Source: Lactobacillus johnsonii (GTDB lineage: Bacteria > Bacillota > Bacilli > Lactobacillales > Lactobacillaceae). Taken from it: a DNA stretch of 64,000 nt. The stretch is from positions 1,674,001-1,738,000 of the forward strand of contig NZ_CP059055.1 of NCBI RefSeq assembly GCF_014058685.1, read 5' to 3'. Positions 1 to 64,000 of the stretch are shown here, one piece after another. The translations under genes were made by a program, and so were the position numbers. Under the pieces are notes generated by a model. That model had not been told where the DNA came from, did not search any database, and worked only from the letters and a program-made list of their open reading frames with translations. The number at the start of each line of letters is the position of its first letter. The first letter of the stretch is position 1.

Positions 1-1829
1 ATGATGTAACTTATGGCAAGTTTGATACAGATAATACAACGGATCAATATTTTATTGCTCACTTTACTCATAAGATCAGTCCAGCTAATGAAAATAAATC
101 TATTTCGGAAAAAGCAATTCTATATGCAGAAAATGGCCCACGAAAAGATAATATTTTTAAGACCTTGAATTTAGGAAATATTAACTTTATTAGAACTGGT
201 CAAAAAGACTTAGTTAATCAGCAAATTACGTGGGATGCTTGGAATGTTGAAAATAAAGCACAAAATATTTCCATTCCTGAAATAATTTTCAATGTTTATA
301 AGCTCAATTCACAAAATATTTCACAGCCTTCTTCAACACTTAAAAAGTTTGAACTTAATGGTCATGAAATTTCACCTATCGAATTCGATAAAAAACAAGA
401 TCAAGCTTTAATTATTACTCTTCCAAATAACTTTGAATTCTTAATAAAGGTACCTTATGTTCTTACCGAAAATATAACTGTAATTTATAAGGATGATACA
501 ACTAATGAAATTTTAGAGCGCCAAGTGTTATCCGGCCAACCTGATACTAGTTCTCAATATTCTACTAAGAATACAATAACTAAGTATCTGGCTAAGAACT
601 ATTTACTAGTATCCGATCCAACTAACCAACAAACACTTTCATTCGATAACACAGAAGATCCAGACGATCAAACTTACGTGGTTCATTTTAAACATCAATT
701 TGAAGAAATAAATAATTCGAAAAGTATTAAGGAAACAATTAACTATATTTATGATAATGGTACAGAAGCAGCCCCTAGCTACACTAATTCGATTCAATTT
801 GTTCAATCTGGAGAAGTAGATTTAGTAACTAACATTAGAAAAATAAAAGATTGGACACCAAGTATAAGTAGTTTTTCTGCTGTTAAATCACCTATTATTA
901 ATGGTTATACTACCGATCACAAACAAATTGACCAACAATTTATTACTCCAAATAGTAAGGATTTAGTATTTAACGTAGTCTATACTGCTGAGCCGGTGAA
1001 ACCTACTAAGCCGGTTGAACCTACCAAGCCTGTGCAACCTACCAAACCGGTCGAGCCTACCAAGCCTGTTCAACCTACCAAACCGGTCGAGCCTACCAAG
1101 CCTGTGCAACCTACTAAACCCGTTCAACCTACCAAGCCGGTCGAGCCTACCAAGCCTGTTCAACCTACTAAACCCGTTCAACCTACCAAGCCGGTCGAGC
1201 CTACCAAGCCTGTGCAACCTACTAAGCCGGTCGAGCCTACCAAACCCGTTCAACCTACCAAACCGGTTCAACCTACTAAGCCTGTTCAACCTACTAAACC
1301 CGTTGAGCCTACTAAGCCGGTCGAGCCTACCAAACCCGTTCAACCTACTAAACCGGTCGAGCCTACCAAACCCGTTCAACCTACCAAACCGGTTCAACCT
1401 ACTAAGCCTGCTCAACCTACTAAACCCGTTGAGCCTACTAAGCCGGTCGAGCCTACCAAACCCGTTCAACCTACTAAGCCGGTCGAGCCTACCAAACCCG
1501 TTCAACCTACTAAACCGGTCGAGCCTACTAAGCCTGTTCAGCCTACCAAGCCAGTCGAACCTACTAAACCTGTTCAACCTACTAAACTTACTATCTCGAC
1601 TTCACTCCATAAATCATCTGATAAACTTACTCAACTAACTCATCAATCTTATCAGAATTCTAAGGTGAGCCGTCAAAACACTAATAATGTATCAGTTCAA
1701 AAGAAAAAGATTTTACCTCAAACTGGTACAAAAACAACGGATATAGGTATTCTTGGTTTAGCCTTTGCTACTGCAGCCTCTCTACTTGGACTTATTAGCG
1801 ATAAAGTTAACAGAAAAAAGCATAATTAA
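1..1829 (+). CDS. LPXTG-anchored mucus-binding-type surface protein (5' end outside window)
   Basis: The reading frame is open from the first bases of the window (codons begin at base 3), so only the C-terminal part is seen, about 608 residues. The visible start contains Mub/MucBP-like sequence (a YGKFDTDN...YFIAHFTH motif) and a second similar block around 660-700 (VVHFKHQ). These are typical of lactobacillal mucin-binding proteins. They are followed by about 32 hexapeptide units KPV(E/Q)PT, then a Ser/Thr-rich spacer, the sorting motif LPQTG, a hydrophobic helix and the basic tail NRKKHN. Sortase A would cleave the motif and attach the protein to peptidoglycan, with the Pro-rich tract acting as a wall-spanning stalk. 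The mucin-binding role is inferred from the family. A strong terminator follows directly. Confidence 0.88.
   Translation, partial: DVTYGKFDTDNTTDQYFIAHFTHKISPANENKSISEKAILYAENGPRKDNIFKTLNLGNINFIRTGQKDLVNQQITWDAWNVENKAQNISIPEIIFNVYKLNSQNISQPSSTLKKFELNGHEISPIEFDKKQDQALIITLPNNFEFLIKVPYVLTENITVIYKDDTTNEILERQVLSGQPDTSSQYSTKNTITKYLAKNYLLVSDPTNQQTLSFDNTEDPDDQTYVVHFKHQFEEINNSKSIKETINYIYDNGTEAAPSYTNSIQFVQSGEVDLVTNIRKIKDWTPSISSFSAVKSPIINGYTTDHKQIDQQFITPNSKDLVFNVVYTAEPVKPTKPVEPTKPVQPTKPVEPTKPVQPTKPVEPTKPVQPTKPVQPTKPVEPTKPVQPTKPVQPTKPVEPTKPVQPTKPVEPTKPVQPTKPVQPTKPVQPTKPVEPTKPVEPTKPVQPTKPVEPTKPVQPTKPVQPTKPAQPTKPVEPTKPVEPTKPVQPTKPVEPTKPVQPTKPVEPTKPVQPTKPVEPTKPVQPTKLTISTSLHKSSDKLTQLTHQSYQNSKVSRQNTNNVSVQKKKILPQTGTKTTDIGILGLAFATAASLLGLISDKVNRKKHN
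1008..1583 (+). repeat. 18-bp tandem repeat encoding KPV(E/Q)PT, about 32 units
   Basis: In-frame 18-bp units encode Lys-Pro-Val-(Glu or Gln)-Pro-Thr; one unit has Ala for Val. Units differ mainly at synonymous sites and at the Glu/Gln codon, so the array is a mosaic of recently copied variants. Copy number should vary between strains by slippage or recombination. Confidence 0.95.
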
Positions 1830-1836
1830 TTATCTT

Positions 1837-1868
1837 AAAAAACGTTAGATTAATTTCTAACGTTTTTT
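1837..1868 (+). terminator. Rho-independent terminator of the mucus-binding protein gene
   Basis: A 13-bp perfect stem (AAAAAACGTTAGA with its complement) around a short loop, ending in a T run, lies 8 bases after the stop codon. Confidence 0.9.
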
Positions 1869-1951
1869 CTATAGGCATTTTTCTAGCGTTATCATTTCTA
1901 CTTTCGATATAATTTTTAATTAAGTAAGTATTTTTTGAAAGGAGATCAACC

Positions 1952-2326
1952 ATGGTTAAAGAATTCAAAGAATTTATTTCTCGGGGTAACATGATGGATT
2001 TAGCTGTCGGGGTTATTATCGGGGCTGCTTTTACAGCAATTGTAAATTCTTTAGTCAAAGATTTAATTAATCCTCTAATTGGATTATTTATTGGAAAAAT
2101 TGACCTTTCCAACTTAAAATTCACTATTGGTGAAGCTACATTTAAATATGGTAGCTTCTTAAATGCTGTTATTAACTTCTTAATTATTGCTCTAGTTGTC
2201 TTCTTCTTAATTAAATTAGTTAACAAAATTACACCTAAAAAAGAAGTTGAAGAAGATCCTGCACCAACTAACGAAGAAATATATCTTCGCCAAATTCGTG
2301 ACTTATTGCAAGAAAAGAATAAGTAG
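1952..2326 (+). CDS. mscL: Large-conductance mechanosensitive channel MscL
   Basis: This 124-residue protein has the usual MscL length and order. An amphipathic N-terminal helix ([12 protein letters not shown]) is followed by the first pore-lining membrane helix (about residues 15-43, with the Gly/Ala-rich [11 protein letters not shown] stretch), a short external loop, a second membrane helix (about 65-90) and a charged C-terminal helix ending in [10 protein letters not shown]. MscL homopentamers open under high membrane tension and release solutes during hypo-osmotic shock. The ATG has a good site (AAAGGAGATC) and a TATAAT-like -10 lies at 1908-1913. The gene is monocistronic between two terminators. 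Confidence 0.97.
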
Positions 2327-2331
2327 ATCTT

Positions 2332-2366
2332 GTATCCCTTACTCTATAGGGATGCTTTTATTTTTC
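2332..2366 (+). terminator. Terminator after mscL
   Basis: An 8-bp stem GTATCCCT / AGGGATGC with one G-T pair is followed by a T-rich tract, just after the mscL stop. Confidence 0.75.
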
Positions 2367-2414
2367 AAAAATCATTCTATTTTTACACAGTTGTCTTAAT
2401 TTACCAATAAACCA

Positions 2415-2455
2415 AAAATAGCCTATGTGTTTCTATTTAACACATAGACTATTTT
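2415..2455 (-). terminator. Terminator of the first PTS operon
   Basis: A long near-perfect stem (AAAATAG-CTATGTGT with ACACATAG-CTATTTT, one mismatch) lies downstream of the last minus-strand PTS gene, with T runs on both sides. It may also act on the plus strand. Confidence 0.8.
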
Positions 2456-2514
2456 AAATTCATATAAAATAAATGCTTTTTATCTTTCCTAAACAACTAA
2501 ATTCAAGAGTTTGC

Positions 2515-2943
2515 TTAAATACCATCAGACAATTTTTCAGTAGCTGTAGAATGATTAGAAACACCAAATTGCCGTATTCCTTTTTTAGTTGACTCAATCA
2601 AAGCTTGGGCTAATTCCGTAGAATCGTTAAATTTGTCTAATCCAGTTAAACCATTCTCTAATAATGAACCCACATTACAACCACAAATTACAGAAATATC
2701 TTTTTTAGATTTTGTAGATAAAATAGCTGCTTGTTTATACGGAGTTCCTCCTAAAAGATCACAGAAGAAAACAATATGTTCATTTAATTTTATTGCTTCT
2801 TCAAATTTTTTCATCAAACTCTCTTCATTCATATCTTCTGTGAAATCGATATATTTGATATTTTTAATACTTCCAGCAAGTAGTTTTACAGTAGACTCAA
2901 TGCCGCTTGCGAAGTTTCCATGTCCGGTAACAATAATTTGCAT
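2515..2943 (-). CDS. PTS mannose-family EIIA component
   Basis: This 142-residue EIIA of the mannose/fructose/sorbose family accepts phosphate from HPr on the N-terminal histidine (His8 in IIVTGHGNFASG) and passes it to the EIIB of the same operon. The CDLLGGTPYKQA segment (family consensus D-L-x-GGTP) lines the active site. Its ATG starts one base after the EIID stop, and its SD (AGGAG) lies inside the last EIID codons, so the two are translationally coupled. It is the last gene of the operon GntR-B-C-D-A. The sugar cannot be read from the sequence; the AgaC-like EIIC suggests an amino sugar or hexose. Confidence 0.93.
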   Translation of the reverse strand: MQIIVTGHGNFASGIESTVKLLAGSIKNIKYIDFTEDMNEESLMKKFEEAIKLNEHIVFFCDLLGGTPYKQAAILSTKSKKDISVICGCNVGSLLENGLTGLDKFNDSTELAQALIESTKKGIRQFGVSNHSTATEKLSDGI

Positions 2944-2944
2944 T

Positions 2945-3766
2945 TTAAAGCACTCCTAACCATGATAGCAAAATTGCTAATACAAAAGTAATGACAATTA
3001 GAATTACTGGACTAATATTCTTTTTCTTAACTAAATAATATAGTAAAAATGTATATCCTAATGGAAGAATATTAGGGAAAATATTATCAAAGAAAGCTTT
3101 TTGAATAGAAATTGACTTTGTTGCTGTAACTGGTATTTTCCACTTTACGGTAATTTGAACATAAGTAGCAATTAATCCACCAATTACAGTACATCCCAAT
3201 ACACTAGCCGCATGAGAAACAATAGCTGAATCTTTTCTAATTTTAGAAACTGCTTTTGTTCCTGCAGAGTAGCCTAATTGTGCAATAGGCATTCTTAGTA
3301 AAAACATACCAACATATACTAAGAAGAATAGTAATGGTCCTAAAATACTTCCTTCTTTAGCAAATGATGCAGTAATACCAGCTACAATTGGTAAAATTGT
3401 AAACCAAGTAATCGCATCTCCAATACCAGCTAATGGGCCGAATAATGCGACTCTTAATCCGTCAATAGTTGATCTACTTTCACCATTTTCTTCAAGAGAC
3501 ATTTCCAATCCCATTAACAATGGAGCAGCATAGTTATTAGTATTCATGAACTCAAGGTTACCTTTCATAGCAGCACTTAAGCCCTTTTTATCTTTTCCAT
3601 AAATTTTCTTTAAAGCTGGGAGAATAGCTAGTGTCCACCCACCAGCCTGCATTAACTGATAATTCATCTGAGATTGGTTAAAAATTGACATTAAACCAAT
3701 TTTTCTAACATCATGCTTCGTTAGCTTTCCTCTCTTAGATGGTTGCGAAATATTAGATTCCATCAT
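2945..3766 (-). CDS. PTS mannose-family EIID membrane component
   Basis: This EIID subunit combines with EIIC to form the sugar channel of a mannose-family PTS. It has the family hallmarks MSIFNQSQMNYQLMQAGGW near the N-terminus, LGMEMSLEEN-like glycan region, and the GPLAGIGDAITW motif, followed by C-terminal membrane helices. I chose the ATG at 3766 because GGAGG sits six bases upstream; an extension to 3799 would read through the SD and most of the EIIC tail. The gene overlaps the EIIC end by 14 bases, a typical arrangement for coupled C and D subunits. About 273 residues, normal length. Confidence 0.93.
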   Translation of the reverse strand: MMESNISQPSKRGKLTKHDVRKIGLMSIFNQSQMNYQLMQAGGWTLAILPALKKIYGKDKKGLSAAMKGNLEFMNTNNYAAPLLMGLEMSLEENGESRSTIDGLRVALFGPLAGIGDAITWFTILPIVAGITASFAKEGSILGPLLFFLVYVGMFLLRMPIAQLGYSAGTKAVSKIRKDSAIVSHAASVLGCTVIGGLIATYVQITVKWKIPVTATKSISIQKAFFDNIFPNILPLGYTFLLYYLVKKKNISPVILIVITFVLAILLSWLGVL

Positions 3767-4562
3767 TATCGCCTCCACTATTATTTGAATTTTGCTCAAT
3801 TTCTCTTAATTTTTCATTAGTATCACGATCTTTTTTAGCTCTTGCAAATTCAATCATTGCTAATGCAACCCCGATTACAGCGACGGGCATTAAATTACCA
3901 AATTTAATGAAACAAGCTGCTGTAAATCCAAGTAACAAATAAGGAACATATTTGTTCTTTAGCATATTCTTTAGAAGCATAGCAAAACCAACAGCTGGTA
4001 AAATACCACCAGCAATTTCAAATCCATGACTTAACCAACCAGGCATCGCATTTACTAAATTGCTCATTGGTGCTTGAGCTGCATATACACATAAGAACGT
4101 AAAAATACCATATGTAAGAGCAACAATAAATGTTGGAGCTAGTACAATCCAAGTAAATTTTTTAGTTTCTGCTTTTCCCGCGTATTCAATTGTTTTTCTA
4201 GTTAACAATGAAAATGCTGAGTAATAGAACAAAACAATATACTGCATCAAAATTGAAAATGGAAGTGATAATCCAATTGCAGTAGCTGGATTATGTCCTG
4301 TAGTGTACGCTAAAACAACAGTCATAATTCCAGCCATAATTGGGTTAGGTGGCTGCGTCCCACCAACAGGAGTTAGTCCTGCAAACGCTAATTCAGTCAA
4401 TCCACCAGCAATAATTCCTAACTTTAAGTCTCCAAGTAATAATCCAGTTATGGTACAAACAATCATTGGTCGGAAAATATAGAAACCTTCTAGCCAAAAA
4501 TCCGCACCCGCGATAATTGCAAAGAGAGAAATAATTAAACCTTGACCTAAACTAACAGTCAT
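3753..4562 (-). CDS. PTS mannose-family EIIC membrane component
   Basis: This 269-residue polytopic membrane protein belongs to the EIIC-sorbose/mannose group. It has the conserved GGLTELAFAGLTPVGGTQPPNP segment split across a membrane-embedded loop and several hydrophobic helices. It resembles AgaC/AgaW-type subunits more than ManY, which hints at N-acetylgalactosamine, a related amino sugar or another hexose; that is inference. It is preceded by GAGAGG before the ATG, lies 20 bases after EIIB and overlaps EIID. The hydrophilic C-terminus is Asn/Gly-rich (NNSGGDND). Confidence 0.93.
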   Translation of the reverse strand: MTVSLGQGLIISLFAIIAGADFWLEGFYIFRPMIVCTITGLLLGDLKLGIIAGGLTELAFAGLTPVGGTQPPNPIMAGIMTVVLAYTTGHNPATAIGLSLPFSILMQYIVLFYYSAFSLLTRKTIEYAGKAETKKFTWIVLAPTFIVALTYGIFTFLCVYAAQAPMSNLVNAMPGWLSHGFEIAGGILPAVGFAMLLKNMLKNKYVPYLLLGFTAACFIKFGNLMPVAVIGVALAMIEFARAKKDRDTNEKLREIEQNSNNSGGDNDGI

Positions 4563-4582
4563 AATGATTACCTCTCACCAAT

Positions 4583-5062
4583 TTAAAACTTACTCAAAAC
4601 ATCCTTTTTATCTTCTGGAACATCTTGAATATAGCATTCAACACCTGCATCAATTAACTCATTAAATGCATTTTTATCTTCTTCATTAACAAACACTTTC
4701 TTGGAAATTTGTTCTTTTCCCTCTGAAAAATGCATATTACCTACATTTACTGACTTTATTGGTACTCCACCTTTAACTAGCTTTAATACATCTTCCGGGG
4801 TTTTAACAACTAGAAAAATATGTTGACGAGGACTAGCTTTAGAAATTGTAGAAATTGTTTTATCTAAAGTCCAAAATCTAATACCTACCCCAGAAGTTTC
4901 AGCAGTCGCAGTCATTAATTCTTGCTGAAGTGGATCATTTGCAGCTGCATCATTAGCAACCAACAATAAATTAGCTCCAATAGCTGAAGTCCATACAACT
5001 CCAACTTGACCATGAACTAAACGATTATCAATTCTTGTTAAAACAATGTCTGGTGTTGACAT
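4583..5062 (-). CDS. PTS mannose-family EIIB component
   Basis: This 159-residue cytoplasmic EIIB has the family signature RIDNRLVHGQV, with the phospho-accepting histidine at residue 17, and the later conserved block VNVGNMHF. It receives phosphate from EIIA (2515-2943) and gives it to the sugar bound by EIIC/EIID. A strong SD (AGGAGG) precedes the ATG. It lies 11 bases after the GntR-type regulator stop, so regulator and transporter share one transcript. Separate A and B proteins contrast with the fused EIIAB of the second mannose-family operon at 14025-14945. Confidence 0.93.
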   Translation of the reverse strand: MSTPDIVLTRIDNRLVHGQVGVVWTSAIGANLLLVANDAAANDPLQQELMTATAETSGVGIRFWTLDKTISTISKASPRQHIFLVVKTPEDVLKLVKGGVPIKSVNVGNMHFSEGKEQISKKVFVNEEDKNAFNELIDAGVECYIQDVPEDKKDVLSKF

Positions 5063-5073
5063 AATATTTCCTC

Positions 5074-5802
5074 CTAAAACGGTTGAACGTCAACCTCTAA
5101 ATACATTGGTAAGAAGCCTACAACATGATCTTGTTCAAAAAATACTAGTCGATCTTTATCATATCCCTCAATATTTATTATTTCTTCTGCATCATGAATT
5201 TCTGCATCAAGATACTTATGATCATTTTTATCCACTAAAGCCGCTTGAGCTTTTGATTTAAAAACTCCATTTACAAAATTATATTTTCCATTAAGTAAAG
5301 GAATGATCTCCTCATGCTCTAATTCATCAAGTTTTATTTCTGGAAAACGATCAAAGGCAATAAAAATATGCCTATACATTATCTTTTGACCATCTCCAGA
5401 ATAAATTTTTTTAATCTCGTATAAATAGTCAACAGGTGCTAGACCCATTTTTTCTTTAATTTCTAGGTAGCGTTCATCAGCAATGATATTGAATTCTAAA
5501 ATTTGACTAGAAGGTTTTGCTCCCATTTCCCGAATTTTCTCTTCAATACGAAAATATCTATAATATTTATTTCTTTTGCTGCGTCCAAGGACAAATGAGC
5601 CCTGGCCTTGCTTTTTATAAATAAAGTTTCTATTTTGAAGTTCTTCTAAAGCTTTTCGGACAGTAATTCGACTAATATTAAATTGATTTCCAAGCTCTTG
5701 CTCAGAAGGTAACTTATCATTCTCCTTCAAAGCGCCTATTTCAATTTTATGGATTAAAACCTGCATCATTTTTTGATAAAGTGGTACCGTATTTGTCTCC
5801 AT
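5074..5802 (-). CDS. GntR-family (HutC/UTRA) transcriptional regulator
   Basis: This 242-residue regulator has an N-terminal winged helix (about residues 5-72, with LPSEQELGNQFNISRITVRKAL as the helix-turn-helix split by the usual turn) and a C-terminal UTRA domain for binding a small effector, commonly a phosphorylated sugar in HutC-type proteins. It is the first gene of the operon and lies immediately downstream of a large palindrome placed between the -10 and the start codon, so autorepression with PTS co-repression is the simple model. The SD GGAGGG is 14 bases from the ATG, longer than usual, but no better start is present. Ligand unknown. Confidence 0.9.
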   Translation of the reverse strand: METNTVPLYQKMMQVLIHKIEIGALKENDKLPSEQELGNQFNISRITVRKALEELQNRNFIYKKQGQGSFVLGRSKRNKYYRYFRIEEKIREMGAKPSSQILEFNIIADERYLEIKEKMGLAPVDYLYEIKKIYSGDGQKIMYRHIFIAFDRFPEIKLDELEHEEIIPLLNGKYNFVNGVFKSKAQAALVDKNDHKYLDAEIHDAEEIINIEGYDKDRLVFFEQDHVVGFLPMYLEVDVQPF

Positions 5803-5823
5803 AAAGTTAATTCACGCCCTCCA

Positions 5824-5890
5824 ACTTGTTATGCTGTTATAACAACAACACAAGTATATACCCTAAAAGGCAACTTTGTAAACGGTATCA
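5824..5890 (-). promoter_or_regulatory. Promoter, operator palindrome and cre-like site of the GntR-PTS operon
   Basis: On the minus strand, -35 TTTACA (5877-5882) and -10 TATACT (5853-5858, 18-base spacer; TATATA gives 16) precede the operon. Two palindromes share one centre at 5839.5: the inner TGTTATAACA (5835-5844) and outer arms ACTTGT / ACAAGT (5824-5829 and 5850-5855). The sequence TGTAAACGGTATCA (5877-5890) matches the CcpA cre consensus at 13 of 14 positions and overlaps the -35. This suggests local GntR repression plus carbon catabolite repression. Confidence 0.65.
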
Positions 5891-5937
5891 TATTATAAAA
5901 ATTATTATTTTTAAAACTAAGATGGATATTAAGTAAT

Positions 5938-5981
5938 AAAAAGCCGCTAAATCAAGGTTTTCTACCAAGATTTAACGGTAT
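5938..5981 (-). terminator. Terminator of the PAS-domain gene
   Basis: A 14-base arm CCGTTAAATCTTGG and a matching arm with two mismatches form a stem downstream of the minus-strand gene, followed by a T run on that strand. Confidence 0.8.
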
Positions 5982-6004
5982 TTTTATTTTCAACTTCTAT
6001 TCAA

Positions 6005-6739
6005 TTAATACTCTGAAGCACCGGAACTTGTATCAGTTTCCTCTTGCTTCTTTTCCACATGTTCTTCATGCTTAGATGCACCAGTTGCAGTATCAACTTC
6101 ATCCCTCTTATAAGTTGCACCCGTTGTAGCATCCGGATCATCTACTAGCTTTTGACCAGTAGTTTCACAGAAGTACTTCACAAATGGATAAATATCTTGT
6201 ACCCATTCATAAGTTCCCACGTAATTTCCTTCATCATCTTCAATTCGCTTGTAGTCATGAAGAATCAACTTATGGCGATTGCCATTAGGTACGGGCATTT
6301 TCACTTCATCATGGCCATCTATCTTGTTTCTTAAAGCATAAATAACTTTCTTGGCTTCAGGAATAACATTACGAATATCTGGATGAACAGCGCCCATTGT
6401 ATCACCAACTTGATCTGGCGTACGTTTAGCGAGCATTTTCTTATTTGGATCAGTTGGTCTGTTATACCACAAGAATTGATTATTATCATCTACATAAGTT
6501 AATTCACCAAATGCACGACGAAGCATCCAGTTAATTTGGTTAACGGTAAGAAGACCTGCATCAAGCTTTACATAATCGTCGCCTTCGGCTGCATGTACTT
6601 TTTTAGCAGCTTTATTTAACCAATCTGGATCATTTTTATCTACACCTTCGACTGTGTAGCGTGATTTACCAGTAGCATCAAAATCCTCTTTAATATAATC
6701 TTCTTCTTTTAAGTCTTGTAACCATTTAGGTTCTGCCAT
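6005..6739 (-). CDS. PAS-domain-containing cytoplasmic protein
   Basis: This 244-residue soluble protein is recognised as a PAS-fold protein of a type common in lactobacilli. The segment LTYVDDNNQFLWYNRP (about residues 78-93), the TPDQVGDTMGAVHP loop and the later HKLILHDYKRIEDDEG block fit the PAS core, which can bind a cofactor or small ligand. No output domain is visible. The acidic, low-complexity tail carries three related motifs (DATTGATY, DTATGASK, DTSSGASE). It has its own promoter (TTGCAA, 17 bases, TATAAT at 6777-6805), a good SD (GAGGTG) and a terminator, so it is monocistronic. Sensory role is inferred; ligand unknown. Confidence 0.75.
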   Translation of the reverse strand: MAEPKWLQDLKEEDYIKEDFDATGKSRYTVEGVDKNDPDWLNKAAKKVHAAEGDDYVKLDAGLLTVNQINWMLRRAFGELTYVDDNNQFLWYNRPTDPNKKMLAKRTPDQVGDTMGAVHPDIRNVIPEAKKVIYALRNKIDGHDEVKMPVPNGNRHKLILHDYKRIEDDEGNYVGTYEWVQDIYPFVKYFCETTGQKLVDDPDATTGATYKRDEVDTATGASKHEEHVEKKQEETDTSSGASEY

Positions 6740-6776
6740 TTTATTTCACCTCATAAATCTACGTCTCTTCAACCTG

Positions 6777-6805
6777 ATTATACCCACTAACGAAAGGGCT
6801 TGCAA
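6777..6805 (-). promoter_or_regulatory. Sigma-A promoter of the PAS-domain gene
   Basis: On the minus strand, TTGCAA (6800-6805) and a perfect TATAAT (6777-6782) are separated by 17 bases, about 38 bases upstream of the gene start. The IS insertion 80 bases further upstream left it intact. Confidence 0.75.
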
Positions 6806-6885
6806 TGATTATATGCAGTATTTTATATATAAAGTTGGCATAATATATATTTATGGAATATAAATTATTCGCTGATTGTAAAATT

Positions 6886-8042
6886 AAATTGAACACTTGA
6901 TAAAAAATAAAAAGTCCATTCGGACCTGTTTGATAGAATGTTAATAACCACAAAAACTTTCTATTGGAGGTCAAAATGGACTCTTTACATTCTACCATGA
7001 ACCAGCACGTTAAAGGCAAGCATTTATCATTTGAAGAGCGAGTTATTATTCAATTGCGTTTGAAAGATGGCTATTCTTTGCGTGCAATTGCCCGTGAACT
7101 TAACTGTTCTCCTTCTACTATCAGCTATGAGGTTAAGCGTGGCACTGTAAAACTGTATCATGGTAAAGTCAAAAAATATAAGGCTACTCAAGGGCATGAT
7201 GCATATAAAGCTCATCGTAAAAATTGTGGGCGCAAATCAGACTTTCTCAGGAAAGCTCAATTCATGCGCTATGTCCACAAGCATTTTTTTAAAGATGGCT
7301 GGTCGCTTGATGTGTGCAGTAATCGTGCTACTGCTGTTGGCGAATTCGCTAGCAGCGATGTTGTCTGCACCAAAACTCTTTATAATTACGTTGATCAAGG
7401 CTTATTAGGAATTTATAATTACGACTTGCCAGAGAAGCTTAAACGCAATACTAAGCTTCATCGTATTCGCAAAAATAAGAAAAAACTTGGCAGAAGCATT
7501 GAAGAACGTCCTAAAGAGATCAATAAACGTAATGAATTCGGTCATTGGGAATGCGATTTAGTTCTCGGACATAAGAGCAAAGATGATGAGGTACTGCTAA
7601 CCTTATCTGAGCGTATGAGTCGTGAGTTTTTAATTCTTCGTATTCCTGACAAGACTTCTGTCAGTGTCATGCAGGCCTTTAAAGAACTCCAAAGGCAATA
7701 CAGCGAACATTGGAATGATATTTTTAAAACCATTACCACTGATAATGGCTCAGAGTTTGCAGATCTTTCCAACCTAGAAAAAGTATCCAATACACTGGTT
7801 TACTATGCCCATCCTTACACTTCTTGTGATAAGGGAACAGTTGAAAGACACAATGGTCTTATTCGCAGATTCATTCCTAAGGGAGAAGCAATAGCTAACT
7901 ATTCTTTACAAGACATCATTAATATTGAAACCTGGTGCAATTCTTTGCCAAGAAAGATACTGGCCTATCATACACCAGATGAAATCTTTGAAAGAGAATT
8001 AGATCTAATCTATCAAGCAGCTTAACTAAAAGTGTTCAATTT
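6886..8042. mobile_element. IS30-family insertion sequence
   Basis: The element is about 1.16 kb, with perfect 13-bp terminal inverted repeats AAATTGAACACTT (6886-6898) and its complement (8030-8042) around one intact transposase gene. Ends may be off by one to three bases because IS30 elements duplicate only 2-3 bp. Flanking bases 6867-6885 and 8043-8061 are imperfect inverted repeats of each other (14 of 19), so it sits in the middle of a former palindrome. Confidence 0.9.
6976..8025 (+). CDS. IS30-family transposase
   Basis: This 349-residue transposase has an N-terminal helix-turn-helix (LSFEERVIIQLRLKDGYSLR, then AIARELNCSPSTISYEVKRG) for terminal-repeat binding and a C-terminal DDE catalytic domain. 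The catalytic region shows GHWECDLVLG (first Asp), TTDNGSEF (second Asp) and GTVERHNGLIRRFIPKG (Glu), which are IS30 hallmarks. The ATG at 6976 follows TTGGAGG by five bases; a TTG at 6964 would lie in the SD itself. The gene is full length with no frameshift, so the element is probably active or recently active. Confidence 0.95.
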   Translation: MDSLHSTMNQHVKGKHLSFEERVIIQLRLKDGYSLRAIARELNCSPSTISYEVKRGTVKLYHGKVKKYKATQGHDAYKAHRKNCGRKSDFLRKAQFMRYVHKHFFKDGWSLDVCSNRATAVGEFASSDVVCTKTLYNYVDQGLLGIYNYDLPEKLKRNTKLHRIRKNKKKLGRSIEERPKEINKRNEFGHWECDLVLGHKSKDDEVLLTLSERMSREFLILRIPDKTSVSVMQAFKELQRQYSEHWNDIFKTITTDNGSEFADLSNLEKVSNTLVYYAHPYTSCDKGTVERHNGLIRRFIPKGEAIANYSLQDIINIETWCNSLPRKILAYHTPDEIFERELDLIYQAA

Positions 8043-8085
8043 ATTATTGCAATTTGCGAATATAAATTATTTTTAAAATTAGATG

Positions 8086-8114
8086 TTGACTAAAAGTAAG
8101 TTATACGATAATAT
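8086..8114 (+). promoter_or_regulatory. Promoter of the tcyP leader transcript
   Basis: TTGACT (8086-8091) and TAATAT (8109-8114) are separated by 17 bases and lie about 35 bases before the leader ORF and 44 bases from the right end of the IS element. Confidence 0.7.
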
Positions 8115-8147
8115 AACTTGTGAAAAGTAAGAAAGGAGCTAATGATT

Positions 8148-8258
8148 ATGTTTAATGTACGTCAAGCAAATTCTTGTTGTTGCAATTGTCAAAAAATTTG
8201 GCAATTATTTGGCGTACAGTCATTAGTTCATTCAAGAATTTCTCTAGTTAGAAACTAG
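8148..8258 (+). CDS. Cys-rich leader peptide of the cystine carrier gene (36 aa)
   Basis: This 36-codon ORF begins MFNVRQANSCCCNCQKIW and ends LVRN. Four cysteine codons lie in a five-codon window (8175-8189). The ATG at 8148 follows GAAAGGAGC by nine bases; an ATG at 8142 would be too close to the SD. It lies between a promoter and a terminator hairpin (8291-8323) that precedes tcyP, a cystine uptake gene. This is the classical arrangement of transcription attenuation by ribosome stalling at codons for the scarce amino acid, here cysteine. TTGGC motifs at 8198-8202 and 8209-8213 could pair weakly with GCCAA of the terminator. The peptide itself probably has no function. The mechanism is inferred. 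Confidence 0.75.
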   Translation: MFNVRQANSCCCNCQKIWQLFGVQSLVHSRISLVRN

Positions 8259-8290
8259 CTTTTCAAAGTTATAACTATGGTTTTTCTCAA

Positions 8291-8323
8291 GAGCTGTTGG
8301 CATTAGGCCAATGGCTCTTTTTT
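8291..8323 (+). terminator. Attenuator terminator upstream of tcyP
   Basis: The stem GAGC-TG-TTGGC / GCCAA-TG-GCTC (one internal 2x2 mismatch) with loop ATTAG is followed by six T's. It lies after the leader ORF and 28 bases before the tcyP start, so full-length tcyP mRNA needs read-through. Confidence 0.85.
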
Positions 8324-8350
8324 GTTTGCTTAGAATTGGAGTTGAATATA

Positions 8351-9739
8351 GTGCAAACTACTCTCGTTGTTTTAGTGGCCATCGCGATTCTAGCTGGTAT
8401 GGCTTACTTACATAAAAAGAATTGGGGATTTACTAAATTAGTATTCCTCTCCCTTATCGTCGGAATCGTCTTTGGAGTTTCCCTTCAATTAATGTTCGGT
8501 GCTAATAGTAATATTGTAAAAAATAGTATCGACTGGATTTCTATTGTTGGAGATGGCTATGTTTCCTTACTACAAATGCTAGTAATTCCTCTAATCTTTG
8601 TTTCTTTAGTTGGTGCATTCACTCAACTAAAAATGACTACTAAGATTAGAAAAATTGCTACCAGTGTTTTAGCTATTTTGTTAGGAACTACAGCTGTTGC
8701 TTCCTTCTTAGGTTTCAGTAGTGTAGCTATTTTTAATTTAGGTGGGGCTGGCTTTGCTAAAGGAATGTCTGCATCCTCCACTGCTCTTACCTCTATTAAA
8801 GATCATCAAGCTCAATTAAAAGGCTTGACCCTTCCTCAACAAATAACATCCTTCTTCCCACAAAATATTTTTGCAGATTTTGCTGGAATGCGCTCAACTA
8901 GCACAATTGCAGTAGTAATTTTTTCTATTTTTGTTGGAATCGCCTTCTTACAAATTAAGAAAGAAAAAGCAGATGTAGCTGCTACATTTGCACGCGGTAT
9001 TCAAGCCTTACGTGCAGTTATCATGCGCATAGTTAAGATTGTACTTGAACTCACTCCTTATGGAATTTTTGCTTTGATTGCTAGAACCACTGCAACTAAC
9101 AGTTTTGCAACAATGAGTAAACTACTTGTCTTTATCGTTGCTGCTTACCTTGCAATTGCTGTTATGTTCATTGTTCATGCAGTTCTACTTTTAATTAACG
9201 GAATTAATCCAATCACCTACTTCAAGAAGGCATGGCCTGTCTTAGTTTTTGCTTTCACTTCTAGAACTAGTGGTGGTAGTTTACCACTTAACGTACGTAC
9301 TCAACGTGAATCAATGGGAGTAAGTGATACCATTGCCGACTTTGCCGCTAGCTTTGGTTTAACTATTGGTCAAAATGGATGTGCAGGTATTTATCCATCA
9401 ATGGTAGCAGCAATCACTGCCCCACTTGTTGGAGTTAACATTTTCTCATGGCAATTTGTCTTAAGTTTAGTTGTAATTGACGTTATTTCTAGTTTCGGCG
9501 TTGCCGGTGTTGGTGGCGGTGCTACATTTACTACTCTAATGGTCTTAGGTGCTCTTAACCTACCAGTAACAGTTTTAGGTGTTTTAATTGCTATTGACCC
9601 AGTTGTTGATATGGCTAGAACTGCCCTTAACGTTAACGACTCAATGGTTGCTGGTGTTATCACTGCTAAGCGTACCGGAGAACTAAACTGGAATACTTTT
9701 AATAATGAAAAATCTGATGTAGATGCTGAAGTTGAATAG
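8351..9739 (+). CDS. tcyP: L-cystine uptake carrier TcyP (dicarboxylate/amino acid:cation symporter family)
   Basis: This 462-residue polytopic membrane protein of the DAACS family closely matches the Bacillus TcyP pattern. Visible features are GYVSLLQMLVIPLIFVSLVGAF, the Ser-rich re-entrant loop FTSRTSGGSLPLNV, the GQNGCAGIYPSMVA segment, and the C-terminus KRTGELNWNTFN. It imports cystine with a cation. The open frame reaches back to a TTG at 8297, but that lies inside the terminator stem; the GTG at 8351 has GGAG nine bases upstream and gives the normal length. Control by the upstream Cys-rich leader fits the substrate. It is followed by the Met T-box operon, forming a sulfur amino-acid block. 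Confidence 0.92.
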   Translation: MQTTLVVLVAIAILAGMAYLHKKNWGFTKLVFLSLIVGIVFGVSLQLMFGANSNIVKNSIDWISIVGDGYVSLLQMLVIPLIFVSLVGAFTQLKMTTKIRKIATSVLAILLGTTAVASFLGFSSVAIFNLGGAGFAKGMSASSTALTSIKDHQAQLKGLTLPQQITSFFPQNIFADFAGMRSTSTIAVVIFSIFVGIAFLQIKKEKADVAATFARGIQALRAVIMRIVKIVLELTPYGIFALIARTTATNSFATMSKLLVFIVAAYLAIAVMFIVHAVLLLINGINPITYFKKAWPVLVFAFTSRTSGGSLPLNVRTQRESMGVSDTIADFAASFGLTIGQNGCAGIYPSMVAAITAPLVGVNIFSWQFVLSLVVIDVISSFGVAGVGGGATFTTLMVLGALNLPVTVLGVLIAIDPVVDMARTALNVNDSMVAGVITAKRTGELNWNTFNNEKSDVDAEVE

Positions 9740-9756
9740 CTTACTAAAAATTTTTA

Positions 9757-9785
9757 TTGACATTATTTTTTAAGCGTTGTAATAT
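9757..9785 (+). promoter_or_regulatory. Promoter of the T-box / methionine synthase / luxS operon
   Basis: TTGACA (9757-9762) and TAATAT (9780-9785) with a 17-base spacer lie just upstream of the T-box leader. Confidence 0.8.
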
Positions 9786-9810
9786 TATGACAACAAAATT
9801 AATTAAAGCT

Positions 9811-10086
9811 TAGAAAAGATGAGTAATTACTTAAAGCATCCCCCAGAGAGTCGGATTAGGTGCAAGTCGATGTTGCTGATGTAATGAAGATGGTCTTGGA
9901 GCTAAATTAAAGTGCAAGCTAATTTAAGTAAGCAATTTACGATTGACGTTCGTTATCATGTCCGAGTCTTCCAAATGTTGGAGTACTTAGTGAGGAATTA
10001 ATTGTAAGATTAATTCGAATGCAGGGTGGTAACACGCTATTAAGCGTCCCTAGTGTAGTGTAATAACTATACTTGGGGCGCTTTTT
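9811..10086 (+). promoter_or_regulatory. T-box riboswitch, probably tRNA-Met specific
   Basis: The leader has the hallmarks of a T-box. The AGTA loop-E strand is at 9822-9825, the distal-loop element AGAGAGTCGG begins at 9845, and GAAGATGG (9887-9893) carries the likely specifier ATG at 9890-9892. The antiterminator motif AGGGTGGTAACACG lies at 10023-10036, and AAGCGTCCCT pairs with GGGGCGCTTTTT as the competing terminator. The bulge bases TGGT would pair with an ACCA tRNA end, consistent with tRNA-Met. Uncharged tRNA-Met would stabilise the antiterminator and turn on the methionine synthase and luxS genes. A GAU (Asp) reading is possible in an adjacent frame, but gene context favours Met. 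Confidence 0.9.
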
Positions 10087-10128
10087 CTTTTGCTTAGTTA
10101 GTTTATTAAATTCAAAGGAGGGATTATT

Positions 10129-10230
10129 TTGCATATCAAAAAAGAATATTTTAGTGAACAGGTATTTAATCGAATGTGCAGCTTACATTCTATGATCCCT
10201 CTTGTCAGCGGATCTTCAGATAATATTTAA
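10129..10230 (+). CDS. Possible small ORF between T-box and methionine synthase gene (33 aa)
   Basis: A TTG-initiated ORF of 33 codons follows an excellent SD (AAAGGAGGGA, seven bases from the TTG). The peptide begins MHIKKEYFSEQVFNRMC and ends SGSSDNI. It has no signal sequence, membrane segment or family I recognise, and no unusual run of Met codons. It may be a translated leader, a small protein or chance; the SD is the only direct support. Confidence 0.4.
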   Translation: MHIKKEYFSEQVFNRMCSLHSMIPLVSGSSDNI

Positions 10231-10265
10231 AAGACATTTTTAGTTAGAATCAAGAGGTAGATTTG

Positions 10266-11375
10266 ATGACAAAATTAGCACATTACGATATTGTTGGTAG
10301 TTTCTTAAGACCAGAAGAATTAAAAGAAGCAAGAAAGAATTTCAACCAGGAAAAGATCTCACAAGAAGAGTTAACTAAAATTGAAGATCAAGAAATTAAA
10401 AAGCTAATTCAAAAAGAAGAAGAATTAGGATTAACAGCAGTCACAGATGGTGAATTTCGTCGTAGTTGGTGGCATCTTGACTTCTTGTGGGGATTAAATG
10501 GCGTTGCCAAATATGATTACAAAGAGAGCTATAAGTTCTACGGAGCTAAAACTAGGACCGATAATGCAGAACTATCTGGAAAAATTGCCTATAATCCTGA
10601 CCATCCATTTTTTGATGCATTTAAGTTTGTTAATGCTAATGTAAAAAATGCAATTGCTAAGCAAACTATTCCTTCCCCAACTCTCCTATTTAGGGACAAT
10701 CGCTCTGATAATTGGCCTAACTTCTACGATAATAAAAAAGATTACTTGGACGACCTAGCTACAGCCTACAATAAAACAATCAAACATTTTTATGATTTAG
10801 GTTGTCGCTATATTCAAATTGATGATACTACCTGGGCTTTTTTGATCAGTAAATTAAATGAAACGCAAAATGATCCCAAAGAACATGAAAAATATGTTCA
10901 ATTAGCAGAAGAGTCTGTTTATGTAATTAATAAGTCAATAGAAAATCTGCCTGCTGATCTAACAATTGCTACACATATTTGTCGTGGAAATTTCAAGTCT
11001 ACTTTTCTTTTTTCTGGTGGATATGAACCAATTGCAAAATATCTTGGTCAGTTAAACTATGATCGCTTTTTCTTAGAATATGACAGTGATCGTGCTGGTG
11101 ATTTGAAACCAATTAAGCGAATTTGGAATAATCGTGATAATGTCACCATTGTTCTTGGCTTGATTACTTCAAAAAATGGCGAATTAGAAGATCCAGTTGC
11201 AATCGCAAAACGCATCACGGAAGCCGGCCAATTAGTACCCTTGGATAATCTGGCTCTAAGTACCCAATGCGGCTTTGCTTCTACTGAAGAAGGAAACATT
11301 TTAAGTGAAGCTGATCAATGGAAAAAGATTAAATTTGTTGTTAAGATAGCAAATAATATTTGGAAAAGTTTTTAA
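10266..11375 (+). CDS. MetE C-terminal-domain family methionine synthase (YxjG/YxjH type)
   Basis: This 369-residue protein corresponds to the catalytic C-terminal half of cobalamin-independent methionine synthase and to the stand-alone YxjG/YxjH proteins of Firmicutes. It begins with the [13 protein letters not shown] motif and has the [15 protein letters not shown] segment. The likely zinc site is His and Cys in ATHICRGN, Glu in [11 protein letters not shown] and Cys in [10 protein letters not shown]. It probably methylates homocysteine to methionine; the methyl donor is uncertain because the folate-binding N-terminal half of MetE is absent. The ATG at 10266 follows AGAGGT. It is under the Met T-box and is followed 14 bases later by luxS, which supplies homocysteine. 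Confidence 0.9.
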
Positions 11376-11389
11376 CGGAGGGAAATATT

Positions 11390-11866
11390 ATGGGTAAAGT
11401 TGAAAGTTTTGAATTAGATCATACTAAAGTTAAGGCACCTTACGTTCGTTTAATTACTGTTGAAGAAGGACAAAAAGGCGATAAAATTAGTAATTTTGAT
11501 CTTCGTTTGGTTCAGCCTAATGAAAATGCAATTCCTACTGGAGGCTTGCATACCATTGAACACCTATTAGCTGGATTATTACGTGACCGCATTGATGGTT
11601 ATATTGATTGTTCACCATTTGGTTGTCGCACCGGCTTCCACCTCTTAGTTTGGGGTACTCCATCCACTACAGAGGTAGCTAAGGCACTTAAAGAATCGCT
11701 TGAAGAAATTCGCGATAATATTACCTGGGAAGATGTTCCAGGAACTACGATTGAATCTTGTGGTAATTACCGCGACCACTCCCTTTTCTCAGCTAAGCAA
11801 TGGTCAAGAGATATTTTAGAAAAAGGTATTTCCGATGATCCATTTGAGAGACATGTTGTAGAATAA
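11390..11866 (+). CDS. luxS: S-ribosylhomocysteine lyase LuxS
   Basis: This 158-residue LuxS cleaves S-ribosylhomocysteine to homocysteine and DPD, the AI-2 precursor. The metal ligands are visible as His54 and His58 in HTIEHL and Cys124 in ESCGNYRDH, with Glu57 and the catalytic Cys79 in PFGCRTGF. The ATG at 11390 has GGAGGG seven bases upstream; the longer frame from 11360 overlaps the previous gene and is unlikely. Co-transcription with the methionine synthase under a Met T-box places AI-2 formation within methyl recycling. No Pfs nucleosidase gene is present in the window. Confidence 0.97.
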
Positions 11867-11883
11867 TTTTTCTGAATAAATAT

Positions 11884-11928
11884 AAAAATGCATTATTACT
11901 AATTCAAACTAGTAATAATGCATTTTTT
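11884..11928. terminator. Bidirectional terminator between luxS and the convergent membrane protein gene
   Basis: A 15-bp perfect stem (AATGCATTATTACTA and complement) with T runs on both strands lies at the convergent gene ends. Confidence 0.9.
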
Positions 11929-12322
11929 AATTATTTTTCTTATATCTATTCCACAAAACTATGTTGCCAATTACTAGCATACATATCCAAATAGCTGCTA
12001 GAACTAGGTTGTTTTGGTAACTTTGTTTATTTTGAATATTACCCCAAATCACACCAATATATATTCCACTTAGAATTGCACTTAATGTAATGCTAGTTAA
12101 GATAACTACTAAATTTGGTATTTTTTTCTTATAGTTTAGCAACTGAAGCCAATTATAGACCATCTCACAAATTACGATTAATACTACCAGTAAGTCATAC
12201 CACCATTCCTGCCGCTTAACAAACATATTTATCGTCTCAATGAAATAGTAGCCACAAATCATTGCAAATAAATCTAAAGTAAGCAATTGTCCTACAATGG
12301 TGTTCTTTTCTTTTTCTTTCAT
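11927..12322 (-). CDS. Small four-helix membrane protein of unknown function
   Basis: This 131-residue protein has four hydrophobic segments (about residues 10-30, 42-62, 70-92, 105-125) linked by short loops and ends in RYKKNN. I do not recognise a family; the pattern resembles small uncharacterised membrane proteins of lactobacilli. The start lies downstream of a modest SD (GGGA). It stands alone between the luxS terminator and the second PTS operon. Nothing in the neighbourhood indicates its role. Confidence 0.6.
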   Translation of the reverse strand: MKEKEKNTIVGQLLTLDLFAMICGYYFIETINMFVKRQEWWYDLLVVLIVICEMVYNWLQLLNYKKKIPNLVVILTSITLSAILSGIYIGVIWGNIQNKQSYQNNLVLAAIWICMLVIGNIVLWNRYKKNN

Positions 12323-12406
12323 AAAAGTCCCTTTATCAATCTTATTGTCTCTTTTAATTATAGAACAATAGCCTCCATTTCAGCATTAAAAATATTAAAG
12401 CGGGCT

Positions 12407-13210
12407 TTAGGCACTTAAGATATGGAAGTAGCTTAAAACAATTCCTAAAATTAGAACAAACCAGATCATCTTAGTAGACGTTACGTGTTTCTTTCCTAAC
12501 AACCAGTAAACTAAAGCAACGAGTAATACAGGTACTAAGGATGGCATAATTTGATTTAAAATTGTTTGCATCTTTAATGTTACTTTACCTGCTCGATATA
12601 CAAATGGCACTTTAACATTCACTACTGTTGGTATTAAGGCACCAACGACGGTAACCCCAAGTAAGATAGCAGAGTCGGTAATTGCATTTAACTTACCTGA
12701 AGCAGAATCAATTAATTTTGCTCCCTGTGAATAACCGAGGTTTAAAAAGCTAAATCTTGTGAATAAAACAATTAAATTAACGATTATCCACAAAAAAGCT
12801 CCAAAAGGATTTCCTCGTAATCCCATATATGCACCAATTGATCCACAGATTGTAGGAATAATAGCTCCAAAAATTGTATCTCCTACCCCAGCTAATGGTC
12901 CCATTAAACCTGTCTTTAAGCCGGCAATTGTTTCTTTGGCTTTACTTCCCTGCTTTTCTTCAATTGCTAAATCCATTCCAATAATAAAGTTTCCATCAAA
13001 TGCATTCACATTGAAGAATTGTGACTGCATTTGCATCATTTCAACTAATTCTTCATCTTTGTACCAGCGTTTTAAAAATGGCAAAACAGTATAAAAGTAA
13101 CCGGGAGCCATCATTTTTTCATAGTTCCAAGATAACTGACTAGCCCATAGCCAACGCCAATTTGCTCGAAAAAGATCTTTTTTTGTTAATTTATTTGAAT
13201 TAGTTTTCAT
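12407..13210 (-). CDS. PTS mannose-family EIID component (second system)
   Basis: This 267-residue EIID has the family pattern LSWNYEKMMAPGYFYTVLPF at the N-terminus, the FNVNAFDGNFIIGMDLAIEE stretch and GPLAGVGDTIFGAI, then C-terminal membrane helices. With EIIC it forms the translocation unit. The ATG at 13210 follows GAGGGAG; longer forms to 13240 read through that SD. It overlaps the EIIC end by 11 bases and is the last gene of a three-gene operon (EIIAB-EIIC-EIID). Substrate not identifiable by eye; it differs clearly from the EIID at 2945-3766. Confidence 0.93.
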   Translation of the reverse strand: MKTNSNKLTKKDLFRANWRWLWASQLSWNYEKMMAPGYFYTVLPFLKRWYKDEELVEMMQMQSQFFNVNAFDGNFIIGMDLAIEEKQGSKAKETIAGLKTGLMGPLAGVGDTIFGAIIPTICGSIGAYMGLRGNPFGAFLWIIVNLIVLFTRFSFLNLGYSQGAKLIDSASGKLNAITDSAILLGVTVVGALIPTVVNVKVPFVYRAGKVTLKMQTILNQIMPSLVPVLLVALVYWLLGKKHVTSTKMIWFVLILGIVLSYFHILSA

Positions 13211-14009
13211 ATTCTCCCTCTTCATTTGTATATTCTTCACTCTCAGTTACTTTTTCTGAACTATTTGGTTTTGTATTTAATTTTTCTACTTCACGAGTGT
13301 AGTGAAGATAAGCTAAAGCGGCTCCCAGCAAAGCTACCCCTAACATTGGCATTTTTAAGTAAGCTGCTGCAATGAAGCCTATTGCTAAATAAGAAATAAA
13401 TCTTTTAGTTGGCAAGTATCTAAGTAAAATTGCAATACCAACAATTGGCAAAATATGCCCCGATACTTTTAACCCATCAGTCAACCAAGCTGGAATTATT
13501 CGTAGAATTGCTTTAACAACATCATTTCCTACTACAAGTAAGATAAAAACTGGGATTGCACGTGAAAAGCCCCAGGTAAAAGTTCCCCACAATGCATTTC
13601 TTGCTGCCGCATTTGGCTTATTTTCTTTAATAAAAGTATCAATTCGATGTTGAAAAATAGTATTAGCAAATCTGGCTAAAACATCTAGTTGGACCATTAA
13701 GAGTCCTACTGGAACGGCCAAACCAATTGCAAACTGCGCACCTTTTCCTGAAATAACGGCGTAAACTGTACCAACAATTGCACCAGTCATAAAGTCCGGC
13801 ATTGAGGCTCCTCCATATGTTGAGACCCCTAAGACCATTAATTGGAGCGTTGCTCCAACTGCCAGCCCAGTTGTAATATCACCCATAATAATTCCTGAAA
13901 TCATCCCAATTGCTAAAGGATTATTCACAATTGATACAGTCAATTGATCAATAATTGCCCAAAATGCTAGGCAAGTTAGTAATAGAATCTGCCACCATTG
14001 TATTGTCAT
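13200..14009 (-). CDS. PTS mannose-family EIIC component (second system)
   Basis: This 269-residue polytopic EIIC of the mannose/sorbose family has LAFWAIIDQLTVSIVNNPLA at the N-terminus and the membrane loop LMVLGVSTYGGASMPDF, which replaces the GGTQPPNP loop of the first system. The C-terminal tail is acidic and hydrophilic (TESEEYTNEEGEYEN). It lies 15 bases after the fused EIIAB and overlaps EIID, so the three subunits are translationally linked. It transports and, with its partners, phosphorylates an unidentified hexose or related sugar. Confidence 0.93.
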   Translation of the reverse strand: MTIQWWQILLLTCLAFWAIIDQLTVSIVNNPLAIGMISGIIMGDITTGLAVGATLQLMVLGVSTYGGASMPDFMTGAIVGTVYAVISGKGAQFAIGLAVPVGLLMVQLDVLARFANTIFQHRIDTFIKENKPNAAARNALWGTFTWGFSRAIPVFILLVVGNDVVKAILRIIPAWLTDGLKVSGHILPIVGIAILLRYLPTKRFISYLAIGFIAAAYLKMPMLGVALLGAALAYLHYTREVEKLNTKPNSSEKVTESEEYTNEEGEYEN

Positions 14010-14024
14010 TGTCTTATCTTTCCT

Positions 14025-14945
14025 TTACTTTTTTAATAATTCCATAAATTCTTCTTTGTCTTCTGCCGGCACCATTTGATGATAAAGATGACAACCATGC
14101 TCATTTAAATAGTTAAAATTATCAACATCTTCTGCCGTAACAGCCACACTCTTAGCAACTTGACGTGAATCAGCCTTAGTAGACATATTTCCTACATTAA
14201 TTTCAGGCAAGTTCACACCATTATCAATCATTTGGCGTAAAACTCCAGGATTTTTAACTAACACTAAAACGGTTTGACCTTTATATTTTCCTTCATTAAT
14301 TCTTCTGGCTGCACCTTTAGCAGTCAAAATACTTAAGTGAACACCATGCGGGCAGGCAGTCTTTAAGGCTGTTTTTTGAATATCGTTCTTTACAATATCA
14401 TCCCCAACTACCATAATTCGCGTTAATCGCAATGCATTTGTCCACATGGTAGCAACTTGTCCGTGGATAAGTCTTTCATCAATTCGAACGTTATGCATAG
14501 TTTGTGGTTCTACTTCCGCATTTTTATTTAATTCGTTACTTTGATGAGACTCTTTCTTGGTTGGAGTGGGTTTATCTTTAGTTGAATTTCCAACAGGAGC
14601 TATATTTTCTTTAGCTTGTTTAATTGCTTCCTCCATCGGAGTTCCCATTACTCCTGCTAACAAAAGCGGCAAGCACAGACCGCTATATACTTTTACTTCA
14701 GGATGTTCGTGCTGATAGCGTAATGCAGCGTTAGCCGGAGTTCCTCCGGCAATATCCACAATAATAGTTGGCACTTGTTCAAAGCTTTCCGCAGTTTGAG
14801 CAATTTCATCAAGCAAATCATCTTGATTCATTGTTTGTTTAAAAGCAATCGCCTTTACATTTGATAATTTTCCTGCAATCATTTCACAGCTAGCTAGAGT
14901 TGCCTTAGCATATTCACCATGACTAACTATTAAAAAGTTATCCAC
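14025..14945 (-). CDS. PTS mannose-family EIIAB fusion (second system)
   Basis: This 306-residue protein fuses EIIA (residues 1-118; phosphorylated His9 in LIVSHGEYAKA, active-site loop DIAGGTPANA) to EIIB (from about 150; phosphorylated His161 in VRIDERLIHGQV, later VNVGNMSTKAD) by a Pro/Lys/Asn-rich linker. Phosphate flows from HPr to His9, to His161 and to the sugar in EIIC/EIID. The start is GTG at 14945 with GGAGG eight bases upstream; a nearer ATG is out of frame and soon stops. No regulator gene is adjacent; control probably comes from the upstream repeats and the cre-like site. Confidence 0.94.
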   Translation of the reverse strand: MDNFLIVSHGEYAKATLASCEMIAGKLSNVKAIAFKQTMNQDDLLDEIAQTAESFEQVPTIIVDIAGGTPANAALRYQHEHPEVKVYSGLCLPLLLAGVMGTPMEEAIKQAKENIAPVGNSTKDKPTPTKKESHQSNELNKNAEVEPQTMHNVRIDERLIHGQVATMWTNALRLTRIMVVGDDIVKNDIQKTALKTACPHGVHLSILTAKGAARRINEGKYKGQTVLVLVKNPGVLRQMIDNGVNLPEINVGNMSTKADSRQVAKSVAVTAEDVDNFNYLNEHGCHLYHQMVPAEDKEEFMELLKK

Positions 14946-14987
14946 ATTTAATTCCTCCAGAATTCACAATGTTTATATTTTATCCTA

Positions 14988-15087
14988 ATTGGTATATAAA
15001 TTAAAGCTAAATATAGTAATGCTTGTAGCTAATTATCCAACATTGGTATAGTTCAATTATGACAGTTTGTACTTGTAATCGTTATCA
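14988..15087 (-). promoter_or_regulatory. Candidate operators and cre-like site upstream of the second PTS operon
   Basis: ATTGGTATA occurs twice in the same orientation (14988-14996 and 15042-15050), 54 bp apart, about five helical turns. Each copy is followed by AT-rich sequence giving weak dyad symmetry, reminiscent of GntR-type half-sites. TGTAATCGTTATCA (15074-15087) matches the cre consensus at 13 of 14 positions. No convincing -35/-10 pair was found. Confidence 0.45.
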
Positions 15088-15098
15088 TTGCTGATACA

Positions 15099-15136
15099 AA
15101 AAGAAGACCCTACTAGGCAATGTAGAGTCTTCTTAA
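15099..15136 (-). terminator. Terminator of the oppA-type gene
   Basis: The stem AAGAAGACTCTAC with its complement (one mismatch) is followed by a T run on the minus strand, about 90 bases after the stop codon. Confidence 0.85.
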
Positions 15137-15224
15137 GGAATATAACTATGAAAATTTTATTTAATGAAATATTATTTAAGAATTGTGTTGAATATATGAG
15201 GATTTATAGGAAAATTTATTTTAA

Positions 15225-16979
15225 TTACTTAGTAAAACCAACATCATACCATGAATTTGCAGATGGCTTAAGTGACCAGCCAGTTACCTTGTTGTTAACT
15301 GCAGTTACTGACCAACTGTTTGTGGTAGGTACAACATAGGCATTGTCATACATCCATTGTTGCCACTTATCAAATGCTTGTACACGGTACTTGTGGTTGA
15401 AGGCCTTAGTTGAATCAATGTTAGTAAGAAGTTTAGATTGAGTTGGAGAAACAAAACGAGCCATGTTGTATGGAGCGCCTTCACTGTAAAGGTCCATTGG
15501 TGATGGTTCAGATGATAAACTCCAGCCACCTTCAAAGACATCAATCTTAGGACTATCTGCTTGAACATCTTGTACCCAAGAGTTGAATTCCATTGGACGA
15601 CCACCAACAAATTTAGCATCTAAGCCAATCTTTTGCCATTGTTGGATGTAGTTAGTCCAGATCTTTTCAGCGTTTGGTTGTGTATTACGAACAGCAACGT
15701 TAATAGTTAACTTCTTACCATTTGGTTGACGACGGTATTTTTCACCCTTACGCTTCTTGTATCCAGCCTTGTCTAACAATTCATTAGCTTTCTTCAAGTT
15801 ATATGGGTATCCCTTGATGCTCTTATCAGAGAAGTCACCAAATTGTGCTGGGATTAATGTGTTAATTCTAAATGACAAACCATTGCTGTAACGCTTGGTA
15901 ACAGCGTCAATGTTCATTGCATAAGCCATCGCTTTACGTAATGAGACATTGTTCATCTTAGCGTTCTTATCCTCAACGTTCTTGCCAGTCTTCTTGTCAA
16001 ACTTACCTACCTTAAATCCTAAGTAGTTGTAAGATAGAGGAATCTTACCAATGAAGTTAACGCCCTTAGTATCCTTAACGTTGTTCCATTGAGAGTTAAG
16101 CACACCAGTAATATCAAACTTGTGACTCTTAATAGCTTGAGAAACAGAGTTAGTTCCGATTACTTCCATAGTAATCTTATCTAAGTTTGGCTTACCACGC
16201 CAGTAATGTTCATTTGGTACATAAGTAACTGATTGACCACGAACAACTTTTTGAACTTTGTATGGACCAAAGAAAAGTGGTTGTTTACGAACCTTGTCAT
16301 CTGATAAAAGTTTATCAAACGGAACGTCTTTCAAGTAGTGGTATGGTTCTGCAGTTTCAAGAAAGTAACCATTACCAGATTGAAGCATACCTGGTTTCAT
16401 TTCCTTAAAATGAAGAACGACCTTTCGGCCATTTTCACCATTTGGCATTTCGATACCAGAAATCTTGTCGCTCTTTCCCTTGTGGTATTCTTCTAACCCA
16501 ACAAGGTTAGCTAAAGAATCTGTATATCTTGAAGTCTTAGTCTTAGGATTACCAACGATCTCGTAGGCATATTCAAGGTCCTTAGCAGTTACTTGCTTAC
16601 CGTCTGACCACTTAACCCCATCTTTAACTTCGATAGTAATTGTCTTAGCGTTCTTATCTAACTTAAAGGTAGCTGCACCCTTATTATTAATCTTATAGCT
16701 ATCATCAACACTAAATAATCCTTCTAAACCTGGACTTTGAATTTCTGTGTCAGTAGAAGTATCAGATAATTCTGGTAAGAAAATACCTGTGAACGGTGAG
16801 TCACTTTCAATGGCGTATTTTAATGTTCCACCCTTTTTAACTTGCTCCTTAGGAACTGCTTCCTTAAAGCTAACTTTCTTATCGCTAGCATTATTATTGT
16901 TGTTATTCCCACAAGCAGTTAAAGTTAATGCCGCACCGGACAATACTGTAATTGCTCCTAACCACTTAACTTTTTTCAA
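15225..16979 (-). CDS. Oligopeptide ABC transporter substrate-binding lipoprotein (OppA type)
   Basis: This 584-residue family 5 solute-binding protein is a lipoprotein: basic start, hydrophobic segment and lipobox LTAC with Cys23, followed by an Asn-rich spacer. Family features include GLFSVDDSYKINN, VKDGVKWSDGKQVTAKD and RKAMAYAMNID. It captures peptides outside the membrane for an Opp permease. No oppBCDF genes lie nearby, so it is an orphan receptor that must work with a transporter elsewhere; some such proteins instead act in peptide sensing. The start is TTG preceded by AAAGGAGG at eight bases. Monocistronic, with its own terminator. Confidence 0.94.
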   Translation of the reverse strand: MKKVKWLGAITVLSGAALTLTACGNNNNNNASDKKVSFKEAVPKEQVKKGGTLKYAIESDSPFTGIFLPELSDTSTDTEIQSPGLEGLFSVDDSYKINNKGAATFKLDKNAKTITIEVKDGVKWSDGKQVTAKDLEYAYEIVGNPKTKTSRYTDSLANLVGLEEYHKGKSDKISGIEMPNGENGRKVVLHFKEMKPGMLQSGNGYFLETAEPYHYLKDVPFDKLLSDDKVRKQPLFFGPYKVQKVVRGQSVTYVPNEHYWRGKPNLDKITMEVIGTNSVSQAIKSHKFDITGVLNSQWNNVKDTKGVNFIGKIPLSYNYLGFKVGKFDKKTGKNVEDKNAKMNNVSLRKAMAYAMNIDAVTKRYSNGLSFRINTLIPAQFGDFSDKSIKGYPYNLKKANELLDKAGYKKRKGEKYRRQPNGKKLTINVAVRNTQPNAEKIWTNYIQQWQKIGLDAKFVGGRPMEFNSWVQDVQADSPKIDVFEGGWSLSSEPSPMDLYSEGAPYNMARFVSPTQSKLLTNIDSTKAFNHKYRVQAFDKWQQWMYDNAYVVPTTNSWSVTAVNNKVTGWSLKPSANSWYDVGFTK

Positions 16980-17163
16980 TTTATTCTCCTCCTTTATGAG
17001 ATGACTTAAATTTCTTGTTTTTGATTATATGATATTAAAATGAAAAAAACAATACAAAATTTAAATATTTTAGTGATAAATTTTATCTAGCTTAAAGTTA
17101 CAATAGAATTTCTATTTTATTTATAATATTTAGGCTGAAAGCCATTAAAATAAAGCTAGGCAA

Positions 17164-17213
17164 ATAAAAAAAGCTGATATACTTTCGTTATTTAAGCGAA
17201 AATATATCAGTTT
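17164..17213. terminator. Terminator after the DMT transporter gene
   Basis: The stem CTGATATA-TTTCG with CGAAA-TATATCAG carries a T run on the minus strand and a weaker T-rich stretch on the plus strand. Confidence 0.8.
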
Positions 17214-17234
17214 CTTTCACATATTTTTTCTTAA

Positions 17235-18149
17235 TTAATATTTCTTTTTAATATTTCTTTTAGGAGTAAAATTTAAAGCCAATACTGAACCAATTACTAA
17301 TAAGGTTCCCAGCCAATCCATCCCAGACATCACTAAACCGAAAATCAAAACCGAACCCACTGTAGCGGACAAAGGTTCAAAGGCATCTAGTAAACTTACA
17401 GTCGATGGTTTCACATAGCGTAGAGCGTTAGCCATAATTTGAAATGGAATAATCGTTCCGATAATAATTATTGCACTTACGTCCAGCCATACCCTAGGTG
17501 TATTTGGAATTGCTGGAAACTGCGGATATACAATCATCAACCCAATTCCCACAAATAGCATCCCCCAGCCTGTTACAACCAAACTTGAGACTCTTTTAAC
17601 AAGTTTAATCGGGATTAAAGTATAGCTTGCTTCTCCTAATGCCGATAGCAATCCAAAAAATAGGGCCAGTGGAGTAATTGCTAGTTGATTAAAATTACCA
17701 TGAGTTGATAATAAGAATACGCCAATAAAAGCTAGGATAGCAGCTACTACATCCAATTTTCTTAATACTTGTTGATGGGTGACAGCCAAATATGTTAGGA
17801 CAAAAAATGGCCCAATAAACTGCAAAATCGTGGCAATTGATGCATTTGCCATCTCAATTGCAATAAAGTAAAAGACTTGTACTGGTAACAAGCCAAAAAC
17901 TCCATATGCAATAATGTGGAAAGTATTTTTCTTATCTTTTAAAACTGAAAATGGCTTTTGATGTAAGATTGTCGCAATAATTAATAAAACAATCCCAGAG
18001 ATAATTAATCGGATTTGTGTTAACCAAATCGGCGTAATCTTACTACTCACTTTAAATAAAGATTCGGCAAATAATCCAGATATTCCCCACATTACTGCTG
18101 CTAAAGCAGCTAAAATTGTCCATAGCCTACTTTTTGCCTGTTTATCCAT
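17235..18149 (-). CDS. EamA/DMT-family transporter
   Basis: This 304-residue membrane protein has ten hydrophobic helices arranged as two EamA repeats of five, typical of drug/metabolite transporters. Recognisable segments include AAVMWGISGLFAESLF near the start, FYFIAIEMANASIATILQFIGP in the first repeat and MANALRYVKPSTVSLLDAFEPLSATV in the second. Family members export or import amino acids and other metabolites; the substrate is not deducible. The ATG at 18149 has GAGGA eight bases upstream; a GTG five codons earlier overlaps the SD. It stands alone between terminators. Confidence 0.88.
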   Translation of the reverse strand: MDKQAKSRLWTILAALAAVMWGISGLFAESLFKVSSKITPIWLTQIRLIISGIVLLIIATILHQKPFSVLKDKKNTFHIIAYGVFGLLPVQVFYFIAIEMANASIATILQFIGPFFVLTYLAVTHQQVLRKLDVVAAILAFIGVFLLSTHGNFNQLAITPLALFFGLLSALGEASYTLIPIKLVKRVSSLVVTGWGMLFVGIGLMIVYPQFPAIPNTPRVWLDVSAIIIIGTIIPFQIMANALRYVKPSTVSLLDAFEPLSATVGSVLIFGLVMSGMDWLGTLLVIGSVLALNFTPKRNIKKKY

Positions 18150-18223
18150 CCAACTTTTCCTCACAAATTAAAATTGATCTAAATCATCATAACATACTTC
18201 CTTTGTTACTTATTTCTCGCCTC

Positions 18224-18262
18224 ATAAAAAATACTGCCCGAAAAATCGAGCAGTATTTTTTA
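18224..18262. terminator. Terminator after the bgl remnant
   Basis: An 11-bp stem AAAAATACTGC / GCAGTATTTTT with T runs on both strands lies directly downstream of the broken glucosidase. It has outlived the gene. Confidence 0.85.
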
Positions 18263-18268
18263 ATTCAA

Positions 18269-18757
<489 letters not shown>

Positions 18758-18861
18758 TCAGACCTGATCACATCAGTAATCCGCTTATTTGCAATAGTTA
18801 TAATTGCGCTTACATATGATTTTGTCAATAAGTATTTAAATAAAAATACTTATTTTTATGC

Positions 18862-18897
18862 AACAAAAAAAGAAGAGGCCTCTAGTCTCTTCTTTCT
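18862..18897 (-). terminator. Terminator of the giant adhesin gene
   Basis: The stem AAAGAAGAG-C / G-CTCTTCTTT around a short loop ends in a T run on the minus strand. Confidence 0.85.
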
Positions 18898-18929
18898 TTG
18901 TCTATATTTAGAATTAAACTTTACAATAT

Positions 18930-21900
18930 TTACTTATCTCTACGCTTCTTACCAGCGCCTAAGCCGAACAAGCTACCTACTGCTGCAATAGCTAAACCTA
19001 AGATACCAGCTGTATTTTCAGACTTAGCACCTGTTTGTGGCAAAGTAGCCTTTTCAGAATGCTTAATTTGTTGTGCTGGAGTTGCGGAAGTCTTCTTTTC
19101 ATTATTTTCTGCAACAGGCTTAGTAATAACTTGAGCAGTATTCTTACTGTTATTTTCCTTTGCGACAACATCGACATATACCTTAACTGTCAAGTCTACG
19201 CTTGAACCATCTGGGTAAGTTACTGTAATAACGCCAGTGTGTTCACCAACTGTATTGACATTCGGCACTTCTTTCCAAGTGTACTTAGTACCTGCTGGCA
19301 TTTCATCCTTGTTCTTAATAGCATCTGCTGGGTTTGGAAGAACGCCTGGAGTAGTGTGAATTGGTTGTGTTTCTGGTGTTACATTGTTTGTATTAACAAT
19401 TACCTTCACAGTTACTTCGTCCTTTGAGCCATCTGGGTAAGTTACAACAATCACACCAGTACTTTCACCTGGCTTAGTTACATCTGGGGTCTTCTCCCAT
19501 GTGTACTTAGTTCCATCTGGTAAGTCACTCTTGTTCTTAATGCCTTCTGCTGGATTTGGTACAACACCGGTCTTAGTGTTTACATCTTGGCCTTCTGGAG
19601 TGTACTTGTCTGCATCAGTTGGAGTTGCTGGGTTTGTTACATGGATGGTTACTGGGACTTCATCCTTTGAACCATCTGGGTAAGTTACTACAATTACACC
19701 AGTACTTTCACCTGCAGTAGTTACATCTGGAGTGTCTTTCCAAGTGTACTTAGTGCCATCTGGTAAGTCACCCTTGTTCTTGATGCCTTCTGCTGGATTT
19801 GGTACAACACCGGTCTTAGTGTTTACATCTTGGCCTTCTGGAGTGTACTTATCTGCATCAGTTGGAGTTGCTGGGTTGGTTACGTGAATGGTTACTGGGA
19901 CTTCGTCCTTTGAACCATCTGGGTAAGTTACAACAACAGTTGCTGGCTTGTCTCCTGCAGTAGTTACATCTGGAGTATCTTTCCAAGTGTACTTAGTACC
20001 ATCTGGTAAGTCACCCTTGTTCTTGATACCTTCTGCTGGATCTGGTACAACACCGGTCTTAGTGTTTACATCTGGACCTTCTGGAGTGTACTTATCTGCA
20101 TCAGTTGTTGGATTGGTTACGTGGATGGTTACTGGAACTTCATCCTTTGAACCATCTGGGTAGATTACAACAATAGTTGCTGGCTTGTCTCCTGCAGTAG
20201 TTACATCTGGAGTGTCTTTCCAAGTGTACTTAGTGCCATCTGGTAAGTCACCCTTGTTCTTGATGCCTTCTGCTGGATTTGGTACAACACCGGTCTTAGT
20301 GTTTACATCTTGACCTTCTGGAGTGTACTTATCTGCATCAGTTGGAGTTGCTGGGTTTGTTACGTGGACAGTTACTGGGACTTCATCCTTTGAACCATCT
20401 GGGTAAGTTACAACAACTGTGGCTGGCTTGTCTCCTGCAGTAGTTACATCTGGTGTGTCCTTCCAAGTGTACTTAGTGCCGTCTGGTAAGTCGCCCTTGT
20501 TCTTGATACCTTCTGCTGGATTTGGTACAACACCGGTCTTAGTGTTTACATCTTGACCTTCTGGAGTGTACTTGTCGGCATCAGTTGGAGTTGTTGGGGT
20601 TGTTACGTGGACAGTTACTGGGACTTCATCCTTTGAACCATCTGGGTAAGTTACAACAACTGTGGCTGGCTTGTCTCCTGCAGTAGTTACATCTGGTGTG
20701 TCTTTCCATGTGTACTTAGTGCCATCTGGTAAGTCACCCTTGTTCTTGATACCTTCTGCTGGATTTGGTACAACACCGGTCTTAGTGTTTACATCTTGAC
20801 CTTCTGGAGTGTACTTGTCGGCATCAGTTGGAGTTGTTGGGGTTGTTACGTGGACAGTTACTGGGACTTCATCCTTTGAACCATCTGGGTAAGTTACTAC
20901 TACTGTAGCTGGCTTGTTTCCTGCAGTAGTCACATCTGGGGTATCTTTCCAGGTGTACTTAGTGCTTGATGGTAAGTCACTCTTATTCTTGATACCATCT
21001 GCTGGATTTGGTAATTCGCCAGTCTTAGTATTAATTGTTTGGCCCTCTGGCTTATACTTATCAGCATCGGTCGTCTTAGATGGGTTTGTTACATGAACGG
21101 TTATGGGAACTTCATCCTTTGAGCCATCTGGGTAAGTTACAACAACTGTACCTGACTTGTCACCGGCAGTAGTCACATCTGGGGTATCTTTCCAGGTGTA
21201 CTTAGTGCCTGATGGCAAGTCGCTCTTATTCTTGATACCTTCTGCTGGATTCGGTAATTCGCCAGTCTTAGTATTAATTGTTTGGCCCTCTGGCTTATAC
21301 TTATCGGCATCGGTCGTCTTAGATGGGTTTGTTACATGAACGGTTACGGGAACTTCATCCTTTGAGCCATCTGGGTAAGTTACTACTACTGTAGCTGGCT
21401 TATTACCGGTAGTTGTTACATCTGGGGTATCTTTCCAGGTGTATTTGGTACCTGATAGTAAATCGCTCTTGTTCTTAATGCCGTCTGCAGCTGATGGTAC
21501 AACACCGGTCTTAGTGTTTACATCTTGTCCTTCTGGCTTGTACTTGTCGGCATCGGTTTCTGGGCTTGTTACATGGACAGTTACTGGAACTTCAGTCGTT
21601 GAGCCATCTGGGTAAGTTACTACTACTGTAGCTGGCTTATTTCCGGTAGTTGTTACATCTGGGGTCGTCTTCCAAGTGTATTTGGTACCTGATGGTAAAT
21701 CGCTCTTGTTCTTAATGCCGTCTGCAGCTGATGGTACAACACCGGTCTTAGTGTTTACATCTTGTCCTTCTGGCTTGTACTTGTCGGCATCGGTTTCTGG
21801 GCTTGTTACATGGACAGTTACTGGAACTTCAGTCGTTGAGCCATCTGGGTAAGTTACTACTACTGTAGCTGGCTTATTACCAGCAGTTGTTACATCGGGA

Positions 21901-24900
21901 GTTGTCTTCCAAGTGTATTTGGTACCTGATGGCAAGTCACTCTTGTTTGCAATACCTTCTTCTGCTGCTGGTACAACGCCAGTCTTGGTGTTTACATCCT
22001 GTCCTTCTGGCTTGTACTTATCTGCATCGGTTTCTGGACTAGTTACATGGACAGTTACCGGAACTTCAGTCGTTGAGCCATCTGGGTAAGTTACTACTAC
22101 TGTAGCTGGTTTATTTCCGGCAGTTGTTACATCGGGAGTTGTCTTCCAAGTGTATTTGGTACCTGATGGTAAATCGCTCTTGTTCTTGATACCTTCTTCT
22201 GCTGCTGGTACAACACCTGTCTTCGTGTTCACATCTTGTCCTTCTGGCTTGTACTTATCTGCATCGGTTTCTGGACTAGTTACGTGGATAGTTACCGGAA
22301 CTTCAGTCGTTGAACCATCTGGGTAAGTTACTACTACTGTAGCTGGTTTATTACCGGCAGTCGTTACATCGGGGGTCGTCTTCCAGGTGTATTTAGTGCC
22401 TGATGGTAAATCGCTCTTGTTTGCAATACCTTCTTCTGCTGCTGGTACAACACCTGTCTTCGTGTTCACATCTTGACCTTCCGGCTTATACTTGTCGGCA
22501 TCGGTTGAAGTTGTTGGATTTGTTACATGAACGGTTACGGGAACTTCGTCCTTTGAGCCATCTGGGTAAGTTACTACTACTGTAGCTGGCTTATTTCCGG
22601 TAGTTGTTACATCTGGGGTCGTCTTCCAAGTGTATTTGGTACCTGATGGTAAATCACTCTTGTTCTTAATACCCTCTGCTGCACTTGGTACCACACCAGT
22701 CTTGGTGTTTACATCTTGGCCTTCTGGCTTGTACTTGTCGGCATCGGTTGAAGTTGTTGGATTTGTTACATGAACGGTTACGGGAACTTCGTCCTTTGAG
22801 CCATCTGGGTAAGTTACTACTACTGTAGCTGGCTTATTACCGGCAGTTGGTACATCTGGGGTTGTCTTCCAGGTGTACTTGGTATCTGATGGTAAATCAC
22901 TCTTATTCTTAATACCTTCTGCAGCTGCTGGTACAACACCGGTCTTAGTGTTTATATCTTGACCTTCTGGTGTGTACTTATCGGCATCAGTAGTTATCTT
23001 AATTGAACTTGCTGGAATGTTAATGTTCAAGTAAGTTGGTTGACCATTTGCATCTTTATCAGTAAAGGTAATCTTGATAACACCGTCTTGACCTTGTGCA
23101 TTAGGCTTAGTTGCCCATTCCGTCTTTGCAATTTCATCAGTTGGGATGTTGTTATCTACTAATTGGCTAAATTGTTCACTAGTCAAATCCGAACCAAGGA
23201 CAATATTAACTGGAGCAGTTACAGCCTTAGCACCAGCCCCTTTAGCATCAATGGTAAATGGGTTAGTAGTTACAACACCATTCTTTGAGCCAAGTATATT
23301 CTTAGTTGCATCATTATCAGTAAAGTCAACATTAACACTAGTTGTGATGTCTTTACCGGATGCAATTGCGGTAGCAACATTAGTATCTGGAGTTGTAGTC
23401 CAGCTTACAGTCGATGGAGCAATAGTAATTGGAGTTGCTGTAGTTGAAAGTTTACCATCTGTTAATTCATAACCTTCTGCAGTTACAATACCAACTGGTG
23501 AGAGAACTTGTGAATTTTCAGTAGTTTCGTGAGCGTTAAGTTTAGAAGTGTCAACGCTAGTTACAACTGCACCATTATCACCCCAAGTTACTGTTTGACC
23601 AGCTTTAGTAACAATTACTGGAACAGTCGTTTCACTAGTACTAGTGTCTGGGTAAGTTACAGTTACTGGAATATTGTAAGCACCTGGAGTTACATCTGTA
23701 CCTGGTTTAACAGTTACAGTACCAGTTGACGAATTAATAGTTGCCCAATCAGGTGTATCAGTATCTGTAGTAAAGGTCGTGCCAGCTGGAGCAGTAATAT
23801 CTTTGCCATCTTGATTAGTAAATGACGGATCATCAATAGCAGTTTGACCTTGTTCAACATTTACTGGTTTATACGACGGAGTATATTGATTACTTTCATC
23901 TAAGTTTGAACCAAATTTAACTCCAGAGGCATTCCACCAACTAAAGTGGTTAATAAAACTATTCAAAGCTTTCGAAGCGGTAGTTTCATTTCCTTCAGGA
24001 ACAACTGCACCATTAGAGAAGCTATTAGATCCTGAATCGGAGGCCATAGCTGTTAAGGTAACTTCATTAACACCTTTGGCTGGAGTATCGTCATTAACTG
24101 ATCCATTCATATATTCAGAACCTGCATTGTTCCAATCACCAAAATCGCGATATGAACGAAAGGCATACGCATAGTCCCCACCTTGACTAGTATTATTCAA
24201 ATATTTAACATTCCAAGTTACCGGTTTTGTTTCACCAGCTGGAATTATAGTCAATGGAGTATTGTAGGCACTATCAGGTGAATTAATTACAATGTGGGTC
24301 TGGTGATATGCATAGTCTCCTGCACCTTCAGTTTTAATTAAATATCCTGGTTTATTAAGTGCAGTACGCTGTAAATTAATTAACTTCGCATTGTTGAAAT
24401 TAATGTAGTTTTGACTACTCGTTCCCCACATAGTCAAAATAGCTGGCCAGCCACCCCAATATTGACTCTTAGATAAAGTATAGGAAGAAGGCAGGTAAGA
24501 TGAGTAAGCTGAATCTTGCAAATTCAAACTACCATCATTTACTTCAAGATGATAAATTTCACCATCTCCACTGCTTGGTCCCATTGCAAGTAAAGGAGCA
24601 TCAGAATCAGTTACCTTGGTTCTAATGATAGAAAGAACAGCATTTGGACTAATTCTTACTGTACTGTCATTAGTGTCACCATCATAGTCCAATCCGACTA
24701 AGCCAGCGGAACGGAAGCCGGTACTATTCATCTTGCTAGTAGTAATTTTTAATGAAGCTGAATCTTGCAAGTCAAGGTTACTTGCATTATTGACTCCCAT
24801 TGAATCGCCAGAACCTAATTCCATGGTTACTTGAGCATTAGGCATTAAACGCAATACCCCAGAAGTTGCATTGTCAATTGTTTGATTGCCAGCACCATTA

Positions 24901-26072
24901 GCAAATGAAACACCTGCCATATTTGAAGTAGCTTCACTGTTAAAATCAACTTGCGCACTACTATCAACAACAACATTACCTGAAGCTAGGATATCTGCTA
25001 AGTTACTTGAACTATTATTATTTGCAGTAAATACAGTAGACCCATTACTAAAGTTAACATTGTTTGCTTGAATTAAAGCTGAACTCGTAATATTCGAATT
25101 AGTTAAATTACCTTGTAATTTATTCTCTCCCTCAAAATTAACGTTAACATTAGGATACGAGGAAGCAGTTGAATTATTAAGTAATTGGCCGGAATCTTTA
25201 CTTGTTGTAACTCCATTAAAGGTCAATGTACTATCATTAGAGGTTGCACTGTTAAACCAAAATGGGCCATATCCACTAGTTGTTTGAAGATTTAGATCCT
25301 TTAAAATGACATTCCAATTGCGAGTAGGATTGCTTGCGTTTGGCTCATAGTAGGTATTACTGTCAAGATCAATATAGTTTCCTCCCATGTTTAAAGAATA
25401 TTGCTTTTGACCATCAATTGTTACTGTACGAGCAATTCCATAGTTATTTATATCCTGATAGCTACCATTATTTAAATTAGCATTACTAAAATCAATATTC
25501 TTATCTAAAGTAATTGTACTTACATTTTTATTTTGTAAAGCGTTTAAGAATTGAGAATAATCATTAACTGATTCTGTTTGATTATTAGTTGCTTGAACAT
25601 TTGCCTTTTGAACAATTGGCTTTACTGCATTATTTTGATTACTTGCAGTCAGATTCGTTTTTTCTGAATTTTCAGTTTGACTATTTGCTACACTTTTATT
25701 TAAAGTTTCTTGTGAAGTATTATTAGTAGTATTGTTATTAACTTTAGTTTGAACAGCAGCTGGTGCTTTTACAGTATTAACTACAGTATTTTGTGATTTT
25801 ACAGTACTATTAACTGCAGTATTGGTAGCATTTTTCCCCTTCTCATTCGAAAGTACTTCTGCTGTTTTGTTTACTTCACTCCCATTTTTTACATTTACAC
25901 TATTTGGAGTAACTGTATCGGCTTTTACGCTTTGACTGTCTACGCCAATTCCAAAAAGAGTAAATCCAATTAAAACTGAAGCAGCTCCAATTGAAAATTT
26001 CCTAATTGAAAACCGCTCTTTTTTGTTCTCCATTTTACGAATTTTTTCTTGATAATTATTTCTGGATAACAT
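18930..26072 (-). CDS. Giant YSIRK/Rib-repeat LPXTG surface adhesin (about 2,380 aa)
   Basis: The protein starts with a YSIRK-type signal peptide (RFSIRKFSIGAASVLIG), then an Asn/Thr/Val-rich spacer to about residue 170. A beta-helix-like region (about 175-680) resembles the pectate-lyase-like adhesive domains of lactobacillal adhesins (QFLNALQNKNVSTITLDKNI and many short Asn-rich turns). Linker domains follow (YGRafP-like VPVIVTKAGQTVTWGD), then about 16 Rib-type domains of 77-81 residues. The C-terminus has LPQTG, a hydrophobic helix and KKRRDK, so sortase anchors it to the wall. Rib domains form long stalks that project the tip. The ATG at 26072 follows GGAGGAGA; an ORF start at 26090 lacks an SD. 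Expected role is adhesion or aggregation; ligand unknown. Confidence 0.93.
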   Translation of the reverse strand: MLSRNNYQEKIRKMENKKERFSIRKFSIGAASVLIGFTLFGIGVDSQSVKADTVTPNSVNVKNGSEVNKTAEVLSNEKGKNATNTAVNSTVKSQNTVVNTVKAPAAVQTKVNNNTTNNTSQETLNKSVANSQTENSEKTNLTASNQNNAVKPIVQKANVQATNNQTESVNDYSQFLNALQNKNVSTITLDKNIDFSNANLNNGSYQDINNYGIARTVTIDGQKQYSLNMGGNYIDLDSNTYYEPNASNPTRNWNVILKDLNLQTTSGYGPFWFNSATSNDSTLTFNGVTTSKDSGQLLNNSTASSYPNVNVNFEGENKLQGNLTNSNITSSALIQANNVNFSNGSTVFTANNNSSSNLADILASGNVVVDSSAQVDFNSEATSNMAGVSFANGAGNQTIDNATSGVLRLMPNAQVTMELGSGDSMGVNNASNLDLQDSASLKITTSKMNSTGFRSAGLVGLDYDGDTNDSTVRISPNAVLSIIRTKVTDSDAPLLAMGPSSGDGEIYHLEVNDGSLNLQDSAYSSYLPSSYTLSKSQYWGGWPAILTMWGTSSQNYINFNNAKLINLQRTALNKPGYLIKTEGAGDYAYHQTHIVINSPDSAYNTPLTIIPAGETKPVTWNVKYLNNTSQGGDYAYAFRSYRDFGDWNNAGSEYMNGSVNDDTPAKGVNEVTLTAMASDSGSNSFSNGAVVPEGNETTASKALNSFINHFSWWNASGVKFGSNLDESNQYTPSYKPVNVEQGQTAIDDPSFTNQDGKDITAPAGTTFTTDTDTPDWATINSSTGTVTVKPGTDVTPGAYNIPVTVTYPDTSTSETTVPVIVTKAGQTVTWGDNGAVVTSVDTSKLNAHETTENSQVLSPVGIVTAEGYELTDGKLSTTATPITIAPSTVSWTTTPDTNVATAIASGKDITTSVNVDFTDNDATKNILGSKNGVVTTNPFTIDAKGAGAKAVTAPVNIVLGSDLTSEQFSQLVDNNIPTDEIAKTEWATKPNAQGQDGVIKITFTDKDANGQPTYLNINIPASSIKITTDADKYTPEGQDINTKTGVVPAAAEGIKNKSDLPSDTKYTWKTTPDVPTAGNKPATVVVTYPDGSKDEVPVTVHVTNPTTSTDADKYKPEGQDVNTKTGVVPSAAEGIKNKSDLPSGTKYTWKTTPDVTTTGNKPATVVVTYPDGSKDEVPVTVHVTNPTTSTDADKYKPEGQDVNTKTGVVPAAEEGIANKSDLPSGTKYTWKTTPDVTTAGNKPATVVVTYPDGSTTEVPVTIHVTSPETDADKYKPEGQDVNTKTGVVPAAEEGIKNKSDLPSGTKYTWKTTPDVTTAGNKPATVVVTYPDGSTTEVPVTVHVTSPETDADKYKPEGQDVNTKTGVVPAAEEGIANKSDLPSGTKYTWKTTPDVTTAGNKPATVVVTYPDGSTTEVPVTVHVTSPETDADKYKPEGQDVNTKTGVVPSAADGIKNKSDLPSGTKYTWKTTPDVTTTGNKPATVVVTYPDGSTTEVPVTVHVTSPETDADKYKPEGQDVNTKTGVVPSAADGIKNKSDLLSGTKYTWKDTPDVTTTGNKPATVVVTYPDGSKDEVPVTVHVTNPSKTTDADKYKPEGQTINTKTGELPNPAEGIKNKSDLPSGTKYTWKDTPDVTTAGDKSGTVVVTYPDGSKDEVPITVHVTNPSKTTDADKYKPEGQTINTKTGELPNPADGIKNKSDLPSSTKYTWKDTPDVTTAGNKPATVVVTYPDGSKDEVPVTVHVTTPTTPTDADKYTPEGQDVNTKTGVVPNPAEGIKNKGDLPDGTKYTWKDTPDVTTAGDKPATVVVTYPDGSKDEVPVTVHVTTPTTPTDADKYTPEGQDVNTKTGVVPNPAEGIKNKGDLPDGTKYTWKDTPDVTTAGDKPATVVVTYPDGSKDEVPVTVHVTNPATPTDADKYTPEGQDVNTKTGVVPNPAEGIKNKGDLPDGTKYTWKDTPDVTTAGDKPATIVVIYPDGSKDEVPVTIHVTNPTTDADKYTPEGPDVNTKTGVVPDPAEGIKNKGDLPDGTKYTWKDTPDVTTAGDKPATVVVTYPDGSKDEVPVTIHVTNPATPTDADKYTPEGQDVNTKTGVVPNPAEGIKNKGDLPDGTKYTWKDTPDVTTAGESTGVIVVTYPDGSKDEVPVTIHVTNPATPTDADKYTPEGQDVNTKTGVVPNPAEGIKNKSDLPDGTKYTWEKTPDVTKPGESTGVIVVTYPDGSKDEVTVKVIVNTNNVTPETQPIHTTPGVLPNPADAIKNKDEMPAGTKYTWKEVPNVNTVGEHTGVITVTYPDGSSVDLTVKVYVDVVAKENNSKNTAQVITKPVAENNEKKTSATPAQQIKHSEKATLPQTGAKSENTAGILGLAIAAVGSLFGLGAGKKRRDK
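19165..22992 (-). repeat. Tandem Rib-domain repeats, 15 near-identical plus one divergent copy
   Basis: Units of about 231-243 bp begin TDADKY(K/T)PEGQ and contain KYTWK.TPDVTT.G and VVVTYPDGS. Copies fall into subtypes by linker (NPTTS, SPE, NPSKT, TPTTP, NPATP) and by the block after PDGS (KDEVP or TTEVP). The copy next to the wall anchor is divergent. Blocks of identical subtype are adjacent, which points to recent segmental duplication. Confidence 0.93.
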
Positions 26073-26114
26073 TATTTGTCTCCTCCACAAATTAAGTAAG
26101 CCTTTTCACCACAC

Positions 26115-26143
26115 AATATAGAACCTCATTTACTGATAGTCAA
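26115..26143 (-). promoter_or_regulatory. Promoter of the giant adhesin
   Basis: On the minus strand, TTGACT (26138-26143) and TATATT (26115-26120) are separated by 17 bases, about 42 bases upstream of the start codon. Confidence 0.75.
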
Positions 26144-26235
26144 GAATTAAGTAACTTATCTTATTTAATAATTGATACCTTATGTTTCATAGCTAATAAA
26201 GTTCTATACTTTTCCAGTCAGATAATTATAAAAGC

Positions 26236-26272
26236 TAAAAACAGCCCTTATTTTTATAAGGACTGTTTAAAA
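26236..26272 (-). terminator. Second terminator downstream of efp
   Basis: The stem AAACAG-CCTTAT / ATAAGG-CTGTTT with one mismatch and T runs lies about 70 bases beyond the first efp terminator and insulates the adhesin promoter from read-through. Confidence 0.75.
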
Positions 26273-26303
26273 TCGAGTGAGACAAATTTAGCAAAATTTT
26301 TAT

Positions 26304-26338
26304 ATAGAAAAAGGAACTGCTTTTACACAGTTCCTTCT
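26304..26338 (-). terminator. Terminator of coaA-efp
   Basis: A 9-bp stem AAGGAACTG / CAGTTCCTT with a T run on the minus strand directly follows the efp stop. Confidence 0.85.
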
Positions 26339-26341
26339 CGA

Positions 26342-26914
26342 TTATCTAGTAATACTATCTGCACGGCCTTTATAATCACCATTTTCAGTTCCAATAATTA
26401 ATTCTTCGCCTTCCTTAATGAAATCTGGTACAGTTACAACTAAGCCAGTATCCATTGTTGCAGGCTTACCACCACCAGCAGCAGTAGCACCCTTTATTTC
26501 TGGTTGAGTTTCTTTAACTGTCATCTTTACAGTGGATGGTAAGTTAATTCCGATTAATTTACCTTCATCAGTGAACTTAAGGTCTACTTCAATATTTGGC
26601 ATCAAGAATTTAGCTTCTGAAGCTAAATGTTCTTTAGGAATTAAATATTGTTCATAAGTATCTGTATCCATAAAAATAAAGTTAGTGCCATCATCGTAAA
26701 GATATTGTGCTTTTTTCAAGGAAACATTAACTAAGTCTACTTTTTCACTTGGACGCATTGTTTTATGCACAACTGCACCACTCATAACACCACGCAAATC
26801 CATTTGCATAACTGTATTACCTTTACCGGGTTTGTGGTGATTACTCTTTAATACTTCAATCAACTTACCATCTTGGTTAAAAATCATACCTTTTTTTAAT
26901 TCAATTGCTTGCAT
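26342..26914 (-). CDS. efp: Translation elongation factor P
   Basis: This 190-residue EF-P has three beta-barrel domains. The domain I tip carries HHKPGKGN, with the lysine expected to be modified at residue 31; domain III ends in EELIIGTENGDYKGRADS. EF-P relieves ribosome stalling at consecutive prolines. The ATG at 26914 (MQAIELKKG) follows GAGGT. Six residues separate it from coaA, so they form an operon. The His-His before KPGKG and the VMQMDLRGVMSGAVV segment mark a subtype seen in lactobacilli, some of which carry two efp genes. A PPP-containing leader ORF in this window (44648-44692) is a plausible client. Confidence 0.95.
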   Translation of the reverse strand: MQAIELKKGMIFNQDGKLIEVLKSNHHKPGKGNTVMQMDLRGVMSGAVVHKTMRPSEKVDLVNVSLKKAQYLYDDGTNFIFMDTDTYEQYLIPKEHLASEAKFLMPNIEVDLKFTDEGKLIGINLPSTVKMTVKETQPEIKGATAAGGGKPATMDTGLVVTVPDFIKEGEELIIGTENGDYKGRADSITR

Positions 26915-26926
26915 TAACAAATACCT

Positions 26927-27778
26927 CTAAAATTTCTTAATATACATATCACTAATTTCATGATTACCGTACTTTTTAATAATCATGTCTGCTCGTTTTT
27001 TAGTTGGTTCAATATACTCGTGTAAGTTCTTTAAGTTAACATCTCGCCAGACTTTTTTGGCAAAAATATCCGCTTGTTCACGTGGTACATGAGCCCATTG
27101 ATAAAAATAATTGTCCGGATTATTGCGATTAATTTCTAACATTAAATGATAGCGATCAAGATACCATCTTTCTAAGTCTTCTTCACTAGCATCGAGATAA
27201 ATCACATAATCTAAGAAATCACTTGGCGGTGCTTGGCCGTTAGGAGGAACTTCTAGTAAATTTATTCCTTCTACTACTAAGACATCCGGCTGTTCAACCG
27301 AGCCAACTTCATTAGGAACTAGATCAGAAATTTCCTGTGAGTATAGTCGATATGGTACTCTTTCTTTACCAGCTTTAACACTTGACAGAAAAGTAGAAAA
27401 GGCATCCCAATTAAATGATACTGGGAAGCCCTTTTGATCCATTAAGTTTTTAGCTTTAAGTTCTGCATTAGACATTAAAAATCCGTCAGTAGAAACTTGA
27501 GCAATCTTTTTATCCGGTTCAAGGCGTTCAAATAACCGCGTTATTTTCTTGGCAAAGGTGGACTTACCAACAGCAACAGATCCCGTCACTCCAATTATAA
27601 AAGGAATCTTTTGCCACTGTTCTTTATAAAATGTTTGTTGAGTATGATAAACAGCATTTTTTTGACTCATGATATATTGAAGATTCTTCATCATGAAAAT
27701 TTCTGCACTAAATTCATCACTTGGAGGAATTAATGCCTGCCACTTATCAGGTGTCAAGTGTAAAAATTGCTCTTGCAT
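26927..27778 (-). CDS. coaA: Type I pantothenate kinase CoaA
   Basis: This 283-residue kinase phosphorylates pantothenate in the first step of coenzyme A synthesis. It has the P-loop GVTGSVAVGKST (about residues 64-75), STDGFL, the GFPVSFNWDAF segment and DVLVVEGINLL, all standard for the bacterial type I family and of normal length. The ATG follows an AAGGAAGGCGGG stretch. It is the first gene of a pair with efp, on the minus strand, divergent from the SGNH esterase gene. Confidence 0.96.
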   Translation of the reverse strand: MQEQFLHLTPDKWQALIPPSDEFSAEIFMMKNLQYIMSQKNAVYHTQQTFYKEQWQKIPFIIGVTGSVAVGKSTFAKKITRLFERLEPDKKIAQVSTDGFLMSNAELKAKNLMDQKGFPVSFNWDAFSTFLSSVKAGKERVPYRLYSQEISDLVPNEVGSVEQPDVLVVEGINLLEVPPNGQAPPSDFLDYVIYLDASEEDLERWYLDRYHLMLEINRNNPDNYFYQWAHVPREQADIFAKKVWRDVNLKNLHEYIEPTKKRADMIIKKYGNHEISDMYIKKF

Positions 27779-27867
27779 AAAAAGCCCGCCTTCCTTCTGC
27801 CTTGTTCCTAGTATTTTTACATTGTTCAGCCTATCATATATATTGAGAGAAAGAAAAGAAGATAACT

Positions 27868-28440
27868 ATGAAAAAAATTATTCTTTTTGGTGATTCCTTA
27901 CTTGCAGGGTATATTAATGGACACGCAACTAATATTGTAACTCAAGGACTGCAAGAAAAATTACCTAAATTTACAATTATTAATAATTCTGTACCTGGAA
28001 GTACAACTGAGGAGGCAATTGATTTTTATGATTTAAGGATTAAACCTTTCAATTACGACTTAGTTATACTCGCCTTAGGTACTAATGACGCAAATATGCA
28101 ATTTGGCTTAAGCGCTGGACGCTATGCACATAACTTGCAAGTTCTAGTAGATTTAATTGGTGTCGACAAAACAATTTTAATGGGACCTTCCTATACTAAT
28201 TGGAAAATCGCCAAAGATCAAGCATGGCCAAAAACATTACAATTTGAATTAGTAGCTGAGCAATGTCATATCGAAAATAATATTCCATTCTTAAACTTTT
28301 CAAAAGTAATGCGTGAGACAGGTCATCCAAATGGTTTACTTCAGAAGGACGGTATCCATTTAAATCAAGAAGGTAATAAATTACTAATTGAAAAGCTTGC
28401 TAAATTAGTCAAAGAGAAAGAACCAGCTGCTATATCATAA
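27868..28440 (+). CDS. SGNH/GDSL-family esterase or lipase
   Basis: This 190-residue cytoplasmic hydrolase has the SGNH blocks in order: FGDSLLAG (Ser10), the Gly of block II, GTND near residue 72 (Asn), and DGIHLN near 166 (Asp/His dyad). Members act as short-chain esterases, thioesterases or carbohydrate deacetylases. There is no signal peptide. It is monocistronic, divergent from coaA and has its own terminator. Substrate unknown. Confidence 0.9.
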   Translation: MKKIILFGDSLLAGYINGHATNIVTQGLQEKLPKFTIINNSVPGSTTEEAIDFYDLRIKPFNYDLVILALGTNDANMQFGLSAGRYAHNLQVLVDLIGVDKTILMGPSYTNWKIAKDQAWPKTLQFELVAEQCHIENNIPFLNFSKVMRETGHPNGLLQKDGIHLNQEGNKLLIEKLAKLVKEKEPAAIS

Positions 28441-28470
28441 AAAAGCATCCCAATAACGGGATGCTTTTTT
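28437..28470. terminator. Bidirectional terminator between the SGNH esterase and C39 peptidase genes
   Basis: The stem AAAAAGCATCCC / GGGATGCTTTTT, with A and T runs on both sides, lies at convergent gene ends. Confidence 0.9.
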
Positions 28471-28476
28471 ACTACG

Positions 28477-29199
28477 CTATTCAATATAAAGTGCTTGTTT
28501 ACCTTGCTGGTTATAACTTGCCTCTATCTTCTTTAAGCTTACCTTTTTATTTTTAACACCATAAGGATCATTTACATACACAATCCCCTTTTTCTTGTCG
28601 TAACCTGTAATCACACAAGCATGAGATGACGGCGTTACATGAACTTTTCCTTGCTTGGTAGACCAAGTCTGCATATCATTTACACGATCAAACTTCAAAG
28701 TTGTAATAATTACTACGGGATGTCCTTCAGAAACTAATTTCAATACTCGAACAAAGTTATTGCCTGTATAGTTGCGAATTCTATTAGTATATTTTCTTGC
28801 AACATTATACAAAGGTTCATTATAAACACACCAGCCTGCATTTTTGATACTCATATAGCCAACAAAACCAACATGTGGATTTCCACGATAATTATTGCCA
28901 ACAAAAGATGATACATGCTTGATATTCGATGACAACTCTAATTTACTTACATTAATATCATAGTATTTCAACAACATTGAAAGTGAGGTAACCTCACAAC
29001 CATTTGGTAAGTCTGGTAATTGATTTTCTAAGGGAACATTTAACTTCTGTTCTGGTTTTAAAGTAAGCCAATCATATTCATTTTGAAATCTTTTAAAATT
29101 AAATCCTAAGGCGATTACTCCAGCAGTAATTAACAATATAACTGTATACAGAATTCTTCTTCTACGCCGATATTTTCTAGCTCTATTTAATCTTTTCAT
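28477..29199 (-). CDS. Membrane-anchored C39-like cysteine peptidase
   Basis: This 240-residue protein has a very basic start (RRRRR), one membrane segment (about residues 16-33) and an extracytoplasmic C39_2-type domain. The catalytic Cys68 is in LPNGCEVTSL, the His in SSHACVITGYD and the Asp in VYVNDPYG. Stand-alone proteins of this kind differ from bacteriocin exporters, which fuse the C39 domain to an ABC transporter. The substrate is unknown; wall or peptide processing is possible. It is monocistronic between terminators. Confidence 0.85.
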   Translation of the reverse strand: MKRLNRARKYRRRRRILYTVILLITAGVIALGFNFKRFQNEYDWLTLKPEQKLNVPLENQLPDLPNGCEVTSLSMLLKYYDINVSKLELSSNIKHVSSFVGNNYRGNPHVGFVGYMSIKNAGWCVYNEPLYNVARKYTNRIRNYTGNNFVRVLKLVSEGHPVVIITTLKFDRVNDMQTWSTKQGKVHVTPSSHACVITGYDKKKGIVYVNDPYGVKNKKVSLKKIEASYNQQGKQALYIE

Positions 29200-29293
29200 G
29201 CTAAGTATTTTAACTATTATGTATTAAGTCTGTCAAAATGCATAAGAATTAAATAGAATTAACTTTAAATCCTTATCTGCTTACCTTAATAAT

Positions 29294-29347
29294 AAAAAAT
29301 CCCTCTAAATCAAGGTTTTAATGATACCAAGATCTAAGAGGGATTTT
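29294..29347 (-). terminator. Terminator of helD
   Basis: The stem AATCCCTCT-AGATCTTGG with its partner CCTTGATTTAGAGGGATT ends in a T run on the minus strand. Its core resembles the terminator at 5938-5981. Confidence 0.85.
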
Positions 29348-29351
29348 ATTT

Positions 29352-31670
29352 TTACTTATTTACGTAAGTTTTTTCATCTAAATTATCAAACAAAGGGCTC
29401 TTCTCACCTGTATAAATTAAGTCTAATTTATACATTGCCCGCGAGGCAATGGTGTAAAGCAATTGAGTTTCATCTAATTGATGATAATTTTCTTTTGAAA
29501 CACCCCAAGCAACTACTGCATCAAATTCTAGTCCTTTAGCAAGATAGGATGGCATTACTAAAGTACCCGGTACTAAACGCTGGTTTGCCGACCCAATTAA
29601 AGTTGCCTTAATCTTTCTTTCTTTTAATACTTTAGCAACTTCTTGAGCTTCAGCCAATGTCTTAGTAATAATTGCTGTTGTTAGCTTTTGTTCATCGTTT
29701 TCGGCCAATATATCTTCTAAGGCACTGTATTCTTTTTCAATACTATCGCGCTTGTAAAAGGCTGGCTTTGGACCACGTCTATCAAAAGCTTCAATCTTTT
29801 CACCTTGACGCAAAATTTGCTTAGTGAAGTTAGTTATTTCCTTTGTTGAACGGTAAGACTTGGTTAATTGAACAACATCCGTCTTTTCAGGATCAAACAA
29901 TTTAGAGATTTGACTCAAAAGTGTTTTACTTTCATCTTTAGTAAAAATAGCTTGATTCAAGTCACCTAACATCGTGAACTTAGCTCTAGGGAAATTGTAC
30001 TTAAGATATGCCAATTGGAATGGAGTGTAATCCTGAATTTCATCAATAAAGGCATAGCGCATTTCATAATCTGTTCTACGTCCAGTTACTAGATCATATA
30101 GGTAAAGGTAAGGAGAAATATCGGCCATCTTGATTCTTCCAGCCTTAAACCGCCCTTTAACATTTTCAATATGAGCATCCCATTCCTCTTGGGTAATATC
30201 CCATTTACTTAAGTCAATTATCTTAGGAACGGCACGTAAAAAGCGTAAGTATTGTGCACGAATATTTAAAAAGCGATTCTGACGAATCTTGCGACTAACT
30301 TGCTTTAATTGATTAATTACAATCTTACGAGCCAAAAAGTGTTCTTCTTTTGCACTAGATTCAAATTCTTGATCGGGACGATCATATAGTTTATTTAATT
30401 GTTCTTGATCCAAAGATTCAATAGTTTTATCAACCCATGCCTTCTTAGTTTCAGGTTCAATTCTGCGGTTTAAACTATTAATCAAAGCTTCTTTTGTAGC
30501 TTCAATTCTATTTCTTAAGTGGTAGTTTTCATTAAAGCCGTAGTAAATTTCCTTGATCTTTTCCTTATCAAAAAATGGCTTTTCTTTACTCTTAAAGTAA
30601 ATGTTCTTAAAAATCAAACCATTCTTTTCAAGATGTTTAGCATAGCGAGTTACTGCATTAAAGAATTGGAGTGAGTTCTTCAAGTTAACGATCTTATCGT
30701 TTTGCTCATTATCTTCGAATTGTTCAAATAAGTTTTCAACGTTCATTCCGGGAACACGGCGAGAAACAAACTGCCAGTAAGTCATTTGAACCATATTCTG
30801 TTCTCCCATTTCCGGAAGAACATTTTTAACATAATCATTAAATAATTGATTTGGGCTGAACATAATAACATCGCTAGAAGTCAAATTACCACGGTAGCGA
30901 TATAGTAAGTAGGCCACACGCTGCATAATGGCAGATGTCTTACCCGAACCAGCAGCCCCTTGAACAAATAAAAGATCAGCACTAGTATTTCTAATAATTT
31001 TATTTTGCTCACGTTGAATGGTAGTCACAATTGACTTCATCTGTGTAGATGATTTTTCATTCAAGACATTTAAGAGCATTTGATCCCCAATGGATTCATT
31101 GGTATCAAACATATTAGTAATCTTGCCATCTTTAATTAAAAATTGACGCTTCTTAGTCATATCAACAGTTTGCACACCATCTGGTGCATTATATGATACT
31201 TTTCCTAATTTTCCATCATAGTAAATAGAAGATATTGGTGCACGCCAATCATAGATTAAAAAATGATCTTCTTTATCTGCAAAAGAACCTAATCCAATAT
31301 AAATAGTTTCTGGTTCTTCATTAGGTTCTTGAAAATCAACTCTTGCAAAATATGGCTTCTTTTCTAAACGCTGCAAGGTTGATAATTGCTTAGCTGAATG
31401 TTGCCAGGCATTTTGTCTTTCCGCTAACATCTGTTGTTGCTGGTGAATAGACAAAGCAGTATCCATTGAAGTGGAGTAGCCATCATAATCTAATTTCACA
31501 TCATCAAAAAAGTGTGAATTGATATTTTGAGCTTCATTTTGTGCATGTTCGATTGAATGATCAAGCTCTTTTTCTTTCTTCTTAATTAAGCCAAGAACAT
31601 CATCTAGATGCTTTTGCTCTTTTTGTTGTTCAGTTTCTTTTACCAAAATTACGTCACCTATTTCTAGCAT
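29352..31670 (-). CDS. helD: HelD-type UvrD/Rep-like helicase (RNA polymerase recycling factor)
   Basis: This 772-residue SF1 ATPase has a long N-terminal coiled coil (about residues 9-115), a domain with FLIYDWRAPISSIYYDG, the P-loop VQGAAGSGKTSA, Walker B FIDEIQDY, LGDLNQAIF and the late SYRSTKEI and VMPSYLAKGLEFDAVV motifs. These match HelD proteins, which bind RNA polymerase and use ATP to strip it from DNA and remove stalled complexes. The minus-strand ATG at 31670 has only a weak SD. Monocistronic. Confidence 0.9.
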   Translation of the reverse strand: MLEIGDVILVKETEQQKEQKHLDDVLGLIKKKEKELDHSIEHAQNEAQNINSHFFDDVKLDYDGYSTSMDTALSIHQQQQMLAERQNAWQHSAKQLSTLQRLEKKPYFARVDFQEPNEEPETIYIGLGSFADKEDHFLIYDWRAPISSIYYDGKLGKVSYNAPDGVQTVDMTKKRQFLIKDGKITNMFDTNESIGDQMLLNVLNEKSSTQMKSIVTTIQREQNKIIRNTSADLLFVQGAAGSGKTSAIMQRVAYLLYRYRGNLTSSDVIMFSPNQLFNDYVKNVLPEMGEQNMVQMTYWQFVSRRVPGMNVENLFEQFEDNEQNDKIVNLKNSLQFFNAVTRYAKHLEKNGLIFKNIYFKSKEKPFFDKEKIKEIYYGFNENYHLRNRIEATKEALINSLNRRIEPETKKAWVDKTIESLDQEQLNKLYDRPDQEFESSAKEEHFLARKIVINQLKQVSRKIRQNRFLNIRAQYLRFLRAVPKIIDLSKWDITQEEWDAHIENVKGRFKAGRIKMADISPYLYLYDLVTGRRTDYEMRYAFIDEIQDYTPFQLAYLKYNFPRAKFTMLGDLNQAIFTKDESKTLLSQISKLFDPEKTDVVQLTKSYRSTKEITNFTKQILRQGEKIEAFDRRGPKPAFYKRDSIEKEYSALEDILAENDEQKLTTAIITKTLAEAQEVAKVLKERKIKATLIGSANQRLVPGTLVMPSYLAKGLEFDAVVAWGVSKENYHQLDETQLLYTIASRAMYKLDLIYTGEKSPLFDNLDEKTYVNK

Positions 31671-31814
31671 TAGTAAAAACGTTGCATATTATTTTATCAT
31701 ATGTATACGCTTTCTAAAAGAATTTATAATTTTCAGAAAGTCTCAACTGTTATTTAGTCTTTTCTTAAATAATTAGTTTTATAATTAAATAAAATTACAT
31801 TGCGAGATGAGAAA

Positions 31815-32459
31815 GTGAAACGATTTTTTAAAACAATTCTAGTTCTAGCCCTCCTTTTTGTGGGGCTTGAGTTCGCCTATCAAAAAGCTGCTCCAGAAAT
31901 TAAAAAAACATTTGGAACTAGAAATCCCCTCCCATATCTAACTGCAAAAGTACAACAATTTATTTCACCTGAAAAAATCCAAAATGATGATAAGGATGGA
32001 GATAATTCTAAAGGACATACTTTTGACTCTAATACAGCCACTGTCTACATCGATCTTTCTGATCCAACGCTAAAACAAGCTGCGCTTGATGGAATTAACG
32101 TTTGGAATAACACAGGTGCCTTTAATTTTAAAATCACAAATGATAGAAATAACGCCAAAATTATTATTAAGTCAATGAATGACGGTGAAACAAATGCAGC
32201 CGGACTAACCGATACTCAATACAACTCATTAACTGGGCATTTACTTAAGGCTACGGTTCGCTTAAATTCATATTATCTTTTAAATCCAAGCTATGGCTAC
32301 AATAATGGACGAATTGTGAATACCGTTGAACATGAATTAGGTCATGCAATAGGATTAGGTCATAAAGATGGGATTTCAGTTATGTATCCCCAAGGATCTT
32401 TTTATACAATTCAACCAAGTGACGTCCAAGATGTTAAAAAATTATATCAAGAACAATAA
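31815..32459 (+). CDS. Matrixin-like zinc metalloprotease, membrane-anchored or secreted
   Basis: This protein of about 214 residues has an N-terminal hydrophobic signal/anchor (FFKTILVLALLFVGLEF) and a C-terminal M10-type catalytic domain with the zinc motif HELGHAIGLGH and the Met-turn SVMYP. It presumably cleaves extracellular or wall-associated proteins; small single-domain matrixin-like proteins are common in lactobacilli and mostly uncharacterised. I placed the start at GTG 31815; TTG at 31800 is possible, and neither has a strong SD. It is divergent from helD and ends in a strong terminator. Confidence 0.82.
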   Translation: MKRFFKTILVLALLFVGLEFAYQKAAPEIKKTFGTRNPLPYLTAKVQQFISPEKIQNDDKDGDNSKGHTFDSNTATVYIDLSDPTLKQAALDGINVWNNTGAFNFKITNDRNNAKIIIKSMNDGETNAAGLTDTQYNSLTGHLLKATVRLNSYYLLNPSYGYNNGRIVNTVEHELGHAIGLGHKDGISVMYPQGSFYTIQPSDVQDVKKLYQEQ

Positions 32460-32490
32460 GAGCGACTCAATGCTGAGAGTCGCTCTTATT
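32456..32490. terminator. Bidirectional terminator after the matrixin-like gene
   Basis: An 11-bp perfect stem AAGAGCGACTC / GAGTCGCTCTT lies between convergent genes and overlaps the 3' end of the next minus-strand gene. Confidence 0.88.
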
Positions 32491-32668
32491 TCATATTTTT
32501 CTTTTTTAATTGACTTTGCTTTTTAAAATATGGAATCCAAAATGTTATCACGTAACCAACTGCAATTCCAACAAAAGTCCAGACCATAATGTTTTTGACA
32601 AATAGGCCAATAAACAAACCAATTAAGCCAAAAATCCCAATAATAAATGATTGCTCAAGTTGTTTCAT
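32486..32668 (-). CDS. Small two-helix membrane protein (60 aa), unknown function
   Basis: This 60-residue protein has two hydrophobic segments (about residues 8-24 and 28-46) and a strongly basic tail (KKQSQLKKKNMK). A good SD (GGGAAGG) precedes the ATG, which supports a real gene. I recognise no family. It lies alone between the matrixin-like gene and the P-type ATPase. Confidence 0.65.
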   Translation of the reverse strand: MKQLEQSFIIGIFGLIGLFIGLFVKNIMVWTFVGIAVGYVITFWIPYFKKQSQLKKKNMK

Positions 32669-32716
32669 ATTCCTTCCCTCATTTCTCTCTTAACTATAGC
32701 AAAGGTATATTATTAT

Positions 32717-32736
32717 AAGCATATTTTTAGACTTAA
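32717..32736 (+). repeat. 20-bp direct repeat, copy 1 (upstream of the P-type ATPase)
   Basis: AAGCATATTTTTAGACTTAA is identical to bases 35577-35596. The copies lie on either side of the ATPase gene. Confidence 0.9.
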
Positions 32737-32866
32737 ACTGTCAGTTATTTTATACTATATTTCATAAATATAATTAGCTTTAAATGTATAAATAGCAATA
32801 TTTCATAAAGCTATACAAATTAAAATTATTCATTTTTAATAATAAGAAAGGAATGGTATATCCTTT

Positions 32867-35551
32867 ATGGATAGTCAGAAACAACCTCCCGCGTATTCTC
32901 AAACAAAAGACGAGTTATTTTCAAATCTAGAAACAAGCTCAGCTGGTTTAAGCGAGCCAGAAGTTGACAGACGGTTAAAAAAATATGGACATAATGTTTT
33001 AAATGAAAAGCCCCCTAAGTCAATTTTAAACATGCTCAAAGAGCAAATCTTTGATCCAATGATTTTAATTTTATTAGGGGCAGCTACTTTTTCAGCCCTT
33101 TTAAATGAATGGGTAGAAGCTGGTGTAATTTTCTTCATTGTGGTAATCAACTCTATTATTGGTATTATCCAAGAAAAGAAAGCCCAAGCTTCTCTTGCCG
33201 CTCTAAAAACAATGAGTGCTCCAACTGCAACAGTAATTAGAAATGGATCTGAAAAAATTGTTTCAGCTAGTGAATTAGTAGTCGGCGACCTAGTTATCTT
33301 AACCAACGGTGATATGGTGCCTGCGGATTTACGCCTAACTCAATCCAATAACTTGAAAATTGCTGAAGCTTCTTTAACCGGAGAGTCAATTGCCAGTGAA
33401 AAGAATGCAGCTGCTGTTCTTTCTCCTGATTGTCCCTTAGGCGATAGAAAAAATATGGCCTACACTTCTTCAATTGTTACTTATGGTCGAGGAAGTGGAA
33501 TTGTAACTAAAACTGGGATGAATACAGAAATTGGTCAAATTGCTGGAATGCTAGAAGACGATGATACTAGTGATACTCCACTGAAGCGGAAACTTAACGC
33601 TGTGGGTAAAATTCTAACAATTATTGGTTTAATCATTTGTGTTTTAATTTTTGCCATCGGCGCTTTTTATGGACGTCCTCTTCTACCACAATTTTTAGTA
33701 GCAATTTCTTTAGCTATTTCAATCATTCCAGAAGGACTTCCAGCAACTGCAACCATCATTATGGCACTTGGAGTACAGCGAATGGCTAAGGAACATGCCT
33801 TAATCAAAAATCTACCAGCAGTTGAAACACTTGGAAACGCAACAGTTATTTGTTCTGACAAAACAGGAACTCTAACGTTAAACAAAATGACAGTAACTCA
33901 TTTAGCTAACGGAGATGATTTCCTTAACAAAAAGATCTTAAAGGCTCAAAAAGCAGTAAAAAACAATAATGCTTATAAAGACTTAATGTATGCTGCTAGT
34001 CTTTGTAATGATGCTTCTCTTAGTCCTGCTAGTCCAGAAGAAATTATTGGTGACCCTACAGAAGGGGCCTTAATTCCACTAGCACAAGATTTTGGATATT
34101 CCGTTTCTAGCTTAAGAAAAGAATATCCAAGACTTGGCGAATATCCTTTTGATTCAATTAGAAAACGTATGTCTACAATTCATGAAATAAACAATGAATA
34201 TGTTGCCTATACTAAAGGAGCACTGGACGAATTACTACCACTCTGTGACTACATTGCTACAAGCAATGGAATGCAGAAATTAACTAAGACTGATAAAGAA
34301 AACATTTTAGCCTTATCATATAAGATGTCTGACCAAGCCTTGAGAGTTTTAGGTTTTGCCAGCCGAACCATTTTGAATTTACCGCAAGAAAATGAAGATA
34401 TTGAACAACATTTAGTTTTCTTAGGAGCTGTTGGGATGATTGACCCAGCTAGAGATGAAGTTAAAGCATCAATCAAAATGGCTCGCGAAGCAGGCATTAA
34501 AACTATTATGATTACTGGTGACCATAAAAATACTGCGGTTGCTATTGCTAAAAACTTAGGCATTTATGCTAATGGAAATACTGTTATTTCTGGTACTGAA
34601 CTAAACGAGATGGCAGATAGCGAATTAGATCAAGCAGTTAAGTCAACCACAGTTTTTGCTCGTGTTTCACCTAATGATAAGTTAAAAATTATTCAAAGCC
34701 TAAAGCGAAATGAAGAAGTAGTAGCTATGACAGGTGACGGAGTTAATGATTCTCCCGCTTTAAAAGCAGCTGATATCGGAGTTGCGATGGGAATTAGTGG
34801 TACTGACGTTGCTAAAGATGTCTCAGACATGATTTTACTTAACGATAGTTTTACAACTATTACTGCCGCCATTAAAGAGGGACGAAAGGTTTACCGCAAT
34901 ATTCAGAAAGTAATTCAATTTTTACTAGTCGGTAATATTGCAGAAATTACTACTTTATTTATTGCTACCCTCTTTAATTGGGATGCACCACTACTTGCTG
35001 TTCATATTCTTTGGGTCAATTTAGCTACCGCCAGCTTACCGGCTCTAGCTTTAGGAGTAGATCCTGCAAGTAAAAATATTATGAAACATAAACCAGTGAA
35101 GACTGGAACCTTATTTGAAAGAGATCTAGTCTGGCGCGTTATCAGCCAAGGAATCTTTGTTGCCTTAATGACACTATTAGCTTACTGGATTGGAGACACT
35201 TTTGATAATCCGATTGCTGGTCAAACAATGGCCTTCTGTGTTCTAGCTTTATCTCAAATGTTCCGCGCATTTAATCAACATTCTAATACTGATCCGATTT
35301 GGATTAGAGGAAACAAAATTAATATTTGGTTAATTGTATCCTTTATCGTTTCAGCAGTTTTAATGGGAGTTATTCTCTTTACTCCTAACTTACAATCTCT
35401 CTTTCATTTGACTAACCTGACATCAAGACAATGGCTAGTAGTCATCATTCTTTCTCTATTCTCAATCTTACAAGTTGAATTAATGAAGCTAATCAAGCGA
35501 TCTGTTAAAGCTCGTCAACAAAGCCGAGCATTAGAATCAGTCACAGATTAG
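32867..35551 (+). CDS. P2-type cation-transporting ATPase (Ca2+-ATPase-like, atypical M6 site)
   Basis: This 894-residue P-type ATPase has an N-terminal cation-ATPase domain, a TGES actuator loop, the M4 motif IPEGLPA, phosphorylation site DKTGTLT (Asp331), nucleotide-binding KGA, and MVTGDH-like and [11 protein letters not shown] hinge motifs. It most resembles SERCA/PacL-type calcium pumps. M5 keeps Asn and Glu (GNIAEIT), but M6 reads [16 protein letters not shown], where calcium pumps have NLVTDGLP: the ion-binding Asp is Ala722. Ion specificity is therefore uncertain (Ca2+, Mn2+ or another cation). SD AGGAATGG is upstream. Monocistronic. Confidence 0.9.
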
Positions 35552-35576
35552 CACATTATATTAATAGAACTTTAGC

Positions 35577-35596
35577 AAGCATATTTTTAGACTTAA
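35577..35596 (+). repeat. 20-bp direct repeat, copy 2 (downstream of the P-type ATPase)
   Basis: This is an exact second copy of the 20-mer at 32717-32736, 26 bases after the ATPase stop codon and in the same orientation. Confidence 0.9.
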
Positions 35597-35642
35597 TAGC
35601 AAATACCTTGTACAATGAAAATATAAATTTAACACTTACATA

Positions 35643-35675
35643 AGCATAAAGGCATAACTAACTTTATGCTTTCTA
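35643..35675 (+). terminator. Probable terminator after the P-type ATPase gene
   Basis: The stem AGCATAAAG / CTTTATGCT is followed by a T-rich stretch. It lies 90 bases after the stop, beyond repeat copy 2. Confidence 0.6.
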
Positions 35676-35712
35676 CTTTTCTGTAATCAAATAACTAACA
35701 CATTTTAAATAT

Positions 35713-35758
35713 AAAAAACAGCCAAATTACTCTATCTTGAGTAGTTTGGCTGTTTTTA
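35713..35758. terminator. Bidirectional terminator, mainly for the RpiR-type regulator
   Basis: A long stem (AAAAACAGCCAAA-TACTC and complement) with T runs on both strands lies before the convergent regulator gene. Confidence 0.88.
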
Positions 35759-35771
35759 TTGTCAGATTATG

Positions 35772-36590
35772 CTAAATAGATTTTTTCATAACTGCTGCAA
35801 GTGCCTGCTCCTTAATTTTATCTACATCAACTTTATTAAGCTTTTCATATTCTCGCGCTAAAACATCGCATAAATATAATTGTGATACCTGACCAGCTAC
35901 GGTACCAATATTCATAAATTCACTAACGGACGTCTGCAAGCTTACATCCCCTAATTGAGCAATCGGTGACGTAAGATCGTTAGTAATAGCAATAATTTTA
36001 GCGCCGTATTCTTTAGCAACTTTGAGTGAATCATAAGTGTCTTTAGTATGACCAGAGAGTGATAAGCCAACTACTAGGTCATCTTTACTTAATAAGGTCG
36101 CAACTTGAACTTGAATATGCGGATCAGACTCCGCATTGGCAATCAAACCAATTCTAAGCCAGGTTCTTTCATAGTCTCTAGCTGATTCGCCTGAGTGACC
36201 CAAACCAAAAATATGGATTCGGCGTGCTTTAGCTAATAAACTAACTGCTTGTTTTAAAACAGAAGGATTGATCAATTCTTCTGTTTTTTCAATTGAAGAA
36301 ATTAAAACTTTACTACTTAACTCTGAAGATGTTTGAGCTTCGTCATGACCTTTTGAGGTAGTCATCATTGAATCTTGTGCTAAAGCTATTTTTAGATCCG
36401 AGAAACCTGAATAGCCTAATTTTTTACAAAGTCTAACAATTGTGGCATCTCCAGTATTAGTTGCAGTCCCTAGCGACTTAATCGTGTCATAAATCACATG
36501 TTCAGTATGACTCGCAATATAGTTAGCCAATTTATTTTCTGACTTAGTTAGCTTGTCTTTATTTTGATTGTATCGCTGTATAAATTCCAT
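35772..36590 (-). CDS. RpiR/MurR-family regulator with SIS domain
   Basis: This 272-residue regulator has an N-terminal RpiR helix-turn-helix (about residues 1-77, with ATNTGDATIVRLCKKLGYSG) and a C-terminal SIS sugar-phosphate-binding domain (about 105-240, with IHIFGLGHSGESARDYE and LSGHTKDTYDSLKVAKEYGA). It is divergent from nanE and the EIICBA PTS gene, so it very probably controls them in response to an amino-sugar phosphate such as ManNAc-6-P or GlcNAc-6-P. The shared intergenic region holds a cre-like site. SD AGGATGTGAG precedes the ATG. Confidence 0.9.
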   Translation of the reverse strand: MEFIQRYNQNKDKLTKSENKLANYIASHTEHVIYDTIKSLGTATNTGDATIVRLCKKLGYSGFSDLKIALAQDSMMTTSKGHDEAQTSSELSSKVLISSIEKTEELINPSVLKQAVSLLAKARRIHIFGLGHSGESARDYERTWLRIGLIANAESDPHIQVQVATLLSKDDLVVGLSLSGHTKDTYDSLKVAKEYGAKIIAITNDLTSPIAQLGDVSLQTSVSEFMNIGTVAGQVSQLYLCDVLAREYEKLNKVDVDKIKEQALAAVMKKSI

Positions 36591-36629
36591 TGTCTCACAT
36601 CCTGATTATAACTATATCATGCTTTTATA

Positions 36630-36708
36630 AGAAAACGCTTGCACAAAAATAAAATTCATTATATTATTTCTTTAGGAGGAAAACTCCAAAATAATATTTA
36701 TTTGGAGT
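36630..36708 (+). promoter_or_regulatory. nanE promoter with overlapping cre and 5' UTR hairpin
   Basis: TTGCAC (36639-36644) and TATTAT (36662-36667) are 17 bases apart. AGAAAACGCTTGCA (36630-36643) matches the cre consensus at 13 of 14 positions and overlaps the -35, so CcpA binding would block transcription. In the transcript, ACTCCAAA (36683-36690) pairs with TTTGGAGT (36701-36708), which contains the nanE SD. An upstream GGAG (36675-36678) could compete for the same CTCC. Confidence 0.65.
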
Positions 36709-36718
36709 ATATTTACAA

Positions 36719-37411
36719 ATGAATAAAGAAGAATTTATTAACAAAATCCATGGTGGCTTAATTATTTCATGTCAAGCTTTACCAGGCGAACCATTGTATA
36801 CAGAAGAAGGCGGAATTATGCCCCTAATGGCTAAAGCGGCCCAAGAAGCAGGCGCAACAGGCTTAAGAGCAAATTCCGTTAGAGATATTAAACAAATTAA
36901 AAAAATTGTTGATCTTCCAATGATTGGAATTATCAAACGGGACTATCCACCAGAAAAGCCCTATATTACTCCAACTATGAAAGAAGTAGATGAATTAGTT
37001 GAAACTGGCGTAGAAGTAATTGCAATTGATGCAACTTTGCGTCCAAGACATGATGGTAAGACAGTAAATGAATTCATTAAAGAAATAAAAACTAAGTATC
37101 CAAATCAACTTTTAATGGCTGACACTTCAAATTTTGAGGAAGCAAAAAATGCTTATGAGGCAGGCGTTGATTTTGTTGGTACTACGCTTTCTGGCTACAC
37201 TGAAGAAAGTCCTAAAACTGATCACCCAGACTTTGATTTAATTAAAGATCTAGTTGATGCAGGTCTTCCAGTAATTGCTGAAGGGAAAATCCATACTCCA
37301 GAACAATTAAAGCAAGTTATTGACATCAACCCAGCAGGAATTGTAGTCGGAGGAGCAATCACTCGCCCATTACAAATTGCTAAAACTTTTACTTCAGTTT
37401 TCGAAAATTAA
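36719..37411 (+). CDS. nanE: N-acetylmannosamine-6-phosphate 2-epimerase NanE
   Basis: This 230-residue TIM-barrel enzyme converts ManNAc-6-P to GlcNAc-6-P in sialic acid/ManNAc use. It shows [15 protein letters not shown] at the N-terminus, [20 protein letters not shown] with the conserved Asp/Arg, and the phosphate-binding [11 protein letters not shown] and VVGGAITRP segments. It lies 27 bases before an EIICBA PTS gene and is divergent from an RpiR regulator, forming an amino-sugar uptake unit without nanA or nanK nearby. That suggests ManNAc enters already phosphorylated by the PTS. The SD may be masked in a hairpin. Confidence 0.95.
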
Positions 37412-37438
37412 CCGAGCGTAACGAAACGAGGCGTAATC

Positions 37439-39505
37439 ATGTCTAAGAAATTTTCTCATATTGGCCAAGCCTTCTCACAACTGAGGCAAGCCTTTATGCT
37501 TCCAATAGCTATTTTACCTGTAGCCGGCTTACTCCTAGGACTAGGCGGAGCCTTAACCAATAAAGCTGCCGTTACCTCTTATCCTTGGCTTAATCAAGAA
37601 TGGCTTCAAACAATTCTAAAGATAATGAATTTTGCAGGAAGTGCTGTTTTTAATAACTTAGCTCTTATTTTCTCAATTGGTTTAGCAGTTGGCTTAGCAA
37701 AAGGGGATAAAGGAACAGCTGGCTTAGCGGGTGGCGTTGCCTATCTAGTATATACAGCCACAATCTCAGGACTACTCCAACTATTTTCACCTAAAAACAC
37801 TATTGATACAGGAGTATTAGGTGCAATTGTGATTGGCTCAGTTGTTGCCTACCTACATAATCATTATCGCAAGGTAGAATTACCACAATTCTTAGGCTTT
37901 TTTGGTGGTTCAAGATTTATTCCTATTATTTCATCTTTAGCTGCGATTGTTATTGGTGCTATCTTCTTCATTATTTGGCCACCAATTCAAAGCGGTTTAA
38001 CCAGTGCAGGTTATGCAATAGCTAAAATGGGAAGTTTGGGAAGTTTTCTATATGGCTTCTTGCTTCGCTTAACTGGAGCAGTTGGTCTACATCACACAAT
38101 TTATCCAATGTTTTGGTACACAGCCCTAGGTGGAACTGCAGATGTAGCTGGTAAAACTGTTGTTGGTGCTCAAAATATTTTCTTTGCTCAATTAGCTGAT
38201 CCTAATCACCATGGTTTGTTTACTTACGGTACTAGATTTTTTGCTGGTCGTTTTGCAACTATGATGTTTGGTCTTCCAGGGGCCGCTTTAGCAATGTACC
38301 TTTGCTTACCTAAGAGAAACCGGAAGACTAACGGTGGTCTATATCTTTCAGGTGGTTTAACCTCATTTTTAACTGGTATTACTGAACCAATTGAATATAC
38401 TTTCTTATTCGTAGCACCTTGGTTATATGTTATCCATGCTTTTCTCGATGGATGTTCATTTTATGTTGCTGATATCATGAATATTAGAATCGGAAATTCA
38501 TTCTCTGGTGGTTTAATTGACTATCTTCTCTTTGGTGTCTTACAAGGAAAAGATAAAACTAATTGGCCGAATGTCTTAATTATGGGAGTTATCTGGTTCT
38601 TCCTTTACTTCTTTATTTTTACTTTTTGTATTAAAAAATTCCATGTTGGTATTCCAGGAATGGTTGTAGAAGAAAATCAAGATGCTGAAAAAATTATGTC
38701 AAACAGCCCCAAGACTGACGACAAACTATACAATGAATCTTGTGAGATTATCACTGCTCTTGGCGGTTTAGAAAACATTGAAACTGTTTCAGCTTGTGCA
38801 ACCAGATTGAGAGTTTCTTTAAAGAATAATAGTTTAGTTAATGATGATGTATTTAAAATGTTGGGCGCTCCTGGGGTATTAAAAGTTGCCGGTGGTGTTC
38901 AAGCTATTTTTGGTGGAAAAGCCGATCTATATAGTCAAGAAATTAATGACATTATCGCCCATCCAGATATGCAGCCCGCAAATAATCCACAAGTGGATAA
39001 AGTTTCTAATCCTCAATCAAATTCTGTGCATAAGTCAGAAAAGATTATTTTCAAGGCACCTGTCAAGGGAACTTTTGAAGATATATCTCAAGTTAATGAC
39101 GAAGTATTTTCACAAAAGATGATGGGTGAAGGATTTGCAATTAAACCGGAAAATGGAAAAATTTATAGTCCGGTTAACGCTACAGTCGTATCAATCTTTA
39201 AAACAAAACATGCTGTAGGCCTTAAAACCGAATCTGGTTTAGAAGTTATGCTTCATCTTGGAATAGATACTGTTGAACTAGAAGGTAAGCCATTTACCTT
39301 AAAGGTAAAAGAAGGCGATCAAGTAACTTCAGAGACACAGTTAATTGAAATGGATCTAAAACAAATTGAAACTGCTAAAAAAGATCCAACAGTTATGACT
39401 CTTATTACTAATAGTAGTGATAGAGTTGAACAAGTCGAAGATATCGTTACAAGTGGACAATTAGTCGAGGCACATAATGAGGTCTACTCCGTAACTACTA
39501 AATAA
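37439..39505 (+). CDS. PTS EIICBA, glucose/N-acetylglucosamine superfamily
   Basis: This 688-residue permease fuses EIIC (about residues 1-400, membrane; starts with QLRQAFMLPIAILPVAGLLLG and has a GITEPIEYTFLF motif), EIIB (about 430-505; Cys453 in SACATRLRV) and EIIA (about 540-670; phosphorylated His606 in VMLHLGIDTVEL). Phosphate passes His606, Cys453, then sugar. Its pairing with nanE suggests N-acetylmannosamine or a related amino sugar as substrate; this is inference, since sequence alone cannot separate it from glucose- or GlcNAc-type permeases. Start ATG with GAGGCG upstream. Confidence 0.92.
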   Translation: MSKKFSHIGQAFSQLRQAFMLPIAILPVAGLLLGLGGALTNKAAVTSYPWLNQEWLQTILKIMNFAGSAVFNNLALIFSIGLAVGLAKGDKGTAGLAGGVAYLVYTATISGLLQLFSPKNTIDTGVLGAIVIGSVVAYLHNHYRKVELPQFLGFFGGSRFIPIISSLAAIVIGAIFFIIWPPIQSGLTSAGYAIAKMGSLGSFLYGFLLRLTGAVGLHHTIYPMFWYTALGGTADVAGKTVVGAQNIFFAQLADPNHHGLFTYGTRFFAGRFATMMFGLPGAALAMYLCLPKRNRKTNGGLYLSGGLTSFLTGITEPIEYTFLFVAPWLYVIHAFLDGCSFYVADIMNIRIGNSFSGGLIDYLLFGVLQGKDKTNWPNVLIMGVIWFFLYFFIFTFCIKKFHVGIPGMVVEENQDAEKIMSNSPKTDDKLYNESCEIITALGGLENIETVSACATRLRVSLKNNSLVNDDVFKMLGAPGVLKVAGGVQAIFGGKADLYSQEINDIIAHPDMQPANNPQVDKVSNPQSNSVHKSEKIIFKAPVKGTFEDISQVNDEVFSQKMMGEGFAIKPENGKIYSPVNATVVSIFKTKHAVGLKTESGLEVMLHLGIDTVELEGKPFTLKVKEGDQVTSETQLIEMDLKQIETAKKDPTVMTLITNSSDRVEQVEDIVTSGQLVEAHNEVYSVTTK

Positions 39506-39525
39506 CTTTAATCCCTCTATAAACA

Positions 39526-39567
39526 AAAAATGTACTCAAGTTTCCATTTTCTTGAGTACATTTTTTA
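39526..39567. terminator. Bidirectional terminator between the PTS and exonuclease genes
   Basis: A 16-bp stem AAAAAATGTACTCAAG and its complement lies at the convergent ends of the two genes. Confidence 0.92.
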
Positions 39568-39579
39568 TGTTCTTTTATT

Positions 39580-40344
39580 TTATCTAGTAGTAATATCTAC
39601 ATCTAGTTCAATTGGACAGTGATCTGAGCCCATAATATTACTTAAGATTTTAGCATTAGTTAATTTATCTTCCAAATTATTCGATACTAGGAAGTAATCG
39701 AGTCTCCAGCCAAGATTTTCTGCCCGAGCTTCCTTATCACGATAGCTCCAATAAGTATACTTAGCTTCATCTGGGTGGAAGTAACGGAAAGTATCAATAA
39801 AACCAGCATTTAATAATTCAGAAAATTCTTTTCTTTCAATACCAGTAAATCCTGGACGATGGTGATTATCATCTGGTTCAGCTAAATCGATTCTCTCGTG
39901 AGCGACACTCATATCTCCGCCAATAATTACTGGCTTGTATTGCATTAATTTAGTAACGTAATTTCTAAAAGTTTGTGCCCATAATTCTCTGAAGTCTAAT
40001 CTTTGAAGCTTTTCTCCAGAAAATGGTACTTGAACATTAATAAAGTAAAAGTTTGAAAACTCTAAAGTAATGCTTCTTCCTTCACCATCAACTTCTGGAA
40101 CACCGAAGCCATTAGCCACAGTAATTGGTTTTTCTTTTGTAAATACTGCAGTGCCGGCATAGCCCTTTCTTTCAGCATAATTCCAATATTGATAATATCC
40201 TGGTAAATCAATTTTTACTTCATTTGGCTCAACACGAGTATCTTGTATTCCAAAAATATCTGCATCTAAATCAGTAAACGTGTTAACAAAGCCATGACGT
40301 AAAGCAGCCCGTAAACCATTTACATTCCAAGACATAAATTTCAT
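39580..40344 (-). CDS. Exonuclease III family protein with altered active-site residues
   Basis: This 254-residue protein of the ExoA/XthA apurinic endonuclease fold starts MKFMSWNVNGLRAAL and keeps RLDYFLVS (Asp) and GSDHCPI (Asp/His). Several normally invariant positions differ. The metal-binding QETK is QDTR (Asp35 for Glu). The VYTPN loop is VQVPF (Tyr to Gln, Asn to Phe), and GDxNVAH is GDMSVAH (Asn to Ser146). It may be a diverged paralogue with changed substrate or activity. The ATG at 40344 is preceded by GGAAAGAAG; the frame extends to 40365. Monocistronic. Confidence 0.85.
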   Translation of the reverse strand: MKFMSWNVNGLRAALRHGFVNTFTDLDADIFGIQDTRVEPNEVKIDLPGYYQYWNYAERKGYAGTAVFTKEKPITVANGFGVPEVDGEGRSITLEFSNFYFINVQVPFSGEKLQRLDFRELWAQTFRNYVTKLMQYKPVIIGGDMSVAHERIDLAEPDDNHHRPGFTGIERKEFSELLNAGFIDTFRYFHPDEAKYTYWSYRDKEARAENLGWRLDYFLVSNNLEDKLTNAKILSNIMGSDHCPIELDVDITTR

Positions 40345-40429
40345 AATAATTCTTCTTTCCATCACAAAATAATAGGTCTTATCAACTCAATTGTACAAAC
40401 TTAATCCCCATAGATGAAATATTTCGACC

Positions 40430-40466
40430 TAAAAAATCGGATTAACTATTTAAGCTAATCCGATCT
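40430..40466 (-). terminator. Terminator of the small membrane protein gene
   Basis: A 9-bp stem ATCGGATTA / TAATCCGAT is followed by a T run on the minus strand. Confidence 0.8.
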
Positions 40467-40470
40467 TTTC

Positions 40471-40815
40471 TTATCTTGTCTTTAAATGCCAAACAAAGAA
40501 TCCAATTCCAATTACTAATGCTAAAATTCCGGTCCAAATTAAACCAGCATAAAAGCCGCCAATAATTCCTAGAATTCCAGCAACAATCATCATCGCTAAG
40601 CCAGCAATATCACCGCCTAGCCCATCACTATTTTCAGTTGAAACATAAACAATGCCGCTAGCCATAAACAGACCGCAAAGGAGAACTCCAATAATTCCTG
40701 CTACCATGTTTTTCTCAGCAATTATCCCCAAGAATCCACCTAGTAGTCCCTGAATAAATAGCCAAACTGAATAGACAATCATTAAAATTCCAATTACTAA
40801 TTTTGTAACTCTCAT
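40471..40815 (-). CDS. Small four-helix membrane protein of unknown function
   Basis: This 114-residue protein has four Gly-rich hydrophobic segments (about residues 5-24, 30-52, 62-84, 88-110). I recognise no family. The ATG at 40815 follows GAGGGG; the frame extends to 40869 but that start has no SD. It has its own terminator and is divergent from another small membrane protein gene. Confidence 0.65.
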   Translation of the reverse strand: MRVTKLVIGILMIVYSVWLFIQGLLGGFLGIIAEKNMVAGIIGVLLCGLFMASGIVYVSTENSDGLGGDIAGLAMMIVAGILGIIGGFYAGLIWTGILALVIGIGFFVWHLKTR

Positions 40816-40918
40816 AAAAACCCCTCTTCTTTCATCTATTAAGTTAATATACTTAGACCGAATATTCAAAATTTTTGATACAATACTTCTATGCTATAAA
40901 TGAAAGACACAAAACATA

Positions 40919-41134
40919 ATGAAAATATTTGAGTTTATTGGATTAAGTATTTATTTAGTGCTAATTGCGATTTTAATAGTTCGTCAAGTTAATGTAAGTC
41001 GTAATTTTAGAAATAATAAAATTGATGAAGAAACACATCAGAAATTAACTAAAAGAAACACAATTTTATTAGTTATAGTAGGTATTCTACTGATTTTATT
41101 TTTATATACACCGTTTAAAATTTTGATTTTTTAG
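40919..41134 (+). CDS. Small two-helix membrane protein (71 aa), unknown function
   Basis: This 71-residue protein has two hydrophobic helices (about residues 5-23 and 47-70) linked by a charged segment (RNFRNNKIDEETHQKLTKRN). A weak SD (GAAAG) precedes the ATG. It lies 42 bases before the histidine phosphatase gene on the same strand and may share its transcript. No function can be assigned. Confidence 0.55.
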   Translation: MKIFEFIGLSIYLVLIAILIVRQVNVSRNFRNNKIDEETHQKLTKRNTILLVIVGILLILFLYTPFKILIF

Positions 41135-41176
41135 ATTTGTTATAATGTAAATTAGTGTTATTCAAGGAGTTTACAA

Positions 41177-41827
41177 ATGAAGAGAATTTATATTGTTCGT
41201 CATGGTCAAACTTATATTAACCGCTACGATAAAATGCAGGGTTGGTGTGATACACCCCTAACCGATGAAGGAATCCAAGGTGCAAAAGATGCAGGTAAAG
41301 CTTTGAGTGAAGTTCCTTTTGATATTGCTATCTCAAGTGACTTAAAAAGAGCTAGTGATACTTGCAATTATATTATTAATGAAAATTGTAACCGAGATGA
41401 GTTGCAACACATTGCAACACCATTTTTTAGAGAACAATTCTATGGCTTCTTTGAAGGGATGAATTCAGACGAAGCATGGCGTATGATCGGTGGACCTCAC
41501 GGTTATCCAAGACGAGATGAACTACTTAAAGAAGTGGATATCAACACGATTAAGGACTACATGAAAGAAGCAGATCCATATCATGAAGCTGAAAATGCAG
41601 AAGAATATTGGAATCGCGTCGATGAAGGTTTTGATTTAATTAGTCAATTAGATGGTGCTGAAAATATTCTTCTTGTTACCCATGGCTTTACAATCAGAAG
41701 TATTGTTTCTCGTTTTGCTCCTGGAGAATATAATTTAGCCCATGGTCCAAGAAATGCGTCAATTACAATTATGAATATGACTGACAAGGATATGAAGATT
41801 ACTTCCTATAATAAAATGTCAGTATAG
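41177..41827 (+). CDS. Histidine phosphatase family (phosphoglycerate mutase-like) protein
   Basis: This 216-residue enzyme has the RHGQT motif with catalytic His9, the SSDLKRASDTC segment with conserved Arg, the Glu in REQFYGFFEGM, and the second catalytic His in LLVTHGFTIRS. This is the broad-specificity phosphatase type, not a glycolytic mutase, judged by short inserts. Substrate unknown. A strong SD (AAGGAG) precedes the ATG, and a bidirectional terminator follows. Confidence 0.92.
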   Translation: MKRIYIVRHGQTYINRYDKMQGWCDTPLTDEGIQGAKDAGKALSEVPFDIAISSDLKRASDTCNYIINENCNRDELQHIATPFFREQFYGFFEGMNSDEAWRMIGGPHGYPRRDELLKEVDINTIKDYMKEADPYHEAENAEEYWNRVDEGFDLISQLDGAENILLVTHGFTIRSIVSRFAPGEYNLAHGPRNASITIMNMTDKDMKITSYNKMSV

Positions 41828-41860
41828 AAAAAAGGCTTATCATTTTGATAAGCCTTTTTT
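41828..41860. terminator. Bidirectional terminator after the histidine phosphatase gene
   Basis: A 14-bp stem AAAAAAGGCTTATC and its complement separates convergent genes. Confidence 0.92.
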
Positions 41861-41861
41861 C

Positions 41862-43724
41862 TTAATCTTCTTTTTGTAAAACAATATGTTGATATAAAAC
41901 TACCGTTAATAAGTAATAAAGTACGTAAAGAACTCCGAAAATAGTAAATGGAATCCAAAGTTTGTCGTAAGTGTTCATCCCTAAAATAGACTTGAATAAT
42001 TGAAGTCCAAATAAAACGTCAACTACTCCTAAGGCAGCAGGTAAAGCAAATAAAATTCCAATTTCTTTTGCAATAGATGCTTTTAAGAGGCTCTTTCTTG
42101 CTCCAACCTTCCAAAGCATTTGGTATCTTGGTTTATCGCTGTTTGCTCCAGATAAAACTTTAAACATCAATGTTGAAGCAAGCATTTCTAAAAATGCTAA
42201 ACCTAAGAAGAAGCCCATAAATTCAAAACCAGAGGTCATACTTGAAACTAAGCGATATTGTGCTGATTTAGAATTAGAGAGATTTACATTAATTGCGTCT
42301 TTATCAACTTCTGGTGAACTCATCATTTGAGTTGCTGATAGTTTTTGGAGTTTCTCAATATTATTAAAGTTACTTCTAAAATTGTTAACTCTTAAAAGCT
42401 CAATTCTATTTACTTTAGCCTTAACTTGATTATATTGAGTTTCTGGCACAACTTTAGCTTGAGCATCAATATATGGAGTTAAAGATACTAACTGATATTG
42501 TGCTTCATTAGCATCAGTCTTATTATTAAAATCACTTGCTTTAATACGTCTAGTATCATAATGATTCATATCATTTTTTCTTGAATAATGTTGATACATG
42601 ATCTGATTATTCTTGATTTGATTTTCTGGAATATAAAGTACTCTCGCTTTTTCTTTTCCTTTACCTTCTACCACCATCTTATAGTCAAACGTTGTAGTAG
42701 ATTTTACAGAAACTTTCTTTAATTGATTATCTACCTTTTTATTATGACCATACAGAACTACATCATAATAGGTACTTTGCATTGACTGTTCAGTCATATT
42801 ATTAAAGTTCAATCCAACAGTAATTGCTCCTAAAGCAAGAGCAAACAATAATGAGACAGTAGATAAAATTCGAGTATAATCACTTAATCTAAATTTAAGT
42901 TGTCCTAAAGTGAAGGAATGTAATTTCTTATATTTGTAAGCTAAGTTCTTACGAAGTAAATCAATAATTGCTGTAAAGAAGGAATCAAAAGTAAAGTAAG
43001 AACCAAAAACAATTGTAAAGAAAGCTATTGGAATAGTTTTTGTTCCTAATTTTGCTGCATGCATCATTGCCCAATAACCAATAGCAAGTAAGGCAATTCC
43101 TAAAATAGCTTCAATAAATTTCCATAATTTATTTCTATGTAATTTAACCGGTTTTTGATCTTCATGAAGTAAGTTAATCACGTTTGACTTAACTAATTTA
43201 TGACGATTCCAAAAAGCTGCTAGGAAGAACAGAATCGCAAAGAAAGCTATTGTCCAAAGTAAGGCTGGTAAGTAAAAACCAACAAATTTATGAATTTGCA
43301 ATCCTAGCTGGGAAATCAACACACTAGAAACTCCCTGTGTTAATCCAACCCCTAAGACTGTACCCAATAAGGTAGCTAATAAGCCAACAACAAGAGTTTC
43401 GGTAAAGATTAATCTTCCAATTTTACTTGTTCTAGCTCCTAGCATCATATACATCCCATAGTCTTTTTGTCTCATACTAAGCAAAAAACTATTGGCATAT
43501 ACAATATAAACAAAAGTAATAATAGAAAGTAATGCAATCCCAAAACCAAAAACAATTTGGGTAATTTTAAAAGCAATACTTAGTGAACCCTTTAAGAAAG
43601 CTGGGTTTGTAGCTAGAGTCATGAACATATAAAAGATCGCACTAGCAAAAGTTAAGCCTGAAAAAAGGACTAAATAGTCTTTGAACCGGCTTTTAATCCC
43701 GGTTAATGATAATTTCCAAAGCAT
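41862..43724 (-). CDS. BceB-like ABC transporter permease (FtsX domain)
   Basis: This 620-residue permease has the BceB layout: four N-terminal membrane helices forming an FtsX domain, two more pairs, a large extracytoplasmic domain of about 200 residues between later helices (around 320-510), and a final FtsX-like cluster. The segments YANSFLLSMRQKDYGMYMMLG and MLWKVGARKSL are family-typical. With the ATPase at 43744-44490 it probably detoxifies or senses cell-wall peptides such as bacitracin-like agents. No BceRS two-component genes are adjacent, which is unusual. It lies 19 bases after the ATPase gene. Confidence 0.9.
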   Translation of the reverse strand: MLWKLSLTGIKSRFKDYLVLFSGLTFASAIFYMFMTLATNPAFLKGSLSIAFKITQIVFGFGIALLSIITFVYIVYANSFLLSMRQKDYGMYMMLGARTSKIGRLIFTETLVVGLLATLLGTVLGVGLTQGVSSVLISQLGLQIHKFVGFYLPALLWTIAFFAILFFLAAFWNRHKLVKSNVINLLHEDQKPVKLHRNKLWKFIEAILGIALLAIGYWAMMHAAKLGTKTIPIAFFTIVFGSYFTFDSFFTAIIDLLRKNLAYKYKKLHSFTLGQLKFRLSDYTRILSTVSLLFALALGAITVGLNFNNMTEQSMQSTYYDVVLYGHNKKVDNQLKKVSVKSTTTFDYKMVVEGKGKEKARVLYIPENQIKNNQIMYQHYSRKNDMNHYDTRRIKASDFNNKTDANEAQYQLVSLTPYIDAQAKVVPETQYNQVKAKVNRIELLRVNNFRSNFNNIEKLQKLSATQMMSSPEVDKDAINVNLSNSKSAQYRLVSSMTSGFEFMGFFLGLAFLEMLASTLMFKVLSGANSDKPRYQMLWKVGARKSLLKASIAKEIGILFALPAALGVVDVLFGLQLFKSILGMNTYDKLWIPFTIFGVLYVLYYLLTVVLYQHIVLQKED

Positions 43725-43743
43725 AATTATTTCCTTTCCATTC

Positions 43744-44490
43744 TTAACGTCTACCTAATTCAGCAATAATTTCTTGATAAAATTCTTCTCTACTTTTACC
43801 ATCTTTTTTAATTTCTTTTCCGATCTTACCATCTTTAATGAAAAGAATTCGACTAGCATATGAAGCAGAATATGGATCGTGAGTAACCATTAAAATAGAA
43901 ACTCTATCATTTTCATTTAGACCTTTCATTGTTTCAAGTAATTCAGTAGCACTCTTTGAATCAAGTGCCCCAGTTGGTTCATCTCCATAAAGAATAGCTG
44001 GTTCATGAACTAATGCACGCGCTGCTGCAACACGTTGTTTTTGTCCACCAGAGATTTCTGCCGGATATTTATTTAAAATATGATCAATTCCTAGTCGCTT
44101 AGCAATTTTATCCACTTTAGGATTAATCTGACTGCTCTTTACATTTTGAAGTGAAAGAGGAAGAGCAATATTTTCACGATTTGTTAGATTTTCTAATAGG
44201 TTAAAATCTTGAAAAATAAACCCAATTTCTTGACCGCGGAAATCTGCCATTTGATTTTTATTTAAGCCAGTAATATCGCGACCATTAATATATACATTTC
44301 CAGTTGTAGGTTGATCTAATGTAGATAAAATATTTAACAAAGTGGTTTTACCAGACCCAGATGCACCCATGATTCCAACAAATTCACCACGTTCCACATC
44401 AAAGCTGACGCCCTTTAAAGCTTGGTATTGTTTTTCACCTTTTTTACCATAAGTCTTAGTAATATTTTGAACTTGAACTACTTCACTCAT
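43744..44490 (-). CDS. BceA-like ABC transporter ATPase
   Basis: This 248-residue ATPase of the MacB/BceA group has Walker A GIMGASGSGKTT, Q-loop GFIFQDFNLL, signature ISGGQKQRVAAARAL, Walker B ILYGDEPTGALD and the H-loop MVTHDPYSASY. It pairs with the FtsX-type permease downstream for defence against cell-wall-active peptides or for envelope maintenance. SD AGAGGAG precedes the ATG. A 30-bp dyad covers the predicted start of transcription. Confidence 0.93.
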   Translation of the reverse strand: MSEVVQVQNITKTYGKKGEKQYQALKGVSFDVERGEFVGIMGASGSGKTTLLNILSTLDQPTTGNVYINGRDITGLNKNQMADFRGQEIGFIFQDFNLLENLTNRENIALPLSLQNVKSSQINPKVDKIAKRLGIDHILNKYPAEISGGQKQRVAAARALVHEPAILYGDEPTGALDSKSATELLETMKGLNENDRVSILMVTHDPYSASYASRILFIKDGKIGKEIKKDGKSREEFYQEIIAELGRR

Positions 44491-44508
44491 TTTGGCTCCT
44501 CTTTTCGT

Positions 44509-44566
44509 TATAGTGCATTACTTACCTGTTACACTATATAATAAAGACACCGTGTAAAAAAGTAAA
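44509..44566 (-). promoter_or_regulatory. Promoter and dyad operator of the BceAB-like operon
   Basis: On the minus strand, TTTACT (44561-44566), 17 bases, TATTAT (44538-44543). The perfect 7-bp arms TATAGTG / CACTATA (44509-44515 and 44532-44538) with a 16-base centre cover the expected transcription start, a position typical of a repressor site. No regulator gene is adjacent. Confidence 0.5.
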
Positions 44567-44637
44567 GCTTGTTTTTCAATTTTTTTATCTTTTCTTCTTG
44601 TATAATAGAAATCGTGATTATAAATAAAATATGAAAT

Positions 44638-44720
44638 GAGGTACAGAATGCAGGGAAGCTACTTCTTCAACCCACCTCCTAAATTTAGATAAATGATAAT
44701 AGTATAGGATTTTTAGGGGG
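44638..44720 (+). promoter_or_regulatory. Candidate translational attenuator of the amino-acid permease
   Basis: CCTCCTAAA (44675-44683), within the leader ORF, is complementary to TTTAGGGGG (44712-44720) over nine pairs with one G-U. This would hide the permease SD. The same anti-SD segment can alternatively pair with the leader's own SD GAGGT (44638-44642). A ribosome paused on the proline codons would occupy the anti-SD segment and free the downstream SD, as in erm-type leader control. Confidence 0.5.
44648..44692 (+). CDS. Leader ORF MQGSYFFNPPPKFR upstream of the amino-acid permease (14 aa)
   Basis: A 14-codon ORF with a good SD (TGAGGT, five bases from ATG) lies 42 bases downstream of a consensus TATAAT (44601-44606) and ends 37 bases before the permease start. 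It contains three consecutive prolines followed by lysine, a sequence that slows ribosomes when EF-P is limiting. The codons CCA CCT CCT AAA carry CACCTCCT, an anti-SD-like sequence, and CCTCCTAAA (44675-44683) can pair with TTTAGGGGG (44712-44720), the SD of the permease. Function is inferred. Confidence 0.55.
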   Translation: MQGSYFFNPPPKFR

Positions 44721-44729
44721 AAAATATTT

Positions 44730-46172
44730 TTGGATACTTTTGATGAGGCACAAAAACGTAAAAAACTAACTTGGCCCGTGATTGCCTTAATGGACTTTGT
44801 TACAGTTATTGGTTTTGATGACATTATCTATAACTTTCAAAATCAAGGATTAGCTGTAGTTAGTGACTGGATATTACTGTTAATTCTATTTGTAGTTCCA
44901 TACGAATTAATCGTCGGACAACTAGGAGCTACTTTTTCAGATGATGGCGGAGGCTTATCTTCTTGGTTAAGACACACCTCTGGCGATCGAATGGGATATA
45001 TTACTGCTTGGTGCTACTGGGTAGTTTCACTACCATATTTAGTTGATGTAGCTAATTCAACAGTTGTTTCTTTTGCATGGCTTTTTAAAGGACATGCATT
45101 AAGTGACAAAGAAATGAGTAATTGGGCTTTTGCTTTATTTACGGCAATTATTTTTGTCATCTTTATCTTTTTCCAACACCGATTTGCTAACTCGCTACAA
45201 TGGTTATCTATCATCGGTGGTGGTGCCATGTTTATCATGACCATTCTTTTTGTAATTATGACTATCGTATATTTGGGTGAAGGCCGCAGAATTGCTACTC
45301 AACCTTTCCACTTTAAGAACTTCTTGCCAACGTTTGATATGAAATTCTTAATGTCATTAGGTTTATTGATTTTTGCCATGAATGGAGCTGAATTTGTTGC
45401 TCCTTACGTTACTGAAATGAAAGATGGCCCTAAGAATTTCCCTAAAGCAATGTACATGCTAGCAATCATGACTGGATTTTTAACTATTTTTGGTTCCTTT
45501 GCATTGGGCGTATTCTTTAATGCACATCACTTACCAGATGACTTAAAAATGAATGGTTCCTACTATGCTTTTCAAGCAATGGGAGAAAAATTCGGAATGG
45601 GTAAATTCTTCTTATATACTTTCATTATTACCCAAGCTCTCTACATGCTTGCCCAACTAGCTGTTTTAGTAGATGGCGGAGCTAGAATTTTCCTATCAGA
45701 CACTGCTAAAAAATATCTACCCAAGCAATTAACTAAGACTGATAAAAATGGTCTACCAATTAATGGTTACTGGCTAACAACTGGAATTTGCTCAGTTTTA
45801 CTATTTTTAAGTGCTACTCTTCCTTCAGTTAATGACATTTTCAATCAATTACTTAATTTAAACGGAATTGTATCACCATATGTTACCGGTCTACTCTTCT
45901 GGGCCTTTATTAAGATCAGACTTCACCCAGAAAAATTCCCATCACAATATGTATTTATCAAGAACAAAACCTTCGCTGTTATTGTTGGTTGGTGGTGTTT
46001 AATCATTACAGTTACCGGTGCAACTTTTGGAATCGTTCCAATTGATGCAAAAGCTGGCTCAGCTACTTGGTGGCATATGTTAATCCTAAACATTGTCGAA
46101 CCTCTTTTAATGATTGGATTAGGAATTGTTTTACCATTAATTGCTAAGTGGCAAAGATCAAAGGAAAATTAA
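44730..46172 (+). CDS. APC-superfamily amino acid permease
   Basis: This 480-residue protein has about twelve membrane helices and resembles the glutamate/GABA antiporter-YjeM branch of the APC superfamily (IALMDFVTVIGFDDIIYNF at the start, FAMNGAEFVAPYVTEMKDGPKNFPKAM in helix 6). It imports or exchanges an amino acid that cannot be named from sequence. Start is TTG at 44730 with AGGGGG nine bases upstream; the in-frame alternatives lack an SD. Expression may be controlled by the upstream PPP leader ORF. Followed by a bidirectional terminator. Confidence 0.9.
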   Translation: MDTFDEAQKRKKLTWPVIALMDFVTVIGFDDIIYNFQNQGLAVVSDWILLLILFVVPYELIVGQLGATFSDDGGGLSSWLRHTSGDRMGYITAWCYWVVSLPYLVDVANSTVVSFAWLFKGHALSDKEMSNWAFALFTAIIFVIFIFFQHRFANSLQWLSIIGGGAMFIMTILFVIMTIVYLGEGRRIATQPFHFKNFLPTFDMKFLMSLGLLIFAMNGAEFVAPYVTEMKDGPKNFPKAMYMLAIMTGFLTIFGSFALGVFFNAHHLPDDLKMNGSYYAFQAMGEKFGMGKFFLYTFIITQALYMLAQLAVLVDGGARIFLSDTAKKYLPKQLTKTDKNGLPINGYWLTTGICSVLLFLSATLPSVNDIFNQLLNLNGIVSPYVTGLLFWAFIKIRLHPEKFPSQYVFIKNKTFAVIVGWWCLIITVTGATFGIVPIDAKAGSATWWHMLILNIVEPLLMIGLGIVLPLIAKWQRSKEN

Positions 46173-46182
46173 TCTATAACAT

Positions 46183-46233
46183 AAAAATGCTATTGACTCT
46201 CGGTATATGTACTTGAGCCAATAGCATTTTTTA
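46183..46233. terminator. Bidirectional terminator between permease and peptide/ABC operon
   Basis: The stem AAAAATGCTATTG / CAATAGCATTTTT, with inner GACTC / GAG pairs, lies at the convergent ends. Confidence 0.9.
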
Positions 46234-46247
46234 TTTATTGCAATTAA

Positions 46248-46967
46248 TTATCGTTCTTGCCTTCTAGAGAAAAATATCTTAGTACTTAATAAACAAACTA
46301 GATACCAAACTAAAATTTTGATTAATAAAATTAACATATCTTGATTAAAAAAACTATTTGCCTCTATCCAATCTATTAAATTACTAATTGGAAGTAGTTC
46401 TGCAAAAAATTTTAACCAAGTAGGATATTCACTTACTGGAATAATCATTCCAGCTAAAATAATCAAACTACCCGTTACAATATTAGAAAGCCAGTAAGGA
46501 TTCTCTTTTTTCATTCCCCATACAGCACAAAAATAAGCTAAGAGAACACTTATAAAGATTTCAAAGGGTAAAGCAAGAAAAAGCCTAGGAATAATATTTA
46601 CTTTATTAAGCACTATTAAACCTATTACTCCCAAAAGAATTGTTTCCAGAGAAAGGACAACTGCCGCAATTACAAATTTTACTAGCCAATAGTTTTTAAA
46701 AGTAGGTCTAATTGAAAAAATATCGTCCAGTAAATTAATATTTTGATCATAAACTGTGGACGCTACCACAATGCCAGTACCTGTAGTAATACCTGTAGTA
46801 ATCACGCTTCCGACCAAAATACGAGAATAATCTTGACTCGCTCCAAAGGCAATCAACAAAAACATAATTAAGGATACTAATGGCAACAGTAAATAATTAA
46901 CTAAAATCACGTTAACACTGTCAAAAGTTCCAATCGAACGTAGAGTAACACGATAGGCAGCTTTCAA
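46248..46967 (-). CDS. ABC-2 type permease subunit 2 of the peptide-linked transporter
   Basis: This 239-residue protein has six hydrophobic helices and the pattern of an ABC-2 membrane subunit (central GMIIPVSEYPTWLKFFAELLPISNLIDWIE stretch before the last helices, split here by its natural turn). It is the last gene of a five-gene minus-strand operon and overlaps the preceding permease by four bases (ATGA), so the two subunits are coupled and probably form a heterodimer. With the ATPase at 47700-48470 it would export a peptide or drug or provide immunity. Substrate inferred only from context with the 32-residue peptide gene. Confidence 0.85.
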   Translation of the reverse strand: MKAAYRVTLRSIGTFDSVNVILVNYLLLPLVSLIMFLLIAFGASQDYSRILVGSVITTGITTGTGIVVASTVYDQNINLLDDIFSIRPTFKNYWLVKFVIAAVVLSLETILLGVIGLIVLNKVNIIPRLFLALPFEIFISVLLAYFCAVWGMKKENPYWLSNIVTGSLIILAGMIIPVSEYPTWLKFFAELLPISNLIDWIEANSFFNQDMLILLIKILVWYLVCLLSTKIFFSRRQER

Positions 46968-47698
46968 AATATGCTCAATCTCCCCTCTTTAAAAGCTCGT
47001 TTAATTACAATATTAGTCATTAATTTAGATAAAACTCCAAAGACCACTACAACTAAAATGTAGCTCATTATCCAATTCCATTGAATAGATTCATGATAGA
47101 TAATCCTAATTGGTAAAGTTAACGGACTTAGCATTTGAAAAGGTTTGATACTTATTCTAATTGCGTCTGGAATACTTAAAAGTCCAGATAAAAGCAAAAT
47201 TGGTAATAATAAAAGCTGTTCATAAACAATTGCATTCTTGCTTAAAACAAAAAATAAACTAATAAAATAGCTTAAAACTGCAGCTGCAATCCATAATAAG
47301 ATGATCCCTACTAATAATTGAAAATCTAAGTAATTAACTGGCATTTTTAATAACCAAGCTTCTAATCCTGCTAAAGGAAAAGCAATTAAACCATACACAG
47401 AAGCTGGAATCAGAGTAGCCAGTAAAACTTTTTCTCTAGCTACACCAGTATTTAATAGATACGGTAGAGTCCCTTGAAATCTCTGAAAGCCTAATGCACC
47501 AGCACTAGTAGTACATGATGCCCATGTTCCCATTACTCCCGCAATTAACCATTCTTTCCCGTTATAAGTTTGCAAAACATAGTGAGCCAAATATTCATAA
47601 AGTAGCATTGTAGTTGTTTCAATAATCACTAAATTTACAAAATAAGTATTTTTTATATATAAACGTACTTGAAATAATGCTAATTTAATAAAAGACAT
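46964..47698 (-). CDS. ABC-2 type permease subunit 1 of the peptide-linked transporter
   Basis: This 244-residue membrane protein has six hydrophobic helices. Conserved ABC-2 features are the long first loop (MGTWASCTTSAGALGFQRFQ, GTLPYLLNTGVAREKVLLAT) and the helix with LLLLPILLLSGLLSIPD. The gap to the ATPase stop is one base, and its own end overlaps the next permease start by four bases. It differs clearly in sequence from its partner, so the transporter is a heterodimer of permeases plus an ATPase dimer. Confidence 0.85.
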   Translation of the reverse strand: MSFIKLALFQVRLYIKNTYFVNLVIIETTTMLLYEYLAHYVLQTYNGKEWLIAGVMGTWASCTTSAGALGFQRFQGTLPYLLNTGVAREKVLLATLIPASVYGLIAFPLAGLEAWLLKMPVNYLDFQLLVGIILLWIAAAVLSYFISLFFVLSKNAIVYEQLLLLPILLLSGLLSIPDAIRISIKPFQMLSPLTLPIRIIYHESIQWNWIMSYILVVVVFGVLSKLMTNIVIKRAFKEGRLSIF

Positions 47699-47699
47699 A

Positions 47700-48470
47700 C
47701 TACACCTGCCTTCTTTTCAACTGATCAGCTACTGCTAAATAGGCATCAGCTAAACTTGCATTATTTTCCACACCAGCAAATTTCTTTACTTCTTGAATTG
47801 ACCCTTCAAAATGAATCATCCCACCGCCGATTAAAAAGATCCTATCAGCCAAGCTTTCAATATCTGACATGTTGTGACTAGTTAAAATAATACCTCGTTT
47901 TTCTGATGCTATTCTTTTAACTAATTGCCTAATCGAAATAACTGATTCAATATCTAAGCCTGCTGTTGGTTCGTCTAACATTAATATTTTGGGATGATTT
48001 ACTAATCCACGAGCAATATGAAGTCGCTGCAACATGCCTTTAGAATAAGCAGATACTTTCTTTTCAGCTACATCGACTAAATTAACAGTTTTCAAAGCTT
48101 CTTGAACATTGCTTTTAATATTTCTTTCTTTAACACCTACGACTCGAGCAAAAAATTCTAAATTTTCTCTCGCAGTAGCGCCGTAATAAAATCCACGATC
48201 ACCACCAAAAACAATACCCATCTTCTTCCTAGCTTTTCGTGGATACTTAATCAGATCCACACCCTCAACTTCAACTTGTCCTGAAGTAGGAACTAAGTAA
48301 TTAGAAATGGATTTAATGAGTGTTGTTTTGCCAGCTCCATTTGGTCCAACAAAAGAAATTACTTCTCCTGCATGTAACTCAAAACTAATATTTTTTATTG
48401 CATGAAAAGTTTTTTTCTTATCTTTATAATCACGTGTAATGTTGTCAGCTTTAAATATAGTATTTGTCAT
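47700..48470 (-). CDS. ABC transporter ATPase of the peptide-linked transporter
   Basis: This 256-residue ATPase of the ABC-2/drug-export group has Walker A FVGPNGAGKTT, a Q-loop-region segment MGIVFGGDRGFYYGATAREN, a signature written YSKGMLQRLHIARGL instead of LSGGQ (normal for this group), Walker B ILMLDEPTAGLD and the H-loop LTSHNMSDIESLADR. It powers the two ABC-2 permeases downstream. The start overlaps the end of the 386-residue protein gene by 20 bases, showing tight coupling. The SD is weak (AGGA). Confidence 0.9.
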   Translation of the reverse strand: MTNTIFKADNITRDYKDKKKTFHAIKNISFELHAGEVISFVGPNGAGKTTLIKSISNYLVPTSGQVEVEGVDLIKYPRKARKKMGIVFGGDRGFYYGATARENLEFFARVVGVKERNIKSNVQEALKTVNLVDVAEKKVSAYSKGMLQRLHIARGLVNHPKILMLDEPTAGLDIESVISIRQLVKRIASEKRGIILTSHNMSDIESLADRIFLIGGGMIHFEGSIQEVKKFAGVENNASLADAYLAVADQLKRRQV

Positions 48471-49611
48471 AATTTTCTAAAATTCCTATTGGATCAGATT
48501 TTATCGTTTTCAAAATTTGCTTTGCTTTTTCTTCCTCTCCCATCTTATAAAAAGAAGCAGTAACAAGTTTTTTAGTTTCATTAATACCAATAATATTGCC
48601 TATCTTTATATGCTCATCAATTGCACTAAGCGCTGTGTTTACCGCTTGGTCATACTGTTTATCAATATAGTAAATATAGGCTAACGAAGATAATGCTTCA
48701 CTTAAATATTCATCATTATATTTATGAACCATTTCTACATCTTGCAACATAATTTTTTTAGCAATATCTATATTATTTAATTCAATTTCTATCTGAACTT
48801 GGTTGATAGCTATCTGACTATAATACCTTACAAGCTCGGTAAGTTTCATATTAATATGTGTAAATTTGTTTATAGCATTATTAAGAATAATTTTCCCATT
48901 TGCAAGCAAAAGTCTAGCTAAAATTAAATTATTATGGTGATTTTCTTGATTAGATAGTATTAATTGAAAGGCGACGAGATTATTCAGTAGCGCTGCTATT
49001 TCACCTAGATCATTACTCAAATTTATATCAGTAATTAAGCTATTACTATGTTTAAAAAACTCATCAATATTTTTTTCTCTTTTTAATAGAGTTACATCAA
49101 TTCTATGTAAAATAACTTCTTTAGTTTCTCTATCAGTACACTTAGTATGTGCTTGATTAAATAGTTTCAAAGCAGTTGATGCATCATTTTCAATACCACA
49201 TAAAGTAGCCATCTTTATTAAATTATCAACCGTGAATTCTTTTAAAACATCAGCCATTCTTTCTTTTAATACTTCATAAGAAGAATCATAATCTCCCAGT
49301 ACCAAAACTACACCATCAATCCAATCACCTAAATCGCGAATATCTAATTCTAAGAGTTCTTTTTTTACTTCCAGTACCGATGGCATTTGTTTATCTAATT
49401 TTTTACAATATTCTTTTATAAAAATTCGTGGGCTATCCGTTTTTCTTAAACCAAAATCTGTTAAATATTCTGGTGCTTTTATAGTTCTTTTATTTGAATA
49501 AATTCCTTTAATAATATTTTTAGCAATATGAATACGTTCAAATAAAACAGGAGATTCTTCCCATGAAGCATCTCCTGTTTTAAATGAACCTATAAATTGA
49601 GTAAAATTCAA
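48451..49611 (-). CDS. 386-residue all-helical (TPR-like) protein of unknown function
   Basis: I do not recognise this protein. From about residue 130 to the end it is built of degenerate helix-turn-helix pairs with TPR spacing (NDASTALKLFNQAHTKC; SLAYIYYIDKQYDQAVNTAL; ASFYKMGEEEKAKQILK). The first 120 residues are mixed helical with no clear helix-turn-helix DNA-binding motif, membrane segment or signal. The length and TPR content recall Rap-type peptide receptors (about 380 residues), but identity is not shown. Start is TTG at 49611 with GAGGGAG eight bases upstream. It lies 16 bases after a 32-residue peptide gene and overlaps the ABC ATPase, so it may sense, modify or chaperone the peptide. 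Confidence 0.85.
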   Translation of the reverse strand: MNFTQFIGSFKTGDASWEESPVLFERIHIAKNIIKGIYSNKRTIKAPEYLTDFGLRKTDSPRIFIKEYCKKLDKQMPSVLEVKKELLELDIRDLGDWIDGVVLVLGDYDSSYEVLKERMADVLKEFTVDNLIKMATLCGIENDASTALKLFNQAHTKCTDRETKEVILHRIDVTLLKREKNIDEFFKHSNSLITDINLSNDLGEIAALLNNLVAFQLILSNQENHHNNLILARLLLANGKIILNNAINKFTHINMKLTELVRYYSQIAINQVQIEIELNNIDIAKKIMLQDVEMVHKYNDEYLSEALSSLAYIYYIDKQYDQAVNTALSAIDEHIKIGNIIGINETKKLVTASFYKMGEEEKAKQILKTIKSDPIGILENYDKYYI

Positions 49612-49627
49612 TTTTTAGACTCCCTCT

Positions 49628-49726
49628 TTAACCTTTTTGAGGTCCGTGATTCCAACCGGACAATACTTTTGCAAAATATGAAATCAAATTTTTATCCATT
49701 TCTTTTGCTACTTTTTCTACTGACAT
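49628..49726 (-). CDS. 32-residue peptide gene, first gene of the ABC operon
   Basis: The 32-codon ORF begins MSVEKVAKEMDKNLISYFA and ends LSGWNHGPQKG. The SD is excellent (GAAAGGAG, eight bases from ATG) and it lies directly behind a promoter with an operator-like dyad. The first two thirds form a charged amphipathic helix; the tail has a Trp, a His, a Pro and two Gly. There is no double-Gly leader, Cys, or signal peptide. It could be a leaderless bacteriocin, a signalling peptide or a RiPP precursor whose C-terminal core is modified. Position before a helical protein and an ABC exporter supports any of these. Not annotated by size-limited gene finders. Confidence 0.8.
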   Translation of the reverse strand: MSVEKVAKEMDKNLISYFAKVLSGWNHGPQKG

Positions 49727-49753
49727 AGTTATTCTCCTTTCTTATTTTTTATT

Positions 49754-49783
49754 ATTTTATCATTGGATATTTCAAATTCCAAT
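49754..49783 (-). promoter_or_regulatory. Promoter with dyad for the peptide/ABC operon
   Basis: On the minus strand, -35 TTGGAA (49777-49782), 17 bases, -10 TAAAAT (49754-49759). The arms ATTGGA / TCCAAT (49762-49767 and 49778-49783) form a dyad across the -35 and spacer, so a bound regulator would block polymerase. The leader before the peptide ORF is about 20 bases. Confidence 0.55.
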
Positions 49784-50419
49784 AATATTTTTATGATATT
49801 CTAATTTTATTTTATTATTATCGCTATTCTATAGAAACTTGTCTAGCATTTAAATACTTTCTCCCATTACTCTACTCAAATACTCCGGCTCATTGAGAAT
49901 TTTGTTATACTTCAATAACATAACAATTTATGAAAGCTCTTTTATTTGCTATTATTTTTATAAGGTCTTATATTTATAAATGAAGGCAGTCTTCATAGAG
50001 AAGCAATAAATAACATATATTTATTGCTATTACTTTATATAAATATTTAGTAATTATATCAAGAAGAAGTTTTTGACATTCTGAATCATAATAATCATTC
50101 ACTATTTTCACTACTTTTTCCCATCTATAGTTCAATAAAATTAAAAATAGTGAAAGTTATTGTTAGTAAAAATACAGTTTAACTAAATTCTTCAGGAAGC
50201 TGAAATATATTTTAATGTATAGCTTCAGTTTAAACTATGTATTACAAAGATAATAAATTTGTCACCCTATATACCCTTAAGTCGTGAGCTTTCCTATTCC
50301 CCCATAATTGTATGGCTTAAGTGATTTTCTTAATTAACTACCTTTGATACAGTCAGTTTAATTTCATTTACAAGTATAAAATTTATTATGATTTCAGGAT
50401 AACAACTATATACTCCACT
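49784..50419. other. Gene-free AT-rich intergenic region
   Basis: About 640 bases hold no ORF with a convincing SD. Several hairpins are visible: AGCAATAAAT / ATTTATTGCT (about 50001-50029), TTCACTATTTT / AAAATAGTGAA (50098-50156, large loop) and GAAGCT / AGCTTC (50196-50226). A 17-codon ORF starting ATGAAAGCTC near 49930 has no SD. The region may contain promoters for the RNA ending at 50520. Confidence 0.5.
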
Positions 50420-50520
50420 CATATTTATGTGCACGGTTAATTAAAGTAATTATCTCTATTCGGATATTACCGTGTTCAAATATCCTAAAGGTCACTTCGT
50501 TTTTCGGAGTGGCCTTTTTT
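50420..50520 (+). ncRNA. Structured RNA 3' end with terminator, upstream of hflX
   Basis: Arms CACGGT (50432-50437) and ACCGTG (50469-50474) form one hairpin. GGATAT (50462-50467) and ATATCC (50480-50485) form a competing one. A strong 10-bp terminator follows (GGTCACTTCG / CGGAGTGGCC, 50490-50514, then six T's). No plus-strand gene lies upstream, and hflX has its own promoter afterwards, so the terminator ends either an independent small RNA or a long attenuated hflX leader. The 5' end was not located. Confidence 0.5.
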
Positions 50521-50529
50521 GTGTCAAAA

Positions 50530-50558
50530 TTGATTTTTATTTAAAAAGAAATTATAAT
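50530..50558 (+). promoter_or_regulatory. hflX-proximal promoter
   Basis: TTGATT (50530-50535) and a perfect TATAAT (50553-50558) with a 17-base spacer lie about 85 bases before the hflX start and after the terminator. Confidence 0.75.
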
Positions 50559-50650
50559 TTTCATACTATCAAATAAAGGAATGGTTATGATGATTTTTTA
50601 AGTTATTAACTCTACGTAGAAATACTATTTTTTGAAAGCAGGTGAATTAT

Positions 50651-51931
50651 TTGATCGACAATCAACCAAAAAAAACTAAAGCATTTATTGCGGGCGTAAA
50701 TTTAAATGATCCTAATTTTGACTATTATATGACTGAACTAAGAGAATTAACACTTGCCAACAACCTAGATGTTGTTGGTCAAGCAAGCCAAAAGGCTGAA
50801 AATATCGTTGCGGGAACATATTTTGGTGTTGGTAAACTTAATCAAATTAAAGATATGGCTCGAGAATTACATGCTAAAATTTTAGTCATTAATGATGAAC
50901 TTTCGCCAACTCAAATTAGAAACATTGAGAGCATGACAAAACTTAAAGTGCTTGATCGAACTGAATTAATTTTAGAAATTTTCTCTAATCGAGCACGTAG
51001 TAGACAAGCTAAACTACAAGTTCAACTTGCTCGATTACAATATGAACTACCTCGGCTTCATCCATCAGAAAACAATCTAGACCAACAGCGTGGTTCTGGT
51101 GGTGCAAGCGGTGGTTTTGCTAACCGTGGTTCTGGTGAAACTAAGCTTGAATTAAATAGACGAACCATTGGTAAACAAATTAGTGCAATTAAAAAGGAAC
51201 TAAAAGACATTAGCAAACAAGAAGAAATAAAATCTGCTAGACGAAACAATTCTCGTCTACCACAAGTCGCCCTCGTTGGCTACACTAATGCTGGAAAATC
51301 AACAACGATGAATGAGTTGTTGAATGTCTTTAGTGATGAAGCTTCTAAAAAGCAAGTATTTGAAAAAAATATGCTATTTGCGACTTTAGATACTAGTGTT
51401 AGAAGAATTGACTTAAAAGATGACTTAAGTTTTATCCTTTCAGATACCGTTGGTTTTATCTCCAAGTTACCTCATAACTTAATTGAATCATTTAAAGCTA
51501 CTTTGCAAGAAGCTAAAGATGCTGACTTGATAATCAATGTCGTAGATGCTTCCGATCATAATATGGTTCAAATGATTAAAACGACCCAAAAAGTTTTAGA
51601 TGAGTTGAAAATTACCAATGTACCAATGATTACTGCTTATAATAAAGCCGACTTGACAGATCGCAATTATCCACAAATTGAGGGAAATGATATTTTATAT
51701 TCAGCGAAAGATCCCGAGTCAATTAAGCAACTAGCTGATTTAATTGTTAAGAAAGTTTTTGATAATTACGAAAAGGTAAACTTGGTCTTACCTTTATCAG
51801 ACGGTAAAAATTTAGCTTATCTTCATGAATATGGTCAAATTTTAAATGAAGATTTCAAAGATGACGGCGTTCATGTTACAGTAAGACTATCACCAAAAGA
51901 TCTAGAAAAATTTAAAACTAAAACTGTTTAG
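50651..51931 (+). CDS. hflX: Ribosome-associated GTPase HflX
   Basis: This protein of about 426 residues has an N-terminal HflX domain with the Gly-rich linker (GSGGASGGFANRGSGETKLELNRR, split by a helix boundary), then a GTPase domain with G1 VGYTNAGKST, G3 DTVGF and G4 NKAD. HflX rescues or splits stalled 70S ribosomes and is linked to antibiotic and heat stress. I prefer TTG at 50651 because AGGTGA sits at normal spacing; GTG at 50642 would overlap that SD. It has a nearby promoter and an upstream terminator that might act as an attenuator. Confidence 0.94.
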   Translation: MIDNQPKKTKAFIAGVNLNDPNFDYYMTELRELTLANNLDVVGQASQKAENIVAGTYFGVGKLNQIKDMARELHAKILVINDELSPTQIRNIESMTKLKVLDRTELILEIFSNRARSRQAKLQVQLARLQYELPRLHPSENNLDQQRGSGGASGGFANRGSGETKLELNRRTIGKQISAIKKELKDISKQEEIKSARRNNSRLPQVALVGYTNAGKSTTMNELLNVFSDEASKKQVFEKNMLFATLDTSVRRIDLKDDLSFILSDTVGFISKLPHNLIESFKATLQEAKDADLIINVVDASDHNMVQMIKTTQKVLDELKITNVPMITAYNKADLTDRNYPQIEGNDILYSAKDPESIKQLADLIVKKVFDNYEKVNLVLPLSDGKNLAYLHEYGQILNEDFKDDGVHVTVRLSPKDLEKFKTKTV

Positions 51932-51936
51932 CAAAC

Positions 51937-51971
51937 AAAAAGACGTAGATTTTAAAATCTACGTCTTTTTT
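51937..51971. terminator. Bidirectional terminator after hflX
   Basis: A perfect 17-bp palindrome arm AAAAAGACGTAGATTTT with its complement and T runs on both strands. Confidence 0.93.
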
Positions 51972-51975
51972 CATA

Positions 51976-53184
51976 TTATTTATAAATAATTACAGCTTCG
52001 TTTTTCTCTACATTATCCCAAACTTTGGGAGCATCACTTGGTCTTAAGTTAACACATCCATAAGAACCATCATTTAGGTAAGCTGTTTTTGACCAATTCT
52101 TTCGCCAGCTATTATCATGGAAGCCGCAACCTGTTAAGGTAAATGGCATCCAGTATTTAACATCAACCGAGTATTTCGAACCATCATCATTTGTTCCCTT
52201 TAAAACACTTGGAGATTCTTTATAGTGAATATACCAAACTCCAGTAGGTGTTTCTAGGTTCTTATGAGCAAGCTTAGTCTCCACTGTACCAGTAACAATT
52301 GTATCTAATGTTAATACACATTTGCCATTCTTATAGACCCACATCTTTTGATCAGTTAAAGAAACAACAACATAATTATTACCAATTCCATTATTGCTTA
52401 ACCCATAGCCAGTTCCATAGGTACTAAAACCTTCCCCATAGATATAATTCTTTCCATTAAGTGTTTGAACATCATTAGATAATGCATTCTCAACACCAGC
52501 TAATAATTTCTTTTCATTAATAGCCCAGCCATAGCTTTCATTCTTAACCTTCGTAACTTGACCATTTGGAAGCTTGAAGTCATAAGATTTGTGAAGAGTA
52601 GATACTTCTTTGTTAATGCTGTTAATTTTATCTTCTAGAATTTTTGTATCTAAAAATACATACTTATTATTTCTATATGATACATTTGGAAATACTTCTG
52701 CTCTTTTAAATACGAAAGATTTGCCATTTACAGTATATTTTACTTGACGATCTTTAATCTGATTTAATTTATCCTTTGCCTTTAATAAGGCATCATTTTG
52801 AAAATTCCATTTCTTTCGGCTAGGGTAGCGAGTATGTTGAGTTTCAAAATATGATTGAACTTCTTTACTCGTAATTACTTTATTACCGGTCTTCTTTAAT
52901 ACGACTTTATCTCCCTCTAAAATCGCATCATTTTTTGCTTTTTCATTTATTTTTGCAGTAGCCTTTTTGACCGTTAGCTTTCCGACAGGAATATCATAAA
53001 TTACAACATTCGAATTAAAGTGGGTAGAATTAAATTTTTCTGCTTCAGCATTTCTTTTAGACTGAATATGACCAAAAATTAACCAACCTATTAAAATTAT
53101 TATTAAGCCAATTAAAATACCTATTAGCCACTTACGATAGTTATTTGTGGGATGGGTATTTTTTTCTTCGTTTTTATTATTCAT
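51976..53184 (-). CDS. L,D-transpeptidase with membrane anchor
   Basis: This 402-residue protein has one N-terminal membrane helix (about residues 18-40), a long extracytoplasmic region with a PG-binding (YkuD-associated) domain, and a C-terminal YkuD catalytic domain. The catalytic Cys is in DGSYGCVNLRPSDA, with upstream GCGFHDNSW supplying the conserved His. The classical SHGCxN is here SYGCVN. Such enzymes form 3-3 cross-links or attach proteins to peptidoglycan outside the cell. SD AGGAAATAGG is upstream. Monocistronic. Confidence 0.92.
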   Translation of the reverse strand: MNNKNEEKNTHPTNNYRKWLIGILIGLIIILIGWLIFGHIQSKRNAEAEKFNSTHFNSNVVIYDIPVGKLTVKKATAKINEKAKNDAILEGDKVVLKKTGNKVITSKEVQSYFETQHTRYPSRKKWNFQNDALLKAKDKLNQIKDRQVKYTVNGKSFVFKRAEVFPNVSYRNNKYVFLDTKILEDKINSINKEVSTLHKSYDFKLPNGQVTKVKNESYGWAINEKKLLAGVENALSNDVQTLNGKNYIYGEGFSTYGTGYGLSNNGIGNNYVVVSLTDQKMWVYKNGKCVLTLDTIVTGTVETKLAHKNLETPTGVWYIHYKESPSVLKGTNDDGSKYSVDVKYWMPFTLTGCGFHDNSWRKNWSKTAYLNDGSYGCVNLRPSDAPKVWDNVEKNEAVIIYK

Positions 53185-53229
53185 TAAAAATACCTATTTC
53201 CTTAAAAAAGTTCTTTTAATTATATCATA

Positions 53230-53264
53230 AAAAAGAAGGTTAATCTTCTGATTAACCTTCTAAA
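53230..53264 (-). terminator. Terminator of the NlpC/P60 gene
   Basis: A 12-bp stem AGAAGGTTAATC / GATTAACCTTCT carries a T run on the minus strand, downstream of the hydrolase stop. Confidence 0.88.
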
Positions 53265-53287
53265 ATAACTATCTTTATTTCAATTAA

Positions 53288-54469
53288 TTAGTTTACACGG
53301 ATTGCGTAATCTGGCATGAAGTAACTTGAGATAGAAGCTTGAGTTACATTTTGACCTGGTTGTGGTGCGTGTACGTATTGGTTGTTACCTACGTAAATAG
53401 CATCGTGGTAGTCACCCCACATTAAGATGTCACCAGCTTGTGCTTGGCTAACAGAAATGTGTTGACCTGCACCAGCTTGTTGGTAAGTAGTACGTCCAAC
53501 GTTCTTACCAGCTTGGCTGTATGCGTATTGAACTAAACCAGAGCAGTCGTATGCATTAGGACCAGTTGCACCCCATACGTAAGGCTTACCAATTTGTGAT
53601 TGTGCTGCGCTAACTACAGTTTGTGCAGTACTGCTGTTTGATTGAGTTGAAGCTTGTGGCTTAGCAGTTTGAGTAGTTGCTGCTTGACTTGAAGCTTGTT
53701 GAGTTGGTTGAGCTTGTTGTTGTGCAGGCTTAGCAACAGTGTTGTTTTGTGCAGGTGCAGTGTAAGTAGTGTTTGATTGAGTTGAAGCAGTAGATACTTG
53801 CTTAGTAGTTGCTGCAGTATTAGTTTGTACGTAATTAGTTTGTGCTGGAGCAGCTTGAGTGTTAGCTGAAACAGTTGTAGTTGCAGTTTGTTGTACAGGT
53901 GCTGAAGCTTGTTGTACGTTTGCTGCAGTATTAGTTTGTACAGGTGTAGTAGTTGCAACAGATGCAGTGTTAACTGAAGCAGTAGTTGCTGCTTGTTGTG
54001 CGTTGTTAACGTTAGCTGCTGGAGCTTGTGCAGCATTATTGTTTGCAACGTTAGCTGCAGGAACTTGACTTACAGTAGTAGCAACTGCAGATAAGTCAGC
54101 AGTAACTGCGATTGGAGCTTCTTCTTCAACGTTGTCAGATGAAATCCATTGATTTCCACCTAAGTTGTACCAAGTTTCACCTTTAACAGTCTTAACTTTC
54201 TTGTATGTCTTCCAGCTTGATTGGTGTGGTAAGTACTTACCAGTTTGTTGCTTACCATCTTCGTAGCTGTTCCAAACAGCAACACTTTCACCAGTCTTAG
54301 AGTTTACCTTTACAACACCAATTTCTTTTGCAGGTGCTTGAAGAGTAGAAGCTTGAGCAGTACCGTTAAAAGATAATGAGTTTAATTTAGCTGCACTTAA
54401 AGTTGCAATACCTGCAACAGCGAATGAAGCAGCGGTTGTAAATTTGATTACTTTAGATTTGATAGTCAA
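53288..54469 (-). CDS. Secreted NlpC/P60 peptidoglycan endopeptidase
   Basis: This 393-residue secreted hydrolase has a signal peptide ending near AQA (residue 40), a bacterial SH3/SLAP-like wall-binding domain (about 45-115, with WYNLGGNQWISSDNV), a low-complexity Ala/Gln/Thr/Asn linker (about 125-275) and a C-terminal NlpC/P60 domain. The catalytic residues are Cys309 in AYDCSGLVQ, His355 in GDYHDAIYVG and a third polar residue, His367. It cleaves gamma-D-Glu bonds in peptidoglycan stems, probably in cell separation. Codons are biased as in a highly expressed gene. Monocistronic. Confidence 0.94.
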   Translation of the reverse strand: MTIKSKVIKFTTAASFAVAGIATLSAAKLNSLSFNGTAQASTLQAPAKEIGVVKVNSKTGESVAVWNSYEDGKQQTGKYLPHQSSWKTYKKVKTVKGETWYNLGGNQWISSDNVEEEAPIAVTADLSAVATTVSQVPAANVANNNAAQAPAANVNNAQQAATTASVNTASVATTTPVQTNTAANVQQASAPVQQTATTTVSANTQAAPAQTNYVQTNTAATTKQVSTASTQSNTTYTAPAQNNTVAKPAQQQAQPTQQASSQAATTQTAKPQASTQSNSSTAQTVVSAAQSQIGKPYVWGATGPNAYDCSGLVQYAYSQAGKNVGRTTYQQAGAGQHISVSQAQAGDILMWGDYHDAIYVGNNQYVHAPQPGQNVTQASISSYFMPDYAIRVN

Positions 54470-54662
54470 GGGTTATTCCTCCATAAAATTCATTTTCTTA
54501 ATTATCAACATAGCCGTCATTAATTAACTAAAAAGTTATACTATGTGTTTCTTTGTTTAATTGACAATGGTTATTGTAGGGTATAAATATTACAGCCCTG
54601 TTACAAAACTAAATCATTGTCATTACATTTAGCTTATTATCAACCTTTTTCATATTCAAAAT

Positions 54663-55220
54663 CTATTTATTTTCTAGCTTTTTTACGATCTTATCTAGTT
54701 CTTTAGCTGTCTTTTCCCAGTTGTCATTATTTAATACATGTGCTTTTTCAGCAAGTTCATCTGACAAATGTAAATCACGCTTAAATTCAAAACTATTTAA
54801 TCTTTTATCAATTTCACTAGCTTTATCCCCGCGTCCTAATAATCGCTTTTTTAGAACTGAAAAATCTGAAACAGTTAAATAAATAAAATATGCTTGCTTT
54901 CCTAATTTTTCTAAATAGGACTTAACTCCGTCAGTCTCAACAATCAAAGAAACCAAGTCATTCTTTGCCCATGCTTTTTCCAAAGCTTCTTTACTTGAGC
55001 CATATTGATATTCCCCATATTTTACATGTTCAAAGAAATGAAGTTTTTTAAAACTCTCATCAGTTTCAAAATAATATGACTTCCCCGGAATTTCTCCTTG
55101 TCTCATTGGCCTAGTAGTATGTGTTACTACACGCGGAATATTATATTTTTCCGTTAAGTATTTTGAGACTGTTGTCTTTCCTACTCCACTTGGTCCCGCA
55201 ATTATGATAATTCTTTGCAA
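54663..55220 (-). CDS. Guanylate kinase-like protein
   Basis: This 185-residue protein has the P-loop IIIIAGPSGVGKTT at its start, THTTRPMRQGEIPGKSYYF for GMP binding, and a C-terminal helix. It resembles guanylate kinase but is a paralogue common in lactobacilli, probably not the housekeeping Gmk; the substrate is unproved. The start is TTG at 55220 (MQRIIIIAG) with GGGAGAG upstream; the frame runs to 55340, but that extension overlaps the promoter and start of the divergent gene. Confidence 0.85.
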   Translation of the reverse strand: MQRIIIIAGPSGVGKTTVSKYLTEKYNIPRVVTHTTRPMRQGEIPGKSYYFETDESFKKLHFFEHVKYGEYQYGSSKEALEKAWAKNDLVSLIVETDGVKSYLEKLGKQAYFIYLTVSDFSVLKKRLLGRGDKASEIDKRLNSFEFKRDLHLSDELAEKAHVLNNDNWEKTAKELDKIVKKLENK

Positions 55221-55310
55221 AATATTACTCTCCCGCTTGAAATCGACTATTATATATAATAGTATTTCACTATTGTAAAACATTTCTGTACAGAAAAGGG
55301 AGTTTTTTAA

Positions 55311-55604
55311 ATGAAAAAAGCTGATGTAAAAATTGGTCAAATTTTAGCTGCTACTTCTGAGGAAGAACTTAAGCATCCTTTTCAAGGAAAAGTAGAAAAA
55401 ATTTATGAAAATTCTGCTTTGCTAGCTATCACTTCATATGACCCAGAAGATGAATCTTCAGTTAATGAATTAAACAATAAAATGGTCATTAACTTCAAGA
55501 GCTTAAAGAAGGTAAAATCACCTGCACGTGGAAAGACTGCCGCAACAAACGATGTAAAGATTTCTAAAGTTGAACCTGACAAAAAGGATAAAGAATCAAA
55601 ATAA
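55311..55604 (+). CDS. DUF2187-like small protein
   Basis: This 97-residue protein has a compact N-terminal beta-rich domain (KIGQILAATSEEELKHPFQG, then KVEKIYENSALLAI) that resembles the DUF2187/KOW-like proteins of Firmicutes, and a charged Lys-rich tail (KKVKSPARGK, PDKKDKESK) suggestive of nucleic-acid or ribosome contact. SD AAAGGGAG precedes the ATG. It lies 49 bases before the membrane protein gene and may share its transcript. Function unknown. Confidence 0.75.
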   Translation: MKKADVKIGQILAATSEEELKHPFQGKVEKIYENSALLAITSYDPEDESSVNELNNKMVINFKSLKKVKSPARGKTAATNDVKISKVEPDKKDKESK

Positions 55605-55653
55605 AAATTAAGCCTAAATATTTTTTTGTTTTATCAAAGGAACCTAAAATCAC

Positions 55654-57183
55654 ATGAAAAAACGGCTTCAAACATTCTTATTTTGGTTTATTTTAATTCA
55701 GCCATTTTTAGATATTTATTGGTTATCTAGGCCACCACTTCTAAAATTTTCAATCCCCACTATTTTGAGAGTTTTAGGAGTTTTTATTGCCTTTATCTTA
55801 TTCTTTAGTATTAAAAATAATTGGCAAAGATTCAGAAAACAATGGTGGATTATTGCTTATATTGGAGTTTTAATCTTATACTCAATTTTTCACCTAATTT
55901 CGGTAAGAAATTTTACTGGTGTGGACGCAACAGGTTTCCATTACTCACCTAAAGTTGAAATTTTTTATCTAGTAAGAGCTTGTCTGCCACTAATTGTTAT
56001 CTATATTACCTCATACAGCGGTTTTAAGGAGAAATACTTTTTCCGCGTAATTCAAGGTATCTCAGGCTTATATTCTTTAACAATCGTTATCTCAAATCTA
56101 TTTCTTTTCTCATTAACTTCATACCATACTACTGAAGCTAAAAGAATTAGTGCTAATATTTTTTCTTGGTTTACTCAAACAAATTATCCTTTTAATGCCT
56201 TAGCTTCTAAAGGAGTTTTCTTTCAAGCTAACACTTTATCAGCTATTTTGTTTATGATCATGCCTATTATGCTCTATATTCTTTATAAAGAGTTTAATCT
56301 TTTAAATATAGTTCTAGTGAGTGCGCAAGCATTAGCAATGTTAATGCTTGGAACAAAAGTTGGAAATTTCGGACTGATTATTAGCCTAGTGGTCTTTTTA
56401 TTTGTCTTCTTAATTCACAGTTTAATTTTGAAGAATACTAAGTTTTCAGCCAAATTCTTAATTACATTAATTTGTATACTAACTGCTTCGGCTGCTATTT
56501 TCCCTTATAGTCCAACCCTCAGACGGTCTTCACTTGAAAGTGGTGTAGCTCAAAAGAGAAGCAATCTTGGCGACAAAAAGAGGCTTGACCAAGAACTTAA
56601 TGCTGGATTGGAAAGATATAAAGGCAAAAAACAAGAAGACTATCTTAAAGAATTTATCAAGAAAAATTACTGGGTATATTCTTTAAAACATGATCTAGTA
56701 TTGGAGCATTACACTTATCAAAATGATCCATACTACTGGCTTGAAGTGATGAAAAGACCAGCAAATGAACGCCTAAATTATCGACATCTAGAAAAAGATA
56801 TCTTAAACCGCGTCATGAAAACTGATAAAAACAAATCAAATAAATTGTTTGGTATTTCTTTTAGCCGTGAAAATAATATTGCCCCACTAGAGCGAGACTT
56901 TTTAGCACAATATTATTCAATGGGAATATTAGGAGTCATCCTCTTAGACGTTATTTACTTATTTGTTCTAGGCTATGGCATCTTTTATTGGCTGTTCAAT
57001 AAAAAAGTAAGATCCTTTTTAAACTCTTCGCTATTACTATCAGAAGGATTTATCTTGTTTGCTGCTTTTTATGCAGGTAATGTACTTGAATACTTATCAG
57101 CAACTTTAGTAATGGCATTTATCTTAGGATTTTTATTGCAAAATATTCGCTATAGTCGTTATTCAGAAATATCTTCCAAATAA
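55654..57183 (+). CDS. O-antigen ligase-like polysaccharide membrane protein
   Basis: This 509-residue protein has about ten to twelve membrane helices and one large hydrophilic loop (about residues 285-415), the layout of Wzy_C/O-antigen ligase family proteins. In Gram-positives these act in polysaccharide polymerisation or transfer to wall polymers. Catalytic residues cannot be assigned by eye. No glycosyltransferase cluster is nearby. It is followed by a bidirectional terminator. Confidence 0.82.
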   Translation: MKKRLQTFLFWFILIQPFLDIYWLSRPPLLKFSIPTILRVLGVFIAFILFFSIKNNWQRFRKQWWIIAYIGVLILYSIFHLISVRNFTGVDATGFHYSPKVEIFYLVRACLPLIVIYITSYSGFKEKYFFRVIQGISGLYSLTIVISNLFLFSLTSYHTTEAKRISANIFSWFTQTNYPFNALASKGVFFQANTLSAILFMIMPIMLYILYKEFNLLNIVLVSAQALAMLMLGTKVGNFGLIISLVVFLFVFLIHSLILKNTKFSAKFLITLICILTASAAIFPYSPTLRRSSLESGVAQKRSNLGDKKRLDQELNAGLERYKGKKQEDYLKEFIKKNYWVYSLKHDLVLEHYTYQNDPYYWLEVMKRPANERLNYRHLEKDILNRVMKTDKNKSNKLFGISFSRENNIAPLERDFLAQYYSMGILGVILLDVIYLFVLGYGIFYWLFNKKVRSFLNSSLLLSEGFILFAAFYAGNVLEYLSATLVMAFILGFLLQNIRYSRYSEISSK

Positions 57184-57188
57184 CTAAA

Positions 57189-57235
57189 CAAAAGGCCTTA
57201 TTTCGAATTGTATTCATCGAAATAAGGCCTTTTTA
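57189..57235. terminator. Bidirectional terminator after the O-antigen ligase-like gene
   Basis: A 17-bp perfect stem AAAAGGCCTTATTTCGA and its complement lies between convergent genes. Confidence 0.93.
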
Positions 57236-57252
57236 TTGCTAAATTATCTTTA

Positions 57253-57879
57253 TTATTTTAATTCTCTTACAAAAGTACGGTCAGGTACTCTAATTAAGTA
57301 GTACCTAGCTGCTGTCTTACCGGCATGCATTCTTAAACCATTCTGCCAGTTTTTCTTATAGGTAGCCGTATAAGTAGCCACATAAGCATTTTGGTAGCGT
57401 GCATCTGCTTGGACTAATTGCTTAGATGAATAAGGAATAGCTCCCGCTTGAACAGACATTGGATTTTTTCCGTCAGAAATTGTAGCATAATTACTCGTAA
57501 CAGTTACTCTGTTTCCGTTACTATAAAAAGTATATGTCTGAATTGGAGTTTTTTTATTGTCAGATTTAGCGGTGACATAGTATGAGCGTTTATTGCCCGC
57601 TGTTAAAATTAATGGTTGATATTCAATTTTACTAGATAAAACCTGTTTATTTTCTAAATCAGGATTGTAAAATAAAGTGATGCTAAACATATAGATCGCA
57701 CCGCATAAAAGAATTAAAACTTCTAAAATATCTAACAAGGTAGTTTTCCACTCAAAGCGTTTGCGATCTTTTACAATCATTATTAAGTGACGTTTTCGAA
57801 TATTTTGTACAATAAAAATTAAATATAAAACCAGAATTAACCAGGCCAAAATACCTAAAATATTCCATCCAAGTGTCAT
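57253..57879 (-). CDS. LVIS_2131-family membrane protein
   Basis: This 208-residue protein has two N-terminal membrane helices (about residues 5-27 and 50-70) and an extracytoplasmic beta-rich domain (QPLILTAGNKRSYYVTAKSD, ... TYTATYKKNWQNGLRMHAG). I recognise it as the conserved LVIS_2131 family of Lactobacillaceae, with no known function. SD GGAGG precedes the ATG. It is divergent from nrdI. Confidence 0.8.
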   Translation of the reverse strand: MTLGWNILGILAWLILVLYLIFIVQNIRKRHLIMIVKDRKRFEWKTTLLDILEVLILLCGAIYMFSITLFYNPDLENKQVLSSKIEYQPLILTAGNKRSYYVTAKSDNKKTPIQTYTFYSNGNRVTVTSNYATISDGKNPMSVQAGAIPYSSKQLVQADARYQNAYVATYTATYKKNWQNGLRMHAGKTAARYYLIRVPDRTFVRELK

Positions 57880-57947
57880 AAGGGAACCTCCATTTTCTTT
57901 AAGTTAAGTATACGGTACTTAGTGGCGTTTTTAAAACTTTTTTTGAT

Positions 57948-57976
57948 TTGACTTTAACTTTAAAAATCGCGACAAT
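57948..57976 (+). promoter_or_regulatory. Probable nrdI promoter
   Basis: TTGACT (57948-57953), 17 bases, GACAAT (57971-57976), about 45 bases upstream of the nrdI start. The -10 is imperfect. Confidence 0.5.
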
Positions 57977-58021
57977 TGAATATGTAGAAGGTAGTTTTGG
58001 TATATAACGATAGGCAAAACT

Positions 58022-58483
58022 ATGGTAAAAATAGCTTTTTATACAATTACAGGACAAACGCAACGGTTCATAGATAAAACGGGGCTTGATGCACATCGAA
58101 TTGAGGATGCTCATCCTCAATATCAAATGAATGATAAATACATTTTGATTTTACCTTCATATCAAGATTTTATGATGGATTCCGTTGTTGATTTTTTAAC
58201 ATATAAAGATAATAAAAAAAATCTTTTAGGATTAATTGGATGTGGTAATCGTAACTTTAACGATCTTTTTGGCCAAACAGCAAAAAAGATCTCGGTTACA
58301 TTACATGTTCCTATTCTTTACTTACTAGAACTTAGTGGCAATTCGACTGACGTCAAAAATGTTCGTCAAATTGTTATGGAAGCTCGAAAAAAAGAAAAAG
58401 GTGCACAAAAAGATTTACCAATTCAAAATCCAGCTCTTAGCAATATTAGTTTCTTAAGTGACTTCAGGCAGAAAAATGAATAA
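58022..58483 (+). CDS. nrdI: NrdI flavodoxin-like protein
   Basis: This 153-residue flavodoxin-like protein has the phosphate-binding loop YTITGQTQRF, the flavin-contacting LPSYQDF segment, and GCGNRNFNDLFG and LELSGNSTDV typical of NrdI. In class Ib ribonucleotide reductases NrdI passes an oxidant (or superoxide) to NrdF to form the radical cofactor. Here the next gene, overlapping by eight bases, encodes a NrdF homologue without most metal ligands, and no nrdE or nrdH is adjacent. The C-terminal extension after residue 125 is hydrophilic. SD is weak (AGGC). Confidence 0.93.
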   Translation: MVKIAFYTITGQTQRFIDKTGLDAHRIEDAHPQYQMNDKYILILPSYQDFMMDSVVDFLTYKDNKKNLLGLIGCGNRNFNDLFGQTAKKISVTLHVPILYLLELSGNSTDVKNVRQIVMEARKKEKGAQKDLPIQNPALSNISFLSDFRQKNE

Positions 58484-59417
58484 AAAACCTTATTATAAAG
58501 CAAACAACTGGAACACTGTAGAAGAGCAAGTAGATCGTTCTGCTTGGGCGAGATTAAATGATATTGTTTACGAACCTCGTCGTGTTCCAATTTATAAAGA
58601 TCAGAAAGAGTTTCTTCATCTCCCTAAAAACGAACAAACTGTGATTTTGCACAGTTTTGGCTCTTTAACGCTCTCTTCTACTCTCCAAATGAAAGTAGCT
58701 CTATCCGAAATAAAAAAAGATGCTGAAAATTCTGAAGAAGTTGCTGTATATAATGCACTTCAATATCTAGAATCTATTAATAATAAGGCATATAGCTATG
58801 TATTAGCTGAATTCTCTGATTCTAAAAAACAAGAAGATGCCTATGAATGGGCAAACCAAAATCCTTATCTACAAAAAAAGATGAAACTTCTAAATACAGT
58901 ATATCAATCAGGAAATACTATTCAGAAAAAAGCTGCTCACGTTTTTCTATCAACTGGCCTTTATCATTCATCATTTTTTGGCCCGTTATATTTATTCGGA
59001 CAACATAAATTACCAAGAACGGCAGAATTGATTAAATATGCCCTTAGAATTACAACTTTAAATGGCATTTATACCGGAATTAAGTTTCGGCGAGATTTTT
59101 TCAAACTTTCTAAGAAAGAACAGAAAAAAGTGCATGATTGGGTATATGATCTATGTGATAATTTATATGACAATGAGCTTAGCCATATTAAACTCTTGTA
59201 TCAGAATACTGATCTTGAAGATAAGGTCGAGCATTACATTCATTACACATTAAATAAAGCTCTTATGAATTTAGGACAAGAGCCAAAATATCCAGAAAAT
59301 GTTGAGACTTTAGATCCAATTTTGACCACTGGTCTGATGGAAAGTGCAATGATTGAGGATTTCTTCTTTTACACTAATGCCCATCCCATCCTAAAAATGC
59401 GTGAAATAACAAAATAA
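58476..59417 (+). CDS. NrdF-like protein lacking five of six di-metal ligands
   Basis: This 313-residue protein aligns along its length with class Ib NrdF (NNWNTVEEQVDRSAWARL; YLQKKMKLLNTVYQS; GPLYLFGQHKL; NKALMNLGQEPKYPE). Compared with standard NrdF, LTLLDT is LTLSST (Asp to Ser68), ExxH is ESIN (Glu99 kept, His to Asn102), the third Glu is Ser159, and DEAIHG is ITTLNG (Glu to Thr193, His to Asn196). The radical Tyr is kept (Tyr106 in KAYS). The acidic C-terminal NrdE-binding tail is not evident. It cannot hold the usual Fe or Mn pair; it may be a metal-free radical protein related in idea to class Ie, or have another role. ATG at 58476 after an AGGCAG SD. Confidence 0.88.
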   Translation: MNKKPYYKANNWNTVEEQVDRSAWARLNDIVYEPRRVPIYKDQKEFLHLPKNEQTVILHSFGSLTLSSTLQMKVALSEIKKDAENSEEVAVYNALQYLESINNKAYSYVLAEFSDSKKQEDAYEWANQNPYLQKKMKLLNTVYQSGNTIQKKAAHVFLSTGLYHSSFFGPLYLFGQHKLPRTAELIKYALRITTLNGIYTGIKFRRDFFKLSKKEQKKVHDWVYDLCDNLYDNELSHIKLLYQNTDLEDKVEHYIHYTLNKALMNLGQEPKYPENVETLDPILTTGLMESAMIEDFFFYTNAHPILKMREITK

Positions 59418-59449
59418 GGAGTTAGCATAAAGGCTAGCTCCTTATTTTG
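59411..59449. terminator. Bidirectional terminator after the nrdF-like gene
   Basis: The stem AAAATAAGGAG-TAGC / GCTAGCTCCTTATTTT spans the gene end and the 3' end of the convergent gene. Confidence 0.88.
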
Positions 59450-59927
59450 TTTTCTTAGTTTTTGTTTCGGGTTTTTGATAGTTGCGAATTACTTCAATCT
59501 TTTCTTCAATTGCTTTAACTAGTAATGCACTATATTTTTCTGGATCGGCTACGATCTCATCACTTGAACCCAAGATATCAATTCGGAAGTGAGAAACATT
59601 TACATATTCTGAAATAGTTTCAAAATAAATATTTACTTCATATTCATCCTCATTGTTACAAAAGTTGCTAATTTTTTTGTAGTTAGCAAATGGAAGATTA
59701 ATGATGTTACTTTCAAGGGCAAAAGTCATTGGTCTTCTTCCACTAATGGCCAGCTGCGTTTGAATGAGGGAATCATGTTTAAAAGCTTGCACAGCTTCAC
59801 TAATCATTTTAGTTGCAATATTTTTTAATTTTGTCTTAGTTATTTCGCTATATTTAATTGTCTCAAGATCTTGAAGATAATCTTGTTCTTCAATTTTTTT
59901 AGTTATTTCTTCTTGTTTAATTTTCAC
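59442..59927 (-). CDS. Hypothetical soluble protein (161 aa)
   Basis: I do not recognise this protein. It starts at GTG with AAAGGA upstream, opens with a charged helix (KIKQEEITKKIEEQDYLQDL), has a central alpha/beta segment and ends in a Lys-rich tail (KPETKTKKTK). No membrane segment or catalytic motif is visible. It lies between nrdF-like and mazF on opposite and same strand respectively, with no operon partner. Confidence 0.7.
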   Translation of the reverse strand: MKIKQEEITKKIEEQDYLQDLETIKYSEITKTKLKNIATKMISEAVQAFKHDSLIQTQLAISGRRPMTFALESNIINLPFANYKKISNFCNNEDEYEVNIYFETISEYVNVSHFRIDILGSSDEIVADPEKYSALLVKAIEEKIEVIRNYQKPETKTKKTK

Positions 59928-60012
59928 GATAAAAATTCCTTTGTGTATCCTTTTTCATTACTAAGATACTCAATAAATCTTTTTCATGCAACTACAAAAA
60001 TTAACTACTCGT

Positions 60013-60354
60013 CTAATCAAGTTGCAAAGCAAAACTAAGTAATTCCATTACTTTAAGCATATCTTCTGGTCTAAGATGATCTGCTGGTTTTTCATCGAGC
60101 AATCTCATTCTAGAAAAAGTTTGAATTTGAGCTGCATTTACACGACCATGAATATGATATCCGAATAAGTCCAAGTAGGTAGGGAAATGGTTGCCGTGGG
60201 ATGTAATTGGACAAACCATTAGGTAATTAGTCTTTTCATTATATGAATTAGACGATACTACTACCGCAGGATGTTTTCCCTTCATTTCTTGTCCAACTGA
60301 CGGTGAAAAATCCGCCCACACAATATCTCCCTGTTTAAATTTATTCTTCGGCAT
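60013..60354 (-). CDS. mazF: MazF/PemK-family toxin, mRNA interferase
   Basis: This 113-residue toxin has the MazF fold markers GDIVWADFSPSVGQEMKGKHPAVVVSS and the later VCPITS and INAAQIQT-like (VNAAQIQTFSRMRL) blocks; the Arg and Thr/Ser residues of the active site are present. It would cleave mRNA unless bound by the antitoxin encoded just upstream, with which it overlaps by 14 bases. ATG at 60354 follows AGGA; longer frames lie within the antitoxin gene. Standard length, apparently intact. Confidence 0.93.
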   Translation of the reverse strand: MPKNKFKQGDIVWADFSPSVGQEMKGKHPAVVVSSNSYNEKTNYLMVCPITSHGNHFPTYLDLFGYHIHGRVNAAQIQTFSRMRLLDEKPADHLRPEDMLKVMELLSFALQLD

Positions 60355-60592
60355 GACGTAATTCCTCCATAGCCATATTTTCCCAAGCTTCCCTTTCTGG
60401 TCCTGGTACATCTTCAAATTTAGCATCGGAGGTATAAGGATTAGAAATTTTCGGTATTAAGATCAAACTTCCATCAGCTTTCTGATGAATTGCATACTCA
60501 GTTCCTACCTCTACTTTAAAAGAAGCAGGTAGTGAAAAGCCAACTGAATTACCGACCTTTTGAGTTACAATATGATGAATAGATATTTTCAT
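60341..60592 (-). CDS. mazE: MazE/AbrB-type antitoxin
   Basis: This 83-residue antitoxin has an N-terminal swapped-hairpin AbrB DNA-binding domain (VTQKVGNSVGFSLPASF, VEVGTEYAIHQKADGSLILIPK) and a C-terminal acidic tail (DVPGPEREAWENMAMEEL) that wraps the toxin. It would neutralise MazF and repress the operon. SD GAGGT precedes the ATG. The gene begins 44 bases after the terminator of the structured RNA at 60636-60815, so that RNA may act as its leader. Confidence 0.92.
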   Translation of the reverse strand: MKISIHHIVTQKVGNSVGFSLPASFKVEVGTEYAIHQKADGSLILIPKISNPYTSDAKFEDVPGPEREAWENMAMEELRHAEE

Positions 60593-60635
60593 AAGTTTTT
60601 ACCTCATTAAGTTACTTTCAAGGATATTGTAGTAC

Positions 60636-60815
60636 TAAAAAAGACTAACTTTCAAAAGAAAGCTAGTCTTTTTTGCGAGAAACATACAAAAGTATGTCAG
60701 GGTCTTTGTTTCACAGCCAAAGTAGCCCATCATCAGCACTTCCCGTGCTTTGACTTCGCAAGTCTAGATGATCTCTGTCAAAGAACGCATCTCGCGTTTT
60801 CCTCGACTCGTCGCA
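60636..60815 (-). ncRNA. Structured RNA with its own promoter and terminator
   Basis: On the minus strand an extended -10 (TGGTATAAT, 60822-60830) is followed by about 180 bases of compact structure. The closing stem is GCGAGA / TCTCGC (60790-60795 with 60675-60680). Inside are CAAAGAC-type arms (60779-60786 with 60702-60708), ATCATC / GATGAT (60767-60772 with 60729-60734) enclosing hairpins GACTT / AAGTC and AGCAC / GTGCT, and a separate hairpin ACATAC / GTATGT (60682-60697). It ends in the terminator GACTAGCTTTC / GAAAGTTAGTC plus T's (60636-60674). Base-pairing supports a real RNA. I do not recognise the class; it is not SRP RNA, tmRNA or a T-box. It could be free-standing or a mazEF attenuator. 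Confidence 0.7.
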
Positions 60816-60821
60816 TGTCCT

Positions 60822-60830
60822 ATTATACCA
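60822..60830 (-). promoter_or_regulatory. Extended -10 promoter of the structured RNA
   Basis: TGGTATAAT on the minus strand is a perfect extended -10; only a poor -35 lies upstream. It starts just beyond the end of the threonine exporter gene. Confidence 0.6.
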
Positions 60831-61293
60831 AATTTTTCTTGTTTTTTCTATTTTGACGCTTCTTGAAAAAGATTTCTCCAATTAACTGTGCAAGCATAAA
60901 ACCCATCGCTATTGCTATCGTGACAATTGCTACACGCAGGATCAGATCTTCTGCATCAGATAATTGACCTTCTACCATCGCACGCACCGCCTGGTAGGCC
61001 GGTACACCTGGGACTAAAGGAACTACACCCGGAATATTAAAAACAGTTACTGGACACTTTTTAATACGAGCAAATACCAGCCCTAGAATTCCAACACACA
61101 GGGCTCCTAAAAGATTAGACCCCAATCGGCCAACACCGATTCGATTTGCCAGCCAGTATAGAATCCAACCTGCACTTCCGCTAATGCCACATAAAACTAA
61201 AGCGCGGTGTGGGACGTTAATAATTAACCCAAAGCCAACAGCTGCAAGCCATGCAAATACTAAATTAATAATTATTTCTAACCAAAAAGGCAT
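60823..61293 (-). CDS. Threonine/serine exporter, small subunit (ThrE C-terminal-like)
   Basis: This 156-residue membrane protein has four to five helices and the ThrE_2/DUF3815 pattern (SGSAGWILYWLANRIG, PVTVFNIPGVVPLVPGVPAY). It matches the C-terminal half of ThrE, which in lactobacilli is often split in two proteins. The start codon overlaps the stop of the larger subunit as TAATG, so the halves are made together. The predicted complex exports threonine or serine. The basic tail KKRQNRKNKK lies in the cytoplasm. Confidence 0.88.
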   Translation of the reverse strand: MPFWLEIIINLVFAWLAAVGFGLIINVPHRALVLCGISGSAGWILYWLANRIGVGRLGSNLLGALCVGILGLVFARIKKCPVTVFNIPGVVPLVPGVPAYQAVRAMVEGQLSDAEDLILRVAIVTIAIAMGFMLAQLIGEIFFKKRQNRKNKKNLV

Positions 61294-62075
61294 TACATCA
61301 CACCCCACAACAACTTAATTGCAATACCAATTCCGCCACCTAAAGCAATTGCTGTTAGAACAGCCTCGGTTGTCCGAGCCATTCCTGATAATAAGTCGCC
61401 ACCAAACAGATCACGTAATGCATTAGTGATTGCTACACCGGGCACTAAAGTCATCAAGGAACCAATCAAAATATTATCAACTACAAGTTTAGGAAAGATT
61501 TTACAAGTCAAAATAGTAATAACCCCCATAAATATTGCAGTTACCATTTCAGCTAAAAAACGAATATTAGTATAGCGTTTAATAGCTAAATAAAGAGCAT
61601 AAGATACTCCGCCGATCACAGCAGCTGCCGGAAAATCAATCCAGTCATAATCATCCATAAACAAGACCATTAAAGTAGGACTTAAAATAGCCGCTCCAAT
61701 AATTTGAAGCCATATTGGAAAGTCTGGAATTGAAATGGAAACTTGTTTTAAACGCTCTTGTAATTCCTTTAATGTTATTTCTTTAGCCGCGAATTCACGT
61801 GATAATTCATTAACTCGATCTACTAATTCTAAGTTAATATTTCTTTTTTTAACTTGTGTAACCTGAGTATAAGAGTGTTCACCCAAACTCATAAAAATTC
61901 CAGTTGGAGTCGTAAAACATCTTGCACCAGTAATTCCGGCATTACGCGCTATTCTCATCATCGTATCTTCAACTCGATACGTTTCACTGCCGCCTTCAAT
62001 CATTAATCTACCAGCTTTTAAGCAAGTATCTAAAACCTCAGCAGCATAATCTTGGCTTACCCGCTCTTTATCCAT
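61293..62075 (-). CDS. Threonine/serine exporter, large subunit (ThrE N-terminal-like)
   Basis: This 260-residue protein of the ThrE/DUF1212 family has a cytoplasmic N-terminal part (CLKAGRLMIEGGSETYRVED, GARCFTTPTGIFMS) and five C-terminal membrane helices with TLVPGVAITNALRDLFGGDL. Together with the small subunit it forms the complete exporter. SD AGAGGA precedes the ATG. It starts 16 bases after the ABC-F gene end on the same strand. Confidence 0.9.
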   Translation of the reverse strand: MDKERVSQDYAAEVLDTCLKAGRLMIEGGSETYRVEDTMMRIARNAGITGARCFTTPTGIFMSLGEHSYTQVTQVKKRNINLELVDRVNELSREFAAKEITLKELQERLKQVSISIPDFPIWLQIIGAAILSPTLMVLFMDDYDWIDFPAAAVIGGVSYALYLAIKRYTNIRFLAEMVTAIFMGVITILTCKIFPKLVVDNILIGSLMTLVPGVAITNALRDLFGGDLLSGMARTTEAVLTAIALGGGIGIAIKLLWGVM

Positions 62076-62091
62076 TTCAATCCTCTAACTG

Positions 62092-63639
62092 TTATTCATT
62101 ATTCATTTTTTCAATGTCAATCGTCTTATCCACCCAATTTCCTCTAAAGAAATCTCTCTCGTGGCTAACAATAATTACTCCACCATTAAATTCAACAATT
62201 GCCTTTCTTAAAGAATCTTTTGTAGCAATATCTAAGTGATTTGTTGGCTCATCCAAGAATAGTAAATTGGATGGCTCAAACTGCATCTTAGCAAGCTTGA
62301 CCTTCTCTTGTTCTCCACCAGAAAGCTCTTTTAAAGGACTCATAGCCTGCTGTGCAGTTAACCCCATTCTTGCTAAGGCTTGTCGTAATTCTCTAGGACG
62401 CAGACGTGGAAATTCTTCTTGTAAATATTGCAAAGGCGTCATATTTTTATTAGGCCAAGCTAAATCTTGTTGAAAATAAGCAAGCTTAGCTGTTGAAGAT
62501 AATTCAAAATTACCATAAATTGGTTTTAACTTTCCTAGTAAAGTCTTTAGCAGTGTAGTTTTTCCGATTCCATTAAAACCTGTTACAGCTACCTTTTCCC
62601 CATTTCCAACAGAAAAGTTAAATGCTGATTTTACTAATGCCTGTTCATATCCAATTACTAAATCTTGAGTTTGCAAAAGCAAGTTTGATGCAGTGTCAAC
62701 ATAAGGGAAAAGGACATGCGCCTTTTTATTATTTTGTGGTGGCGTTAAAATTTCCATCTTCGCTAGCTGTTTTTCCCGCGATTTAGCACTTTTAGATCTA
62801 GAACCAGCTTTATTTTTTCTAATATATGCCTCAGTCTTTTGAATTTTTCTCTGCTGGTTGGCATAAGCCTTTAAATAGCTTTCTCGGTCAGCTTCCTTTT
62901 GACGAAGTGCATGCTTTAAATCACCTGTATAGCGCGTAATAGTTCCAAAATCAATGTCAATAATACAGTTGGTGATTCTACCTAAAAAATCATAATCGTG
63001 TGAAACAACGATAAAAGCACCCTCAAAGTTATTCAAATAGTCTGCAAGCCAGTCAATATGATTAACATCTAAGTAGTTTGTCGGCTCATCTAAAACCAGT
63101 ACGTCTGGATTTTGTAAAAGAAGCTTAGCCAAAATCAACTTAGATCTTTGTCCACCAGAAAGTTTTGATACATCCCGGCTATAACCCAAATCCGCTAATC
63201 CTAACCCCGTCGCTACGCGGTCAATTTTGGTATCAATATCGTAAAATTCTTTTTCCTCAAGTAAAGTCTGAATCTTACCTGCCTTTTCTAAGAGAGCTTC
63301 ATCCCCATTTTCACCATATCTCACATAGAGTTCATTTAATTCTTTTTCTTTATCAAAAAGATCACTAAAGGCAGTCTGCAAAAATTCCTTAAGCTCTATA
63401 CCTTCTTCAAGTTTGGCATACTGATCTAAATACCCAACATGAATTTTATTTTGCCATTTAACCTCGCCATTATCTTGAGTAATTTCACCGGTCAAAATCT
63501 TAATTAAAGTTGATTTACCAACTCCGTTTTGCCCTGTTACCCCCATATGGTCTTCTTTATTTAAGACAAAATTTGCGTCTTCATATAAAGTTTTATCAAT
63601 AAATGTCTGACTTAAATTTTTAACTGTTAGTAAACTCAT
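62092..63639 (-). CDS. ABC-F family ATPase (ribosome-associated, YkpA/YbiT-like)
   Basis: This 515-residue soluble protein has two ABC domains and no membrane part. The first has GQNGVGKST, signature KLSGGQRSKLILAKLL and VLVLDEPTNYLD; the second has GFNGIGKTT, ELSGGEQEKVKLAKM and LLFLDEPTNHLD. The linker between them (about 240-310) is charged and helical. ABC-F proteins act at the ribosomal E site in translation or antibiotic protection. Its start overlaps the stop of the upstream membrane protein gene by one base (TAATG). Confidence 0.93.
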   Translation of the reverse strand: MSLLTVKNLSQTFIDKTLYEDANFVLNKEDHMGVTGQNGVGKSTLIKILTGEITQDNGEVKWQNKIHVGYLDQYAKLEEGIELKEFLQTAFSDLFDKEKELNELYVRYGENGDEALLEKAGKIQTLLEEKEFYDIDTKIDRVATGLGLADLGYSRDVSKLSGGQRSKLILAKLLLQNPDVLVLDEPTNYLDVNHIDWLADYLNNFEGAFIVVSHDYDFLGRITNCIIDIDFGTITRYTGDLKHALRQKEADRESYLKAYANQQRKIQKTEAYIRKNKAGSRSKSAKSREKQLAKMEILTPPQNNKKAHVLFPYVDTASNLLLQTQDLVIGYEQALVKSAFNFSVGNGEKVAVTGFNGIGKTTLLKTLLGKLKPIYGNFELSSTAKLAYFQQDLAWPNKNMTPLQYLQEEFPRLRPRELRQALARMGLTAQQAMSPLKELSGGEQEKVKLAKMQFEPSNLLFLDEPTNHLDIATKDSLRKAIVEFNGGVIIVSHERDFFRGNWVDKTIDIEKMNNE

Positions 63640-64000
63640 TATTTTTTCTCTTTTTCATTTGATAATTGACGCTGCCGATCATATTCTTGAAGCGCATTTA
63701 AGACTTTTGGCCATTGTCTTTTAGGGATAATTAACTGAAGCTTATTGTGATAGATTGGAAAATCACTAGCCTTCATCCCAGTTATTTTGGCAAGTTCTTC
63801 ATCTGTTAAATGATATTTAGCTACAATTGCCTTAATTTCATAAGAAGCATGTCCTCTAAAATATGACAGAACATAAAAGAAAGCCGCAAAAATTCCAGCA
63901 CTTAAAATAGCCATTGATACAGAAAAATGGAAGGTTCTCTGTGCAATAAAAAACACTGCAATAAATGCAATAAGGGCTGATATTACCCCATAAATAACTG
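63639..64000 (-). CDS. Membrane protein of unknown function (5' end outside window)
   Basis: The minus-strand frame is open to the right edge of the window, so only the C-terminal part of about 119 residues is seen. It has two hydrophobic segments (IYGVISALIAFIAVFFIAQ and VSMAILSAGIFAAFFYVL) and a soluble C-terminal region (YEIKAIVAKYHLTDEELAKI, WPKVLNALQEYDRQRQ). It is coupled to the ABC-F gene by a one-base overlap. No family recognised. Confidence 0.7.
   Translation of the reverse strand, partial: VIYGVISALIAFIAVFFIAQRTFHFSVSMAILSAGIFAAFFYVLSYFRGHASYEIKAIVAKYHLTDEELAKITGMKASDFPIYHNKLQLIIPKRQWPKVLNALQEYDRQRQLSNEKEKK

Follow-up and report, generated by a model that had tools for sequence, protein, structure and literature searches.

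The short open reading frame (ORF) MQGSYFFNPPPKFR, which precedes a gene for an amino-acid permease in Lactobacillus johnsonii, is probably a translational attenuator governed by an arrest leader peptide, in which a stalled ribosome would expose the permease Shine-Dalgarno (SD) sequence. Judged from comparison of sequences, it has company: leaders with a proline motif, combined with a hidden SD, upstream of this permease clade very probably constitute an undescribed family of ribosome-stalling switches. An initial annotation of the locus had proposed an attenuator in which a stall exposes the SD in response to proline or EF-P. That proposal stands in outline, given the conserved Pro-motif leader, the SD hairpin and a geometry that suits ribosome footprints, but the signal it named does not.

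The leader, the permease gene and the predicted helix between them

Coordinates refer to the window, that is, the whole 64-kb stretch of DNA that was analysed. The leader ORF (MQGSYFFNPPPKFR*, 44648-44692, plus strand) has, as initially annotated, an SD of its own, GAGG (44638-44641, plus strand), which is read directly from the sequence and kept in L003, L004 and L049. The 14-residue peptide contains Asn-Pro-Pro-Pro, then three residues at its end. This core (AAC CCA CCT CCT, 44669-44680, plus strand), the presumed stall site, is invariant in the leaders of the genus that carry FNPPP (class A) and fits the N-x-x-P pattern shared by the wider family. With the AAA that follows, its codons (44669-44683) include CACCTCCT, the 3'-end sequence of 16S rRNA, which bears out the claim that the proline codons hold an anti-SD sequence. 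A pattern scan of viral contigs for YFFNPPP gave 16 matches.

A -10-like TATAAT (44601-44606, plus strand), kept in L003, L004 and L049-L051, is a probable promoter of leader and permease; a consensus promoter scan gave no forward match and left it unflagged. It would put the transcript start upstream of the leader. No terminator-like site was found in 44490-44760, which spans the leader to the permease start, and the gap from the leader stop to that start is 37 nt. The only Rfam matches in the window, neither of them at the leader, are a T-box (9802-10054), which precedes genes resembling methionine synthase (10263) and luxS (11360), and a COG3610-DE RNA (RF03066; 60697-60812, minus strand) directly 3' of two same-strand genes that look like a split threonine/serine exporter. 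The window also holds an ABC-F family ATPase-like gene (62092-63639, minus strand); such proteins can resolve Pro-related stalls, but nothing was seen that connects this gene with the leader.

The gene downstream (44730-46172, plus strand) encodes a 480-residue amino-acid permease of the APC superfamily, placed by Pfam matches (PF13520, PF00324) and profiles as a distant relative of GadC and YjeM. It scores far below the GadC and YjeM cut-offs and reaches no NCBIfam cut-off, and the only relative with a solved structure that was found is GadC (E 1e-8). Its TTG start aligns with an ATG in two same-genus relatives. The gene is monocistronic, and gene neighbourhoods of the permease, compared for a clue to the substrate, contained no consistent partner enzyme. 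A paralogous permease in the same genome (G000:C1:1924518-1925957, minus strand; locus L097) is preceded by a KPPN-type leader, VNSNTLMIVLKPPNLEDRI, and at that locus CCTCCAAA could pair with TTTGGGGG at the SD.

The leader and the permease SD are linked by a predicted helix, supported by sequence, folding and covariation, with a 5' arm CCTCCTAAA (44675-44683) and a 3' arm TTTAGGGGG (44712-44720), both on the plus strand; it begins in the leader proline codons and covers the permease SD, AGGGGG (44715-44720). Its nine pairs (CCUCCUAAA:UUUAGGGGG), eight Watson-Crick and one G-U, confirm the nine-base pairing of the initial annotation. The pairing of the same segment with the leader's own SD, also proposed there, exists but is weak, consisting of GAGGU:ACCUC only, 5 bp in L. 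johnsonii and 4 bp in L003. Opening the permease SD at this locus is predicted to cost 6.5 kcal/mol, but 1.2 kcal/mol once a ribosome footprint occupies the motif. Against shuffles that keep the CC-rich proline codons and the GG-rich SD, the 9-bp pairing at this locus alone has a z of 0.2, a neutral outcome because the pairing joins the SD to motif codons that the shuffling leaves intact. Taken alone, then, the pairing is what proline codons facing an SD would be expected to give, so the case beyond chance rests on the relatives.

Conservation within the genus and across lactobacilli and enterococci

Within the genus, FNPPP is kept among the leader peptides (MQGRYFFNPPPKFK, MQGSYFFNPPPKFK, MQGSHFFNPPPKFM, MRSKNKSHYILDLFSFYFFNPPPLFN, MRSENKTNQILDLFSFYFFNPPPASFI, MLQQELRNFFSVLFSFYNFNPPPFY, MLQQELKNFFSELFSFYYFNPPPFLFKRKN) while both flanks and the stem sequence vary, and the core codons change synonymously (Asn AAC/AAT; Pro CCA/CCC/CCT/CCG). 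Scanning 75 genomes of the genus for the FNPPP coding pattern recovered orthologues of the leader before this permease in ten genomes; the remaining matches were long frames, or short frames without such context, and all short SD-led FNPPP ORFs in this genus-wide scan lie upstream of this permease. The stem has changed with its pairing kept in L003 and L004 (CCUCCUAAA:UUUAGGAGG), L052 (CCUCUUUUU:AAAAAGAGG), L053 (CUUCUUUC:GAAAGAAG) and L055 (CCUUUUUUA:UAAAAAAGG), and in L054 CCUUUUAUUAA pairs with UUAAUAAAAAGG with one bulge. In a fixed register, chosen by hand and comprising six distinct rows, two-sided changes affect 5 of 12 pairs, and covariation is 0.339 as against 0.137 in shuffled alignments (0/500 shuffles as high); slid registers gave 0.081-0.300. 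The conservation of PPP codons and pairing that the initial annotation suggested looking for in relatives is thus found, with FNPPP kept and compensatory pairs in the stem. Its further expectation, that relatives with the permease should not lack the leader, holds in part: leader and motif are both absent from L056-L063, same-genus permeases with 78-85% identity, but other same-genus relatives keep both.

In Lactobacillaceae and Enterococcaceae, cognate leaders accompany permeases of this clade. Their core is YRNKPPC/S in Enterococcus and RNKAPG/S in Lacticaseibacillus; a paralogous Lactobacillus permease has KNKSPG, Loigolactobacillus has RKNKSPG and QNNPP, and L. gallinarum and L. ultunensis have NNSPP. 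RNKPPG is also present among leaders of other genera, and RNKEPG and RNKGPG are further single-proline cores. The general form is N-[KNSP]-[PASEG]-P, plus K-P-P-N variants, and all leaders contain at least one proline. Leader length ranges from 9 to 37 residues, with 6-12 residues preceding the core proline in most. The codons for Asn, Lys and Pro vary freely across these cores, so it is the peptide, not the RNA, that is conserved.

Motif leaders are present at 35 of 80 named permease loci, as counted with a motif pattern that was drawn up after the data had been inspected and is in that sense fitted; the script returned 36, one of which, MVTEKPPR, was excluded as a chance match inside a hairpin (L006/L125), and motif leaders at L074, L096, L099 and L232 that failed the SD filter are uncounted. 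For other genes in the same loci the figure is 1 in 313, the single case being a further permease of the family, which leaves none among about 312 unrelated genes. YjeM-like outgroup permeases have none either (0/20), nor was any leader or motif found in permeases of the genera Pediococcus, Bombilactobacillus and Latilactobacillus. An order-level scan with the pattern Y/F-R-N-K-P/A-P showed, in the first 30 or so loci inspected, that the SD-led short frames with a gene close behind again precede this permease family. Motif classes group together on the permease tree (8 changes versus 38 in shuffles), and leader absence requires at least six changes, implying repeated gains or losses; the leaderless relatives would accordingly fit repeated gain or loss, not a lack of function where the leader exists.

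Several members of the clade differ in what follows or replaces the leader. In Loigolactobacillus (L025, L027, L140) a stretch of 130-180 nt containing long inverted repeats separates the QNNPP leader from the SD, which suggests a more elaborate attenuator. A third permease class (L225, L227, L228, L236, from other Lactobacillus) has FKNKSP[GS] leaders with strong hairpins behind them, such as CTTTTCTAGTAAAAT...ATTTTACTAGTAGAAAAG, that extend into the SD. Leaderless Companilactobacillus orthologues (L118, L119, L121, L124, L127, L139) carry a conserved 5' stretch with a AAGGGGTGTATTTCCGATGGGG end, often with an inverted repeat ahead of it, of which TTTTAGAAC...GTTCTAAAA is an example; these orthologues may be controlled in another way.

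Predicted sequestration of the SD extends over the family. Across 66 distinct leaders, the predicted cost of SD opening has a median of 5.8 kcal/mol; shuffling the sequence from motif to SD lowers this to 4.1 kcal/mol, and a ribosome footprint placed over the motif lowers it to 2.0 kcal/mol. In a uniform 122-nt segment the median is 6.2 kcal/mol for leader-bearing permeases (n=61), versus 3.0 kcal/mol for leaderless permeases (n=86, p=3e-7) and 3.1 kcal/mol for other genes (n=234, p=5e-10), these p-values being overstated because the sequences are related. In a few leaders (L064, L217, L228, L236) the SD is predicted to be unhidden. Automatic permease starts were wrong at L094, L097, L103, L104, L106 and L222, and three of these were corrected. 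Two features expected of a translational attenuator are present, namely a short SD-led ORF upstream of the gene that is conserved at the peptide level, and a downstream SD sequestered, by prediction and covariation, in structure overlapping the stall region.

The distance between motif and SD is also constrained. Among 51 short-gap leaders, 40 have 33-43 nt from the last proline codon of the motif to the SD (median 38, sd 5.3 nt), and the MQGSYFFNPPPKFR leader has 37 nt; the distance from stop to SD is looser (sd 10.8 nt). Given the size of ribosome footprints, this spacing fits a stalled and an initiating ribosome together, and room for both at once means that stalling should induce rather than block the permease.

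Proposed ribosome stalling and its alternatives

In the resting mRNA, the hairpin would pair with the permease SD and keep initiation low, its 5' arm sitting in or just past the leader core codons. A ribosome on the leader would pause as the Asn-x-x-Pro core (here Asn-Pro-Pro-Pro) gets to the peptidyl-transferase centre, would cover the 5' arm and release the SD about 37 nt downstream, and a second ribosome would then have space to initiate the permease. The nascent peptide itself would be recognised in the ribosome, like other Pro-ended arrest peptides, with the arrest tuned by a cellular condition linked to the permease substrate. We infer that ribosomes stall and that stalling induces rather than represses; that the core acts via the nascent chain is suggested by the ordered nature of its conservation. 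A more specific version, which we advance tentatively and would not yet call the expected outcome, is that these very short arrest peptides of lactobacilli and enterococci, with their Asn-Lys/Pro-Pro core, allow nascent peptide and ribosome to sense a small molecule (the permease substrate or product), free the SD and switch on an amino-acid antiporter.

The signal originally envisaged would make the leader a sensor in which Pro-Pro-Pro pauses ribosomes, and so induces the permease, only under a shortage of prolyl-tRNA or EF-P activity. PPP is indeed a strong EF-P-dependent pause, every leader of the family has at least one proline, and the Salmonella leaders mgtP and mgtL answer to EF-P (PMC6460261); with these as precedents, such a sensor is possible for the PPP class. 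Against it, many cognates (RNKAPG, KNKSPG, RNKEPG, RNKGPG) have a single core proline yet retain Asn-Lys, so what the leaders share is neither a run of proline codons nor a polyproline target of EF-P, and arrest of the RAPP type can be refractory to EF-P (PMC12992588). The presence of efp in the same window had been cited in support, but that gene (26342-26920) lies about 18 kb away and is unlinked to the leader. As an account of the locus we consider this sensor unlikely.

Less probable again is uncontrolled coupling, whereby translation of the leader briefly opens the hairpin or aids reinitiation, giving constant low permease with nothing sensed and the proline motif merely slowing ribosomes. 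The proximity of the leader stop to the permease start would suit it, and any translating ribosome would presumably melt the stem, but it leaves without explanation an ordered N-x-x-P core kept over many genera while the rest is free, and a motif-to-SD distance that is tighter than stop-to-SD. Transcription attenuation, with the pause choosing between terminator and antiterminator, we regard as very improbable: the long, repeat-bearing gaps in Loigolactobacillus would accommodate it, but the interval searched around the leader is free of terminator-like sites and the gap in most leaders is too short. That a random short ORF has met fortuitous CC/GG pairing is scarcely credible, for although the MQGSYFFNPPPKFR pairing alone would allow it, it is contradicted by the conservation of the peptide across species, its exclusive linkage to the gene and the sequestration of the SD.

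Relation to known systems and implications

Leader-peptide attenuators and Pro-ended arrest peptides are already known; the core, target and length of the permease leaders are not in the literature searched, which excludes most subscription journals and in which no description of the leader motifs or of such Lactobacillales leader peptides was found. Erm-type attenuators, which are induced by drugs, release a sequestered SD when a ribosome stalls on a short leader peptide; we know of no sequence relation between these and the permease leaders.

Also close to the arrest proposed here are SecM and the RAPP-like (RQH) arrest peptides, which include ApdA, ApdP, ApcA and YwcI (PMC10951233, PMC10987492, PMC12992588); cores of the RAPP/RAPG type, x-A-P-P/G, can bring ribosomes to a halt when near the peptidyl-transferase centre (PMC10951233). 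The RQH peptides likewise have a Pro-ended core, (R/Q/H)-(A/G/D)-(P/G/S)-(P/G), in an upstream ORF, and stalling in SecM and uDF_RQH unfolds a stem-loop that conceals a downstream SD. They are, however, longer (100 residues in YwcI) and are mostly exported or membrane-targeted monitors, chiefly of Sec/YidC genes, whereas the permease leaders control amino-acid permeases through a core, N-[KNSP]-[PASEG]-P or K-P-P-N, without a required Arg. The RQH core is not matched by MQGSYFFNPPPKFR, which has N-P-P-P, nor by the family (N-K-[PASEG]-P-[GSC], K-P-P-N), in which the first position is Lys or Asn and rarely Arg (LRPPN). Nor do the 6-12 residues that most members have before the core proline leave space for a signal sequence that would direct export or membrane targeting.

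The mgtP and mgtL leaders resemble MQGSYFFNPPPKFR in being ORFs with proline codons before a transporter gene, three of them consecutive in mgtP, but they act by transcription attenuation (PMC6460261, PMC5299641), and what they have in common is proline codons, not an Asn-x-x-Pro core. Consecutive prolines are conserved in the FNPPP class and not in the NKAPG and KNKSPG cognates, and 44490-44760 has no attenuator terminator stem-loop. In Rhodobacter, a Pro-rich stall-like motif in the upstream ORF CutF unfolds a stem-loop shielding the ribosome-binding site of cutO (PMC9973294); CutF is an exported copper-binding protein, unlike the tiny permease leaders, which are without an export signal. 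Salmonella mgtQ is also a small ORF that, by altering an alternative stem-loop, favours the translation of a transporter, although it reportedly depends on ribosome-destabilising acidic residues and not on its proline codon (PMC8092293).

If the reading of MQGSYFFNPPPKFR and its relatives as arrest peptides is right, they would form a family with a new short core motif, acting beyond protein secretion in many food and gut bacteria, and working, in most members, with only 6-12 nascent-chain residues before the core proline. The natural variants NPPP, NKPP, NKAPG, NNSPP and KPPN would offer a series for identifying which residues near proline cause the stall, and likewise which metabolite or factor relieves it. 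The family would also provide a regulatory clue to this permease subfamily.

Follow-up and report, generated by a model that had tools for sequence, protein, structure and literature searches.

In the class Ib ribonucleotide reductases (RNRs) of Streptococcus sanguinis (NrdF structure 4n83), Bacillus cereus and E. coli, the small subunit NrdF carries a Mn2-tyrosyl radical site and works with NrdI as its partner. To our knowledge, NrdI and NrdF are known solely as parts of a ribonucleotide reductase. Recruitment of an R2 protein away from ribonucleotide reduction is represented by the R2-like ligand-binding oxidase (R2lox), which keeps a dimetal (Mn/Fe) site and, as far as we know, has no NrdI partner. 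In the B. cereus R2b-NrdI system, Lys263 and Asn267 line the oxidant channel or its NrdI-side mouth, and Tyr166 is a channel residue (PMC9462851); a glutamine of the channel is known as Gln70/Gln91 (PMC7615503). In class Ie enzymes, three Glu ligands are lost, the radical is formed in a metal-free and NrdI-dependent manner, and the protein works as an RNR with NrdE (PMC11846895). According to a QM/MM study of M. florum, this route needs Asp88 and Lys213 (PMC8902622). A search of the literature outside subscription journals returned no relevant publication on NrdI or NrdF in L. johnsonii or L. gasseri, nor any description of the NrdF homologue discussed below.

The locus lies in a window of Lactobacillus johnsonii DNA, that is, the whole stretch of 64,000 nucleotides that was analyzed. 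It consists of two genes, written here nrdI′ and nrdF′ (products NrdI′ and NrdF′), which form a stand-alone unit on the plus strand with a divergent gene for a 208-aa protein upstream. The features, in window positions, are the following.

58022..58483, plus strand: nrdI′, encoding an NrdI-family, flavodoxin-like protein of 153 aa, short-loop type PSYQDFMMDS (Pfam and TIGR00333)
58445..58468, plus strand: ISFLSDFR, a conserved C-terminal tail specific to NrdI′; canonical NrdI has no such tail
58476..58483, plus strand: 8-bp overlap of the nrdF′ start with the nrdI′ stop, ATGAATAA
58476..59417, plus strand: nrdF′, encoding an NrdF homologue of 313 aa without the dimetal ligand set (Pfam, phmmer, Foldseek)
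58677..58679, plus strand: codon of Ser68, formerly the Asp67 ligand; Ser in 25/25 homologues
58770..58772, plus strand: codon of Glu99, the Glu98 ligand; kept in 25/25
58779..58784, plus strand: codons of Asn102-Asn103, formerly the His101 ligand and Ala; Asn103 invariant in 25/25
58791..58793, plus strand: codon of Tyr106, the radical Tyr; kept in 25/25
58950..58952, plus strand: codon of Ser159, formerly the Glu158 ligand; S, E or N among homologues
58965..58967, plus strand: codon of His164, at the place of channel Tyr166 of B. cereus; invariant in 25/25
59049..59063, plus strand: codons of Ile192-Thr193-Thr194-Leu195-Asn196, formerly Asp-Glu-Ser-Val-His; the radical-transfer (PCET) Asp and two ligands lost
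59408..59451, plus strand: strong terminator-like hairpin with a 19-pair stem and a T tail, which ends the two-gene unit

The start of nrdF′ is the ATG at 58476, with a GTG at 58458 as the alternative in the ORF listing, so that the overlap pointed out by an earlier sequence-only reading of this DNA is indeed present. NrdI′ matches the Pfam family Flavodoxin_NdrI (PF07972, E 2.4e-32) and scores 92.3 bits with TIGR00333, above the cut-off of 74.65, which places it in the NrdI family. NrdF′ matches Ribonuc_red_sm (Pfam, E 7e-50) and aligns over its full length with S. sanguinis NrdF 4n83 (phmmer, E 1e-71), which is also the best Foldseek match (TM 0.85) of its predicted model (pLDDT 84.5); by this model the R2 fold is predicted to be intact. 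With 247 bits it stays below the cut-off of 355 of the curated class Ib model TIGR04171, and with 389 bits it passes the cut-off of 320 of NCBIfam NF007183 (PRK09614.1-2, "ribonucleotide-diphosphate reductase subunit beta"). The latter model does not define the family, since ordinary class Ib NrdF proteins pass it and divergent NrdF′ sequences score below it. The two flanking genes (57253-57879 and 59442-59927) gave no Pfam match at E 0.01, and both are present across Lactobacillus wherever sought.

In the family alignment, the flavodoxin phosphate loop TITGQT is retained in NrdI′, as is the GNRNF segment, and the intact nrdHIEF operons of sister genera encode NrdI proteins of the same short-loop type. 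The family-wide form of its tail is ..GNISFLSDYR. Neither descent of this tail from NrdE nor mimicry of the C-terminal tail of NrdF was retained as an explanation, the best column-shuffle p being 0.025 (NrdF tail, three tests), which is not significant. In L. taiwanensis DSM 21401 the two genes form a single ORF of 465 aa (L066:1048-2442 and L088:5548-6942) owing to an A run that lacks one base present in its near relative G006; an AlphaFold model of this naturally fused ORF had a pTM of 0.63. The fusion was not accepted as proof of a NrdI′-NrdF′ complex, since the single-base difference on which it hangs, within an A run, may stem from faulty sequencing.

The metal site is where NrdF′ departs most clearly from the canonical proteins. 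In E. coli NrdF numbering, the replacements are D67 by S68, H101 by N102, E158 by S159, E192 by T193 and H195 by N196, whereas E98 is kept as E99, and the radical tyrosine is Tyr106; the ligand string of the window protein is thus S/E/N/S/T/N against the canonical D/E/H/E/E/H. Alignment with 4n83 and canonical NrdF proteins reproduced exactly the earlier claim that five of the six ligands are swapped and that Glu99 and Tyr106 are kept. Canonical NrdF proteins of Lactobacillaceae in the same alignment read D/E/H/Y/E/E/H in 19/19 cases, and these 19 sequences exclude the candidate explanation that the ligands are shifted yet present. Residue conservation was scored on 25 distinct NrdF′ sequences of 37-100% identity, and the question of whether other lactobacilli keep the same substitutions could be answered largely in the affirmative: Thr193 occurs in 24/25, beside the invariant Ser68, Glu99 and Tyr106. 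The other sites vary, with Asn or Ala for His101, Asn, Ser or Gly for His195, and Ser or Asn for Glu158. The last change is not universal, and since Glu158 is kept in 13/25 homologues, the ligand loss amounts to four of six family-wide and to five of six in the johnsonii type. Chance or sequencing error is excluded as the source of the pattern, because it recurs in 25 distinct homologues.

Forty-six of the 313 positions are invariant across the NrdF′ family, and 22 positions are fixed within canonical NrdF and within NrdF′ yet differ between the two groups. Among the group-distinguishing residues, S68, Y97, L98, N103, Y163, H164, A189 and T193 lie in the helices that formerly held the metal site. 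The PCET Asp is absent in 25/25 sequences, and the Tyr-bearing, R1-binding C-terminal tail is gone, with FFFYTN...KEIK in its place. The residues of the channel from NrdI to the site are kept, namely Gln71 (25/25), which corresponds to the channel Gln mentioned above (PMC7615503), and Lys261 (24/25) and Asn265 (23/25), the equivalents of B. cereus Lys263 and Asn267 (PMC9462851), although these residues could owe their conservation to structure. Taken together, the kept, newly fixed and lost residues describe a protein that has conserved its NrdI side, rebuilt its metal site and lost its R1 side.

Compared with the class Ib systems, the pair is thus alike in the fold, the NrdI partner, the radical Tyr, Glu98, the Gln/Lys/Asn of the oxidant channel, the operon ancestry and the chromosomal site, and unlike them in having four or five of six ligands swapped and in lacking the PCET Asp, the R1-binding tail, NrdE, NrdH and NrdR boxes. 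Class Ie NrdF proteins (VPK and QSK types) resemble NrdF′ in their class Ib descent, in the loss of metal ligands and in the retention of NrdI and Tyr. However, the two patterns are nearly complementary: class Ie swaps E98, E158 and E192 and keeps D67, H101 and H195, as seen in the VPK sequence, whereas NrdF′ keeps E98, swaps D67, H101, E192 and H195 and has no Lys. The window protein has E/S/T at the three Glu positions, together with D67S, H101N and H195N, and the earlier remark that its pattern is unlike VPK or QSK therefore stands. Because the positions of Asp88 and Lys213 are Ser and Thr in NrdF′, the M. florum mechanism (PMC8902622) is not simply transferable. Furthermore, class Ie has NrdE and works as an RNR, whereas NrdF′ is without NrdE and forms a separate clade. 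R2lox shares with NrdF′ the recruitment of an R2 protein away from ribonucleotide reduction, but it keeps its dimetal site, whereas NrdF′ lacks that ligand set and matches class Ib models. Since the defining features tested for class Ib and class Ie both fail, NrdF′ should be filed under neither; its description as a class Ib-derived, non-RNR protein is well supported.

Information on its origin came from synteny and from the NrdF tree. The pair occupies one syntenic site with the same flanking genes in 20/20 named records checked. Most other genera of Lactobacillaceae carry an NrdF of the same kin, and the six sister-genus genomes examined have the operon order nrdH-nrdI-nrdE-nrdF; in G068, one of the six, the intact operon has NrdR boxes and directly adjoins the counterpart of the 208-aa flanking gene. 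The shared site and this neighbor indicate that nrdI′-nrdF′ is the ancestral operon minus nrdH and nrdE and not a transferred cassette. In the tree, the NrdF′ sequences form a single clade (100/100) with a long stem branch, nested among the class Ib proteins of Lactobacillaceae and Streptococcus; the VPK proteins (class Ie) of L. kefiranofaciens and L. kitasatonis fall far away from them. A mobile origin was considered and dropped, as plasmid and phage searches gave only matches below 60% identity. Five of seven canonical operons have NrdR boxes (13-16 of 16 matches), whereas none were found upstream of 20 nrdI′ genes, where at most 12 of 16 positions matched, and the NrdR-box pattern search in the window gave nothing above chance, although the L. 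johnsonii genome encodes NrdR. These sequence comparisons show that the operon lost nrdH and nrdE in the Lactobacillus ancestor, and that its NrdR boxes disappeared together with the radical-transfer Asp and R1-binding tail of NrdF.

The catalytic partner is missing from most carriers. In the genome that contains the window (1.95 Mb, one contig), no PF02867 match, and hence no NrdE or other class I large subunit, was found; there is no second NrdF and neither nrdE nor nrdH beside the pair, so that the observation of the sequence-only reading about the neighborhood is confirmed and, for nrdE, extends to the whole genome, and a canonical nrdEF elsewhere, which it had considered, did not turn up. 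The only reductase of this genome is the class III NrdD. NrdE is absent from 25/27 sampled NrdF′ carriers, and in the two remaining ones it is encoded beside their own VPK NrdF. These are L. kitasatonis (G043) and L. kefiranofaciens (G020), in which a VPK class Ie NrdF, an NrdI and NrdE lie close by one another (L029/L030); two independent NrdF lineages that lost metal ligands therefore share one genome. Among the other carriers, some have NrdD, some NrdJ and some both, and no association of NrdF′ with the class II NrdJ was found. In two genomes that are about 99% complete (G005, and G009 of L. rodentium), the pair is present and no RNR of any class was detected. Because carriers differ in their NrdD, NrdJ and NrdEF content, NrdF′ follows no particular large subunit. 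More broadly, no class I, II or III large subunit was detected in ten Lactobacillus genomes that are at least 90% complete (G005, G009, G010, G014, G033, G035, G047, G049, G052 and G056), which presumably depend on external deoxynucleosides. In any carrier that has no large subunit, nrdI′-nrdF′ cannot be a ribonucleotide reductase.

NrdF′ is present in 27/61 Lactobacillus genomes. A scan of 84,980 species (one genome each) with two peptide patterns, which very distant relatives could escape, found it in Lactobacillus only, namely in L. johnsonii, L. taiwanensis, L. hominis, L. kefiranofaciens, L. kitasatonis, L. gallinarum, L. rodentium, L. ultunensis, L. hamsteri, L. kalixensis, L. xujianguonis, L. 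agrestimuris and MAGs. About half of the genus lacks the pair, often with an empty site, and in the pair-less genomes the two flanking genes mostly adjoin each other; the pair is dispensable. Where it is kept, dN/dS is 0.03-0.14 for NrdF′ (15 usable pairs) and 0-0.13 for NrdI′, similar to the neighboring genes; saturation affects the larger dS values, and reliance can be placed only on the closer pairs, which give about 0.07-0.12. As judged from these ratios, nrdI′-nrdF′ is under strong purifying selection, in line with the earlier argument against simple decay. Damaged copies, which that reading had named as a possible sign of decay, do occur, beside many intact and selected ones; shifted ligands, which it had named as well, do not. 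One genome (G059, L109:672-940) has a deletion scar: the usual flanking genes enclose what is left of nrdI′ and nrdF′, in both cases a C-terminal piece, and the nrdI piece has an internal stop. In L. ultunensis, nrdF′ is a split ORF. In the draft of L. johnsonii ATCC 33200 (L091:5500-6025), nrdI′ is frameshifted by two deletions of one base each, both in A runs and perhaps artifacts of assembly, and nrdF′ is intact.

The explanation we prefer, and consider reasonably probable, is that nrdI′-nrdF′ is what remains of an ancestral class Ib nrdHIEF operon, kept and put to a new use, with an NrdF′ that is fed by NrdI and has no dimetal site. Its general part, that of a repurposed, selected, non-RNR pair, is very likely to be correct. 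Since the catalytic subunit was lost and NrdF was rebuilt without the metal site, yet the pair was kept, it has probably adopted a new redox job. What this job would be is proposed tentatively: an oxidant-handling step by NrdI′ and NrdF′ is possible. NrdI′, as a flavodoxin expected to bind FMN, would dock on NrdF′ as in class Ib (FMN binding, docking and O2 reactivity are all taken from homology) and pass either electrons or an oxidant derived from O2 (superoxide or peroxide) along the channel that NrdF′ has kept. The end point would be a polar pocket that lacks a dimetal center and is formed by Glu99, Tyr106, Ser68, Asn103, His164 and Thr193; in it the oxidant might either be consumed or serve to oxidize Tyr106 or a small molecule, with no transfer to an R1 subunit. 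A doubtful extension of this proposal is that the pair is a new type of NrdI-driven enzyme without a dimetal center, whose rebuilt R2 pocket receives an O2-derived oxidant from the flavodoxin and uses it in a non-RNR reaction.

Several other explanations were weighed. The sequence-only reading implied a more extreme small subunit of the class Ie type that supplies a radical to an RNR, and such a protein would use NrdI to turn Tyr106 into a DOPA radical driving ribonucleotide reduction. NrdI, Tyr106 and the oxidant-channel residues are kept as this would require, and metal-free, NrdI-dependent radical formation has a precedent (PMC11846895). However, the absence of a large subunit from the genome itself and from nearly all carriers, the association of the two exceptional NrdE proteins with VPK NrdF, the lost PCET Asp and R1-binding tail, and the place of NrdF′ in the tree apart from VPK speak strongly against this claim, and Ser and Thr occupy the positions at which, by QM/MM (PMC8902622), Asp67 and a Lys at E192 are required in class Ie; we regard it as very improbable. 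Equally remote is a functionless, slowly decaying relic of the class Ib operon: outright loss in many relatives, the G059 scar, the split nrdF′ of L. ultunensis and the frameshifted nrdI of the L. johnsonii draft would fit it, but the low dN/dS, which in effect refutes it, the invariant positions, the coordinated fixed replacements, the intact two-gene unit with its terminator and the long retention at one locus all oppose it.

A contender that we consider unlikely, though deserving of attention, is that NrdF′ is a pseudoenzyme whose sole role is to bind and regulate NrdI′, the latter being the active part as a flavodoxin-type electron donor to another enzyme, for instance as activase of the anaerobic reductase. 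The ligand swaps abolish the canonical chemistry, the TITGQT loop and GNRNF segment of NrdI′ are kept, and NrdD is commoner in carriers (22/25 vs 8/24, Fisher p 1e-4). Nevertheless, this association reflects about four independent changes and vanishes on the tree, so that a tie of NrdF′ to NrdD was rejected; G002, G005 and G009 carry the pair without NrdD, the same genomes have another flavodoxin-like ORF, and the invariant interior residues S68, E99, N103, Y106 and H164 suggest a pocket that is used beyond a binding surface. A further candidate is that a new metal site, e.g., a mononuclear one formed by Glu99 and His164 with or without Glu159, makes NrdF′ an NrdI-dependent oxygenase or oxidase. 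An invariant His in place of the channel Tyr near the metal site, the invariance of Glu99 and the presence of Glu159 in 13/25 homologues point this way, but Glu99 is the sole universal acidic ligand, and Ser, Thr and Asn are poor ligands of iron or manganese, so that we hold this to be decidedly unlikely. Overall, the interpretation has moved from an odd class Ie NrdF to a repurposed NrdI-NrdF rump, of which the evolution and the non-RNR status are well supported.

Retention of the pair in many Lactobacillus species without its catalytic subunit, and with a consistently rebuilt active site, suggests recruitment to another role; if the reading as a non-RNR enzyme is true, this would be the first NrdI-NrdF pair outside RNR. 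The Lactobacillus pair thereby offers a natural experiment on NrdI chemistry without a dimetal site. It also corrects the annotation "RNR subunit beta", which would introduce an error into models of how gut lactobacilli make their DNA precursors.
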